The notes under the pieces are model-generated. The model made no database searches. It was not told the DNA's origin and saw nothing but the letters and a program-made list of their open reading frames with translations. Both the position numbers and the translations under genes were made by a program. Positions 1 through 44,678 of a DNA stretch of 44,678 bases are shown piece after piece (within the stretch, counting starts at the first letter, position 1; each line of letters opens with the position of its first letter). Source of the DNA: Sphaerotilus sp. (lineage in GTDB: Bacteria > Pseudomonadota > Gammaproteobacteria > Burkholderiales > Burkholderiaceae_C); the NCBI GenBank assembly GCA_013299055.1, contig JAAFKB010000024.1, positions 1 through 44,678 of the forward strand, in the 5' to 3' direction.

Positions 1-48
1 GTCAAGTGATGCCATGGAGCGGCTTGTTCATTACAATCCGCTCCCCGT

Positions 49-124
49 GCCGGCTTAGCTCAGTTGGTAGAGCAACGGTCTTGTAAACCGTAGGTCATCC
101 GTTCGATTCGGATAGTCGGCACCA
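49..124 (+). tRNA. tRNA-Thr (anticodon UGU)
   Basis: A 76-nt cloverleaf with an encoded CCA end. The 7-bp acceptor stem pairs 49-55 with 114-120 with one G-U pair. The anticodon loop 80-86 reads CTTGTAA with anticodon TGT at 82-84, which reads the Thr codon ACA. The T-arm carries GTTCGATTC. The 3' half from base 101 is duplicated about 10 kb downstream, so this gene is the integration target of the adjacent element. The functional 3' end now in place was supplied by the element. A -10-like TACAAT lies at 32-37. Confidence 0.96.
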
Positions 125-126
125 CA
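101..126 (+). other. attL: integration site in the tRNA-Thr 3' end
   Basis: The sequence GTTCGATTCGGATAGTCG (101-118) followed by GCACCACA recurs at 10,100-10,124, where a single G is missing. The two copies match over 25 of 26 positions, and the similarity stops sharply on both sides (C versus A before, T versus G after). The copy lies in the T-arm, acceptor stem and CCA of tRNA-Thr, the usual target of P4-type tyrosine integrases. Confidence 0.9.
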
Positions 127-157
127 TCAGGCCACGAGAGGCCACGACAGACAAGAA

Positions 158-191
158 AAGCCCTTGAGAATCAACGCTCAGGGGCTTTTTT
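158..191 (+). terminator. Rho-independent terminator after tRNA-Thr
   Basis: An 11-bp stem (158-168 with 177-187, one G-U pair), an 8-nt loop and a run of six or seven T. It lies inside the element just past attL and would stop transcripts of the tRNA from entering the integrase region. Confidence 0.85.
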
Positions 192-223
192 CATGCCCGA
201 ATGACCACGGGTGACCACGGTTG

Positions 224-299
224 AACCTGCCCCCTCGTGGGGGCAACAATGGGGGCAGGTCCAGAATCTGCCCCCACCAACCGGAAAACCTGCCCCCAC
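224..299. repeat. Left arm-type integrase sites overlapping the int start
   Basis: Five copies of a CTGCCCCC-type motif. Rightward copies lie at 224-234 (AACCTGCCCCC), 267-277 and 287-299 (AACCTGCCCCCAC); reverse copies lie at 239-247 and 251-261. The last copy ends directly at the likely integrase start codon at 300. Two inverse copies occur at the other end of the element (10,025-10,049). Repeated short motifs at both ends of an integrating element are typical of integrase arm-binding sites. Their overlap with the int promoter region suggests autoregulation. Tandem TGACCACGG (202-210, 212-220) and GGCCACGA (130-137, 140-147) repeats lie between these and attL. Confidence 0.7.
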
Positions 300-1586
300 A
301 TGGCTACAACCAACACCCTGAGCGATGCCGCCATCCGCAAGGCGAAGCCCGGCGAGAAGCCCCGAAAGCTGTCGGACGGTGGAGGGCTTTACCTGGAACT
401 GCAGCCGAACGGGGGCAAGTGGTGGCGCCTGAAGTACCGTTTCGAGGGCAAGGAGAAGCGCATCGGGCTGGGCACATACCCCGAGGTGTCGCTGGCCGAT
501 GCCCGCAAGCGTCGAGACGAGGCCCGCGCACTGGTGGCGGCTGGCGCCGACCCGAGCGAGGCCCGCAAGGCTGGCAAGGCCGAACACCAGCGCCAGCAGC
601 ACGCCGAAGCCCTGGCCGCTGCAGGCGAGCCGCTGCCGGGCACTTTCGAGGCTGTGGCGCGAGAGTTCCACGCCGGCAAGGCTGAGGGCTGGTCAGCGTC
701 CTACGCCGGCAAGTGGTTGACCTACTGCACCCGCGACCTGTTCCCCAGGCTGGGGCACCTGCTGCTGTCCGACATCACCGCGCCGAAGCTGCTGGAGGTG
801 CTGCGCCTGGTCGAAGCGCGAGGCACCCGCGTGTCAGCGCACGACCTGCGGCAGTACGCCGGGCAGGTGTTCCGCTACGGCATCCAGACCGGGCATTGCG
901 AGCGCAACCCCGCCGCCGACCTGGCCGGCGCCCTGAAGCCTGCCCAGGTGCGCCACATGGCCGCGGTGCTGGAGCCGGTGCAGGTGGGCGCACTGCTGCG
1001 CAACATCGGCGAGTACGCCGGGCATCCCGTGACCCGTGCCGCGCTGGCGCTGTCGGCGCTGCTGTTCCAGCGTCCGGGCAACGTGCGGGCGATGGAGTGG
1101 AGCGAGATCGACCCCGACGCCGCGCTGTGGACGATCCCCGCCGCGAAGATGAAGCGCACGGTTCACGGCAAGGTCAACGGCCGCCCGCACCTGGTGCCGC
1201 TGGCCGCCCAGGCGCTGCAGGTGCTGGAAGAGCTGCGACCGCTGACGGGCCGCGGCCGGTTCGTGTTCCCGTCCCTCATGGGTGGCGGCGAGTGCATGAG
1301 CGAGAACACGATCAGGGCCGCGCTGCGCCGCATGGGGTACACGAACGAAGAGATGACCGCGCATGGCTTCCGAGCGATGGCGCGCACGCTGATCGTGGAG
1401 CGCCTGCCGGGGATCGGTCCTGACGTGATTGAGGCGCAGCTGGCGCACGGCAAGGCCGGGCCGCTGGGCATGGCCTATGACCGCGCGGAGTTCATGGACC
1501 AGCGCCGCCAGATGATGCAGACATGGGCGGACTACCTGGACCGCCTGCGCAATGGGGCGCAGGTGATCCCGTTCAAGGCCGCGTGA
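300..1586 (+). CDS. Tyrosine-type integrase (P4-like)
   Basis: A 428-residue site-specific recombinase that would integrate and excise the element at tRNA-Thr. Residues about 1-95 match the DUF4102 arm-DNA-binding domain (LSDAAIRKAKPGEKPRKLSDGGGL). A central core-binding domain is followed by the catalytic domain. The catalytic set is visible: R258 (QRPGNVRAMEW), H355-x2-R358 (AHGFRAM), H383 (LAHG) and the nucleophile Y393 (AYDRAEF), followed by the family-typical MMQTWADYLD. I chose the ATG at 300 because family members start close to this LSD motif. An in-frame GTG at 237 would add 21 residues that run through the arm repeats. The gene lies directly inside attL, as expected. Confidence 0.96.
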   Translation: MATTNTLSDAAIRKAKPGEKPRKLSDGGGLYLELQPNGGKWWRLKYRFEGKEKRIGLGTYPEVSLADARKRRDEARALVAAGADPSEARKAGKAEHQRQQHAEALAAAGEPLPGTFEAVAREFHAGKAEGWSASYAGKWLTYCTRDLFPRLGHLLLSDITAPKLLEVLRLVEARGTRVSAHDLRQYAGQVFRYGIQTGHCERNPAADLAGALKPAQVRHMAAVLEPVQVGALLRNIGEYAGHPVTRAALALSALLFQRPGNVRAMEWSEIDPDAALWTIPAAKMKRTVHGKVNGRPHLVPLAAQALQVLEELRPLTGRGRFVFPSLMGGGECMSENTIRAALRRMGYTNEEMTAHGFRAMARTLIVERLPGIGPDVIEAQLAHGKAGPLGMAYDRAEFMDQRRQMMQTWADYLDRLRNGAQVIPFKAA

Positions 1587-1597
1587 AGGGGGAAGAG

Positions 1598-1834
1598 ATG
1601 CAAGACCGTGAACCTGTCGAGATCGAGGCGTTTGGCCGGCCTGTGCGCCTGCTGAGGTGCTTTCAGGAGTGGGACGACATGGCGCCGACCGATGACCCGC
1701 AGGTGCGCCACTGCCACCAGTGCGCCACCAACGTGCGCCGCGTGGCCGGTGCCGAGGACTTCGAGGCGCCAGAACGCTGCGTGAGCCTGTGCCTGGAAGA
1801 GGTGGTGATTTCCGGGGAACCCCTGTACGGGTAG
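1598..1834 (+). CDS. Small Cys-rich protein, unknown function
   Basis: A 78-residue protein that starts 11 nt after the integrase stop, behind a good ribosome binding site (GGGGGAAGAG). It contains RHCHQCATNV near residue 40 and two further cysteines (ERCVSLCLEE) near residue 65, which together could form a small zinc site. I do not recognise the family. The tight spacing to int suggests co-transcription, so a role in integration or excision control is possible but unproven. Confidence 0.6.
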   Translation: MQDREPVEIEAFGRPVRLLRCFQEWDDMAPTDDPQVRHCHQCATNVRRVAGAEDFEAPERCVSLCLEEVVISGEPLYG

Positions 1835-1908
1835 GCGCCCCACCTGGTCGGCGAGGCACATTGCTTTTTTCGGGATCGTCCGGGAAACGGGCGTTCTAGC
1901 GGACGACT

Positions 1909-1927
1909 GGCCGGCACTCTGCCGGCC
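1909..1927 (+). promoter_or_regulatory. Perfect hairpin abutting the alpA-like start codon
   Basis: GGCCGGCACTCTGCCGGCC forms an 8-bp perfect stem with a 3-nt loop, and its last base touches the ATG at 1928. No Shine-Dalgarno sequence is visible there. It could be an operator or an RNA hairpin that controls start-codon access. Confidence 0.55.
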
Positions 1928-2212
1928 ATGAACACCGCAACCCCCCAAATCACCCCGATTGCCCTGCTTCGCAAGCCTGCCCCGGCTCGCATGACGGCCA
2001 CCCGTGTTTCGCCTGAACTCGCCGACCTTCAGCGCCTGTCCGTCCGGGACGTGGCCGCCCTGATCGGCCGCGGCGAGCAGTCGATACGCGACATGGTGAA
2101 GGCCGGCAAGTTCCCGCCCGCCGACCACCGAGACGGCCCGAAGTGCGTTCGCTGGTCTGCCGGCACGGTGCGCCGCTGGCTCGAATCGACCAGCACCACC
2201 GCCGCGAAGTAA
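1928..2212 (+). CDS. AlpA/excisionase-like helix-turn-helix regulator
   Basis: A 94-residue protein with a MerR/AlpA-type DNA-binding core at about residues 35-85: LSVRDVAALIGRGEQSIRDMVKAGKFPP, then VRWSAGTVRRWLE. This is the layout of AlpA-family proteins, which in P4-like elements and cryptic prophages act as transcriptional activators of int or as excision factors. The first 20 or so residues are outside the core. A second ATG at 1991 would give a 73-residue protein of more usual AlpA length. Neither start has a clear ribosome binding site, and the hairpin at 1909-1927 touches the first one. It probably switches the element between integrated and excised states. Confidence 0.85.
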   Translation: MNTATPQITPIALLRKPAPARMTATRVSPELADLQRLSVRDVAALIGRGEQSIRDMVKAGKFPPADHRDGPKCVRWSAGTVRRWLESTSTTAAK

Positions 2213-2222
2213 GGGGCAGGCC

Positions 2223-2606
2223 ATGCAGACCGACCCCAGAAACGACGAAGGGACGAGCGTTCGCACCGCTCGCCCCCCCATGCAGACCGGTGCAGATGCT
2301 ACGGCAGGCGACCAGCGCCAGCAACTGCCCGCCATCCTCACACCTCGCGCCCGGCGCATCCTGCTGGCGCTGCTGGTGAGCGACCGCACCCGCGAAGAGA
2401 TCGACCGCGCTGCAGGTGCATCGAACGGGCCGGATGAGGTGCTGCGCATCCGCCAGCGGTTCGGCCTGGCCATCCCATGCACCCGCAAGGGATCGAAGGA
2501 CCGGGACGGCCAAAAGGTCGAGATCGGCGTTTACCGCCTGACCGAGGAAGACCGCACGAAAGCCCGCCGCGTGCTGGGGTCGAGTGCGATTCAGGGAGTG
2601 CAGTGA
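2223..2606 (+). CDS. Winged-helix-like small phage protein
   Basis: A 127-residue protein just after the AlpA-like gene, in the same direction. The segment from about residue 42 to 115 (ARRILLALLVSDRTREEIDR, then a loop and a VYRLTEEDR strand) has the shape of a winged helix-turn-helix, as in small phage-encoded DNA-binding proteins. The first 40 residues look disordered, so a later start at ATG 2280 is possible. Its stop overlaps an ATG at 2606 in TGATG style. The function is inferred only from fold-like pattern and context. Confidence 0.6.
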   Translation: MQTDPRNDEGTSVRTARPPMQTGADATAGDQRQQLPAILTPRARRILLALLVSDRTREEIDRAAGASNGPDEVLRIRQRFGLAIPCTRKGSKDRDGQKVEIGVYRLTEEDRTKARRVLGSSAIQGVQ

Positions 2607-2647
2607 TGGACACGTATTGCCACGACATGCCCCGTAGTGCAAACTGT

Positions 2648-2806
2648 GTGCAGGTGCTTGAAAACACCTCACACAACGCGGATAGCCGCCCCGACAGCGC
2701 GGCTTTGTCACGCCCGGATTCCGTCAAGGTTTCGGGGGTGCAGGTGGGCCATTGCGCGAGCGTGGCCGCTCAACGTTGTGTGAGTTTTCAACACCTGCAC
2801 CCCCAC
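2648..2806. repeat. Long imperfect inverted repeat, candidate cis-acting site
   Basis: The 30 bases at 2648-2677 (starting GTGCAGGTG, ending CACACAAC) match the reverse complement of 2775-2800, with one 3-nt and one 1-nt gap in the right copy. A second inverted pair, GGGGGTGCAGGTG at 2734-2746 and its complement at 2792-2804, shares the right arm. The stretch 2607-2866 otherwise lacks a convincing gene; an open frame from ATG 2606 runs through it into the next gene but has unnatural composition. It may be an operator region, a second replication site like the P4 crr, or a structured RNA. Confidence 0.55.
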
Positions 2807-2866
2807 CCGCTGCCGCTTGAAAACGGTGCGAGTGGTCCTCAGAAGCTCACAACGGAGCACGAGACC

Positions 2867-3025
2867 ATGAAAACGACTTCCAAGGCTGGAAGCATCGGCG
2901 CCTATGCGCCCGCCTACCTGCGCCGCTTGGCGCTGTCCCTGGCCAGCAAGGCGACCCGCCGCGAGGCACTGCGCGCCAAGGCTTTCGAGCTGATCGCCGC
3001 CGACCGGATCGGGGGTGCGCGATGA
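2867..3025 (+). CDS. Small basic protein, unknown function
   Basis: A 52-residue protein from an ATG with CGGAG upstream at suitable spacing. It is Ala/Arg-rich and predicted helical from about residue 15 onward (YLRRLALSLASKATRREALRAKAFELI). Its stop overlaps the start of the BRO-N gene (ATGA), which indicates translational coupling. An upstream in-frame ATG at 2606 would make a 139-residue protein, but the added part runs through the inverted repeats and looks non-coding. I do not recognise the family. Confidence 0.5.
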   Translation: MKTTSKAGSIGAYAPAYLRRLALSLASKATRREALRAKAFELIAADRIGGAR

Positions 3026-3582
3026 GCCGCCCCCTGACGTTCCAGACGGTCGAGTTCAAGGTGATCGACCACCACGGCCAGACCTGGCTGACGATGCGCG
3101 ACATCACGGCCGCGCTCTACAGCGGAGCCGAAGGGGGTGACACTTCTGTCACCCCAGATGCTGAACGCGCAGTGCGCCGCGTCTTCGCCCGCCACGCCCA
3201 CGAGTTCACCGCCGACATGACGGCGCTGGTGAAGATGCGTGACCCAGAACACAGAAAAGGTGTTCCGGGTCAGACCCGTACTGTCCGGATCTTCTCCCTG
3301 CGTGGCGCCTACCTGCTGGGGATGCTGGCCCGCACGCCCAAGGCCGAAGCGTTCCGCCGCTGGGTGCTGGATGTGCTGGAAGGCGTCACCCGCGCCCCTG
3401 CCGCCCTGCACGCCCGTCTGATCGAGGCCGAACAGGAGGAAGCGCAGTCGTTCGCCCGTGCCCGTGTTCACTCGCACGGCATGAACCAGCGCCGCAAGGA
3501 GAAGCCGCGGCTGTTGAAGCACATCGAGGCGCTGCGCGAGCTGGTGCAACTGGCGCTCCCGCTGGAAGGCGGTGCAGCATGA
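3022..3582 (+). CDS. BRO-N domain protein (phage antirepressor-like)
   Basis: A 186-residue protein. Residues about 8-125 match the BRO-N/antirepressor N-terminal pattern: VEFKVIDHHGQTWLTMRDIT at the start, and IFSLRGAYLLGMLARTPKAEAFRRWVLDVLE at the end. The C-terminal 60 residues are basic and helical and may bind DNA. Proteins of this type in phages and satellites act as antirepressors or DNA-binding regulators. The start overlaps the preceding stop by 4 nt, and the end overlaps the next start. Which repressor it opposes cannot be seen here; no classical CI-type repressor is encoded in the element. Confidence 0.75.
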   Translation: MSRPLTFQTVEFKVIDHHGQTWLTMRDITAALYSGAEGGDTSVTPDAERAVRRVFARHAHEFTADMTALVKMRDPEHRKGVPGQTRTVRIFSLRGAYLLGMLARTPKAEAFRRWVLDVLEGVTRAPAALHARLIEAEQEEAQSFARARVHSHGMNQRRKEKPRLLKHIEALRELVQLALPLEGGAA

Positions 3583-4079
3583 CCGCCGGCACCAACACGC
3601 CCCGCAGCCGCCGCGAGGCCGAAGCATTGGCCCGCCTGCTGCAACTGCTGGCCGATGGTGTCGCCTTCACAGAAGCCGTCTGGATGGCCAGCGAACGCGG
3701 CATGGACCTGGACACCGCCCGCCTGGTTGAGCTGCACGACACGCACACCCGCACCGCTGCGCCCGCGGCCACCCCGACCGCCGGCGCCAGCCACACGCCC
3801 GGCCCGTGGCGCCATGACCGCCGCGACATCCTCACCCCGTCCGGGCACTGTCTCGCTGAGGTGAACAGCGGCGTGTGCGCCACGCTGGCCGAAGCGGATG
3901 TGACCGGCCGCCTGATCGCCTCGGCACCTGAACTGCTGCGCGTGGCCCGGCTGGCGCTGGAAGAGATGGAATGGCTTGGCCAACTCTCTTCCGTGCCTCT
4001 GCGCGCCGACCTGCGCCGCGTCATCGCCGCCGCCACCAGCGCCAGCGACACCACCACCACCGAACACCCCGGAGCCTGA
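3579..4079 (+). CDS. Phage-type protein with HTPGPW motif, unknown function
   Basis: A 166-residue protein coupled to the BRO-N gene by an ATGA overlap. The middle (about residues 70-120) carries the pattern SHTPGPW, then GHCLAEV, then DVTGRLIASAPELL, which recurs in many uncharacterised proteins of phages and prophages. The N-terminal 45 residues are helical, followed by an Ala/Thr/Pro linker, and the tail is Thr-rich. No enzymatic motif is visible and no function is known to me. Confidence 0.7.
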   Translation: MTAGTNTPRSRREAEALARLLQLLADGVAFTEAVWMASERGMDLDTARLVELHDTHTRTAAPAATPTAGASHTPGPWRHDRRDILTPSGHCLAEVNSGVCATLAEADVTGRLIASAPELLRVARLALEEMEWLGQLSSVPLRADLRRVIAAATSASDTTTTEHPGA

Positions 4080-4080
4080 C

Positions 4081-4485
4081 ATGGTCACCAAGAACACCAC
4101 CGGGAAGCCCCCGGTTCAAGCCGCTGCATTGCCCAATGCCGACCTTCTGCGCTCGATTGCCCACCTTGCGGGCGAACTGGACACCCTTCACGGCCGCATG
4201 AAGCACGACGTTTCCCCGCTGCTGCGTGCGATGGAGAACCTGGCCAACTGCCACCGCGTGCTGTCCGGTATCGAGCAAGCCGCCAACCGTGACAAGGGGT
4301 TCGGCGAGCGGATCGCCGAAGCGGTCCAAGACTGGCACGACCCGACGTGTGAAAACCCGCTTGAGCTGGTGGGCGACCTGGCACGGGTTGCCGTGAACGT
4401 CTTCACCGACCGCCAGACCGAGGCCGAAGCACTGGTGAGCCGTGCCTATGCACTGGCGAACCAGACAGGAGGGGCCGCAGCATGA
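4081..4485 (+). CDS. Hypothetical element protein
   Basis: A 134-residue, mostly helical protein that starts 2 nt after the preceding stop (ATG 4081, CGGAG upstream) and ends in an ATGA overlap with the next gene. The stretch from ADLLRSIAHLAGELDTLHGRM to about residue 65 resembles a coiled segment. I do not recognise the family. Its position within the tightly packed early operon suggests a regulatory or replication accessory role. Confidence 0.6.
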   Translation: MVTKNTTGKPPVQAAALPNADLLRSIAHLAGELDTLHGRMKHDVSPLLRAMENLANCHRVLSGIEQAANRDKGFGERIAEAVQDWHDPTCENPLELVGDLARVAVNVFTDRQTEAEALVSRAYALANQTGGAAA

Positions 4486-4841
4486 CCGCACCCACCACCA
4501 AGCCGGCGCACCTGTTCAAGCCCTTCTCGTGGTTCTCGTGGACTGACCGCACACCCACGCCCGGAATCATCCCGGTGCCGTCGCATCGCGTGCTATCCAC
4601 TGCATCCACCATCCGCGACCTGACCAACGGTATCGAGCTGGTGCTTGAGATGATCGAGCGCGACATGATCGACGGCCACGAAGAGGAAGACGCGCCGCCC
4701 CCACTGCTGAGCAACGGCCACCGGGACACGTTGATGCGCATGGCAATCACCGCCGCCAAGATCGCCGCACGCGAGGCCGAAACGCTGACCGACTGGGTTA
4801 TCGAGACCGGCGAGCGACAGGCCAAAGGGGGCACGCGATGA
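4482..4841 (+). CDS. Hypothetical element protein
   Basis: A 119-residue protein translationally coupled on both sides (ATGA at 4482 and at the primase start 4838). It has a hydrophobic-aromatic N-terminus (HLFKPFSWFSW) without a clear membrane span, then an acidic helical middle (ELVLEMIERDMIDGHEEED) and an Ala-rich helix. I do not recognise the family. Being directly coupled to the primase gene, it may assist replication, but this is inference. Confidence 0.6.
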   Translation: MTAPTTKPAHLFKPFSWFSWTDRTPTPGIIPVPSHRVLSTASTIRDLTNGIELVLEMIERDMIDGHEEEDAPPPLLSNGHRDTLMRMAITAAKIAAREAETLTDWVIETGERQAKGGTR

Positions 4842-5824
4842 ACGGCCTTCATGACTTCCTGGCCGCCGTGCGCGCCGAGCTGGGGCACGCCCCCGACGCC
4901 GACCGCGTGCAGCCCGGCGAGTTCGTCCGCTTCTCCACCAACGGCAAGCCGGGCAACCGGGACGGCTGGCTGAAGTGGTTCGCCGATGGGCACGGGGGCT
5001 GCTACGGCTGCAAGCGCCAGCAGTTCAGCGCATCGTGGCAGACCGGACGGCACGGCTACCTGAGTCCGGCTGATCGGCTGCAGCGTGTCCGCGAGCGTGC
5101 CGAGGCATCCGCCCGCAGTGCTGAGAAGCAGCGTCAGCAGTGGGCGGAGAACGCCCGGTGCAATGCCCGGATGTGGGACGCCTGCCGGGTTCTTGGTCCC
5201 GACGATGTGGCGTGCCGCTATCTGCGCCGCCGACTGCGTGCGCTGCCCGATGTGCTGCCCGAGGCGCTGCGCTTTCACCCGAGCCTGAGCTACTGGCACG
5301 ACGGCCAGCGCATCGGCACCTTCCCTGCGCTGGTGGCCGCCATCACCAGCCCGTCAGGTGAGCTGCTGGCGCTGCACCGCACCTACCTGGACCCGTCAGG
5401 CAACAAGGCCACCTTGCCCGATGGCGCACCCACCAAGAAGCTGTCTGCAGCATCCGGGCCGATCATGGGCGGCTTCATCCGACTTGCCACGCCGACCGAT
5501 GCCGGGCTGATCGGCGTTGCTGAGGGCGTAGAAACGGCTATGGCCGCATCGCTGGCCGGACGGCTGCCCGTGGTGGCCGCCTACTCTGCGGGGGCGCTGG
5601 CCGCGTGGCAGTGGCCGCCAGAGGCCCGACACATCGCCATCTGTGGCGACAACGACCCGGCCGGACTGGAAGCCGTCGACAGCCTGGCTGAACGTGCCCT
5701 GTCTGCTGGCCTGCGCGTGCATCGCGCCATCCCTTCGCAACCTGGAATGGACTGGTGCGACGTGTGGGCGAGCCGTGACGAATGCCCCGACGCCCTGACC
5801 ACGGAGGGCACCGCCCATGCTTGA
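4838..5824 (+). CDS. Toprim-domain primase-like protein
   Basis: A 328-residue protein of the phage/plasmid Toprim family. The Toprim catalytic motifs are AEGVETAMAA (Glu229) and ICGDNDPAG (Asp271, Asp273). The part before the Toprim fold has the family-typical order: LRRRL, FHP, ALVAAI.SPSGELLALHRTYLD and KLSAASG. Residues 50-60 (GHGGCYGCKR) hold two cysteines, a reduced version of the zinc region of DnaG-like primases. It would synthesise primers for element replication. It is coupled to the downstream DUF927 gene by an 8-nt overlap, and the two together correspond in role to the single alpha primase-helicase of P4. Confidence 0.9.
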   Translation: MNGLHDFLAAVRAELGHAPDADRVQPGEFVRFSTNGKPGNRDGWLKWFADGHGGCYGCKRQQFSASWQTGRHGYLSPADRLQRVRERAEASARSAEKQRQQWAENARCNARMWDACRVLGPDDVACRYLRRRLRALPDVLPEALRFHPSLSYWHDGQRIGTFPALVAAITSPSGELLALHRTYLDPSGNKATLPDGAPTKKLSAASGPIMGGFIRLATPTDAGLIGVAEGVETAMAASLAGRLPVVAAYSAGALAAWQWPPEARHIAICGDNDPAGLEAVDSLAERALSAGLRVHRAIPSQPGMDWCDVWASRDECPDALTTEGTAHA

Positions 5825-7679
5825 GAACCACGACAACGCCGACGACCTGAACCGACTTTCCGGCATCGCTGCAGGTGACGGCGTGGAGGTACTGGACGCA
5901 CCCGCGCCGACAACCAGCGCCAGCAGCAAGACCCGCCGCAAGCCTGACGCCCGCCCGCCGCAGTCCCGCCACGATGGCGGATCTTTCGAGCTGATCGAGC
6001 ACGCGAAGGCCGGCGAGTCGGCGGGCGTGTACTTCACCGGCTTCGATCAGGAGGGCAACGCCAAGGCGCCGCTGTGGGTGTGCGCGCCGCTGCACATCAT
6101 CGCCAAGACGCGCGGCACCAAGTCGGCGGATTGGGGCCGCCTGCTGGAGTGGCGCGACCCCGACGGCCGCCCGCACCGCTGGGCAGTCCCCGCTGAGCTG
6201 CTGGCCGGCGACGGCCTGGAAGTGCGCCGCGAGCTGATGAGGCTAGGGCTTGAGGTAGCCCCGTCGAAGCGTGCCCGCGACCTGCTGAGCACGTACATGC
6301 AGGTCTGGCCCGTGACCGAGCGAGCGCGCTGCGTGGAGCGGCTGGGCTGGCATGGTGCCGTCTACGTGCTGCCCGATGAGGCCATCGGAGCCGAAGCCGA
6401 AGCCGTGGTGTTCCAGTCGTCCGCCGCCGTAGAGCCTGCCTACGCCCAGGCCGGCACCGCTGCGCACTGGCGCGAGGGCGTGGCCGCGCTGTCGGCGGGC
6501 AACAGTCGAATGGTGTTCGCCATCGCCTGCGCCTTCGCGCCCGCCCTGGCTGCACTGGTCGGCGAAGACTCGGGAGGCTTCCACCTGCGAGGCAAGAGCA
6601 GTTCCGGCAAGTCCACCGCGCTGGCGCTGGCCGCTTCGGTCTGGGGCAACCCGGCGAGCTTTACCCGGCTGTGGCGCACGACCACGAACGGCTTGGAAGG
6701 ACTGGCCGCCGTTCACAGTGACTGCGTGCTGATCCTGGACGAGCTGAGCCAGATGGACCCGAGGGAGGCAGGGGACGCCGCTTACCTGCTGGCGAACGGG
6801 CAAGGCAAGACCCGGGCAAGCCGGGCCGGCATGGCGCGACAGCCTGCCCGCTGGCGGCTGCTGTTCCTGTCGGCCGGGGAGGAATCCCTGTCGGCCATGA
6901 TGGGCCGGGCCGGCAAGCGGTCCAACGCCGGGCAGGAGGTGCGCCTGGCGGACATCGAGGCCGATGCAGGGGCCGGGCTGGGTGCATTCGAGACGCTGCA
7001 CGGCCACCCGACCGGCGCCGCGTTGTCGCTGGCGCTGAAGGATGCCGCCGCGCAACACCATGGAGCCGTCGGCGTCGATTGGCTGCGCCGCGTGGTGGCG
7101 GATCGCGTCAACCTGGCTGAACAGGCTGGTGAGCTGGTGCGCGAGTTCGTCGCCGAACACACCCGGCCGGACTCCCCCGGTCAGGTGCTGCGCGTGGCGC
7201 GTCGATTCGGGCTGGTGGCTGCTGCTGGCGAGCTGTCCGGCGAGCTGACGGGCTGGAAGGGGGGCGAGTCCTTCGAGGCGGTCGGCAAGTGCTTCACGGC
7301 CTGGCTGGAGGGCTTCGGGGGCGACAGCAGCCGTGAAGACCGTTCCCTTCTCGCTCAGGTGCGTGCGTTCTTCGAGATGCACGGCGCGAGCCGCTTCGAG
7401 GACATGGCCGCCACGGTAGAGCAGCGCATCCCGAACCGGGCCGGCTTCTGGCGCGACGGCGAGGACGACGCACGCCAGTTCCTGGTGCTGCCCGAGGTGT
7501 TCAAGCGCGAGGTCTGCCAAGGCTTCGATGCCAAGGCCGCCGCGCAGGTGCTGGTGAAGGCTGGGGTCATCCTGGCCGGCGAGGACGGCAAGACCGCCCG
7601 CAAGGTTCGCTTGCCCGGCATCGGCGCGACCGCCCGCGTCTACGTCTTCACCGGCAACCTGTGGGAGTCCGGCGAGTGA
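5817..7679 (+). CDS. DUF927-domain ATPase (putative replicative helicase)
   Basis: A 620-residue P-loop protein. The DUF927 region spans roughly residues 60-400. Walker A is GKSSSGKST (259-267), and Walker B is VLILDELS with Asp308-Glu309. The motifs LGWHGAVYVLPDEAIG and FQSSAAV upstream are typical of DUF927 proteins that follow Toprim primases in satellites and integrative elements. The C-terminal 150 residues contain a winged-helix-like segment. Family members are thought to act as replicative helicases, loading at the origin. Here the iteron cluster begins within 25 bp of the stop codon, which supports an initiator/helicase role. An alternative is a packaging-type ATPase, but context argues against it. 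Confidence 0.9.
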   Translation: MLENHDNADDLNRLSGIAAGDGVEVLDAPAPTTSASSKTRRKPDARPPQSRHDGGSFELIEHAKAGESAGVYFTGFDQEGNAKAPLWVCAPLHIIAKTRGTKSADWGRLLEWRDPDGRPHRWAVPAELLAGDGLEVRRELMRLGLEVAPSKRARDLLSTYMQVWPVTERARCVERLGWHGAVYVLPDEAIGAEAEAVVFQSSAAVEPAYAQAGTAAHWREGVAALSAGNSRMVFAIACAFAPALAALVGEDSGGFHLRGKSSSGKSTALALAASVWGNPASFTRLWRTTTNGLEGLAAVHSDCVLILDELSQMDPREAGDAAYLLANGQGKTRASRAGMARQPARWRLLFLSAGEESLSAMMGRAGKRSNAGQEVRLADIEADAGAGLGAFETLHGHPTGAALSLALKDAAAQHHGAVGVDWLRRVVADRVNLAEQAGELVREFVAEHTRPDSPGQVLRVARRFGLVAAAGELSGELTGWKGGESFEAVGKCFTAWLEGFGGDSSREDRSLLAQVRAFFEMHGASRFEDMAATVEQRIPNRAGFWRDGEDDARQFLVLPEVFKREVCQGFDAKAAAQVLVKAGVILAGEDGKTARKVRLPGIGATARVYVFTGNLWESGE

Positions 7680-8035
7680 AAACGCAATCTGATCGTTTTC
7701 CAGGTGGAACAGGTGGAACAGGTGTCACAGACGCCCATTCCCCCAGGGAGAAGGCCGCCGCGTGCCTGTTCCACCTGCCATCGCGCCCAGTGGAACAGGG
7801 TGGAACACGCCGGGCACCCCCTGCGGTTCTTCCCTGCTTGGATCGCCTGTTCCACCGTGTTCCACCTGCCATCGCGCCCGGTGGAACACGCGGAATCGAG
7901 CCACGCCAGAGGGAGAACCGCCCCGTGTTCCCCCTGTTCCACCAGTTCCACCGCCAAAACAAGCAAACCGAGATGCAAGCCGGGCCGCGCCTGCCCTGGC
8001 TTCACCTCGAACAAACCGAACACGAGGAACACCCC
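7680..8035. repeat. Iteron cluster: candidate origin of replication
   Basis: This gene-free 356-bp stretch holds eight perfect copies of TGTTCCACC: forward at 7767, 7848, 7858 and 7935; reverse at 7703, 7712, 7799 and 7880. Near copies lie at 7721, 7789, 7926 and 7944. Two of the copies sit in a direct repeat (7767-7797 and 7858-7888) that differs at one base; each unit is a hairpin with TGTTCCACC and GTGGAACA arms around a 13-nt loop. It lies directly between the DUF927 ATPase and the SSB. As I recall, phage P4 replication uses TGTTCACC iterons bound by its alpha protein, which is strikingly close to this 9-mer. Confidence 0.75.
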
Positions 8036-8470
8036 ATGATCGAAGCACTCATCACCGGCAAGCTGCACCAGCGAGCCGAGGAACGCACCAGCAAAGGCGG
8101 GAAGCCGTTCGTCAAGGCGCAGATGCGCACCGCTGCCGGGGAGGCCGAAAGCCTGTTCGTCAACGTCGTGGCGTTCTCGGAATCGGCCTGCGCTGCCCTG
8201 CTGGCGCTGGACGCCGGCGACTCGCTGGCCGTGGCCGGCACGCTCAAGCCGAGCGCCTGGATTGACCGCGACGGCAACGCCCGCCCGAGCCTGGACATCG
8301 TTGCCGCTCAGGTGCTGACGCTGTACGGGCTGAAGCGCCGCCGTGCCGCCGTTGCAGGTGTTGCGGGTGCCGTTGCAGGTGTTGCGGGTGCCGTTGCAGG
8401 TGAGGCCACCCAGCGCCAGCACGACCCCGAGGACTTCGGGCCGCAGGACTGGCCGGAGGACCGCCCGTGA
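8036..8470 (+). CDS. ssb: Single-stranded DNA-binding (OB-fold) protein
   Basis: A 144-residue protein whose first 105 residues fit a short SSB-like OB fold: LITGKLHQRAEERTSKGGKPFVKAQMRT at the start, FVNVVAF in the middle and DSLAVAGTLKPSAWIDRDGNARPSLDIVAAQVLTLY at the end. An Ala/Gly/Val linker encoded by a 21-bp tandem repeat follows, then an acidic tail (DPEDFGPQDWPED). It would coat single strands during element replication. I chose the ATG at 8036; an open frame continues upstream through the iterons but is not coding in style. The end is coupled to the next gene by a GTGA overlap. Confidence 0.85.
   Translation: MIEALITGKLHQRAEERTSKGGKPFVKAQMRTAAGEAESLFVNVVAFSESACAALLALDAGDSLAVAGTLKPSAWIDRDGNARPSLDIVAAQVLTLYGLKRRRAAVAGVAGAVAGVAGAVAGEATQRQHDPEDFGPQDWPEDRP
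8351..8402 (+). repeat. 21-bp tandem repeat inside the ssb linker
   Basis: The unit GTTGCAGGTGTTGCGGGTGCC occurs at 8351-8371 and 8372-8392, followed by 10 bases of a third copy. It encodes VAGVAGA repeats between the OB fold and the acidic tail. Being in frame, it can vary in number without breaking the gene. Confidence 0.85.
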
Positions 8471-8808
8471 CCGACCACACCGACCCGCACCACATCCGCC
8501 ACGGTAAAGACGGCACCCGAGCCGTTCCCGTGACGCCAGAAGCCGCCCAGGCGCACGCCCGCATCGTCGAAGCACTGCGCGACCCGTTCGCCTTCGCTGT
8601 GGCGCTGCTGGGTGCCTGTGGCGCTCGGAGCCAGTACGGCAACCTGCAAAAACCTGCAGTGCAGGCGCCGCCGACCACCGACACCAGCCCCGCACCGCGC
8701 AAGGCGTACCAGCGCAAGCCCCGCACGGCTGAAGAGATCCTGAAGCCACGCGACGCGCTGGGGGGGTTCACGTTCCCGCTGTCCAATCGGTCGAAGCGCG
8801 ACGAATGA
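8467..8808 (+). CDS. Hypothetical element protein
   Basis: A 113-residue protein from a GTG start coupled to the ssb stop (GTGA). It has a His-rich start (DHTDPHHIRHGKDG), an Ala-rich helical middle and a basic, Pro-rich tail (PRKAYQRKPRTAEEILKPRDAL). I do not recognise the family. Codon use matches its neighbours. The C-terminus overlaps the next gene by 4 nt. Confidence 0.55.
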   Translation: MTDHTDPHHIRHGKDGTRAVPVTPEAAQAHARIVEALRDPFAFAVALLGACGARSQYGNLQKPAVQAPPTTDTSPAPRKAYQRKPRTAEEILKPRDALGGFTFPLSNRSKRDE

Positions 8809-9053
8809 CCAGCCCGAAGAATCCCGCCCTGGTGCGCGAGCTGCAGCGCGAGATGCTGGCGGACCTGCTGGACGATGCCGCCCGGCTGCTGCGCTGGGGT
8901 CCAGACGCCGACGCGCAGGCACTGGCGGAGCAACTGGCGAAGCTGGAAGGCCCGCACCGGGCCGCCTGGCTGAAGATGGCCCCGCTGATGTGCGGGCGAC
9001 CTGTCCGGGCTGTGGCACGCCGGACGATGGCGACATTGACCCGGAAGAGCTGA
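8805..9053 (+). CDS. Small helical protein, unknown function
   Basis: An 82-residue protein starting in an ATGA overlap. Residues 5-55 are predicted helical (LVRELQREMLADLLDDAARLLRW, then DAQALAEQLAKLEGPHRAAWLKMAPLM). The last 20 residues are Arg-rich and lie where the neighbouring frame from GTG 8990 also has coding-like composition, so the true end may involve a frameshift. I do not recognise it. Confidence 0.5.
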   Translation: MTSPKNPALVRELQREMLADLLDDAARLLRWGPDADAQALAEQLAKLEGPHRAAWLKMAPLMCGRPVRAVARRTMATLTRKS

Positions 9054-9087
9054 AGCGCAGAGGGGGGCATGCCTGTTACGGAATGTC

Positions 9088-9480
9088 ATGGTCTGCGAGC
9101 CATGCAGGCCGGTTCCGCTTCAGAAAACTTCAGTTCTGCGAGGTGCTGCCAGTCGGCGAACTACTCGGGAAAACTCACGTTCGGAAATGGCCGGGAACCT
9201 TTCAAAACCTATGGTCCAGAAACCCGGCCAACTGCTGCAGGACGGCAAGAACACGGCAAGGACGAGGCCGCCACCGAGCGGGCTTTGTCGTTCCTGGCTG
9301 GTGCTGGTCGAGTGCCTGGACTACTGCAAAACACTGCATTCGCAGGCGCTCAGGAATGCTCAGGTTCTGGAAGTGGCCGGGCTGGTGTCGTGCCGCGTGC
9401 GCGACCGCGAGCGCAAGACCGCGCAGATTGCCCGCGTGTTGGTGCTGGGTGCGTTCATGGCCGGGGAGGTGAAGCCATGA
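9088..9480 (+). CDS. Hypothetical element protein, uncertain N-terminus
   Basis: A 130-residue open frame. Its second half reads like a real helical protein (LVLVECLDYCKTLHSQALRNAQVLEVAGLV, then RDRERKTAQIARVLVLGAFMAGEV), and its stop overlaps the next ATG (ATGA at 9477). The first half has mixed codon use and lower GC. A neighbouring frame (from GTG 8990) opens with a zinc-ribbon-like segment, CPGCGTPDDGDIDPEEL then HAC, and a third frame around 9240-9290 (HGKDEAATERALSFL) also looks coding. A frameshifted or fused gene is therefore possible. Function unknown. Confidence 0.4.
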   Translation: MVCEPCRPVPLQKTSVLRGAASRRTTRENSRSEMAGNLSKPMVQKPGQLLQDGKNTARTRPPPSGLCRSWLVLVECLDYCKTLHSQALRNAQVLEVAGLVSCRVRDRERKTAQIARVLVLGAFMAGEVKP

Positions 9481-9722
9481 ACGCACCTTCCGAAACCTTC
9501 CGCCTCAACGTCGAAGCGCCCACCACTCGCACCTAACGCACTTACCTGTTAGATGGACCCGACCGACTCGCCAAACTGCGCACCCGCGCCGCCCTGGCCG
9601 GCTGGTCGATCATCCCGACCGCAGCCGGCTACCTCGTGTCCCGCTGGGGCATGTCCAAGCCTTTGCCGGACCTGCCCGCCGTCGAGGCGTTCATCAGCCG
9701 CGCCACGGGGGTGAAGCTGTGA
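9477..9722 (+). pseudogene. Small gene interrupted by an in-frame TAA
   Basis: From ATG 9477 (coupled to the preceding stop) the frame reads MNAPSETFRLNVEAPTTRT, then TAA at 9534-9536. It continues in the same frame as convincing protein: LLDGPDRLAKLRTRAALAG, IIPTAAGYLVSRWGMSKPLPD and VEAFISRATGVKL, with a stop at 9720-9722. The whole would be 81 codons. Either a nonsense mutation has broken the gene or translation restarts at a later codon such as ATG 9651. The end overlaps the next frame by GTGA. Confidence 0.6.
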
Positions 9723-9994
9723 GCCGTCGCGACTACACCGCCGACGATGCCCGCGACGCGCTGCAGCACTGCGACCCCGGCACCGACCGCCGCCAGTGGG
9801 TGCGCATCCTGGCCAGCGCCGCACCCTTCGAGGTGCTGGATGTGCCCGGCCACGGTTCAGCCTGGTAGAGCGCCACGACCCCGGCCAGCGCCAGCGCACC
9901 CAGCCGGCCCCACCCCTTCGAGCTGGTAGCCGCGCCCTTCGACCATCTGGAGGTGCTGCGCGAGATGGTCCGGGCTGGGGCTGTTTCCGGCTGA
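9719..9994 (+). pseudogene. PriCT-2-like fragment with an in-frame TAG
   Basis: From GTG 9719 the frame reads a 49-residue peptide including DDARDALQHCDPGTDRRQWVRI, which matches the start of the PriCT-2 domain found next to phage and plasmid primases. It stops at TAG 9866-9868. The same frame then continues with coding-like sequence (HPFELVAAPFDHLEVLREMV, then RAGAVSG) to TGA 9992-9994. The piece is far shorter than a normal PriCT-2 primase, so it looks like a decayed remnant at the element's right end. Confidence 0.5.
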
Positions 9995-10024
9995 TCGGGC
10001 AGAATCGAGGGGCTGCGGCGAAGC

Positions 10025-10049
10025 GTGGGGGCAGGTTTGGGGGCAGGTT
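10025..10049. repeat. Right arm-type integrase sites
   Basis: Two direct copies of GTGGGGGCAGGTT-type sequence, at 10,025-10,037 and 10,038-10,049. They are the reverse complement of the AACCTGCCCCCAC motif next to the integrase. They lie 50-75 bp inside attR, as expected of arm sites. Confidence 0.7.
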
Positions 10050-10099
10050 CCAACAAGCGCCAGCGTGAATCCGATGCAAATCAAGCACTTACGCCCAGA

Positions 10100-10124
10100 G
10101 TTCGATTCGGATAGTCGCACCACA
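10100..10124 (+). other. attR: partial tRNA-Thr copy
   Basis: A copy of the last part of tRNA-Thr including CCA (10,120-10,122), lacking one G of the acceptor stem relative to attL. The copy is not part of a tRNA and is free to drift. It ends 8 bp before the DUF454 start codon. Confidence 0.9.
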
Positions 10125-10132
10125 GGTTCCCC

Positions 10133-10579
10133 ATGCCCCTCCTCCCTGTCACCCCGCCACGGCGTCCTGTGTGGCAGCGCGTGCTGTGGCTGCTGGCCGG
10201 TGGGGTTAGCCTGCTGCTGGGCATTGCAGGGATCTTCCTGCCGCTGCTGCCCACCACGCCGTTCGTGCTGCTGGCGGCGGCGTGTTTCTCGCGTGGGAGC
10301 ACCCGCTGCGAAGCCTGGCTGCTGAACCACCCGCGCTTCGGCCCGGTGGTGCGCGACTGGCGCCAGCACCGCGCCGTGCCGCTGCGGGCCAAGCAGCTTG
10401 CACTGGGGATGATGGCGATCGGCTCGCTCCTTGCCGCGTTCACCTTGCCGCGTCTGCAGTGGCTGCCTGCGCTGTGCTGCGCGGCGGTAGGGTGGTGGCT
10501 GTGGCACCTGCCAACCCGTGAGGCGCTGACGCCTCAAGCCTCGGCGGCCTCGTCGTCCGGGAACAGCGGCAAGGTCTGA
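10133..10579 (+). CDS. DUF454 (YbaN-like) inner-membrane protein
   Basis: A 148-residue membrane protein. The N-terminal part, WLLAGGVSLLLGIAGIFLPL followed by LPTTPFVLLAAACFSRGS, and the ENHPRFGP-type segment (LLNHPRFGPVVRDW) are signatures of the DUF454/YbaN family. Two more hydrophobic spans follow at about residues 92-130. Function is unknown in general. The ATG lies only 10 nt after the CCA of the attR tRNA copy, so before integration this gene directly followed tRNA-Thr and was probably co-transcribed with it. Now its upstream DNA is the element's right end. Its 3' end overlaps the 3' end of dinB by 46 bp on the opposite strand. Confidence 0.9.
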   Translation: MPLLPVTPPRRPVWQRVLWLLAGGVSLLLGIAGIFLPLLPTTPFVLLAAACFSRGSTRCEAWLLNHPRFGPVVRDWRQHRAVPLRAKQLALGMMAIGSLLAAFTLPRLQWLPALCCAAVGWWLWHLPTREALTPQASAASSSGNSGKV

Positions 10580-11790
10580 GGCATCGGCGCCGGGTTGGCG
10601 TTCGTGGTCGGGGCCGAGGTGGGCGCAAGCCCCTCCGCCTTGGCTGCTGGCCGCCCGCCCACCTTGGACAGCCCACCCACCCGCACCCCCAGCAAGCGCA
10701 GCCGTCGGGTCAGATCCACCCGCTTCAGGCACACGCCACCCGCCCGTCGGATCATCTCGGCCTGCGCGGTCGGGGTGGGCAGTGTCAGATCCCGCGTGAT
10801 GCTGCGGAAATCGTCGAAGCGCAGCTTGATGCCGATGGTGCGGCCGACGTAGCCCTTGCGTTGCAGGTCACCCGCCACCTGCTCGCACAACCGGGTGAAG
10901 ATCGCGCCGAGGGCGGCCTTGTCGTGGCGGGCGTGCAGGTCACGCTCGAACGTGGTCTCGCGGCTCATCGACACCGGCTCGCTGTAGGTCACCACCGGCC
11001 GGTCATCCATGCCGTGGGCGGCACGGTGCATCCACAGCCCCTGGGTATGGCCGAAATGCGTGACCAGCCAGTCGGGCGCACAGGCTGCGAGTTCGCCGAT
11101 GGTGTGAACGCCCAGTGCGTCCAGCTTCGTCCCCGCCTTCGGCCCGATGCCATTGATGCGCCGCACCGGCAGCGGCCAGATGCGCGCCGCCACGTCGTCC
11201 GCCATCACCACGGTCAACCCGTCCGGCTTGTCGAGGTCGCTGCAGACCTTGGCGAGCAGCTTGTTCGGCGCCAGCCCGACCGAGCACGACAGGCCGGTGG
11301 CGCGGCGCACGTTGTTCTTGATGTCCTGCACCAGTGCCCGCGCCCCGCCGAGCGGGTCGTGGCCGACGTGGTCGCGCACGCGGGGCAGGTCGGTCAGCTC
11401 GATGTAGATCTCGTCGATGCCGCGGTCCTCGATGTCGGGGGCCAGCTCCGCGACGGCCGCCTTGAATGCCCGCGACAGGCGCCGGTATTCCTCGAAATCC
11501 GCAGGCAACAGGACAGCCTGTGGCGCGAGTGCCGCCGCCTTCATCAGCCCCATGCCGGAGTGGACACCACGGGCGCGGGCCTCGTAGGTGGCGGTGGTGA
11601 CGACACCGCGCCCTGCGTAATCACCCAGCCGTGGCCAGTCGCCGTCGAACTCCGCTGCCCGCGCCCGGCTGCCGCCCACCACGACCGCCTGCCCGCGCAG
11701 CTCCGGTCGGCGCAGCAGCTCGACCGACGCATAGAAGGCGTCCATGTCGAGGTGGGCGACGAGGCGCGGTGGTGGCGTGGGGGTGGGCAT
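10534..11790 (-). CDS. dinB: DNA polymerase IV (Y-family translesion polymerase)
   Basis: A 418-residue polymerase that bypasses DNA lesions. The palm acidic residues are in HLDMDAFYASVE (Asp15, Asp17) and in RGIDEIYIEL (Asp-Glu near 117). The helix-hairpin-helix GIGPKAGTKLDALGVHTIGEL follows, and then the little-finger domain. The C-terminus ends in QTLPLFPDD, a typical beta-clamp binding motif. The extra Ala/Pro linker before it makes the protein longer than the roughly 350 residues of E. coli Pol IV. I see no LexA box of the CTGT-N8-ACAG kind upstream. It converges with, and overlaps by 46 bp, the DUF454 gene. Confidence 0.96.
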   Translation of the reverse strand: MPTPTPPPRLVAHLDMDAFYASVELLRRPELRGQAVVVGGSRARAAEFDGDWPRLGDYAGRGVVTTATYEARARGVHSGMGLMKAAALAPQAVLLPADFEEYRRLSRAFKAAVAELAPDIEDRGIDEIYIELTDLPRVRDHVGHDPLGGARALVQDIKNNVRRATGLSCSVGLAPNKLLAKVCSDLDKPDGLTVVMADDVAARIWPLPVRRINGIGPKAGTKLDALGVHTIGELAACAPDWLVTHFGHTQGLWMHRAAHGMDDRPVVTYSEPVSMSRETTFERDLHARHDKAALGAIFTRLCEQVAGDLQRKGYVGRTIGIKLRFDDFRSITRDLTLPTPTAQAEMIRRAGGVCLKRVDLTRRLRLLGVRVGGLSKVGGRPAAKAEGLAPTSAPTTNANPAPMPQTLPLFPDDEAAEA

Positions 11791-11869
11791 CGAGGGAATT
11801 GTGAGGGTACTGGCGAGGACTCCCCCATCGGTCGCAGACGCGGCCCGGCGGCGTCCCTAGAATGCGCCC

Positions 11870-13333
11870 ATGATCTCTCGCGAACCCACCCTCGAACGAC
11901 TGGCCACCGCGCGCCGGTTGCTGCTGGACCCGTTTGGCCTGACCGAGGCCAGCCTCACACGGGCGCTCAACACCATCTCGGCGCACCGCGTCGATGATGC
12001 CGACCTGTACTTCCAGTACACCCGCAGCGAGGGCTGGAGCCTGGAGGAGGGCATCGTCAAGAGCGGCAGTTTCAGCATCGACCAGGGCGTTGGCGTGCGT
12101 GCGGTGGCGGGTGAAAAGACGGCGTTTGCCTACTCGGACGACATCTCCGAAGCCGCGTTGCTGGACGCGGCCCGCACCGTGCGCACCATCGCCGCCGCCG
12201 GCCAGAGCCGCAAGGTGAAGATCGACACCCCGCAGCATGTCGCCGCCAGCCGCCGCCTCTACCCCGATCTGGACCCGATCTCCACGCTCGACAGCACCCA
12301 GAAGGTGGCGCTGCTGGAGCGCGTCGAGAAGATGGCCCGCGCCAAGGATCCGCGTGTGGTGCAGGTGATGGCGGGGATGGCCGGTGAATACGACGTGGTG
12401 ATGGTCGCCCGCGCTGACGGCACGCTCGCCGCCGATGTGCGCCCGCTGGTGCGTGTGTCGATCACGGTGATCGCCGAGCAGAACGGGCGGCGCGAGGTCG
12501 GCTCGGCAGGCGGGGGCGGGCGCTTCGGTTTCGGCTACTTCACCGATGCGCTGCTGCAGCAGTACGTGGACCAGGCCGTGCATGCTGCGCTGACGAACCT
12601 GGACAGCCGCCCGGCACCGGCCGGGGAAATGACGGTCGTGCTCGGTTCCGGCTGGCCCGGCATCCTGCTGCACGAAGCGGTCGGCCATGGGCTGGAGGGC
12701 GACTTCAACCGCAAGGGATCGAGCACCTTCTCCGGCCGCATCGGCGAGCGCGTCGCGGCCAAGGGCGTCACCGTGCTGGACGACGGCACGATCGCCGATC
12801 GCCGCGGTTCGCTCAACATCGACGACGAAGGCCACGCCAGCCAGAAGAACGTGCTGATCGAGGACGGCATCCTGAAGGGCTACATCCAGGACGCGATGAA
12901 CGCCCGCCTGATGAAGACCGCGCCCACCGGCAACGGCCGCCGCGAGAGCTACGCCCATGTGCCGATGCCGCGCATGACCAACACCTACATGCTGGCCGGC
13001 GACAAGACGCCCGAGGAGATCATCGCGTCGATCGACCGAGGACTCTACGCCAGCAACTTCGGCGGCGGGCAGGTGGACATCACCAGCGGCAAGTTCGTGT
13101 TCTCGGCCAGCGAGGCGTACTGGGTCGAGAAGGGCAAGATCCTCTACCCGGTCAAGGGCGCGACGCTGATCGGCAACGGCCCGGACGCGATGAACCGCGT
13201 GTCGATGATCGGCAACGACCTGGCGCTCGACTCGGGCGTGGGCACCTGCGGCAAGGACGGGCAGAGCGTGCCGGTGGGTGTCGGACAGCCCACACTGCGC
13301 ATCGACGGCCTGACCGTTGGCGGCACGGCTTGA
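11870..13333 (+). CDS. tldD: TldD metalloprotease
   Basis: A 487-residue protein of the TldD/PmbA family, the catalytic partner in the TldD-TldE protease that degrades unfolded peptides and matures some modified peptides. The zinc-binding HEAVGH motif is at 268-273, and the third ligand region is GTCGKDGQ near the C-terminus. The sequences [23 protein letters not shown] and [14 protein letters not shown] are strongly conserved in TldD. The length equals that of the E. coli protein (481). It is divergent from dinB with only 79 bp between them. The TldE/PmbA partner is not in this window. Confidence 0.97.
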
Positions 13334-13342
13334 CCGGCGCGC

Positions 13343-13372
13343 TTGACGCCAAGCCACGCCGCCCCCTACATT
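13343..13372 (+). promoter_or_regulatory. Sigma70-type promoter of the aro leader-DAHP synthase unit
   Basis: TTGACG (13,343-13,348), an 18-bp spacer, and TACATT (13,367-13,372). The expected start site near 13,379 is only about 2 nt before the leader-peptide ATG at 13,381, so the leader would be translated without a Shine-Dalgarno sequence. Confidence 0.6.
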
Positions 13373-13380
13373 TGACCCCC

Positions 13381-13458
13381 ATGAAGCGCGCAGCCGTCTT
13401 TTTTAGCTACTTTTGGTTCTCGTACCGCCCGGCGGAGGAGAGGCAAACGCGTAGCTGA
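13381..13458 (+). CDS. Aromatic-rich leader peptide (attenuator)
   Basis: A 25-codon open frame whose centre is FFSYFWFSY (residues 7-15): four Phe, two Tyr and one Trp in nine residues. It sits between a promoter and a strong terminator, upstream of a DAHP synthase gene. This is the arrangement of ribosome-mediated attenuators (as in trp and phe operons): shortage of aromatic aminoacyl-tRNAs stalls the ribosome and prevents termination. CCGGCGG at 13,429-13,435 is exactly complementary to the 5' arm of the terminator (13,485-13,491) and can form the antiterminator. All three aromatic residues are represented, which fits control of the common first step. Confidence 0.8.
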   Translation: MKRAAVFFSYFWFSYRPAEERQTRS

Positions 13459-13483
13459 ACAAGCCCGCAAGCACTCCCAGACA

Positions 13484-13511
13484 ACCGCCGGAACCCCCGG
13501 CGGTTTTTTTT
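13484..13511 (+). terminator. Attenuator terminator before the DAHP synthase gene
   Basis: ACCGCCGG (13,484-13,491) pairs perfectly with CCGGCGGT (13,497-13,504) around the loop AACCC and is followed by eight T. It lies 56 bp before the DAHP synthase ATG and can be disrupted by pairing with 13,429-13,435. Confidence 0.88.
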
Positions 13512-13567
13512 CGCCCCGACATTTCCTTCCCCTTTCCCCTTCGACACCCACTCAGGACACCCCGACC

Positions 13568-14686
13568 ATGAACGCCACGCACGCCGCCCCCACCGACTCC
13601 TGGTATCCGCCCGTTGATCGCACCTCGCAAACCGACGATGAAAGGATCCAGGACGTGACCCCGCTGCCCCCTCCCGAACACCTGATCCGCTTCTTCCCCA
13701 TCCGGGGAACGGCGGTCGAGCAACTGATTGGCAGCACCCGCCAGTCCATCCGCGACATCATGCAGGGCCGCGACGACCGGCTGCTGGTGGTGATCGGCCC
13801 GTGCTCGATCCACGACCCGGCCGCCGCGCTGGAGTACGCCCGCCGGCTGAAGCCGCTGCGCGAGCAGTACAAGGACACGCTGGAAATCGTCATGCGCGTG
13901 TACTTCGAGAAGCCGCGCACGACGGTCGGCTGGAAGGGCCTGATCAACGACCCCTACCTCGACGAGAGCTACCGCATCGACGAGGGGCTGCGCATCGCCC
14001 GGCAGTTGCTGGTGGAGATCAACCGCCTGGGCGTGCCGGCGGGCAGCGAGTTCCTCGACGTGATCTCGCCGCAGTACATCGGCGACCTGATCGCGTGGGG
14101 CGCCATCGGTGCGCGCACCACCGAGAGCCAGGTCCACCGCGAACTCGCGTCGGGCATCTCCGCGCCGATCGGCTTCAAGAATGGCACCGACGGCAACCTG
14201 CGCATCGCTACCGACGCGATCCAGGCGGCGGCGCGTCCGCACCACTTCCTGTCGGTCCACAAGAACGGGCAGGTCGCCATCGTCGAGACCAAGGGCAACA
14301 CCGACTGCCACGTCATCCTGCGTGGCGGCAAGGCGCCCAACTACGACGCCGCCAGCGTGGCCGCCGCCTGCAAGGATCTCGACGCGGCCAAGCTGCCCGC
14401 CACGCTGATGGTGGACTGCAGCCACGCCAACAGCAGCAAGCAGCATGAGCGCCAGGTCGTGGTCGCCCGTGACATCGCCGACCAGATCGCCGGGGGCAGC
14501 CGCAGCGTGTTCGGCGTGATGGTCGAAAGCCACCTCCAGGCCGGCGCGCAGAAATTCAGCCCCGGCAAGGACGACCCGTCACAGCTCGCCTACGGCCAGA
14601 GCATCACCGACGCCTGCATCGGCTGGAACGATTCCGAGTCGGTGCTGTCGGTGCTGAGTCAGGCGGTCAAGGCTCGGCGCGGCTGA
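13568..14686 (+). CDS. aroG: 3-deoxy-7-phosphoheptulonate (DAHP) synthase, class I
   Basis: A 372-residue enzyme that condenses phosphoenolpyruvate and erythrose 4-phosphate in the first step of aromatic amino acid synthesis. Type I landmarks are visible: [91 protein letters not shown] and SITDACIGW. The length matches AroG/AroF/AroH types (about 350). The isozyme name is tentative; allosteric specificity cannot be read from sequence. Expression is probably attenuated by the aromatic leader peptide upstream. The last 20 bp overlap the convergent adenosyltransferase gene. Confidence 0.95.
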
Positions 14687-15248
14687 GGCGCTCGCTCTTC
14701 CAGTACACGTCGTCGCCGCCCAGCCCGTCCAGGTTGGCGCGGTTGAGCACCCGTGCCAGCACGAACAGCAGGTCCGACAGCCGGTTCAGGTACTGGCGTG
14801 GTGCGGCGTTGACCCCTTGCGGCTCCTGCGCCGTCAGTGTCACGACGGCGCGCTCGGCCCGGCGGGCAATCGTGCGGGCGACGTGGGCGATGGCGGCGCT
14901 GCGCGTGCCGGCCGGGAGGATGAACTCCTGCAGGCGCGGCAGCGTGGCGTTGTGCGTCGCCAGCGCCTCGTCCAGCCGCAGCACGGCGTCGTCCTTCAGC
15001 AGCGTGTAGCCGGGGATGCACAGCTCGCCGCCGAGGTTGAACAGCTCGTGCTGGATGACGACGAGCAGCTCGCGCACATCCTCGGGCAGCGGCTCGGCCA
15101 GGAGCACGCCGAGCTGCGAGTTGAGTTCGTCCACGTCGCCCATCGCGGCGATGCGCAGGTGGTCTTTCGGTACGCGGGTGCCGTCGCCGAGGCCAGTGGT
15201 GCCGTCGTCGCCGGTGCGGGTGCTGATTTGAGTGAGTCGGTGTCCCAT
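14667..15248 (-). CDS. Cob(I)alamin adenosyltransferase, PduO type
   Basis: A 193-residue enzyme that transfers the adenosyl group of ATP to corrinoid, making adenosylcobalamin. PduO-type signatures: [26 protein letters not shown] at the N-terminus (ATP-binding), [13 protein letters not shown], then [25 protein letters not shown] and [17 protein letters not shown] near the end. The start at 15,248 gives the usual length; an upstream extension in the same frame is antisense to the next gene. The tail overlaps the DAHP synthase gene by 20 bp. The gene is divergent from the UPF0149 gene with 63 bp between. Confidence 0.95.
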
Positions 15249-15311
15249 GCCGACATCGTACCTGCGGCAACCGGCACAATACCCGCCATCCCTGCATCGA
15301 ACGGCCTGTCC

Positions 15312-16055
15312 ATGACCACACCCCAAGACCTCAACGACGCCGAGATCGGCGAACTCGACGACCTGCTCGCCGCCATTCCGCAGCCGCTGGATGCGCTGGA
15401 CGTGGTGATGCTCGATGGCTACCTCTGCGGCGTGCTGTCGCAGCCAGTGCGCGTGGACATTGCTGACTGGCTGCCCCCTGCGTGTGACTGGAACCTGGGT
15501 GAAGGTGGCCAGGTGCTCACCCCGGACACCAAGGGCTGGCACGCCGCCAAGCACGAGCGGCTGGTGCAGCTCGTGCAGCGCCGCTTCGACGCCATCCACC
15601 ATGCGATGGTCGAAGATGAGTGGTTCGACCCCGTCGTGATGCAGCCGCTGGACGACAACGACCAGCCGCTGACCGGCCGCGCCGAGATCGAGGGTGCGCT
15701 GGCGCCGTGGGTGACGGGGTTCGAGCACGCGCTGAACCACTTCCCCGCACTGGAAGACCTGGGGCATCCCGACCTGTCGGACCTGCTGGCCTGCCTGCGT
15801 CGCCACCTGCCCGACCAGAATGAGGACGAGCAGGCCTACACCAAGGCGCTCGACCAGGAGCAGCCGCTGAACTCGCTCGACGCGGCCATCGAGGATCTCG
15901 TGGCCACCGTGGTCGACGTGGCCACCATCGGCCGCACCGAGCGCCTGAAAGTCACCACCGTGCGCCGCGGCATGCCCAAGGTCGGCCGCAACGATCCCTG
16001 CCCCTGTGGCAGCGGGCGCAAGTTCAAGGTCTGCCACGGACGTGATCAAAGTTGA
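15312..16055 (+). CDS. UPF0149/YecA-family protein with SEC-C zinc motif
   Basis: A 247-residue protein. Residues 10-180 match UPF0149 (YgfB/YecA): [32 protein letters not shown], then W.TGFEHAL. The C-terminal [17 protein letters not shown] is a SEC-C zinc-binding motif, as in SecA and YecA. YecA-type proteins have been linked to ribosome or nascent-chain binding; the role here is not certain. The ATG at 15,312 is preferred over a long upstream open frame that is antisense to the adenosyltransferase gene. The stop codon lies inside the FNR-type box of the next gene. Confidence 0.92.
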
Positions 16056-16065
16056 TGCGGATCAA
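16052..16065 (+). promoter_or_regulatory. FNR/ANR-type binding site
   Basis: TTGATGCGGATCAA matches the TTGAT-N4-ATCAA consensus of FNR-family regulators without mismatch. Its centre lies about 68 bp before the universal stress protein ATG. If it acts at position -41.5, transcription would start near 16,100. It overlaps the stop codon of the upstream gene. Confidence 0.7.
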
Positions 16066-16126
16066 GTCCAGACCGCCGGCACACTGACAGACTGCGCTCA
16101 CCGTCCACCACTCAAGGAGAACGATC

Positions 16127-16549
16127 ATGAAGATTCTGGTTGCAGCCGATGGCAGCGAATTCACCCGGCGCATGGTGGCCTACTGGGCGGCACACGAGGA
16201 GTGGCTGGGTCCGCAGCACCAGTACACCGTGCTGACGGTGGTGCCGGCGGTGCCTCCGCGCGCTGCCGCGGTGCTGGACCGCGATCTGCTGCAGGGCTAC
16301 TACGCCGAAGAGGGCGAGAAGGTGTTCCACCCGCTGCGCGTCTTCCTGGAGAAACAGGGCCTGCACGCCACCTTCGTCAGCAAGACTGGCCATGCGGCCG
16401 ACCTGATCGCCCAGACCGCGAGCGAAGGCGATTTCGATCTGCTGCTGATGGGGTCACACGGCCACTCGGGGCTGGGCAACCTGGTGCTGGGTTCTGTGGC
16501 GACGCGGGTGCTGGCGCAGTGCAAGACGCCGGTGCTGCTGGTGCGCTGA
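16127..16549 (+). CDS. Universal stress protein (UspA family)
   Basis: A 140-residue single-domain Usp protein. It starts MKILVAADGSEFTRRMV, and the ATP-binding type motif is GSHGHSGLGNLVLGSVATRVL, followed by CKTPVLLVR, close to the G-x2-G-x9-G(S) pattern of nucleotide-binding members. A clear ribosome binding site (AAGGAGA) lies 7 nt upstream. The FNR-type box suggests induction under low oxygen, as described for ANR-controlled usp genes in other proteobacteria. Confidence 0.94.
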   Translation: MKILVAADGSEFTRRMVAYWAAHEEWLGPQHQYTVLTVVPAVPPRAAAVLDRDLLQGYYAEEGEKVFHPLRVFLEKQGLHATFVSKTGHAADLIAQTASEGDFDLLLMGSHGHSGLGNLVLGSVATRVLAQCKTPVLLVR

Positions 16550-16553
16550 GGCG

Positions 16554-16772
16554 TCAGCGCCGGGCAGTCGGGGCCTTGGTGGGGGTGGGCTGGGTCGCCG
16601 GGCGGGAGGTGGAGGCGCTCTCCTGGGGGTCCATGCTCAGGTCCAGGCCGAAGGCGGTGCCGTAGTCGGCGAAGTCCTCCGCCTTGCGCCGATCGGCCTC
16701 GCGCCGGGTTCGGCCTGCGAACCAGGTCGACCAGTGGAACCAGCTGCTCAGGGTGCGTCGTTCGGCCATCAT
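16554..16772 (-). CDS. Small hypothetical protein
   Basis: A 72-residue protein starting at the first of two adjacent ATG codons, with GGGAGAG about 8 nt upstream on its strand. The N-terminal 45 residues are Trp/Arg-rich (LSSWFHWSTWFAGRTRREADRRKAEDFADYG) and the tail is Thr/Pro-rich and disordered. I do not recognise a function. It is convergent with the Usp gene (4 bp between stops) and lies downstream of the PhoD-like gene on the same strand. Confidence 0.6.
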   Translation of the reverse strand: MMAERRTLSSWFHWSTWFAGRTRREADRRKAEDFADYGTAFGLDLSMDPQESASTSRPATQPTPTKAPTARR

Positions 16773-16856
16773 GTGTTCTCTCCCACTGCCGGCCTGGGGG
16801 CCCTCCGCCGCCAAGCCTCATACCGAGGGTTCAGGCCATCTTGCGGGCCGCCGTGG

Positions 16857-18431
16857 TCATTCACGTTGCGGGCCGGCCCGTCCCGCCTCCACGCGAAACC
16901 GCGCCTGCGTGTGCAGCGCCGAGTGCGCGAGAACCGGAAAACCTGTCGCTCTTGCGGTGCAGTGTATCGACCGGTCCGTGACATCCAGCAGCATGTAGCC
17001 GCGCTCGTCACTGCGGGCGTGCAGGATGTCCGGGTTGCTGCGGCGTATCCACGACATCAGCGGATCCGGAATTCCTGCCGTGGTCAGCGACGACGTGACG
17101 AACTCGCTGGCCACCACCGGCGCCTGTGGATCGAAGACATTGGCCCGCACGTTGGCCGCCACATGCCGGTGGACATCGCCGCCGAGGAAGACGACGTTTT
17201 CCAGTCCATGCTGGTGGAGGTGCGACAGCAGCCGTGCTCTGGCCGCCGGGTAACCATCCCAGCCATCGCTGTAGACCAGCCGCGCGCCGTCCGGAGTCGG
17301 CACGCCCCAGGGGCTGATCTGCGTGGCCTGGCCGATCAGCTTCCAGCGTCCGCTGCCGCTGCGCAGTCCATCGTGCAGCCAACGCTCCTGCTCCGCGCCC
17401 AGCACGGTTCTGGTGCTGTCGTCCAGCGTGTCACAGCGCCAGCGGACCCGGCCGCGCGCGGTCTGACCGGGGTTGCAGGGCTGCTGGCTGCGGTATTGCC
17501 GCCCGTCGAGCATCCACAGATCGGCCAGCCGACCCCAGCGGAAATGGTCGTGCATGCGCACCTGGCCGCTCTGCCAGTGCAGTGGCGCCAGGGGCTGGTG
17601 CTCGAAGTAGGCTTGATAGGCCGCCGCACGCACCTGCACGAAGGCGGCCGGCGACAGGTCTTCCTCGTCGCTGAGCTGGCCGGCGTAGTCGTTGCGCACC
17701 TCGTGGTCGTCCCAGGCCAGGATCCACGGGTGCGCGGCGTGGCAAGCCTGCAGATCGGGGTCGGCCTTGTAGGTCGCGTGGCGGGCACGGAACTCGTCGA
17801 GCGTGCAGGGCGAGTCGGCCTCGTGGGAGCGCAACCGGAAGCGCAGGTTGCTGGAGTCGTAGATGTAGTCGCCGACGAACACCACGGCGTCCAGCTCCTG
17901 CGCGGCGATCTCGCGGTGGGCCGTGAACCAGCCTTGCTCGTAGTGCTGGCACGACGCCAGGGCCAGACGCAGCCGGTCCACCGGCGCACCGTCGGCTGGC
18001 GCGGTGCGGGTGCGCCCGACGGGACTGGCGACGCCGCCGGACAGGAAGCGGTACCAATACGGCCGGCCGGGTGTCAGGTGCTGCACCTGCACGCGCACGC
18101 TGTGGCCCTGCGCCGGGTCGGCCAGCACGGTGCCGCTGCGCACGATCCGCGCGAAACGCGGGTCGTGCGCCACCTGCCATTGCAGCGGCAGCAACGCCGC
18201 CGGCAACGGACCCCCATCGCCCCCCGGCTGTGCCATCAGGCGTGTCCACAGCACGACGCTGTCGGCTCGCGGCTGACCGCTGGCCACACCGAGCGCGAAG
18301 GGGTTGTCACGCCACTGTGGGTGGGCCACGCGCCACCGATGGGTGTTGGGCGCGGACAGCACCTGCTGGGCGGCCAGCAGCAAGGCCCAGCGGCTCAGGC
18401 GGGCGAGAACATGGCGTCGGGAACGGCTCAA
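16857..18431 (-). CDS. phoD: PhoD-like alkaline phosphatase/phosphodiesterase, Tat-exported
   Basis: A 524-residue exported metallophosphoesterase. The N-terminus SRSRRHVLARLSRWALLLAA has a twin-arginine motif followed by a hydrophobic stretch. An immunoglobulin-like N-terminal domain (NPFALGVASGQPRADSVVLWTRL) is followed by the catalytic domain with metal-ligand motifs ASCQHYEQGWF, VFVGDYIYDSS, AWDDHEVRNDYAG and FLGGDVHRHVAA. Family members release phosphate from mono- and diesters in the periplasm, using Ca and Fe. The start is a TTG, chosen because it leaves the Tat signal complete; no ATG fits. Confidence 0.92.
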   Translation of the reverse strand: MSRSRRHVLARLSRWALLLAAQQVLSAPNTHRWRVAHPQWRDNPFALGVASGQPRADSVVLWTRLMAQPGGDGGPLPAALLPLQWQVAHDPRFARIVRSGTVLADPAQGHSVRVQVQHLTPGRPYWYRFLSGGVASPVGRTRTAPADGAPVDRLRLALASCQHYEQGWFTAHREIAAQELDAVVFVGDYIYDSSNLRFRLRSHEADSPCTLDEFRARHATYKADPDLQACHAAHPWILAWDDHEVRNDYAGQLSDEEDLSPAAFVQVRAAAYQAYFEHQPLAPLHWQSGQVRMHDHFRWGRLADLWMLDGRQYRSQQPCNPGQTARGRVRWRCDTLDDSTRTVLGAEQERWLHDGLRSGSGRWKLIGQATQISPWGVPTPDGARLVYSDGWDGYPAARARLLSHLHQHGLENVVFLGGDVHRHVAANVRANVFDPQAPVVASEFVTSSLTTAGIPDPLMSWIRRSNPDILHARSDERGYMLLDVTDRSIHCTARATGFPVLAHSALHTQARFRVEAGRAGPQRE

Positions 18432-18804
18432 GAGGCGCAGTCAGGGGTTGGCGGTGGGGGGGATGATGGAGAGCACGCAACACGCGGCACAGTGTGCCGC
18501 CACATCCTGCTGCATCGGGTGAGATCAGGGTACTTGGCGGCACATCAAGTCAAAAGAGTGCTCTTCCGTTGGTACGTTGGGGTGTTTTTTGTGATGCATT
18601 ACCAAGATCACTTCCACCGTCGTGGGGATGTCCGGCGGTGGTTCTGGTGCGTACAGTACGAACCAGTTGCTGTCACGCGGATTTACTGGAAAGTAAAGAA
18701 ATCTGAAGCTGGCGAGTCGAGAGTTCGGATACAACAACCATCGAACCCGCTCCCGGTGCCCAGTTCCCAACGGCGCCCCTCACAGGGCGTCTATCAACCC
18801 ACCC
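18432..18804 (+). other. Intergenic region with possible small RNA
   Basis: This 373-bp stretch has lower GC than its surroundings. It ends in a plus-strand hairpin at 18,773-18,790 (GCGCCC with GGGCGT) and the strong terminator at 18,796-18,825, yet there is no plus-strand gene to terminate. That suggests a small RNA reading rightward. A minus-strand open frame (18,525-18,770, 81 codons) also exists but resembles no family. No confident promoter was found. Confidence 0.35.
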
Positions 18805-18825
18805 CTAACCGGGTGGGTTTTTTTT
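18796..18825 (+). terminator. Strong plus-strand terminator inside the LysR gene 3' end
   Basis: AACCCACCC (18,796-18,804) pairs perfectly with GGGTGGGTT (18,811-18,819) around CTAACC, and T18-T25 form a run of eight T. Only the plus strand has the T run, so it serves a rightward transcript. It encodes the last residues of the LysR protein on the other strand. Confidence 0.8.
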
Positions 18826-19761
18826 GTCCAGTTTGTCCATCTTGTGCCGAAGGTGCCCGACCAGGGCCAGCACGGTGCGCGGCACGTGCGGGCTGTACGG
18901 CCGCAGCGCGTACAGGTGTCCGCCGAACGCTCCCACGCTGCGCCACGCCGGCAACACCTCCACCACGTCACGCGCTGCCAGCGCCGCCGCCGCGCTGAAG
19001 TCCGGCAGCAGCGCGATGCCCAGTCCCGCGATGGCGGCCTCGCGCAGCACTTCGCTGTTGTTGGCGCTGAACGGCCCGCGCACGGCCACCGTCACATGGC
19101 TGGCCTGTGTCTCGGCGGCAGCGTGCTCCTCGCGGAACTGCCAGGTCGGCGCATCGCCGGGGCGGATGTAATGCAGGCAATCGTGCTGCGCCAGCTCGGA
19201 CGGGTGCTGCGGCGTGCCGCGCTCGGCCAGATAGCCGCAGGTCGCCACCAGCACCGCCCGCGTGTCCGCCAGTCGCCACGCCACATGGGTTTCCGGCGGA
19301 TGCTCGGTGTGGCGGATGGCCAGGTCGAAACCTTCCTGCGCCAGCGACGTGAGCCGATCCGACAGGTTCAGCTCCAGCCGCACGTCTGGGTACGCCCGCA
19401 GGAAGGCCGGCAGGTGCGGCACCACCGTCTGCCGTCCCAGCGCGACCGGCATCGTCACGCGCAGCAGGCCCCGTGGCTGCGCGGCCAGGTCCTTCACGCC
19501 TGAGAAGCCACGCTCGATCTGCTCGAAGGCGCTGCGGGTGCTGTCCACGAGCTGTTGCCCCGCTTCGGTCAGGCGCACGCTGCGGGTGGTGCGCTGCACG
19601 AGGGGCACGCCGGCCGCCCGCTCCAGCTCGCTGATGCGCTGGCTCATGGCGGCCTTGCTCACGCCCAGGCGCTGCGCGGCGGCGGTGTAGCTGCCCAGGT
19701 CGCCCAGCACAGTGAGCCAGTGGACGTGGGACCAGAGGTGGTCGACGCGGCGGGTGTCCAT
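18805..19761 (-). CDS. LysR-family transcriptional regulator
   Basis: A 318-residue regulator. The winged helix-turn-helix is at residues 14-75 (LGSYTAAAQRLGVSKAAMSQRISELERAAGVPLVQRTTRSVRLTEAG), and the substrate-binding domain runs from about residue 95 to 305. Its gene is divergent from mmsA, with a TGTTC-N8-GAACA dyad in the shared 166-bp region, so control of mmsA together with autoregulation is likely. The C-terminal KKNPPG is encoded by the terminator stem of the opposite strand. Confidence 0.93.
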   Translation of the reverse strand: MDTRRVDHLWSHVHWLTVLGDLGSYTAAAQRLGVSKAAMSQRISELERAAGVPLVQRTTRSVRLTEAGQQLVDSTRSAFEQIERGFSGVKDLAAQPRGLLRVTMPVALGRQTVVPHLPAFLRAYPDVRLELNLSDRLTSLAQEGFDLAIRHTEHPPETHVAWRLADTRAVLVATCGYLAERGTPQHPSELAQHDCLHYIRPGDAPTWQFREEHAAAETQASHVTVAVRGPFSANNSEVLREAAIAGLGIALLPDFSAAAALAARDVVEVLPAWRSVGAFGGHLYALRPYSPHVPRTVLALVGHLRHKMDKLDKKNPPG

Positions 19762-19819
19762 CGGGGGCTTTCGTTGGTCCGGCGTTGGTCCGGCTTTGTT
19801 CCGGGTTTCTGCGGAGGAT

Positions 19820-19837
19820 TGTTCGCCAGTGTGAACA
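19820..19837. promoter_or_regulatory. Candidate LysR operator for mmsA
   Basis: TGTTCGCCAGTGTGAACA is a TGTTC-N8-GAACA dyad in the LysR/mmsA divergent intergenic region, 91 bp upstream of the mmsA ATG. Its position fits a LysR-type binding site. Confidence 0.5.
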
Positions 19838-19927
19838 GTGTATCCAGCGACCCGGTCTGGTCACGCGCCGGGTGTGTGCCTAGACTGCGCTGCATCCTGT
19901 CCAGAACACCCCGCCGGAGACCCCCTC

Positions 19928-21442
19928 ATGACCCAGCCCTACACCGACACCCGCGACATCGGCCATTACGTCCACGGCGAGCGCATCGCCAGCACCAGCG
20001 GCCGCTCGCAGGCCGTCTACAACCCCGCGACGGGGGCCGTGGCGCGGCAGGTCGCGCTGGCGTCGGTCGAGGAAGTGAACGCCGCGGTCGCGTCGGCCAA
20101 GGCGGCGTTCCCGGCGTGGTCCGAGACGCCGCCGATCCGCCGTGCGCGGGTGATGAACAACTTCCTCGCGCTGCTGAACGAACACCGCGACGAACTCGCC
20201 GCGATGATCACCGCCGAACACGGCAAGGTCTTCACCGACGCGATCGGCGAGGTCAGCCGCGGCATCGACATCGTCGAGTTCGCCTGCGGCATCCCGCAGT
20301 TGCTGAAGGGCGACTACACCGACCAGGTCTCGACCGGCATCGACAACTGGACCATGCGCCAGTCGCTGGGCGTGGTGGCCGGCATCACGCCGTTCAACTT
20401 CCCGTGCATGGTGCCGTGCTGGATGTTCCCGGTGGCGATCGCCTGCGGGAACAGCTTCATCCTCAAGCCGAGCGAGCGTGACCCGAGTGCGAGCCTGTTC
20501 ATGGCCGAGCTGCTGAAGAAGGCCGGGTTGCCGGATGGCGTGTTCAACGTCGTGCAGGGCGACAAGCTCGCGGTGGACACGCTGCTGACGCACCCGGACG
20601 TGAAGGCGGTGAGCTTTGTCGGCTCGACGCCGATCGCGCAGTACATCTACGAGACCGGCGCCCACCACGGCAAGCGCGTGCAGGCGCTCGGCGGCGCGAA
20701 GAACCACATGGTCGTGATGCCCGATGCGGATGTCGATCAGGTGGTGGACGCGCTGATCGGCGCGGCGTATGGCTCGGCGGGCGAGCGGTGCATGGCGATC
20801 TCGGTGGCGGTGCTGGTGGGCGACATCGCCGACAAGGTCGTGCCGCTGGTGGCCGAGCGTGCCCGGGCGCTGAAGATCAAGAACGGCATGGAACTCGACG
20901 CCGAGATGGGTCCTATCGTCACGGCGGTGGCGCGGGACCGGATCGAGGGCTACATCGGCATCGGGGTGGAGGAGGGCGCGCAGCTCGTCGTCGATGGGCG
21001 CGGCTTCCGGCCGGCGGGGTTCGAGGACGGGTTCTGGACTGGCGGCACGCTGTTCGACCACGTCACGCCCGAGATGCGCATCTACAAGGAAGAGATCTTC
21101 GGGCCGGTGCTGGCCTGCGTGCGCGTGGCCGATTTCGCCACGGCGGTCGATCTGGTCAACGCCCACGAGTTCGGGAATGGGGTGGCCTGCTACACCAGCG
21201 ACGGCGGCGTGGCCCGCGAGTTCGCGCGGCGCATCCAGGTGGGCATGGTCGGCATCAACGTGCCGATCCCGGTGCCGATGGCGTGGCACGGGTTTGGCGG
21301 CTGGAAGAAGAGCCTGTTTGGCGACATGCACGCCTATGGGGAAGAGGGCGTGCGGTTCTATACCAAGCAGAAGTCGGTGATGCAGCGGTGGCCGGCGAGT
21401 ATCGCGAAGGGCGCGGAATTCGTGATGCCGACGGCGAAGTGA
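19928..21442 (+). CDS. mmsA: Methylmalonate-semialdehyde dehydrogenase (CoA-acylating)
   Basis: A 504-residue aldehyde dehydrogenase. MmsA-specific features include the catalytic [10 protein letters not shown] (Cys288), [39 protein letters not shown] and the C-terminal [25 protein letters not shown]. The family oxidises methylmalonate or malonate semialdehyde to propionyl- or acetyl-CoA in valine and inositol breakdown. The ATG at 19,928 is chosen by alignment to the family start. No partner genes of valine degradation are adjacent; the divergent LysR is its probable regulator. Confidence 0.95.
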
Positions 21443-21860
21443 TGCGCGGGCGGTAGTGCTGGCCGGCAGGTCGGCGCTGACAAGGCGGCCGAGGGGCGTG
21501 GGCTCCTCGGCTGTTTTGCGTTTTCGTGATGAAATTCGCGATTTGGGGTGGTGTTGCCGGTGGGCGAAGGGGCTTTGCATTGGCACCATGGAAGGCTGAC
21601 TGATCGCGTAGTTGTTTACGTCGGCACAACAGGCTTTTATTTAATCCATACGGGAGTGAAACCATGTAGCGCAGAGAAAAATTCAATACTGACACCAACT
21701 TGCGTTCGAATTACGCCAAACTTAAAATTGCGTCATGGTTAATGTTTTAATTTAAAACGTCAGGTTGTGGTTGCGGTATAGTATATTTACCGACATTGGT
21801 GGTGATGTACTAAGAGTGTAAATTTCACTTACCGAATATTGTTAACTAATAGAGGGTAAA
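21443..21860 (+). other. Intergenic junction between GC-rich core and AT-rich island
   Basis: No gene is seen in these 418 bp. The first 120 bp are GC-rich and include the mmsA terminator. GC content then falls sharply after about 21,600. A perfect 15-bp palindrome GTTTTAATTTAAAAC lies at 21,744-21,758, just upstream of overlapping -10-like boxes TATAGT (21,777) and TATATT (21,782). A good ribosome binding site (AGAGGGT, 21,851-21,857) precedes the NTPase gene. Confidence 0.6.
21487..21520 (+). terminator. mmsA terminator
   Basis: GCCGAGG (21,488-21,494) pairs with CCTCGGC (21,505-21,511) and is followed by TGTTTTGCGTTTT. It lies 45 bp after the mmsA stop. Confidence 0.7.
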
Positions 21861-23912
21861 ATGGTTATAAAACAAAACGCGCTAGATATACATTTTTCTT
21901 TTAGGCCAAATGAGAATGAACTGGCCAAGTTGTTAGACGAAGCATTTGATATCTCATATGGTGCTCAACTTACTGCTGGCAGATCATTATGGATTGCGGA
22001 GCCGAAGCGTAATGTAAAAGATCGATTTGGGCTGGAACGCGAGGTGCTTGTTATTTATTCGGCACACACTAATACGGATGCTCGAACACTTACTGCAATA
22101 GACCAAATCTTCAAAGATCCTGAATATAAACATAGACTAGACAAAGCGTTTGTTATCCTGATACATAACGGAGATGTTGGTGAGGCAAATGAGATCGCGC
22201 AATCGGATACGGATAGAATAATTATCACGTTTCATGCCGAAGAACTCAGAAATCCGCAACGAGGATCCGTTTATATTCGACAGAAATTTGCTGCACGTAC
22301 AGAAGATATTGATTTGTTTGGGAGGTCTTCCGCAATTTCCGTGGATAGAGATTTCTTTGGAAGAAATGGTACTGTTCAAGCGCTGTTGGTAAAAATAACT
22401 AGTCAGTTTGAAAACGGAGGGCTTTTTGGACTGAGAAAAACGGGAAAAACGTCTGTGCTCAAAGCGATACAGCGCAAAATTTCAGAGCGCAGCATTGTTG
22501 CTGAATACATTGACTGCTCAAATCCAGGTATACATTCTGCACGATGGTGGGATGCTCTTGAGGATTTGACTTCAAGAATATATAGTAAGGCACGAACAAA
22601 AAATAATAAAATAAAAGAATCTGAATTTAATTACACTCAACAAACTGCCGGATCTCGCTTTTCGCGAGATATTAAAGCATTGGTTGAAGGTTATGGAGTG
22701 GCTCAAATTGTAATAATGTTAGATGAAATAGAATATATCACGCCAGGAATTTCTGGTGCATTGGGACAACATTGGGATAAAGATTTTGTGCCTTTCTGGC
22801 AAACGGTCAGGTCTGTTCACCAGGAACTGAATGGAAAATTAACCTTTGTTGTGGCTGGAGTTAATCCGGCTTGCGTTCAAGAACCACGTGTTGATAACGT
22901 ACCAAACCCAATATTTCAACTAGTTCAGCCACTCTATTTGGAGCCTTTTGATACGCCATCAATTAGGGAGATGGTGCGTACCATTGGGCGTTATGCGGGC
23001 ACTAAGTTTGATGAGGATGTTTATTCGTATTTGTGTGAAACATACGGCGGTCACCCATTTTTAATTCGTGTTGCTTGCAGTGAAGTATGGCGATCCACAG
23101 ATAGAAGAAGCGTTACGGAAGCTGCTCAAATTACGATAAATGATTTCAAATATCAGGCCACAAAAATATCAGCTCGGTTATCGGATCCAATACGCGATAT
23201 TCTTTTGTCTTTAGTTTGGTGGTATCCGGAAGAATATGATCTTTTGCAAATACTGGCCGGAGGTGATGAAGGTTTTTTCCGTGATTATTTGCAACAAAGC
23301 TCAAGCAAAGTTATAAAATTTGCGCATTATGGTATTCTTTGCCCGGATTTGAGTGGAAAATTTGCAATTGCTGACTTACGTAAATATATTGTTGAGCACG
23401 GGGAGGAATATAAGCGAGCTATATCGCCATTTATTAGAAGCGATATGCCGCCAGAGCTTCTTCCTGCAGTTCCGAACTTAGAGGTTCTAGCAGAACTTTT
23501 TAAGAAAAAATGTGAACTAGAAATTAATTTGCGGAGGGCTATAGTTGTATATTTGGGGGTGCTATGCAACTGGGATAATGCAAAAATCGCTGCAGCTATG
23601 AGCAAGGGGCTTACTGGGAAGCGCGAAAGAACAAACCCGGAAAACCTATTTACCGGAAGAGCGCCTCAAGAGGTTATTAATGAGCTTTACACGGTCGACT
23701 TGAAAACGATAGTTGCAACGAATTGGCAATCTTTTGCGCCATTGTTTGATAGTAACCAAGCGAGATTTGAGATGAACATGGACTCAATCAATAAAGCTCG
23801 TCGCTATGATTCGCACACAAAGCCCATTTCACAGCGAGAACTCGATGAGTTTAATAATAGTTATGAATGGATGTTGACGAGACTTTCAAGAGTCCCATCT
23901 TTTGGGGTATAA
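21861..23912 (+). CDS. P-loop (STAND/AAA-type) NTPase with C-terminal HEPN-like domain, putative defence protein
   Basis: A 683-residue, AT-rich gene unlike all its neighbours in codon use. Residues 1-160 form an alpha/beta domain I cannot name (REVLVIYSAHTNTDARTL, then KAFVILIHNGD). The NTPase follows: Walker A GLRKTGKTS (190-198), Walker B IVIMLDEIEY (Asp288-Glu289), a sensor-like VVAGVNPA (330-337) and GGHPFLIRVAC (396-406), typical of MNS/STAND-like ATPases. The last 140 residues resemble a HEPN domain, with LRRAIVVYLG and the motif INKARRYDSHTKPISQRELDEF. R647-x4-H652 fits the RNase signature of HEPN toxins. Such architecture (sensor, switch NTPase, HEPN effector) suggests abortive-infection immunity. 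No partner gene is adjacent. Function is inferred. Confidence 0.7.
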   Translation: MVIKQNALDIHFSFRPNENELAKLLDEAFDISYGAQLTAGRSLWIAEPKRNVKDRFGLEREVLVIYSAHTNTDARTLTAIDQIFKDPEYKHRLDKAFVILIHNGDVGEANEIAQSDTDRIIITFHAEELRNPQRGSVYIRQKFAARTEDIDLFGRSSAISVDRDFFGRNGTVQALLVKITSQFENGGLFGLRKTGKTSVLKAIQRKISERSIVAEYIDCSNPGIHSARWWDALEDLTSRIYSKARTKNNKIKESEFNYTQQTAGSRFSRDIKALVEGYGVAQIVIMLDEIEYITPGISGALGQHWDKDFVPFWQTVRSVHQELNGKLTFVVAGVNPACVQEPRVDNVPNPIFQLVQPLYLEPFDTPSIREMVRTIGRYAGTKFDEDVYSYLCETYGGHPFLIRVACSEVWRSTDRRSVTEAAQITINDFKYQATKISARLSDPIRDILLSLVWWYPEEYDLLQILAGGDEGFFRDYLQQSSSKVIKFAHYGILCPDLSGKFAIADLRKYIVEHGEEYKRAISPFIRSDMPPELLPAVPNLEVLAELFKKKCELEINLRRAIVVYLGVLCNWDNAKIAAAMSKGLTGKRERTNPENLFTGRAPQEVINELYTVDLKTIVATNWQSFAPLFDSNQARFEMNMDSINKARRYDSHTKPISQRELDEFNNSYEWMLTRLSRVPSFGV

Positions 23913-24082
23913 ATACTTACTTAGGGACTTGGTGTGTAGTAATTTATTTTCATGTAATGCTGCGCGAAGATCTAACCAATTGAGTGTATCCAGAAGCCGG
24001 TGCTGGATTTGTTGCGGCGTAGGCCTGGTTTAGTACTGCAGTAGTGCAGGACCGGTTTCTGGAATTACCCATCAGACACACC

Positions 24083-24475
24083 GTGAAAAAACCCAGAACC
24101 CGCCTGCCCCTCACCGCAGCCATCACCGCCACGATCGCCCTCGGCCTAGCCTCCCGAAAATACCCAGCCCTATTCCCCGCCATCTTCGAGAAATACCCCG
24201 GCGACGCCCTCTGGGCTCAAATGGTGTACTGGCTCGTCGCCTTCGTGTCGCCCGCCGCATCCGTGGTCAAGGTCGCGCTGACGGCGCTGGTGATCTCGAC
24301 TGCGGACGAGTGCAGCCAGCTCTACCAGGCGCCGTGGATCAACGCCATCCGGGCGACCACGCCGGGCCACCTCATGCTCGGCTCGGCGTTTTCGTGGGGC
24401 GACATCGTCGCGTACACGGTCGGCATCGCGCTGGTGGCGCCGCTGGATCGGTGGCTGCTGGTGCGCAAGGTCTGA
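24083..24475 (+). CDS. DUF2809-family membrane protein
   Basis: A 130-residue protein with three or four hydrophobic spans. ASRKYPALFPAIFEKYPGDALWA and SQLYQAPWINAIRATTPGHL are hallmark segments of DUF2809. The function is unknown. A GTG at 24,083 gives the usual length; an earlier GTG at 24,044 is possible. An 80-bp piece of this gene (24,263-24,342) is duplicated at 25,474-25,553. Confidence 0.85.
   Translation: MKKPRTRLPLTAAITATIALGLASRKYPALFPAIFEKYPGDALWAQMVYWLVAFVSPAASVVKVALTALVISTADECSQLYQAPWINAIRATTPGHLMLGSAFSWGDIVAYTVGIALVAPLDRWLLVRKV
24263..24342 (+). repeat. Duplicated DUF2809 gene segment, copy 1
   Basis: These 80 bp inside the DUF2809 gene match 25,474-25,553 at 74 positions with no gaps. 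The two direct copies flank the Phd antitoxin and the brnT-brnA operon, so the toxin-antitoxin cassette sits between a duplicated gene fragment. Confidence 0.9.
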
Positions 24476-24546
24476 CGGGTTGCCAGCGCGTCCGGCCCTG
24501 CCATACTGGACGCCTCGTCATCTGCCGCCAACGGGAGAGCGCCACC

Positions 24547-24816
24547 ATGCCCGCCACCCCTCACGCCATCCCGGTTCAAGAAGCCCAAGGCCAGCTCGTG
24601 CAGTTGGTGGAGCGCGTGCGTGCCGCGCACGAGTCGGTGACGCTGCTGGGGCAGCATGGACAGCCGGTGGCCCGGCTGGTGCCACTGGACCGTCCTCGGG
24701 TCCGCTTGGGGCTGGCCGCAGGGCGCTACGTGATCCCTGATCCTTCGGACGAACTGGATGCCGTCATCGCGCGGGAGTTCGACGCCTCGGGTGTCGTGCT
24801 GGATGCGGCCTGCTGA
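24547..24816 (+). CDS. Phd/YefM-type antitoxin, orphan
   Basis: An 89-residue protein with the prevent-host-death pattern: IPVQEAQGQLVQLVERVRAAHESVTLLGQHGQPVARLVPLD at residues 8-48, followed by an extended tail (DELDAVIAREFDASG) that would bind a toxin. GGGAGAG lies upstream of the ATG. No PIN, Doc or RelE-type toxin gene follows, so it is an orphan antitoxin or has lost its partner. Confidence 0.78.
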   Translation: MPATPHAIPVQEAQGQLVQLVERVRAAHESVTLLGQHGQPVARLVPLDRPRVRLGLAAGRYVIPDPSDELDAVIAREFDASGVVLDAAC

Positions 24817-24912
24817 TCCTGCGTTGTTGAATCAAGGTGGAGCGAGAGGTTGCACGAGAGATGGGGCGCTTGCCCTCGGCGCTGCGGTCTTTCGAATGCT
24901 CGTGAGCGCCAA

Positions 24913-24941
24913 TTGCCGCTGCACTACAGTGTAGTTACACT
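24913..24941 (+). promoter_or_regulatory. brnTA promoter with overlapping palindromes
   Basis: TTGCCG (24,913-24,918), a 17-bp spacer and TACACT (24,936-24,941). The predicted start site falls on the brnT ATG (24,948). Two overlapping perfect palindromes, ACTACAGTGTAGT (24,923-24,935) and AGTGTAGTTACACT (24,928-24,941), cover the -10 box. They are a likely operator for BrnA autorepression. Confidence 0.6.
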
Positions 24942-24947
24942 CCCGGC

Positions 24948-25229
24948 ATGAGCACACTTCGCTTTGAGTGGGATGAACGGAAAGCCGCTGCGAACGCCAA
25001 GAAGCACGGCGTGAGCTTCGAAGAGGCCAAGTCCGTCTTCGTCGATGAGCGCGCCAAGCTGATCGACGATCCCGACCACTCTGAAGATGAAGAACGCTTT
25101 GTTCTGCTTGGCCTGAGCAGCGCATTGCGGCTGCTTCTTGTTTGCCACTGCTACCGGGGCGAAGGCAACGTCATTCGCATGATCTCCGCACGCAAGGCAA
25201 CGACCAAGGAATCCAAGTCCTATCCGTAG
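24948..25229 (+). CDS. brnT: BrnT-type ribonuclease toxin
   Basis: A 93-residue DUF497 protein: FEWDERKAAANAKKHGVSFEEAKSVF at the N-terminus and EERFVLLGLSSALRLLLVCHCYRG, then IRMISARKATTKESKSY at the C-terminus. These are the features of BrnT, a RelE-fold RNase that inhibits translation. It is complete in length. No Shine-Dalgarno sequence is seen and the predicted transcript may start at the ATG. The antitoxin gene follows 9 bp later. Confidence 0.92.
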   Translation: MSTLRFEWDERKAAANAKKHGVSFEEAKSVFVDERAKLIDDPDHSEDEERFVLLGLSSALRLLLVCHCYRGEGNVIRMISARKATTKESKSYP

Positions 25230-25238
25230 AGGTGCCCT

Positions 25239-25448
25239 ATGCGCAAAGAGTACGACTTCTCCGCTGCGAGGAAGAACCCATACGCAGCACAACTCAAGAA
25301 GCAGATCACCATCCGTCTCGACGAAGACTCGATCGCGTATTTCAAGGCGATCTCCGAGGAAGTGGGCATCCCGTACCAAAGCCTCATCAACCTGTACTTG
25401 CGGGACTGCGCGGCGACGCACCGTAAGCTGAATCTCAATTGGGCGTGA
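25239..25448 (+). CDS. brnA: BrnA-type antitoxin
   Basis: A 69-residue ribbon-helix-helix protein. KKQITIRLDEDSIAYFKAISEEVGIPYQSLINLYLRDCA is the DNA-binding and dimerisation part, which in BrnA neutralises BrnT and represses the operon. GAGGTG lies just upstream of the ATG. The toxin-first gene order agrees with known brnT-brnA operons. Confidence 0.9.
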   Translation: MRKEYDFSAARKNPYAAQLKKQITIRLDEDSIAYFKAISEEVGIPYQSLINLYLRDCAATHRKLNLNWA

Positions 25449-25473
25449 CTGCGGTGCCCATGGCGCCAGATCG

Positions 25474-25553
25474 GTGGCCAAGGTCGCACTGACGGCGCTG
25501 GTGATCTCGACTGCGGACGAGTGCAGCCAACTCTACCAAGCGCCCCGGATCAA
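25474..25553 (+). repeat. Duplicated DUF2809 gene segment, copy 2
   Basis: A direct, non-coding copy of 24,263-24,342 with 6 substitutions. Its right edge coincides with the stop codon of the orphan BrnA-like gene (25,550), so the duplication or insertion joint lies there. Confidence 0.9.
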
Positions 25554-25855
25554 ACCCCGGTCATATCCGGGTGAGCCTTCAACCATTCTCGGAGCGCATT
25601 GTTCACCCGCGTCTGCCAGCCCGCCCCGGTCTCCTTGAACGCATCAAGAATGTCGGCATCCAGGCGGATGTTCACATGCGCTTTGGGTTTGTCCAGCGCC
25701 GGCCTGCCGCGTTTGGGCTGAAGCATTTCCTTGGCGACGGACGCTCCCAGCAAGTCGCCCAGCACCTCGGACGCCGGCCGCGCCTTGGCAAACCACTCGT
25801 CGGTGGCCTCGGGCGCATCAAGGTCCAGTTGTTCAGGATTCGGTTTGCGCGGCAT
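25550..25855 (-). CDS. Orphan BrnA-family antitoxin
   Basis: A 101-residue protein. The C-terminal KAHVNIRLDADILDAFKETGAGWQTRVNNALREWLKAH is a typical BrnA antitoxin ribbon-helix-helix segment. The N-terminal half (EQLDLDAPEATDEWFAKARPASEVL) is the toxin-binding type region. AGGAA lies upstream on its strand. No brnT gene accompanies it on this strand, so it is unpaired; it could cross-act on the neighbouring BrnT or be left over from a lost pair. Confidence 0.85.
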   Translation of the reverse strand: MPRKPNPEQLDLDAPEATDEWFAKARPASEVLGDLLGASVAKEMLQPKRGRPALDKPKAHVNIRLDADILDAFKETGAGWQTRVNNALREWLKAHPDMTGV

Positions 25856-25955
25856 AGCGATTCCTTTCTCTCTGGTCCGCCCGGCGCAGGCTTTTGGCGG
25901 GATCGTAGTCCAATGGCATCAAATTTTTTGTATCCACACTAATTCCCTTCAGCCG

Positions 25956-26405
25956 ATGACCACCCGCCCCGCCACCCTCGCCGACCTCGACCGCATCGCC
26001 CCCCTGTTCGACGCCTACCGCCAGTTCTACGAACAACCCGCCGACCTTGCCGCCGCCACGCAGTTCCTCCGCGACCGCCTGACCCGCGGCGAATCGCAGA
26101 TCCTGCTGGCCGAGGACGACGCGGGCCAGGCGATCGGCTTCTGCCAGCTCTACCCGGTGTTCTGCTCGATCGCGGCGCAGCCGATCTACCTGCTGTCGGA
26201 CCTGTTCGTGACCCCCGCCGCCCGCCGCAGCGGGGCGGGGCGGGCGCTGCTGCTGGCGGCGGAGCGGCTGTCGGCCGAACACGGCAAGCTGCGCATGGAG
26301 CTGACCACCGCCCGCACCAACCACACCGCACAAGCCGCCTACGCCGCGCTCGGCTGGGAGCGGGACGACGTCTACCTCACCTATACCCGCCAGATCGGGG
26401 CCTGA
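25956..26405 (+). CDS. GNAT-family N-acetyltransferase
   Basis: A 149-residue acetyltransferase. The acetyl-CoA binding motif A is LFVTPAARRSGAGRALLLAAERL (residues about 88-110), preceded by the beta strands ILLAEDDAGQAIGFCQLYP. The end has the GNAT pattern NHTAQAAYAALGWERDDVYLTY. The substrate is unknown. The ATG at 25,956 is chosen because the family starts just before the first beta strand. Confidence 0.92.
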   Translation: MTTRPATLADLDRIAPLFDAYRQFYEQPADLAAATQFLRDRLTRGESQILLAEDDAGQAIGFCQLYPVFCSIAAQPIYLLSDLFVTPAARRSGAGRALLLAAERLSAEHGKLRMELTTARTNHTAQAAYAALGWERDDVYLTYTRQIGA

Positions 26406-26447
26406 CGCGGGTGGGCGACAATGCCCCTCAACTCTCCGAAAGACCCC

Positions 26448-26741
26448 ATGAGCGCGAAGAAGACCGACCTGGTCAAACACCTGGCCCGCAAGCTGGACGG
26501 CAAGATGAAAACGGCCGGCGTGCCCCCGCGGTTCGCCCAAGGATCGGCCGACGCTGCCGCAGCCGCCAAGCGCACCGAACGCGCCGAGAACGCCGTGCCG
26601 AAGCTGGTGTCAGTGGCCTGCCGCCTGCCAGCCGATCTGGTCAACCAGATGCGCGAGCGCGCCCTGACGCAGGAAGGCGGCGTCAACGCCGTCGTGGCCC
26701 TGGCCCTGGCGCAGTGGCTGGAGACAGCGCCCACCGCCTGA
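26448..26741 (+). CDS. Small protein with ribbon-helix-helix-like C-terminus
   Basis: A 97-residue protein. The N-terminal 50 residues are Lys/Ala-rich. The C-terminal part VSVACRLPADLVNQMRERAL followed by GGVNAVVALALAQWLETA resembles a ribbon-helix-helix fold as in plasmid or antitoxin repressors. An ATG at 26,421 is an alternative start. It follows the GNAT gene by 42 bp. Function unknown. Confidence 0.6.
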   Translation: MSAKKTDLVKHLARKLDGKMKTAGVPPRFAQGSADAAAAAKRTERAENAVPKLVSVACRLPADLVNQMRERALTQEGGVNAVVALALAQWLETAPTA

Positions 26742-26843
26742 CCCGGACGACGCGACAAGCCCCGGGATTCCGTCCGGGGTAGCGCGATCAAGCCTGACGT
26801 GGAGTGCAGGCGGCAAGGTGTGCCGTGGCGGAACACTTCGGCA

Positions 26844-26890
26844 TTCGGGTAAATCCCGAAGTTGCCGTGCTGCCGGGCGAGGTTTATCGT
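26844..26890 (+). promoter_or_regulatory. Palindromic activator site and promoter for the PQQ dehydrogenase
   Basis: TTCGGGTAAATCCCGAA (26,844-26,860) is a perfect inverted repeat with a 5-nt centre. TTGCCG (26,862-26,867), a 17-bp spacer and TATCGT (26,885-26,890) follow. With a start near 26,897 the palindrome is centred around -45, the place of a class II activator. The PQQ dehydrogenase gene starts at 26,927. Confidence 0.5.
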
Positions 26891-26926
26891 GGTCTGCGAA
26901 CCGATCTGCACAACAGGAGACACCGC

Positions 26927-28621
26927 ATGCCCGCCTTGCCCATCCGAAGCCTCATCGCCTGTGCCATCGCCGTCCTGGCGAGCACCAGCGGCGCCCAGAG
27001 CCTGCCTGACCTGCGCAACGACGCCGCCACACCGGGCGACGTCAGCACCTACGGCATGGGCTGGGGGCTGCAGCGCCACTCGACCAGCCGGCAGATCACG
27101 CCCGCCAACGTCAAGGGCCTCGCGCCGGTCTGGAACCTGAGCCTCGACAACTCGACCAACGCCTCGAACCAGCCGCTGCTGATCGACGGCACGATGTACG
27201 TCGCCACCCACAACAGCACGGTCGCCATCGACGCCATCACCGGCCGCCAGAAGTGGAAGGTCGGCGTGGACCTGCCGAACGACATCGCCGGCTACCTGTG
27301 CTGCGGCATCCACACGCGGGGCATGGCGGTGCTCGACGGCGTGCTCTACCGCACCACGATCGACGCGCATGTGCTGGCCATCTCGGTGGCCGACGGCAAG
27401 GTGCTGTGGAAGCAGAAGGCCGCCGACTACAAGGAAGGCTACTCGATGACCCACGCGCCGCTGATCGCGGGCGGCGTGCTGGTCACGGGCATCTCGGGTG
27501 GCGAATATGGAACGCGCGGCTTCATCAACGGCTGGGACTTGAAGACTGGCGCCAAGAAGTGGCACCGCTGGACCACCGCGCTCCCCGGCGAGCCGGGCGG
27601 CGACACCTGGAAGGGCGAGACCGCCAAGACCGGCGGCGCCCCGACCTGGCTGACCGGCAGCTACGACCCGGAGCTGGACCTCGTGTACTGGGGCACGGGC
27701 AACGGCGGCCCCTGGAACGCGGCGACGCGGGGCGGGGATTCGCTGCACATCAACTCGGTGCTGGCGCTGCGGCCCTCGACCGGCGAGATCGTCTGGACCT
27801 ACCAGTTCTCGCCCGGCGACCCGTATGACTACGACGGCGTGAACGAGCTGGTGCTGGCGGACCTGCCGATGGACGGCAAGAAAACCAAGGTGCTGATGCA
27901 GGCCAACCGCAACGGCTTCTTCTACGTGATCGACCGCCAGACCGGCAAGCTGCTGTCGGCCAAGCAGTTCGCCCGCAAGGTCAACTGGGCGTCCGGCGTG
28001 GACATGAAGACCGGCCGGCCGATCGACACGCCGATGACCACCGAGGTGCGCAAGTCCGAGGAGATGAAGGACTTCGTCGAGGTCTGGCCGAGCGCCTTCG
28101 GCGGCAAGAACTGGATGCCGATGAGCTTCGATCCGGGCCGCGGGCTGGTGTTCATGAACACGATCGACGTGGGCATGAAGGTCCGCTACACCAAGCAGGA
28201 ACGCCCGGGCGGCCCGAACTGGTACCTCGGGCTGGAGCTGGGCGGGTTCGTCAGCCCGGCGGATGGCAACCGGGGGGCGCTGGTGGCCTGGGATCCGGTG
28301 GCGGGCAAGCCGGCGTGGACGGTGACGAACAAGTCGCCGTTCTGGGCGGGGGTGTTGTCCACCGCGTCCGGGCTGGTGTTCACGGGGGCGCAGAACGGGC
28401 AGTTCCTGGCGTTCGACTCGAAGTCCGGCCGACAACTGTGGTCCTTCCAGACTGGCTCCGGCATCTCCGGCCTGCCGATCGCGTGGGAGAAGGGCGGGCG
28501 CCAGTACATCACGGTGCTGAGCGGCTCGGCGCACGTCTATGGCGCGCTGGCGGGTGACCCGGACACGGCCAATGTGCCGGCGGGCGGCTCGGTGTGGACC
28601 TTCGCGCTGCCGCAACGATGA
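26927..28621 (+). CDS. PQQ-dependent alcohol/methanol dehydrogenase, lanthanide type
   Basis: A 564-residue periplasmic quinoprotein with a Sec signal (LIACAIAVLASTSGAQS). It has an eight-bladed propeller pattern with repeated A-x-D-xxTGxxxW-type motifs. Adjacent cysteines C125-C126 form the vicinal disulfide over PQQ. Metal-site residues are GISGGEYG (Glu193) and GTGNGGPWN (Asn259), with the catalytic Asp301 in PYDYDGVNE. The second aspartate, Asp303, marks enzymes such as XoxF and PedH that use lanthanides, whereas Ca enzymes have Ala, Ser or Thr there. AGGAG precedes the ATG. It is translationally coupled to a cytochrome c gene. The substrate alcohol cannot be told from sequence. Confidence 0.9.
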   Translation: MPALPIRSLIACAIAVLASTSGAQSLPDLRNDAATPGDVSTYGMGWGLQRHSTSRQITPANVKGLAPVWNLSLDNSTNASNQPLLIDGTMYVATHNSTVAIDAITGRQKWKVGVDLPNDIAGYLCCGIHTRGMAVLDGVLYRTTIDAHVLAISVADGKVLWKQKAADYKEGYSMTHAPLIAGGVLVTGISGGEYGTRGFINGWDLKTGAKKWHRWTTALPGEPGGDTWKGETAKTGGAPTWLTGSYDPELDLVYWGTGNGGPWNAATRGGDSLHINSVLALRPSTGEIVWTYQFSPGDPYDYDGVNELVLADLPMDGKKTKVLMQANRNGFFYVIDRQTGKLLSAKQFARKVNWASGVDMKTGRPIDTPMTTEVRKSEEMKDFVEVWPSAFGGKNWMPMSFDPGRGLVFMNTIDVGMKVRYTKQERPGGPNWYLGLELGGFVSPADGNRGALVAWDPVAGKPAWTVTNKSPFWAGVLSTASGLVFTGAQNGQFLAFDSKSGRQLWSFQTGSGISGLPIAWEKGGRQYITVLSGSAHVYGALAGDPDTANVPAGGSVWTFALPQR

Positions 28622-28959
28622 AGGCAGGCGTTCTTGCACTGGCGCTGTGGGGCGCCTTGTCCGGATCCACGGCCGTACAGGCGCAGGAGGTGACGGCCGA
28701 CCAGATCGAGGCGGGTCGGCGCCTCTACGTCATCTCCTGCCAGCGGTGCCACGGCATCAACCTGGTCTCCAACAGCATCGGCTTCGACCTGCGCACCTTT
28801 CCGCAGCACGACAAGGCGCGGTTCGTGCGCTCGGTGAACGAGGGGATTCGGGCGATGCCGGCTTGGGGCGCTGTGCTCAAGCCGGGGCAGATGGAGTTGC
28901 TGTGGGGGTATGTGGGGTCGGTGAACGGGTGGGACAAAGGGGCTGGTGCAGCGAAGTGA
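28618..28959 (+). CDS. Periplasmic c-type cytochrome, electron acceptor of the PQQ dehydrogenase
   Basis: A 113-residue protein with a signal peptide (VLALALWGALSGSTAVQAQ), one haem-binding CQRCH motif (about residue 42) and a methionine ligand in RAMPAWG (about residue 81). The ATG overlaps the dehydrogenase stop (ATGA). The pairing implies it takes electrons from the reduced PQQ, as cytochrome cL or c550 do. Confidence 0.9.
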   Translation: MKAGVLALALWGALSGSTAVQAQEVTADQIEAGRRLYVISCQRCHGINLVSNSIGFDLRTFPQHDKARFVRSVNEGIRAMPAWGAVLKPGQMELLWGYVGSVNGWDKGAGAAK

Positions 28960-28983
28960 ATGCCTGACTGAAGTGAGGCGCCC

Positions 28984-29187
28984 ATGAGAACCACCGTCAC
29001 CCTGGACGATGCGCTGTACGAACAGGCCCTTGACATGGCCGATCCGGGCATGGATGAGGCCGATCTCTTCCGGGAGGCCGTCAAGACTTTCGTGCGGGTG
29101 CAGGCGGCCAAGCGGCTGGCGGCACTGGGGGGTGTGGCGCCCGACATGCCGGACGTGCTGCGCTGCCGCGAAGAGCCTGTGCAGTGA
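28984..29187 (+). CDS. vapB: VapB-type antitoxin
   Basis: A 67-residue protein: MRTTVTLDDALYEQALDMAD, then EADLFREAVKTFVRVQAAKRLAALGG, a typical MetJ/Arc-type ribbon-helix-helix VapB with a C-terminal toxin-binding tail (PDMPDVLRCREEP). It overlaps the next open frame by 4 nt (GTGA/ATG region), as in intact vapBC operons. Confidence 0.88.
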   Translation: MRTTVTLDDALYEQALDMADPGMDEADLFREAVKTFVRVQAAKRLAALGGVAPDMPDVLRCREEPVQ

Positions 29188-29501
29188 ACATGGCAATGAC
29201 GCACCCGATGGTGGTGGCCGAACTGGCCTGCGGAACACCGCCTGCGCCGCGCGAGCGGACACTGGCCGACATCGGTCGGCTTCAACAGATCCCGCTTGCG
29301 ACGCTGCCCGAGGTGATGGCGCTGATCGAGCGCGAGAAGCTGTACGGGCTGGGGTGCGGCTTGGTGGATCTGCTGCTGCTCGCCTCGGCGCTCATCACGC
29401 CGGGGGTGGCGCTGTGGACGCTGGACAAGCGGTTGGCGGGGTTGGCTGCGCGGTTTGGTGTGCAGTACCAAGCCGTGCTTCATGAAGCGGCTCTGCGTTA
29501 G
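29184..29501 (+). pseudogene. vapC: VapC-type PIN toxin lacking its N-terminal catalytic segment
   Basis: The 105-residue frame starts at MAMTHPMVVAELACGTPP, which in complete VapC proteins is reached only after about 35 residues including the first catalytic Asp (pattern LVDTSVW). That segment is absent here and there is no room for it before the vapB stop. The rest is normal: KLYGLGCGLVDLLLLASAL keeps the later Asp, and LWTLDKRLAGLAARFGV follows. The missing part removes an essential acidic residue, so the toxin is probably dead while the antitoxin remains. Confidence 0.8.
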
Positions 29502-29538
29502 AGCCGAGCATCCGCTGGCTCGGTCAGAATCGCTGACC

Positions 29539-29904
29539 ATGCCGCATCCAGACGCCTTGCCAAACTTCGAGAGAGCCTTCATCCCTCCGGCGAAACTGGT
29601 GGGCTATTCGCTGAACCCTGCACACGATGACGGCGGATCGGACAAGGCAAGGCTCTTCTCGGCGGTGTTCGGCTTCACGCAGGACCATGCCGACGAGCTT
29701 GCCTCGAAGATCCTCGGCGCCCTGGCACTGGCACCTGCTGTCGAGAGGCCCACCGACAAGTACGGGCGCCGGTTCCAGGTGGACGTTTGGGTGACAGGCC
29801 CGAAGGGGAGTGGTACCGTTCGGACAGCGTGGATCATCCGGCCCGGCACCGACTTCCCGGCGCTCACATCCGCCTACGTAGAGAAAGCGAAAGGCAAGCC
29901 ATGA
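29539..29904 (+). CDS. DUF6883-type protein (putative toxin of a TA-like pair)
   Basis: A 121-residue protein. The pattern AFIPPAKLVGYSLNPAHDDGGSDKARLF, then LALAPAVERPTDKYGRRFQVD and TAWIIRPGTDFPALTSAYV fits DUF6883 proteins, which are often encoded next to DUF4926 genes or fused to polymorphic toxins. The stop overlaps the next ATG by 4 nt. A nuclease-like role is plausible but not shown. Confidence 0.65.
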   Translation: MPHPDALPNFERAFIPPAKLVGYSLNPAHDDGGSDKARLFSAVFGFTQDHADELASKILGALALAPAVERPTDKYGRRFQVDVWVTGPKGSGTVRTAWIIRPGTDFPALTSAYVEKAKGKP

Positions 29905-30119
29905 CGGAGATTTTTCAACTCTATGACCGGGTCGAGAGCCTCGTGGATCTGCCCGCATTCGGCGTCAAGTCCGGGGCCGTTGGCACGATTGTGGACACCC
30001 ACCCTGGGGGCGCCTTCGAGGTTGACTTCGGGCTTGATGCTTCAGGCAACATCGTCACCGCTGGCCTGGATGCCAGCGAAATCGTCGTGCATCGGGCGGA
30101 TGTCAAGCAGGCTGCCTGA
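29901..30119 (+). CDS. DUF4926-type protein (putative antitoxin partner)
   Basis: A 72-residue protein, coupled to the DUF6883 gene. QLYDRVESLVDLPAFGVKSGAVGTIVDTHPGGAFEVDFG has the SH3-like DUF4926 pattern (LPEHGL..G..GTVV....G..YEVEF). Small DUF4926 proteins accompany DUF6883 genes in many genomes, in a manner like toxin-antitoxin pairs. Confidence 0.75.
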   Translation: MTEIFQLYDRVESLVDLPAFGVKSGAVGTIVDTHPGGAFEVDFGLDASGNIVTAGLDASEIVVHRADVKQAA

Positions 30120-30139
30120 TCATCCCCCTGCGCGTCAGA

Positions 30140-30568
30140 TCAGCTCGGGCTGACCGTCGGCGGCGGCACGGGTTGCCGCTCCACCTGCTCCAGCGTCGGA
30201 TCGAGGCAGGCCCACGTCGGCGCGCTGCTGGTCCAGATGTTCATCGTCGGCTTGACGGACGAGGGATCGTCCAGCGCGCCCACGCGCACGACGGTGAATT
30301 GCGGGCGTGCGGACGAGTTGGCGAACAGCGACGAGCCGCAGGTCGGGCAGAACCGGCGCCGCATGGTGTTGCCGCTGTCGGCGGTGCTGGTGTATTCGCT
30401 GATCGGGCCGTCGATGTCGAGGGCTGCGGTCGGCACCATGATGTTGACCGTGCCGTTGGCCGCCAGATGCTGGCAGTCGCGGCACCAGCAGATTCGGGTG
30501 GCAACCGGTTCAGCCGAGAGGCGGAAGCGGACGGAGCCGCAGAGGCATTTTCCGAGGCGGGTGGGCAT
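30140..30568 (-). CDS. GFA-family zinc-binding protein
   Basis: A 142-residue protein of the family named after glutathione-dependent formaldehyde-activating enzyme. The zinc cysteines are in KCLCGSVRF, TRICWCRDCQ and RRRFCPTCGSSLF. The formaldehyde role is not established for most members. The ATG at 30,568 is preferred over a TTG 12 nt upstream. It is convergent with the DUF4926 gene. Confidence 0.9.
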   Translation of the reverse strand: MPTRLGKCLCGSVRFRLSAEPVATRICWCRDCQHLAANGTVNIMVPTAALDIDGPISEYTSTADSGNTMRRRFCPTCGSSLFANSSARPQFTVVRVGALDDPSSVKPTMNIWTSSAPTWACLDPTLEQVERQPVPPPTVSPS

Positions 30569-30627
30569 AGGTTTTTCCAAGTGGTTGAAGGTAACCTTGT
30601 CTCCCCGCGTGAGCTATGATTTAAGGT

Positions 30628-31317
30628 TCACTGTGACAGTTGGTTCGTAATCAATGGTGCGGTGGCGCTCGCTGCATTACTGGGCGCGGCACTCTGGGCC
30701 TTAGGCTGAAGCTCGTTTATCGGGACCGGGCGAGTTATGTAGCCTGTGAAAATTGAAAGACATAGACACGACAAGTTTATAAATGCTGCTGCAAATTGGC
30801 CCGGTTGTCTCCGATCAAAGATCTCTGGCAGCAAAAACAAGTAGATCAAGGCTGCCGACCCTGTAAAAGTAAGGAGCATGCTCGGTGGAAGGCGCAGAAA
30901 AATTGCCAGTGCCGGGATCGTGAATAGAGCTGAAAGGAATGGACTGCTCCTGCTTCCGCCAGTCGTAGCCATGAGGTAAGCGACGAGTAACAGATCCAAA
31001 ATGAATACTATGCCAATGGCTTTTGCCGCTGAAATCGTGTTGATTCCGACGCCCTGAAATATTGGGCTCCAGGTTGAATAAAGCTCGTCTGATATAAGCA
31101 AAGCTGCAAAGGTGGCCAAAGCGACGAACAACGTCGGTGACTTGCGAACACGAATGGGTGCGAACGGTTCATCACCGAGAGGTCGGTTTGCGCGAGGCGC
31201 CCAACGTTGGGTCTGATAAAGCGAAGATGCTATCGCCAAGAGCGTGATCAGGAGTAATTGAACTAGCAGCGTTGCCGCAGCGACGTTCAGTGGTTGAATC
31301 GACTGTTCTGTCGGCAT
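30628..31317 (-). CDS. Integral membrane protein, unknown function
   Basis: A 229-residue protein with about six hydrophobic spans (for example AAATLLVQLLLITLLAIASSL, AIGIVFILDLLLVAYLM, LSALFTIPALAIFL). GC is clearly lower than in adjacent core genes, so it may be a recent arrival. I do not recognise a family. The start at 31,317 is chosen because the upstream extension is unlike a membrane protein N-terminus. Confidence 0.65.
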   Translation of the reverse strand: MPTEQSIQPLNVAAATLLVQLLLITLLAIASSLYQTQRWAPRANRPLGDEPFAPIRVRKSPTLFVALATFAALLISDELYSTWSPIFQGVGINTISAAKAIGIVFILDLLLVAYLMATTGGSRSSPFLSALFTIPALAIFLRLPPSMLLTFTGSAALIYLFLLPEIFDRRQPGQFAAAFINLSCLCLSIFTGYITRPVPINELQPKAQSAAPSNAASATAPLITNQLSQ

Positions 31318-31461
31318 GATTTGTGATTGTGATCTCAAAATTAATATTGATGTCACGCATTCTTGCGTGCAGTGGTTATTATCTCGCATCGCCAGCGTAA
31401 CCCGATACGCCGCCGCAAGGTAGTCCAGCATACCGAATCTGCCATTTCAGGTCTACGCTCG

Positions 31462-32910
31462 TCACCCCGCCACCAACCCCACCGCCAACCGATCATGCCG
31501 CTCCACCAGCGGCCCCAGATCCACCGTCGTCAACTCCCCCTCGCGCACCAGCACCCGCCCCCCGACGATGTTCCACGCGACCGACGGACTCGCGCACAGC
31601 AGCAGCGCCGCCAGCGGGTCATGCACCGCGCCGCCGGCCATCGCCAGCCCGCCCGTGGGCCACAGCACCAGATCGGCCGCCATCCCCACCGACAGGTGCC
31701 CGATGTCATCCCGGCCGAGCACCTTCGCGCCGCCCCGCGTGGCGATTTCCAGCGCATCCCGCGCCGTCATCTCCGCCGGCCCGAGGTCGCAGCCGTAGCG
31801 CAGCACGCCGCCCGCGTCCATCTCCGGCGGCTGCATCGCCCGCCCGACCCGCGCCAGCAGCAGCGCCTGCCGCGCCTCGTTCAACAAGTGCGCCGCGTCG
31901 TTGCTCGCGCTGCCGTCCACGCCGAGGCCGACCGGCACGCCCGCGTTCAGCATCCGCCGGATCGGCGCGATGCCCGAGGCCAGCCGCATGTTGCTGCACG
32001 GGCAGTGCGCGACCCCCGTGCCGGTCGCGGCGAAGCGGGCCAGGCCGTGCGCGTCGAGCTTGACGCAGTGCGCGTGCCACACGTCCTCGCCCAGCCAGCC
32101 CACGCTCTCGGCGTACTCCGTGGGCGTCATGCCGAACTTGAACTGGCTGTAGGCGAGGTCGTGGTCGTTCTCGGCCAAGTGGGTGTGCAGCCGGGCGCCG
32201 AGGCTGCGGGCGAGTGCCGCCGAGTCGCGCATCAGCTCGCGGCTCACTGAAAACGGCGAGCACGGCGCCGCCACCACGCGCAGCCGGCTGTAGCGGCCGT
32301 TGTCGTTGTAGGCATCGATCAGCCGCTGCGTGTCGATGAGGATGGCGTCCTCGCGCTCGACGAGGTGGTCCGGCGGCAACCCGCCCGCCGACTCGCCCAC
32401 GCTCATGCTGCCCCGCGCGGCGTGGAAGCGCATGCCGACCTGCTGCGCCGCCTCGATCTGGTGGTCCAGCGTCACGCCGTTCGGAAAGAGGTAGAGGTGG
32501 TCCGAACTCGTCGTGCAGCCCGACAGCAGCAGCTCGGCCATGGCGACCTGCGTCGAGACCTGCACCATCTCCGGCGTCAGCCCGGCCCAGATCGGGTAGA
32601 GCGTCTTCAGCCAGCCGAACAGCTCGGCGTTCTGCGCGGCAGGGACGGCGCGGGTGAGCGACTGGTACATGTGGTGGTGCGTGTTCACCAGCCCCGGCGT
32701 GACGACATGGCCGCGGGCGTCGATCACCTCGCCGTGGGCGCGCACCTCGTCGAGGATCTGCGCCGGCACCTCGCCCGCCGCGTAGACCGCTGCGACCTGC
32801 TCGCCCCGCACCAGCAGGCTCGCGCCGCGCAGCTCGCGGTGGGTGTCATCGAAGGTGGCGATCAGGTCGGCCTGATGCACCAGCAGGAGGGGGGCGTGCG
32901 GGGTGTTCAT
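31462..32910 (-). CDS. Amidohydrolase, 8-oxoguanine deaminase type
   Basis: A 482-residue metal-dependent deaminase of the AtzB/TrzN/8-oxoguanine deaminase group. Metal ligands and active-site motifs: VTPGLVNTHHHMYQSLTR (HxH), HTHLAENDHDLAYSQ, HAHCVKLD and GLGVDGSASNDAAHLL. The last motif with Asp is typical of the 8-oxoguanine and isoguanine deaminase branch. The enzyme would hydrolyse an amino group from a purine or triazine ring. The substrate cannot be fixed. It is divergent from the decarboxylase gene. Confidence 0.88.
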   Translation of the reverse strand: MNTPHAPLLLVHQADLIATFDDTHRELRGASLLVRGEQVAAVYAAGEVPAQILDEVRAHGEVIDARGHVVTPGLVNTHHHMYQSLTRAVPAAQNAELFGWLKTLYPIWAGLTPEMVQVSTQVAMAELLLSGCTTSSDHLYLFPNGVTLDHQIEAAQQVGMRFHAARGSMSVGESAGGLPPDHLVEREDAILIDTQRLIDAYNDNGRYSRLRVVAAPCSPFSVSRELMRDSAALARSLGARLHTHLAENDHDLAYSQFKFGMTPTEYAESVGWLGEDVWHAHCVKLDAHGLARFAATGTGVAHCPCSNMRLASGIAPIRRMLNAGVPVGLGVDGSASNDAAHLLNEARQALLLARVGRAMQPPEMDAGGVLRYGCDLGPAEMTARDALEIATRGGAKVLGRDDIGHLSVGMAADLVLWPTGGLAMAGGAVHDPLAALLLCASPSVAWNIVGGRVLVREGELTTVDLGPLVERHDRLAVGLVAG

Positions 32911-33068
32911 GGCTTCATTGTCGGGGGCAGCAGGGCGCTGCCACAACAACCCGAAGACCCGCCACGGCCAGGGCAGCGAACCGAACAGCACCCGGATCGC
33001 CGGCCTGTTCGTTCGGACAGCCTCAGGGGCCGCACCTACGCTCAGGGGACGCCGAATGTCGTCCCCCC

Positions 33069-34574
33069 ATGCCCGAACTTGAATCCTTTTCGCTGGACCC
33101 CGCCAGCCCCGCCGAGTGGTCCGCCCTGCGCGCACAGGGCCACCGGATGCTGGACGATCTGTTCGACCACCTGGCGCACATCCGCGAGCGGCCCGTCTGG
33201 CAGCCGATCCCCCCGGACGTGCGTGCCGCGTTCGATGAGCCACTGCCGTCCGCACCCGTCTCACTGGCCGAGGCGCATGGCCGCTTCATGTCCCAGGTGC
33301 TGCCCTACGCGGTCGGCAACACGCACCCGCGCTTCATGGGCTGGGTCCACGGTGGCGGCACGGTCGAGGGCATGCTGGCCGAGATGCTCGCCGCCGGCCT
33401 GAACGCCAACCTCGGCGGGCGCGACCAGATGCCGCTCGAAGTCGAGCGCCAGATCGTGCGCTGGATGCGGGATCTGTTCGGCTTCCCGGCGACGGCGGGC
33501 GGGTTGCTGGTCACGGGGTCGTCGATGGCCAACCTGATCGGCGTGCTCGTGGCGCGCACGCGGGCACTGGGCATGGTGTCCCGCGAGACTGGCGTGGCCG
33601 AGGCGTCGCGGGGCCAGCCGCCCATCGCGTATGCCGCCGCCAGCGCACACGGCTGTGTCGCCCAAGCCTTCGCCCTCAGCGGGCTGGGCACGCAGGCGCT
33701 GCGCCGCATCCCTGTCGATGCCGACCACCGTCTCGACCTCGCCGCACTGCAAGCGCAGATCACCGCCGACCGCACCGCTGGCCTGCAGCCCTTCCTCGTC
33801 GTCGGCACCGCCGGCACGGTGGACACCGGCGCGGTGGACGATCTGGCCGGCATCGCCGACGTGGCCCAGCGCGAGCGGCTGTGGTTCCACGTCGACGGGG
33901 CGTTCGGCGCGCTGGGGAGGCTGTCGCCACACGTCGCGCCACTCTTGCGCGGCATCGAATGCGCCGACTCGATCGCACTCGATTTCCACAAATGGGGCCA
34001 GGTGCCCTACGACGCGGGCTTCATCCTCGTGCGTGACCAGGCCGACCAGCTCGCCGCGTTTGCCTCGCCGGCGGCCTACCTGTCGCGCCACCCCCGCGGA
34101 CTGGCGGCCGGCTCGCCCTGGCCCTGCGACCTCGGGCCGGACCTCTCGCGGGGTTTCCGGGCGCTCAAGGTCTGGTTCACCCTCGTCACCCAGGGCACCG
34201 ACCGCCTCGGCGCCGCCATCGCCCAGTCCTGCCGACTCGCCCAGCGGCTGCAGGCGCGCATCCTGGCCGAGCCGGCGCTGGAGCTGCTCGCGCCGGTCAC
34301 GCTGAACATCGTCTGCTTCCGCTACCGCGACCCCACGGGTGCGCTGGACGCTGCAGCCACCGACCGGCTCAACGCCGAGCTGGTCGCCGATCTGCACGAG
34401 TCCGGCCTGGCTGTGCCCTCCACCACCACGCTCGGCGGGCGCACGGCCATCCGCGTCGCGCTGGTCAACCACCGCACCGACGCGGCCGACCTCGATGTCT
34501 TGCTCGACGCCGTGCTGCGCCTGGGGGCACAGCGCCTGCCCGATCCTGTCCTGTCTTGCGAAGCCGCACCATGA
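33069..34574 (+). CDS. PLP-dependent decarboxylase (group II, aromatic/glutamate type)
   Basis: A 501-residue enzyme of the pyridoxal-dependent decarboxylase family. The PLP lysine is K308 in ALDFHKWGQVPYD, the pyridine-nitrogen Asp is D276 in FHVDGAFG, and the stacking His is H194 in ASAHGCVAQA. The N-terminal HPRFMGWVHGGGTVEGMLAEMLAAGLN is typical. It would remove CO2 from an amino acid to give an amine; the substrate is not evident. The stop overlaps the start of an ATP-grasp gene, so the amine may be the next enzyme's substrate. Confidence 0.9.
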   Translation: MPELESFSLDPASPAEWSALRAQGHRMLDDLFDHLAHIRERPVWQPIPPDVRAAFDEPLPSAPVSLAEAHGRFMSQVLPYAVGNTHPRFMGWVHGGGTVEGMLAEMLAAGLNANLGGRDQMPLEVERQIVRWMRDLFGFPATAGGLLVTGSSMANLIGVLVARTRALGMVSRETGVAEASRGQPPIAYAAASAHGCVAQAFALSGLGTQALRRIPVDADHRLDLAALQAQITADRTAGLQPFLVVGTAGTVDTGAVDDLAGIADVAQRERLWFHVDGAFGALGRLSPHVAPLLRGIECADSIALDFHKWGQVPYDAGFILVRDQADQLAAFASPAAYLSRHPRGLAAGSPWPCDLGPDLSRGFRALKVWFTLVTQGTDRLGAAIAQSCRLAQRLQARILAEPALELLAPVTLNIVCFRYRDPTGALDAAATDRLNAELVADLHESGLAVPSTTTLGGRTAIRVALVNHRTDAADLDVLLDAVLRLGAQRLPDPVLSCEAAP

Positions 34575-35866
34575 ACCTGCCCTGCACCGATTGCCAGCCC
34601 GTCCCACACGCCGACGACTTGCCACCGCTGCCCTCGCCACCGCTGCGCCCGCCGCTGCTGGGGCTTGCCCGGCTGATGGCGATGGCCTTCCAGGGCGATG
34701 ACCTGACGCCGCTGGCCCAAACCCTGATCAGCCGCGCCACGGAGGACGAACACGACGCCAACGCGCTGATGGACTTGTCCACCATCCTGCTGTTGCAGGG
34801 TTTGCGCGAGGTCGGGCTGGCCACCCAGACCCAGGCGATCGAGGCGCAACGGGTCTACCACCTGCCCGCCGATCACTACCCGGCGCTGCGCCTGCTGGCC
34901 GTGATGACGCCGGGTGACCTGATGGCCAACGCGCCGCTGGCGTTTCTCGCCGAACGTTCGGACGTGGCGCTGACCCTGCTCTACGTGCTGCCCGGCGAGC
35001 CGCTGCCGCACTGGCTGCCGCCGCACGATGCGCTGTGGATCGCGGTGTCCGAGTCGGGTCCGGTGCAGGGCCTGCTGCACGACTTGTCGCAGGCGTGCAT
35101 CGGCTGGGGCAGCCCGGTGATCAACCGGCCCGACTGCACGCTGCGGACCTCCCGCACCGCAGCGTGGTCGGTGCTGCAGGGCGTGCCCGGGCTGTGCATG
35201 CCCGAGACGGTCCGGGTCGAGCGGGCGGGGCTGCAGTCCCTGGTGCGCTGCGAGAACGATCCAGGTGCCCTGCTGGCCGAGGGGGCCTGGCCGCTCATCG
35301 TCCGCCCGGTCGATTCGCACGCCGGCCACGGGCTGGAGAAGCTCGCCTCGCCGTTCGATCTGGCGCGCTACCTGGCGGCGGTCCCGGACACCGCGTTCTT
35401 CGTGTCGCGCTTCATCGACTACGCGGGGGCGGATGGGCAGTTCCGCAAGTTCCGTGTCGTGCTGATCGACGGCGTGCCCCACGCCGTCCACCTGGGCGTG
35501 TCTTCGCACTGGATGGTGCATTACCTCAACGCCGGCATGGCCGAATCCGCCGCCAAGCGCGCCGAGGAGGAACGCTTCATGGCCGAGTTCGACACCGACG
35601 GCGGCTTTGCCCGGCGCCATGCCGCCGCGCTGCAGGGCATCGGGGAGCGCATCGGCCTGGACTACCTCGTCATCGACTGCGCCGAATTGCCGCTGCCGGG
35701 GGGTGAACTGCTGGTGTTCGAGGTCGATCCCGGTGCGGTGGTGCACGCCATGGATCCGCCCGACCTCTTCCCCTACAAGCGGCCGGCGATGGAGCGGGTG
35801 CGCGCCGCGTTCCGGGCCTTGCTGGGGCGTGCGGCGGCGGCGCGTGGGGTGCACCGGATGGGGTGA
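34571..35866 (+). CDS. TPR/ATP-grasp ligase-like protein
   Basis: A 431-residue protein. Residues 30-105 are helical and TPR/SEL1-like (DANALMDLSTILLLQGLREVGLATQTQAIEAQRVYHLPA). The C-terminal half has an ATP-grasp pattern: WPLIVRPVDSHAGHGLEKL (nucleotide loop), FFVSRFIDY, FRKFRVVLIDGVPHAVHLG, and the metal-binding DYLVIDCAEL with LLVFEVDPGAVVHAMD. ATP-grasp enzymes join a carboxylate to an amine. Its coupling to a decarboxylase suggests a two-step route to an amide or peptide-like product. The function is inferred. Confidence 0.8.
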   Translation: MNLPCTDCQPVPHADDLPPLPSPPLRPPLLGLARLMAMAFQGDDLTPLAQTLISRATEDEHDANALMDLSTILLLQGLREVGLATQTQAIEAQRVYHLPADHYPALRLLAVMTPGDLMANAPLAFLAERSDVALTLLYVLPGEPLPHWLPPHDALWIAVSESGPVQGLLHDLSQACIGWGSPVINRPDCTLRTSRTAAWSVLQGVPGLCMPETVRVERAGLQSLVRCENDPGALLAEGAWPLIVRPVDSHAGHGLEKLASPFDLARYLAAVPDTAFFVSRFIDYAGADGQFRKFRVVLIDGVPHAVHLGVSSHWMVHYLNAGMAESAAKRAEEERFMAEFDTDGGFARRHAAALQGIGERIGLDYLVIDCAELPLPGGELLVFEVDPGAVVHAMDPPDLFPYKRPAMERVRAAFRALLGRAAAARGVHRMG

Positions 35867-35984
35867 GACACCCTGCCAAAGCGCATCTATTCCCTCCTTT
35901 CCAGACCTTGCCGGTTCCCTAGCATCCATCCGTCCCGGTGCGCGCGGCGTGCCGGCACGGCTTGCTTGTCCGCAGGAACCGCCC

Positions 35985-38519
35985 ATGTCCGATCTGTCCC
36001 AGTCGCATCTGAAGTCCGCTGTGCCGTTTGCCTGGCCGACGCCGCCCTTCGCCGCCTACGCGCTGCCCGAGCCGCAGCGCGAGCCGCTGGCCTGCGAGAT
36101 CGAGGGGCGCACCGGCAACCTCATGACGGGCCAGCTGGTCGTGCTGGAGCCGGCGGCCGGGCTGGCGCGGGTGCAGGTGCCGCCGGAGCGCATCTTGCTG
36201 CCGATGCGCTTCGACCAGATCCGGCGCATCACCCTGCAAGCCCCGGTGCTGCCCCTGGCGCGGCAGGCCGCTCCAGCCGCCGCCGCCACTGCCACGGCCG
36301 CCGAACCCCCTTCGGACGAACACCTGCAGGTGCTCGAACACCACGCCGCGCAGCCCTACACCGTCCACCTCACCGGGGGTGGCACTGTCGGCGGCGTCAC
36401 CGTCGGGCATGTCGAGAACGAGGTCGGGCTGTTCCTGTTCGCGCCGCTGGACGACCGCGGCATGGTGCAGACCTCCTTCGTGCCGCGTTCGGCCTACGAC
36501 CGGGTGCAGGTCGGCGAACGCCTGGGCAAGCTGCTGATCGAGGAGGCCGCGATCACGCCCGAGCAGGTCGACCAGGCCGTGCAGATCCAGAAGAAGAACC
36601 GGGGCCAGAAGCTGGGCGAGCTGCTGGTGGCGCGCCAGATCGTCACCCCCGAGCAGCTGCTGTCGGCGCTCGACAAGCAGGCCCGGATGCCCATGGTGCG
36701 GCTGGGCGAGGCGCTGGTGGCGCTGGGCTATGTCACCGATGCGCAGTTGAACGATGTGCTCGGCCAGCAGGTCAGCGAACGGGTGCAGCCGCTGGGCGAG
36801 GTGCTGCTCAGCCGCGAGTGGGTGACGCAGCAGCAGCTGCGCGTGGCGCTGGCGCGCAAGCTGGGCTATCCGGTCGTCAACCTCACCACCTTCAAGCCGC
36901 AGATCGAGGCGCTGGCGCGGCTGCCGGCCGAGCTGGCGCACACGCTGGAGGTGCTGCCGCTGGTCCACCGCGCCGGGCGGCTGGTGGTGGCGATGCAGGA
37001 TGTGACACGCCAGGCCGTGCTGGAGCAGCTGCAGACGCTGACCCACTGCACCATCGCGCCTGCGCTGGCGGGCACAGGCGATCTGAAGGCCGCGATCACG
37101 CGGGGCTACGAGCGTCTGCCGATGCCGGACCTGGGCGGCGACCTCATCCGGCTCGACATGGACCACGATCCTGTGGCGACGCCAGCCGATGCGACCGCCA
37201 GCGGGCGCCGGCCGGGCCGGACCGCCAAGGGTGACAAGGCGGACAAAACCGACAAGCCCGACCGCGACCGGTCGAGCGGCCCCGTCGTGCAGCTGCTCAT
37301 CACGCTGGTGGCCGACGCCATGGGCCGTGGCGCCAGCAGCATCCACCTCGAAAACCACCCCAGCGAGGACAAGCTCTGGGTGCGCCTGCGCCGTGATGGC
37401 CGCATGGAGCCCCACAGCGAGCTGCCCGGCAGCTACCGCAACAGCCTGATCCCGCGCATCAAGACCCTGGCCGAGCTGGACGTGCAGGACACGCGCCGCC
37501 CGCAGGAAGGGCGGCTGGCGTTTTCCCGGCTGATGCAGGCGCACAAGATCGAGCTGCGCGTGACGACCCTGCCGACGCAGGGGGGCTTCGAGGACGTGGT
37601 GCTGGGCCTGCCGACGCGGCTGAAGACCTTCAAGTTCGACGGCCTGGGCCTGACCACGCAGGACCAGGAGCGCATCACCACGCTGCTGGAGCGTCCGTCC
37701 GGGCTGCTGCTCACGGTCGGCCCCGCCCGCTCCGGCCGCACGACGACGCTGTTCGCCGAGCTGGCGCTGGTGAACCAGCCCGACCGCAAGATCGTGTCGA
37801 TCGAGGAGCGCATCGGGATGACGCTGCCCGGCGTGCGCCAGATCGAGGTGAATCCCCGCGTGGGCCACACCCACGAGCAGGCGCTGCGGGCGGTGCTGTC
37901 GGCGGACGCGGACGTGGTCCTGATCGACACGATTCCCGACGCCGCGACGGCACGGCTCGCGGTCGAGGCGGCGGTGTCGGGGCGGCTGGTGCTGGCGTCG
38001 ATGCCCGGCCGCACGGCGTCGGAGGCGATCCAGCGCCTGCTGGACATGGACGTGGCACCGTGGAGCCTGGGGGACGCGCTGCTGGGGGTGCATGCCCAGC
38101 GGCTGCTGCGGCGGCTGTGCAGCGCCTGCCGGATGAGCCGTTCGGCCAAGGATCCGGAAATCGACGAGTGGATCGAGGGCTATTTCCACGGGGCCGCGGT
38201 GGAGGCGGCCGAGGCCGAACGGGCGCAGCTGCGCGCGAGCTGGCTGGAACGCTATGGCCGCGATGGCCGCCTGCGCCGCTACCAGAGCGCGGGATGCGAG
38301 CGTTGCCGCGAGTCGGGTTACCGGGGCCGGGTGGCGGTCCACGAGCTGCTGGTCATCAGCCGGGAGCTGCGCCGCCTGATCCGGGCGGGGGCGCCGGCCT
38401 GGAACCTGCAGCGGCAAGGCCTGGTCGAGGGCATGCGCACCATGCGCCAGGACGCGGTGGAGAAGATGCTGGCGGGATTGACCAGCCTGGATGAGGTGCG
38501 CTCGGTCGCGGACCTCTGA
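35985..38519 (+). CDS. GspE/PilB-like secretion ATPase homologue with altered active site
   Basis: An 844-residue protein. It has three successive MshEN-like segments (LGKLLIEEAAITPEQVDQAV, LGELLVARQIVTPEQLLSAL, LGEALVALGYVTDAQLNDVL) and an N2 domain, then a GspE fold with a C-terminal zinc module (C712/C715, C771/C774). The Walker A is GPARSGRTT (579-587), with Arg585 instead of the invariant Lys. The Walker B region reads VVLIDTIPD instead of VVGEIRD-like, losing the Glu. The His box is ASMPGRT rather than STLHTN. This would be a pseudo-ATPase or atypical regulator. No other type II secretion or pilus genes are adjacent. Confidence 0.88.
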   Translation: MSDLSQSHLKSAVPFAWPTPPFAAYALPEPQREPLACEIEGRTGNLMTGQLVVLEPAAGLARVQVPPERILLPMRFDQIRRITLQAPVLPLARQAAPAAAATATAAEPPSDEHLQVLEHHAAQPYTVHLTGGGTVGGVTVGHVENEVGLFLFAPLDDRGMVQTSFVPRSAYDRVQVGERLGKLLIEEAAITPEQVDQAVQIQKKNRGQKLGELLVARQIVTPEQLLSALDKQARMPMVRLGEALVALGYVTDAQLNDVLGQQVSERVQPLGEVLLSREWVTQQQLRVALARKLGYPVVNLTTFKPQIEALARLPAELAHTLEVLPLVHRAGRLVVAMQDVTRQAVLEQLQTLTHCTIAPALAGTGDLKAAITRGYERLPMPDLGGDLIRLDMDHDPVATPADATASGRRPGRTAKGDKADKTDKPDRDRSSGPVVQLLITLVADAMGRGASSIHLENHPSEDKLWVRLRRDGRMEPHSELPGSYRNSLIPRIKTLAELDVQDTRRPQEGRLAFSRLMQAHKIELRVTTLPTQGGFEDVVLGLPTRLKTFKFDGLGLTTQDQERITTLLERPSGLLLTVGPARSGRTTTLFAELALVNQPDRKIVSIEERIGMTLPGVRQIEVNPRVGHTHEQALRAVLSADADVVLIDTIPDAATARLAVEAAVSGRLVLASMPGRTASEAIQRLLDMDVAPWSLGDALLGVHAQRLLRRLCSACRMSRSAKDPEIDEWIEGYFHGAAVEAAEAERAQLRASWLERYGRDGRLRRYQSAGCERCRESGYRGRVAVHELLVISRELRRLIRAGAPAWNLQRQGLVEGMRTMRQDAVEKMLAGLTSLDEVRSVADL

Positions 38520-38540
38520 GGGGGACGGCGGCCCGCCGGT

Positions 38541-40394
38541 TCAGCGCCCGCGCAGGAACAGCGTGTCGAGTTCCTTGATCGTCACCTGGCGCCAGGTCGG
38601 GCGGCCGTGGTTGCAGAGGTCGGCACGCTCGGTGCGCTCCATGTCGCGCAGCAGGGCGTTCATCTCTTCCAGCGTCAGCCGGCGGTTGGCGCGCACGGCG
38701 CCGTGGCAGGCCATCGTGGACAGGATCTCGTCGTGTGCCCGCTGCACCAGCGCGCTGGCGTCGTGCTCGGACAGCTCGCCCAGCACCGACCGCGCCAGCG
38801 CCACCGCATCCGCCTCCCGCAACGCCGCCGGCACGGCGCGCACCGCCAGCACCCCCGGCGAGAGCGGCGCCACGTCCAGCCCCAGCCGGGCCAGCGTGCC
38901 GGAGTGCGACTCGGCCGCCGCCACCTCGGTGGGCGTGGCCGAGAAGGTGGCGGGGATGAGCAGCGGCTGGCTGTCGATCGTGCGCTCGCCGTGGCCATCG
39001 CCGAGCCGGGCCTTGAGCTGTTCGTAGACGATGCGCTCGTGCGCGGCGTGCATGTCCACGATCACCAGCCCGTGGCGGTTCTCGGCCAGCACATAGAGTC
39101 CGCCGAGCTGCGCCAGTGCGCGGCCGAGCGGCCAGTCGTCGATTGGCGCGAGGGCCGCCACCGCTGTTTCCTGCCTCACCCCCACCCCCAGCGCCGGCAC
39201 CGGCGCTGCGCTCGGGCTGCGTGGCCAGTCCTGCGGCATCTCGCGGGCATGCAGCGTGGCGGCGTGCTGCAGCACGAGGCTGCCCTGGATCGGCGGTGCG
39301 GGGCGCCAGGCGGGCAGGGGCGTGGGCGCTGCGGAGGGCTGCGCCTCGCCGTGCGGCTCCGCAGGGCCGTCCTGGGGTGCATCCGCGATGCGCGACAAGG
39401 CCAGCGCCTGCTCCACCGCCCGCCGCACCGCCTGGTGGACTTCCCGCGATTCCCGGAACCGCACCTCGCTCTTGGTCGGATGCACGTTCACGTCCACCCG
39501 GTCCGGCGCGATGTCGATGCGCAGCACGTAGCTCGGCTGGCGTGTCCCGTGCAGCACGTCCTCATACGCCGAGCGCACGCCGTGCCCGATCAGCCGGTCG
39601 CGCACATGGCGGCCGTTGACGTAGGTGTACTGCAGATCGGCCCGGGCCCGCGCCGCCTCGGGCAGACCGACCCGCCCGCGGATCGCCAGCGGTCCGACCT
39701 GCATCTCCACCGGCCGGCTCGCGGCGACGAAGTCCGCGCCGAGCACGTCATGCAGCCGCTGCTCGGCGCTGGCAGGGCGCAGCTGCTCGACCAGCCGGCC
39801 CTCGTGCCAGACCGCGAAGCCGACCTCGGGCCGCACCAGCGCATGCCGGCGCACGGCTTCGAGGCAGTGGCCCAGCTCGGTGGCGTCGGACTTGAGGAAC
39901 TTGCGCCGCGCGGGGGTGGAGAAAAACAGTTCGCGCACCTCGACGGTCGTTCCGGTGGCGCGGGCCGCCGGGTTCAGCTCGCCGGTGCGGGCGTCGATGC
40001 GCTGGGCGTGGGCATCGTCGGCCGTGCGGCTGGTGAGGGACAGCTCCGCCACCGAACCGATCGCCGCCAGCGCCTCGCCACGAAAGCCCATCGTGCCGAC
40101 CTGCTCCAGCGCGGCCAGCGAGTCGATCTTGCTGGTGGCGTGGCGGCGCAGGGCCAGTGGCAGCTCGTCGGCGGGGATGCCCGCGCCGTCGTCCTCGACC
40201 ACGATGGCCCGCACGCCGCCGCTGGCCAGTCGCAGCGTGATCTGCGTGGCGCCCGCGTCCAGCGCGTTGTCCAGCAGCTCGCGCACGACCGAGGCGGGCC
40301 GCTCGACCACCTCGCCCGCGGCGATCTGGCTGATCAGCGTGTCGGGCAGTTCACGGATGGGGCGGCGGGTGGTGGTGGGCAGCAGGGTCGGCAT
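38541..40394 (-). CDS. mutL: DNA mismatch repair protein MutL
   Basis: A 617-residue GHKL ATPase that couples MutS mismatch recognition to repair. N-terminal motifs: IAAGEVVERPASVVRELLDNALDAGA, VEDDGAGI, HATSKI, TMGFRGEALAAI and GTTVEVRELFFSTPARRKFLK. After a Pro/Ala linker the C-terminal dimerisation domain ends in MACHGAVRANRRLTLEEMNALL and CNHGRPTW. The endonuclease motif DQHA(x)2E(x)4E is represented by DMHAAHERIVYE. It is on the same strand and 42 bp after the substrate-binding protein gene. Confidence 0.97.
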   Translation of the reverse strand: MPTLLPTTTRRPIRELPDTLISQIAAGEVVERPASVVRELLDNALDAGATQITLRLASGGVRAIVVEDDGAGIPADELPLALRRHATSKIDSLAALEQVGTMGFRGEALAAIGSVAELSLTSRTADDAHAQRIDARTGELNPAARATGTTVEVRELFFSTPARRKFLKSDATELGHCLEAVRRHALVRPEVGFAVWHEGRLVEQLRPASAEQRLHDVLGADFVAASRPVEMQVGPLAIRGRVGLPEAARARADLQYTYVNGRHVRDRLIGHGVRSAYEDVLHGTRQPSYVLRIDIAPDRVDVNVHPTKSEVRFRESREVHQAVRRAVEQALALSRIADAPQDGPAEPHGEAQPSAAPTPLPAWRPAPPIQGSLVLQHAATLHAREMPQDWPRSPSAAPVPALGVGVRQETAVAALAPIDDWPLGRALAQLGGLYVLAENRHGLVIVDMHAAHERIVYEQLKARLGDGHGERTIDSQPLLIPATFSATPTEVAAAESHSGTLARLGLDVAPLSPGVLAVRAVPAALREADAVALARSVLGELSEHDASALVQRAHDEILSTMACHGAVRANRRLTLEEMNALLRDMERTERADLCNHGRPTWRQVTIKELDTLFLRGR

Positions 40395-40436
40395 GGGCGG
40401 ATTGTAGGAAGCCGCCTGGTGCCGTGCCGCAGTGCT

Positions 40437-41555
40437 TCAGTGCAGGTAGCGGCCGGACTCGATGAGCTGCACCAGCTCGACGAAGCGCGAGCCGCTGAGT
40501 TCCTGGCGGCTGAAGTTGATGGCCATGCCCGCCACATACCACTGCAGCACCTTCAGCGTGGCGTGCAGCCGGGCGCGGCTGGGATCGCCGTTGCAGCGGC
40601 GCAGGGCTTCGATGAGCACCTGCGCGTTGATCCAGCCCTCGAAGCTGGCGTAGCCGACGGGCACCCGGGCGGCTTCGGCGAGGGTGCGGTAGTCGGCGAT
40701 CTGGCGGTCGCGCTCGCTCCAGGGGTAGGGCACGATCTGCGAGATCGCCAGGCCGCGCGCCGGTGCACCGATACGGCGGATGGCGTCTTCGTCGGAGACG
40801 ATCGACAGGCCGTAGAACGCGGGATGGCGCCTCAGTCCGGCAGCGGTGGCCATCACGGTGACGGCCTGCGAGCCGTTGACGAAGAGCACGATGGCCTGCG
40901 GCGCGAGGGCGAGCAGCTTGCGGGCGGCTTCCTGGGCGGTGGCGCCGTCGGGGGTGACGGCGGCGGTGCCGGACAGGGTCAGCCCTTGCTGGGTGAGGCT
41001 GTCGGCGATGACCTTGAGCCCTTCCTGCCCGAAGGGGCTGGCCAGGTGGACGACCCCGATCCGCTGCAGCCCGACCGTGGCCAGGTGCAGCGCCAGCGCC
41101 GAGGCTTCCTGGGCGAGGCTGGCGCGCACGAAGAAGGCCGCCCCCTGGCACTGCGCCCGCACCGAGTCGGCCACCCAGAGTCCGCCCAGGGCGGGCACGG
41201 CGTGCTGGCGCAGCAGCGGCTCGATGGCGGCCATGCTGAGGCTGCCGGCACAGCCGAAGAGGGCGGTGGCGTGCTGCTCGGTGATGAGCTTGTCGCAGAT
41301 GGCGCGGGCCAGCGCGGGGTCGCCCCGGTCGTCGGCGGTGATCCAGCGCAGGCGCCGACCGGCCACGCCCCCCTTGGCGTTGAGCGTGTCGAAGGCCAGT
41401 CGTGCCCCCGCGTTGAAGGCCAGCACCGGTGGGGCCAGCGGGCCGGTCAGCGGCGCGGACTGGCCGAGCACCAGATCGGCGCCCGCCGCCGCTGTGCTGG
41501 TCGGGCGCACCAGCGCAGCGGCGGCGCTGGCCAACACGAAGCGTCTGCGGTGCAT
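40437..41555 (-). CDS. ABC transporter substrate-binding protein (branched-chain amino acid type)
   Basis: A 372-residue periplasmic protein. The signal MHRRRFVLASAAAALVRPTSTAAA is followed by LVLGQSAPLTGPLAPPVLAFNAGARLAFDTLNAKGGVAGR, the opening of the Peripla_BP_6/LivK-type family. The sequence LKVLQWYVAGMAINFS and the tail SGRYLH match betaproteobacterial members. No permease or ATPase gene is next to it, so it may be a stand-alone receptor. The start at 41,555 gives an intact signal peptide; an upstream in-frame start would put a non-signal stretch ahead of it. Confidence 0.9.
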   Translation of the reverse strand: MHRRRFVLASAAAALVRPTSTAAAGADLVLGQSAPLTGPLAPPVLAFNAGARLAFDTLNAKGGVAGRRLRWITADDRGDPALARAICDKLITEQHATALFGCAGSLSMAAIEPLLRQHAVPALGGLWVADSVRAQCQGAAFFVRASLAQEASALALHLATVGLQRIGVVHLASPFGQEGLKVIADSLTQQGLTLSGTAAVTPDGATAQEAARKLLALAPQAIVLFVNGSQAVTVMATAAGLRRHPAFYGLSIVSDEDAIRRIGAPARGLAISQIVPYPWSERDRQIADYRTLAEAARVPVGYASFEGWINAQVLIEALRRCNGDPSRARLHATLKVLQWYVAGMAINFSRQELSGSRFVELVQLIESGRYLH

Positions 41556-41752
41556 GGGGAACGTCACGGGGCGGGGGAGCAGAGAAGGGGCGGTGCGCGG
41601 GGGTTGTGCGCAGAAGACTGTCAACCCCCGGAATGGACGGCGCCGAGTGTGCCCGCCACCTGGGCACTTGTCATGCGCCACGGACGACTGTGTCGGGCAG
41701 GCGTGTGGTAATGCGCAATACCACTCAGATGCCGGTGGTAATCTCGCCGGCC

Positions 41753-42409
41753 ATGGACATCCTGCCTTTCCTGATCGATTTCATCCTCCATGTGGACAAG
41801 CACCTGGCCGAGTTCATCGCACGCTACGGGCTGTGGGTCTATGCCTTGCTGTTTGCCATCATCTTCGTCGAGACCGGGCTGGTCGTGATGCCGTTCCTGC
41901 CGGGGGACTCGCTGCTGTTCGTGGTGGGCGCCATGTGCGGGGCCGGGCTGATGAACCTGCCGCTGGCGATGGGGCTGCTGCTGGTGGCGGCTGTGCTGGG
42001 GGACCAGACCAACTACACGATCGGGCGCTATTTCGGCCCGAAGGTCTTCCAGTGGGAGAACTCCCGCTGGTTCAACAAGCAGGCGTTCAACCAGGCGCAC
42101 GAGTTCTACGAACGCCACGGCGGCGTGACGATCATCATCGCGCGCTTCATGCCGTTCATCCGCACCTTCGCGCCCTTCGTGGCCGGCGTAGCGGAGATGA
42201 CGCGGCCGAAGTTCCTGATGTTCAACGTCGTCGGCGCCATGCTGTGGGTGATCGGCCTGACGCTGGCAGGCTACCTGTTCGGCAACATGCCGTGGGTGCA
42301 GGCCAACCTGAGCAAGATCATCTGGGCGCTGATCGTGGTCCCAGGGTTGATCGCGATCTTCGGGGCCTGGCGCGCACGCCGCCAGGACGCTGCGGTCAAG
42401 GCTGCCTGA
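41753..42409 (+). CDS. dedA: DedA-family membrane protein
   Basis: A 218-residue protein, co-linear with E. coli DedA (219): LIDFILHVDKHLAEFIARYG, FVETGLVVMPFLPGDSLLFV, VLGDQTNYTIGRYFG, FYERHGG and ARFMPFIRTFAPFVAGV. These include the conserved acidic, Pro-Gly-Asp and Arg residues of the family, now seen as lipid scramblase/transporter-like proteins needed for envelope homeostasis. An ATG at 41,711 would add 14 residues. The end overlaps the hydrolase gene on the other strand by 14 bp. Confidence 0.95.
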   Translation: MDILPFLIDFILHVDKHLAEFIARYGLWVYALLFAIIFVETGLVVMPFLPGDSLLFVVGAMCGAGLMNLPLAMGLLLVAAVLGDQTNYTIGRYFGPKVFQWENSRWFNKQAFNQAHEFYERHGGVTIIIARFMPFIRTFAPFVAGVAEMTRPKFLMFNVVGAMLWVIGLTLAGYLFGNMPWVQANLSKIIWALIVVPGLIAIFGAWRARRQDAAVKAA

Positions 42410-43823
42410 TCGGTGCTGGCGCCGCACCCGTCGGGGTGCGGCGCCGGGGCGGCACGCGGCTGTCGAGCGGCGCGGGCTGGTAGTCCACGCGGATGCGGCA
42501 GCCGCTGGCCGGCTGCCACTGCGCCGGCAATGCCCGGCAACGCTGCGCCAGGCTGGTGGCGTCGGGCTTGTTTGCCTTGTCCACCCAATCCAGCAGGGCG
42601 TCGACTGCGCTCACGTAGTGGGCATCGCTGGTGTAGCTGTGCTCGTGGTCGGCGGTGTAGACCTGCACCAGCCGGTCGGCCGCACCCGCTTCGGTGACGG
42701 TGTCGCGGAAGTGGGACTCCAGCTCGACGAAGGCGGTCTGGTCGTCGATGCCGTGCAGCGTGAGCGTGGGCAGCAGGAGGCGGCCGGTCGGGTCGGTGTC
42801 GCGGGCGAGGTCGGCCAGCGCCGCGGGATCGGCCCGGTAGCGCGGCACGTCGCGGTTCAGTACGGCGTCGTCGGGCGAGCCGGCGTAGACGACCCCTTCG
42901 TTGCCGAAGACGTTGCGGCCCTTGAGCTTGCGCAGGGTGATGTCCTGGAAGTGCCAGGTCGCCCAGTTCAGGTGCGGCAGGATCTCCGGTGCAGGCAGCC
43001 TCACCACGCGGATGAGCGTGTCCAGGCGCTGCTGCTGCGCGGGGCTGCGCTCGGCGGCCTTGCGCTGGACCCCCAGACAGGCATCGACCCGCCGCGCCAG
43101 CTCCTGCCGGGTCAGCCTGGCCTGCGGGGGCAGCCCCATCCACAGCGGGTAGGCGTCCTCGTCCGGGGCCGGGTGGTTCTGGCACAGCGACTGGTAGACC
43201 ACGCGCAGGTCGATCCGCAGGTCATAGGAACGCGGCGCCCCGGCCAGCACGCCGCTGGTCAGCAGCACGGCGTCGTAGGGCAGCGGACCGGGGGTGGTGC
43301 GGCGCGGGTCGATGTCGGGGGTGACGTAACGCTCGGCCATGCGTGCGGCGACGCTGGCGCCCCAGCTCTGGCCGTGCAGCACGGTGCGGCGCGGCTGGCC
43401 GATGGCAGCGAGCGTGAGCTGGCGCAGCCGCTCGGTGTCCTCGGCGGCGGCCAGTACCTCGACGCCCCCTTGCCGGAAGCTCGATCCCGCCCAGGCATGG
43501 CCGGCGCGCACCATCACGCTCCAGCGTTGCAGGTCGCCTGTGCTGCGCGCCAGGGTCGGCTCGCCCAGCGCGGGGCCGCCGTGGGCGTGCATCACCAGCG
43601 TCCCCGTCTCGGGCCGCCAGTCCTTGGGCACGGCGATCCAGTACCAGGCGCCCAGATAGTCCTGCCCGTTCAGGCAGCGGGTGCCCTCGGGCAGGCCGCT
43701 GGGGCAGGGCGCGGCGGCGGGGGCCGGGGGGGCGGCGGGCATCGGGGCCGGTGCCGACTGCGCCGCTGCCGCGGCCACCGAGGTGCCGAGCAGCCAGGCA
43801 GCGAATGCGGGGCGCAGCGTCAT
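42396..43823 (-). CDS. Exported alpha/beta hydrolase
   Basis: A 475-residue protein with a signal peptide (AAWLLGTSVAAAAAQS) and an Ala/Pro stretch. The nucleophile elbow is HGQSWGASVAAR (GxSxG-type), an oxyanion-type HAHGGPA precedes it, and a C-terminal HGIDDQTAFVELESHF and DHEHSYTSDAH could supply the acid and histidine. The substrate is unknown. The start codon overlaps the amidase stop (ATGA), so the two are one operon with a role perhaps at the envelope. Confidence 0.82.
   Translation of the reverse strand: MTLRPAFAAWLLGTSVAAAAAQSAPAPMPAAPPAPAAAPCPSGLPEGTRCLNGQDYLGAWYWIAVPKDWRPETGTLVMHAHGGPALGEPTLARSTGDLQRWSVMVRAGHAWAGSSFRQGGVEVLAAAEDTERLRQLTLAAIGQPRRTVLHGQSWGASVAARMAERYVTPDIDPRRTTPGPLPYDAVLLTSGVLAGAPRSYDLRIDLRVVYQSLCQNHPAPDEDAYPLWMGLPPQARLTRQELARRVDACLGVQRKAAERSPAQQQRLDTLIRVVRLPAPEILPHLNWATWHFQDITLRKLKGRNVFGNEGVVYAGSPDDAVLNRDVPRYRADPAALADLARDTDPTGRLLLPTLTLHGIDDQTAFVELESHFRDTVTEAGAADRLVQVYTADHEHSYTSDAHYVSAVDALLDWVDKANKPDATSLAQRCRALPAQWQPASGCRIRVDYQPAPLDSRVPPRRRTPTGAAPAPIRQP
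42418..42445. terminator. Perfect 12-bp hairpin after dedA
   Basis: GGCGCCGCACCC pairs with GGGTGCGGCGCC around the loop GTCG. It is 9 bp past the dedA stop and inside the 3' coding part of the hydrolase gene. There is no T run, so it may act as a transcript-end structure or a Rho-assisted stop. Confidence 0.5.
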
Positions 43824-44678
43824 AGGGTTCTCTCTCGGGCCAGAGGGGGATTGCGGGAGAAGTAGCGCACGATGCCGGTGTAGAGGGCGCGCACCAGCTT
43901 GGCCTGGTAGTCGTCGTCGCGCAGCTTGGCTTCTTCTTCCGGGTTGGAGATGAAGGCGGTCTCGACCAGGATCGAGGGGATGTCCGGCGCTTTCAGGACG
44001 GCGAAGCTCGCCTGCTCGACGTGCGGCTTGTGCAGCTTGCCGACCTGCCCGATGTGGCCGAGCACCTCGCGGCCCACGCGCAGGCTGTCCTTGATCTGCG
44101 CGGTGGTGCTCATGTCCAGCAGGGCGCGCAGCACCTGCGTGTCCTTGCTGGCGACGTTGATCCCGCCGATCGCGTCCGAGGCGTTTTCGCGCCTGGCCAT
44201 CCAGCGGGCGGCCGTGCTGGTGGCACCCGAATCCGACAGCGCGAACACCGAGGCCCCGCGTGCCTGCGGCGTGATGAACGCGTCGGCATGGATCGACACG
44301 AACAGGTCGGCCTGCACGCGGCGTGCCTTCTGGACCCGCTCCTGCAGTGGCACGAAGAAGTCGGCATCGCGGGTGAGCATGGCGCGCATGCCGGGGCGGG
44401 CGTTGATGCGCTCCTGCAGCTGCTTGGCGATCTGCAGCACGACATCCTTCTCGCGCAGCCCGGTCGGGCCGATGGCGCCGGGGTCTTCGCCGCCATGGCC
44501 AGGGTCGATGGCGACGATGACGAGCCGGTTGATGCCGCCACGTCCGGGGGGCACGGCGGGCGCGCCTTCGGCGGCGGCAGGCGCTGCAGCCACGCGCGGG
44601 GGCGGCGGTGCGGGAGGCGGTGGCAGGCTGGGGCGCTCGGCAGACGGGGTGGCGGGTGCGGCGGCGGTGGCGGGCGCG
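43820..44678 (-). CDS. N-acetylmuramoyl-L-alanine amidase (AmiC type), C-terminal part
   Basis: The gene runs off the window edge; 286 codons are seen and no start is needed within them. A Pro/Ala-rich linker (encoded by 44,545-44,678) leads to the Amidase_3 domain: IVAIDPGHGGEDPGAIGPTGLREKDVVLQIAKQL (zinc His), MLTRDADFFVPLQERV, ADLFVSIHADAF (second His), ASVFALSD, and ILVETAFISNPEEEAKL with the catalytic Glu. Such enzymes cleave septal peptidoglycan between daughter cells. The missing N-terminus would hold the AMIN domain and export signal. The stop overlaps the hydrolase start. Confidence 0.93.
   Translation of the reverse strand, partial: APATAAAPATPSAERPSLPPPPAPPPPRVAAAPAAAEGAPAVPPGRGGINRLVIVAIDPGHGGEDPGAIGPTGLREKDVVLQIAKQLQERINARPGMRAMLTRDADFFVPLQERVQKARRVQADLFVSIHADAFITPQARGASVFALSDSGATSTAARWMARRENASDAIGGINVASKDTQVLRALLDMSTTAQIKDSLRVGREVLGHIGQVGKLHKPHVEQASFAVLKAPDIPSILVETAFISNPEEEAKLRDDDYQAKLVRALYTGIVRYFSRNPPLARERTL

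Follow-up and report, generated by a model that had tools for sequence, protein, structure and literature searches.

Origins built from iterons have already been described for SaPIs and other PICIs: they lie 3′ of rep, hold two iteron sets and accompany Pri–Rep allele groups (PMC7581432, PMC6092414). In SaPIs, the C-terminal domain of the Rep helicase recognises iterons that directly follow rep, and Cch of SCCmec is a DUF927-bearing relative of SaPIbov1 Rep (PMC7581432). Gram-negative PICIs of the EcCICFT073 type begin with int and AlpA, followed by a Bro zone and a replication region that contains primase, SSB and ori, and have two sets of iterons on the 3′ side of the initiator gene (PMC6092414, PMC10111431); a Gram-negative PICI rep–ori segment drives plasmid maintenance (PMC6092414). 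A helicase function in mobile elements had earlier been predicted for the DUF927 family (PMC5862659). The MGIVchHai6 island can be excised, mobilised and integrated without a DUF927 gene that it carries, replication being a separate question (PMC7449626). The Pseudomonas satellite phiAH14b is reported to be packaged in phiAH14a capsids, and the main text of that report makes no mention of its iterons (PMC4936722). In the open-licence literature, which leaves aside most subscription papers, we found no account of iterons for proteobacterial DUF927 elements, nor of a shared spacing grammar or a correspondence between wing residues and iteron bases.

Here we describe an iteron cluster in a 44,678-nucleotide stretch of Sphaerotilus sp. 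DNA (the window). The cluster very probably serves an integrative, PICI-like element of 10 kb as its replication origin, with two halves that would load helicases and be read by the wing of the DUF927 protein. PICI and SaPI origins are known in few models; the spacing grammar and the amino acid–base correspondence reported below cover many elements. The results also point to DUF927, by its Pfam name still a 'domain of unknown function', as the origin-reading helicase of Gram-negative satellites.

The element and its mirrored iteron array

The att core within the tRNA-Thr gene is repeated 10 kb further on, which bounds an element of ∼ 10.0 kb (about 101–10117, Table 1). All recognised genes point rightward, in the order integrase, AlpA/Cox-like protein, Bro-N protein, Toprim primase subunit, DUF927, iterons and SSB. 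Gram-negative PICIs share this rightward order (int, AlpA, Bro, primase/rep, SSB/ori) and the two iteron sets, but have an AT-rich region between the sets that the window lacks. The six TGGGGGCA sites beside the two att cores are probably integrase arm sites; clusters of this motif also occur towards the ends of certain other DUF927 loci (L180, L186, L190). The C-terminal part of the SSB (window about 8350–8403) holds a tandem repeat, VAGVAGAVAGVAGAVAG, followed by an acidic end.

Table 1. Features of the integrated element, in window coordinates.
Feature	Position	Strand	Basis or detail
tRNA-Thr (TGT), integration target	49..124	+	ARAGORN; Rfam tRNA
attL core GTTCGATTCGGATAGTCG	101..118	+	exact 18-nt repeat, second copy 10100-10117
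tyrosine integrase, from listed GTG start	237..1586	+	Pfam
four TGGGGGCA sites, probable integrase arm sites	238..298		putative function
AlpA/Cox-like HTH protein	1928..2212	+	Pfam HTH_17, PHROG 66
Bro-N / Ant-like protein	3022..3582	+	Pfam Bro-N, PHROG 5060
primase subunit (DUF7146 + Toprim_3)	4838..5824	+	profile matches
DUF927 initiator helicase	5817..7679	+	Pfam 3e-96; predicted structure; covariation
DUF927 wing residues	K596 codon 7602-7604, R607 codon 7635-7637	+	covariation
left half-origin, six iterons	7703..7807	both	TGT ends 7711-, 7720-, 7729- (2 mismatches), 7767+, 7797- (1 mismatch), 7807-
right half-origin, six iterons	7848..7952	both	TGT ends 7848+, 7858+, 7888-, 7926+ (1 mismatch), 7935+, 7944+ (1 mismatch)
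single-strand DNA-binding protein (SSB)	8036..8470	+	Pfam SSB 8e-9
two TGGGGGCA sites, probable integrase arm sites	10026..10045	+	putative function
attR core	10100..10117	+	18-nt repeat of attL core

Many PICIs lack a capsid or terminase gene. Among the window proteins searched, no capsid, terminase (terS) or partition gene was recognised and no helper is known; Psu gave no match either, in a search that covered part of the late frames. That the element is a satellite is therefore something we infer, plausibly, from its gene order and its relatives (phiAH14b and locus L214, see below). A search for a P4-type immunity RNA with Rfam returned the tRNA and a sub-threshold H19_2 match (7925–7989), which we read as chance.

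The 9-mer TGTTCCACC occurs between 7703 and 7952 in eight exact and three one-mismatch copies on both strands, and a two-mismatch copy, TGTGACACC, at 7721–7729 brings the sites to 8 + 4 = 12 within 250 bp. The entire gap between the DUF927 and SSB genes is 7680–8035. An initial sequence-only reading had reported eight perfect and four near-perfect copies in both orientations between these genes, and was right on both counts. Over the whole window, TGTTCCACC with at most one mismatch is found 21 times against 9.07 expected, a number reached in 0 of 100 shuffles. With eight copies it is the most clustered 9-mer among the 250-bp stretches tested in the window, and it never exceeded one copy per region in 2000 simulated regions. 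Within the element's own genome (4.09 Mb, 239 contigs, 83.8% complete), the tandem 18-mer is confined to this array at up to one mismatch. A second, crr-like array was looked for in the element as any other group of at least three sites within 120 bp (up to two mismatches), and none was found.

The twelve iterons form an exact mirror image in position and strand, centred at 7827.5, which the sequence-only reading had overlooked; two long inverted repeats share this centre. Anchored on the T of TGT, the sites are spaced by 9, 9, 38, 30 and 10 in the left half, 41 between the halves, and 10, 30, 38, 9 and 9 in the right half. Each half consists of three iterons, one inverted iteron and two iterons. 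The repeated hairpin unit with a one-base difference, also noticed in the sequence-only reading, is a 31-nt repeat (7767–7797 and 7858–7888, 97%) and corresponds to the +/− iteron pair within each half. Left and right halves agree at 49/54 iteron positions but only 25/71 spacer positions; hence it is the arrangement that is mirrored, and the array is no recent inverted copy of the whole stretch.

No AT-rich box was found in the window's spacers. The DNA between the two iteron sets, which are 41 bp apart, has an AT content of 30–40% against a window mean of 33%, and the long spacer deviates from the locus mean by +0.09 and −0.06 in the two bins concerned. This feature and the four imperfect iterons would suit a relic, the decayed origin of a stranded element. 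Such decay is quite unlikely, since the DUF927 frame is open and retains its Walker motifs, K596 and R607 fit the iteron (see below), both att cores are kept, and the integrase, primase and SSB frames are open.

The DUF927 helicase and its relatives

The window DUF927 protein matches Pfam DUF927 at 3e-96 and has the Walker motifs GKSSSGKSTAL and LILDEL in frame. An AlphaFold model built from 48 sequences has a mean pLDDT of 87 and a pTM of 0.79; it replaced an earlier, poor model from 16 sequences (pLDDT 52.9). Its best structural match is SCCmec Cch (5dgk; Z 29.1, 481 residues, rmsd 5.2), followed by SaPIbov1 Rep (8tch; Z 26.4, 462 residues, rmsd 6.4). In this comparison, backed by Foldseek, MCM proteins rank next and far lower, at Z 13.4 and less. 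The match to Cch and SaPIbov1 Rep covers residues 46–619, including the C-terminal winged helix, with 16–18% identity in the structural alignments, and their chains were the only matches in a PDB sequence search. Judged by this model, the protein is structurally related over its full length to the MCM-like initiators Cch and SaPIbov1 Rep, with which it shares the DUF927 class. The wing hairpin strands are modelled at 595–598 and 605–611, and thus contain residues 596 and 607.

As in the SaPIs, the array lies directly downstream of the helicase gene: the DUF927 stop codon ends at 7679 and the first iteron starts at 7703. The comparison with SaPIs covers the fold and the position of the array. 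The primase partner differs, being a Toprim (DnaG-like) protein in the window and an AEP in SaPIbov1 and SaPI5 (PMC7581432).

The sequence-only reading had likened the array to the P4 origin, served here by a split primase and ATPase. P4 iterons are of the same general kind: TGTTCACC matches TGT-NN-ACC, and the P4 ori has six exact copies arranged as three, one inverted and two. The P4 cis sites flank the alpha operon on both sides, as in the split DUF927 relatives described below. An E. coli P4-like element (L214, 5936–10300) carries two Psu-family genes and a Zn ribbon–Toprim–DUF927 primase, with DUF927 in place of the D5 helicase and TGTTCCACC iterons downstream. Because this element pairs Psu-family genes with DUF927 and TGTTCCACC, DUF927 can take over from the helicase of alpha in an element of P4-like build. 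Even so, it is unlikely that the window array is a genuine P4-type origin that shares ancestry with ori1/crr and works with a homologue of alpha, as the helicase families differ. P4 alpha matches Zn ribbon, Toprim, D5_N, DUF5906 and Pox_D5 in Pfam and has no DUF927 match; homology of the window helicase to alpha was rejected after Pfam gave nothing and a profile comparison with the DUF927 alignment gave 0.6 percent probability. The ori1 layout (− 10 − 11 − 15 + 50 − 10 −) has other spacings, the upstream array is oriented differently relative to alpha, and crr contains the series + 9 + 50 − 18 − 7 + twice, imperfect sites included, whereas the window has a single joined site. The resemblance in iterons stands, and kinship with alpha finds no support: the window array is analogous to P4 ori and goes with a different helicase family. 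Nor is the split a defining trait. Toprim and DUF927 are separate genes here, but in L175 (63% identical) both parts form a single 946-aa frame.

Another parallel in gene order is phiAH14b (L218), where int, AlpA, a Rha-like gene, Toprim and DUF927 are followed by mirrored iterons; the iteron is a different one (TGTTCCCC) and its DUF927 protein is 34% identical to the window's.

In most of the loci L245–L265 (e.g. L246, L248, L256, L260) the DUF927 match begins near residue 87, and the core open frame has only about 450–500 aa, the N-terminal part and the ATPase core lying in different frames at a similar place. Going by these frames, the break is perhaps a conserved gene split.

Half-origin geometry among DUF927 loci

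DUF927 loci were gathered independently of the iteron. The 113 loci comprise the window, 15 loci from GTDB contigs, 11 plasmid or phage records (of 86 matching), 39 loci from genomes of the window's family (that search gave a DUF927 match in 38/299 genomes, our own included) and 47 viral contigs. Scored de novo, 69/113 loci had a clustered 7-mer that reached at least 10 and surpassed all 20 shuffles of the same locus; a few of them hold other kinds of repeat (L189, L195, L198, L203). Control regions (20 from the same genomes, three from the window) reached 10 in 2/23 cases, with no shuffle condition applied. In L189, strong CCCGTCACC tandem repeats of another kind are found roughly 7 kb before the stop codon of DUF927.

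A curated iteron was assigned in 73/113 loci, with registers set by eye before residues were read (as in the later held-out set). Many match TGT-NNN-(A/C)CC or TGTYCNC(A/G); they include TGTTCCACC, TGTACCACC, TGTAGCACC, TGTAACACC, TGTTACACC, TGTCACACC, TGTAACCC, TGTCCCCA/G, TGTCCGCA and TGTCCTCA. The sequence-only reading had made recurrence of the 9-mer downstream of DUF927 genes in related elements a check on its idea. Exact TGTTCCACC recurs at L214, L260, L261, L262 and held-out L293, whose DUF927 proteins are 38–44% identical to the window's; the nearest relatives use other iterons, namely GGAACACC or its complement in L174 (64%) and TGTCCCC in L175 (63%) and L302 (63%). L174 was counted as TGTTCC, our first reading. 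Its geometry favours the other strand, GGAACACC, and this re-reading, which removes one mismatch to the rule given below, was made after the residues had been seen. Among the 11 closest GTDB loci (L001–L010 and L015; 54–64% identical, mostly Legionella) only L001 has a significant cluster of the class, upstream. L002–L007, L009, L010 and L015 have no significant iteron cluster of the TGT class; the L008 sequence stops where the gene ends, and L010 and L015 have partial frames. An L. fallonii plasmid (L139) has a strong cluster, while pHS87b and vB_Pae_U10 (L141, L143) have only a weak one, 0.66–0.74 kb downstream.

No relative turned up when viral contigs were scanned with just the window protein. 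An 18-mer scan of the same source gave at least 120 stretches (L019–L138), mostly with no DUF927 match; among the matches listed, seven had one beside the array. Such iteron-selected loci were excluded from all counts, except that L260, L261 and L262 are the same or near-identical contigs found again by protein.

The cluster lies downstream of DUF927 in 65 of the 73 curated loci, upstream in 29 and on both sides in 23. Where both are present the upstream sites are mainly − and the downstream sites mainly + (23/23), and the same opposite facing was seen in 6/6 held-out loci with both clusters. The common half-origin reads + 9 + 30 − 48 + 9 + 9 + downstream (L248, L259, L260, L265) and, as its mirror, − 9 − 9 − 47/48 + 30 − 9 − upstream (L246, L248, L259). 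Held-out L289 and L304 have it in its two orientations. In L238, L239 and L244 both halves are joined, as in the window, where the long spacer is 38 in place of 47–48. A second spacing type, + 9 + 21 + 22 − 43..45 + 9 +, is shared by loci that have six different iterons between them (L176, L178, L180, L185, L191, L195, L197, L235, L242), and the remaining loci have other spacings. On average over 64 loci, which may include the iteron-selected L027 and L092, the long spacer is AT-rich (+0.12 and +0.16 above the locus mean in two bins). Similar arrays are found up to 3 kb downstream or 2–8 kb upstream of DUF927 in other loci. Split loci point to half-origins that can sit kilobases apart, as ori1 and crr of P4 do around the alpha operon. 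The idea that excision joins two half-origins was dropped; the split loci have no mapped element ends.

These distances also bear on a purely regulatory reading, in which the repeats are no origin and serve DUF927 or AlpA as an operator or silencer for regulating the SSB operon. The array does sit between two co-directional genes, and initiators often self-regulate. With arrays that far from DUF927 in other loci, and with the helicase itself covarying with the sites, we consider this very unlikely; a second, regulatory role may exist beside the role as origin.

We lean towards a pair–inverted–triple half-origin grammar that is common to the DUF927 initiators of proteobacterial satellites and plasmids and outlasts changes of the iteron, a judgement made jointly with the wing code below. 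The halves would be joined, as in the window, or split around the rep operon, and P4 would use the same plan with an unrelated helicase. The sequence-only reading saw in the array the replicon of a satellite family: the DUF927 family is indeed wide, and both the gene order and the relatives make 'satellite' plausible. Since many relatives keep the layout while iteron and helicase change together, a recognition rule can be tested.

Covariation of wing residues and iteron bases

For the first set, iterons were fixed before any residue was inspected. The C-terminal alignment had 62 rows after near copies and four rows with poor register or alignment (L212, L027, L179, L215) were dropped. Residue 607 was the top column for iteron base 6 (excess mutual information 0.52 bits; median column 0.00) and residue 596 for base 5 (0.51 bits; median 0.05). 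The columns ranking highest for bases 4, 7 and 8 fell partly outside the wing. Base 8 is associated about as strongly with non-wing columns (P454 0.56 bits, V534 0.54 bits; median 0.11), so relatedness adds background.

Over 70 tips, residue 607 is R, K or W in 56/59 cases when base 6 is C and in 1/11 when it is another base; residue 596 is K or R in 42/53 cases when base 5 is C and in 0/17 otherwise. A tree built on the ATPase core requires no fewer than seven changes of base 6 and 11 of base 5. When base and residue were simulated as evolving independently along this tree, the observed association was reached in 0/3000 runs for either pair (phi 0.80 for base 6/607 and 0.69 for base 5/596; largest simulated 0.74 and 0.52), values that are uncorrected because both pairs were picked from 190 columns and five bases. 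The window, with K596 and R607 against C5 and C6, matches the rule.

The rule was then applied blind to 47 new loci, from genomes of the class (16/369 with a match) and of the phylum (31/398). Iteron calls were fixed for 32 before residues were read; the other 15/47, with no or an unclear cluster, were left out. Base 6 and residue 607 agreed with prediction in 32/32 (31 C; one T with F607; Fisher 0.03), a result that rests mostly on invariance, as base 6 varied in only one of the 32 calls. Base 5 and residue 596 agreed in 25/32 (Fisher 0.004): K/R was absent from 17/18 loci with a non-C call and present in 8/14 with a C call, L301, where 596 falls in an alignment gap, being scored as a miss. 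The set contains near copies in the wing (L289/L296, L309/L310, L313/L315/L317), and L288 is not independent since its iteron and cluster equal those of L236 from the first set. The misses show some order: in the combined table, inspected post hoc, AC at bases 4–5 goes with Q596 in 5/5 rows and NG with N596 in 4/5.

We favour, somewhat and together with the shared grammar, a wing code of the following form. C at base 6 would go with R, K or W at 607, and other bases mostly with S, T, V, N or F; bases 4–5 would be read by 596, CC or TC mostly through K/R, AC through Q, NA through residues other than K/R and NG mostly through N. If true, this code predicts compatibility and origin sequence from protein sequence. 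A grammar that can be found mechanically, combined with a residue–base correspondence, makes the origins, incompatibility groups and helicase specificity of many little-studied integrative elements predictable and open to test.

Plasmid iteron arrays can also be partition, incompatibility or packaging sites, and the repeats could serve another protein of the element in this way. Given that the covariation is with the DUF927 wing, and that the window proteins searched yielded no recognisable partition or terminase gene, we regard this as highly improbable. The origin reading, already proposed from sequence alone, is by comparison supported by the sites, their geometry, the predicted fold and the covariation, and the cluster is a likely origin. 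After excision, subunits of the DUF927 protein, an MCM-like AAA+ helicase, would bind the six iterons on each side via their C-terminal winged-helix wings, with R607 recognising the G opposite C6 of TGTTCCACC and K596 the one opposite C5. Two oppositely facing, presumably hexameric DUF927 assemblies would form, melt the DNA and load helicases for two forks, so that replication would be bidirectional. The Toprim protein would prime, and SSB would coat and protect the single strands.

Two loci carry two iterons each: L194 has TGTTCCCG upstream and TGTCCCCG downstream of one DUF927 gene, and L297 has TGTTGCC and TGTTCCC clusters near one DUF927 gene. These are perhaps two specificities or two nested elements.
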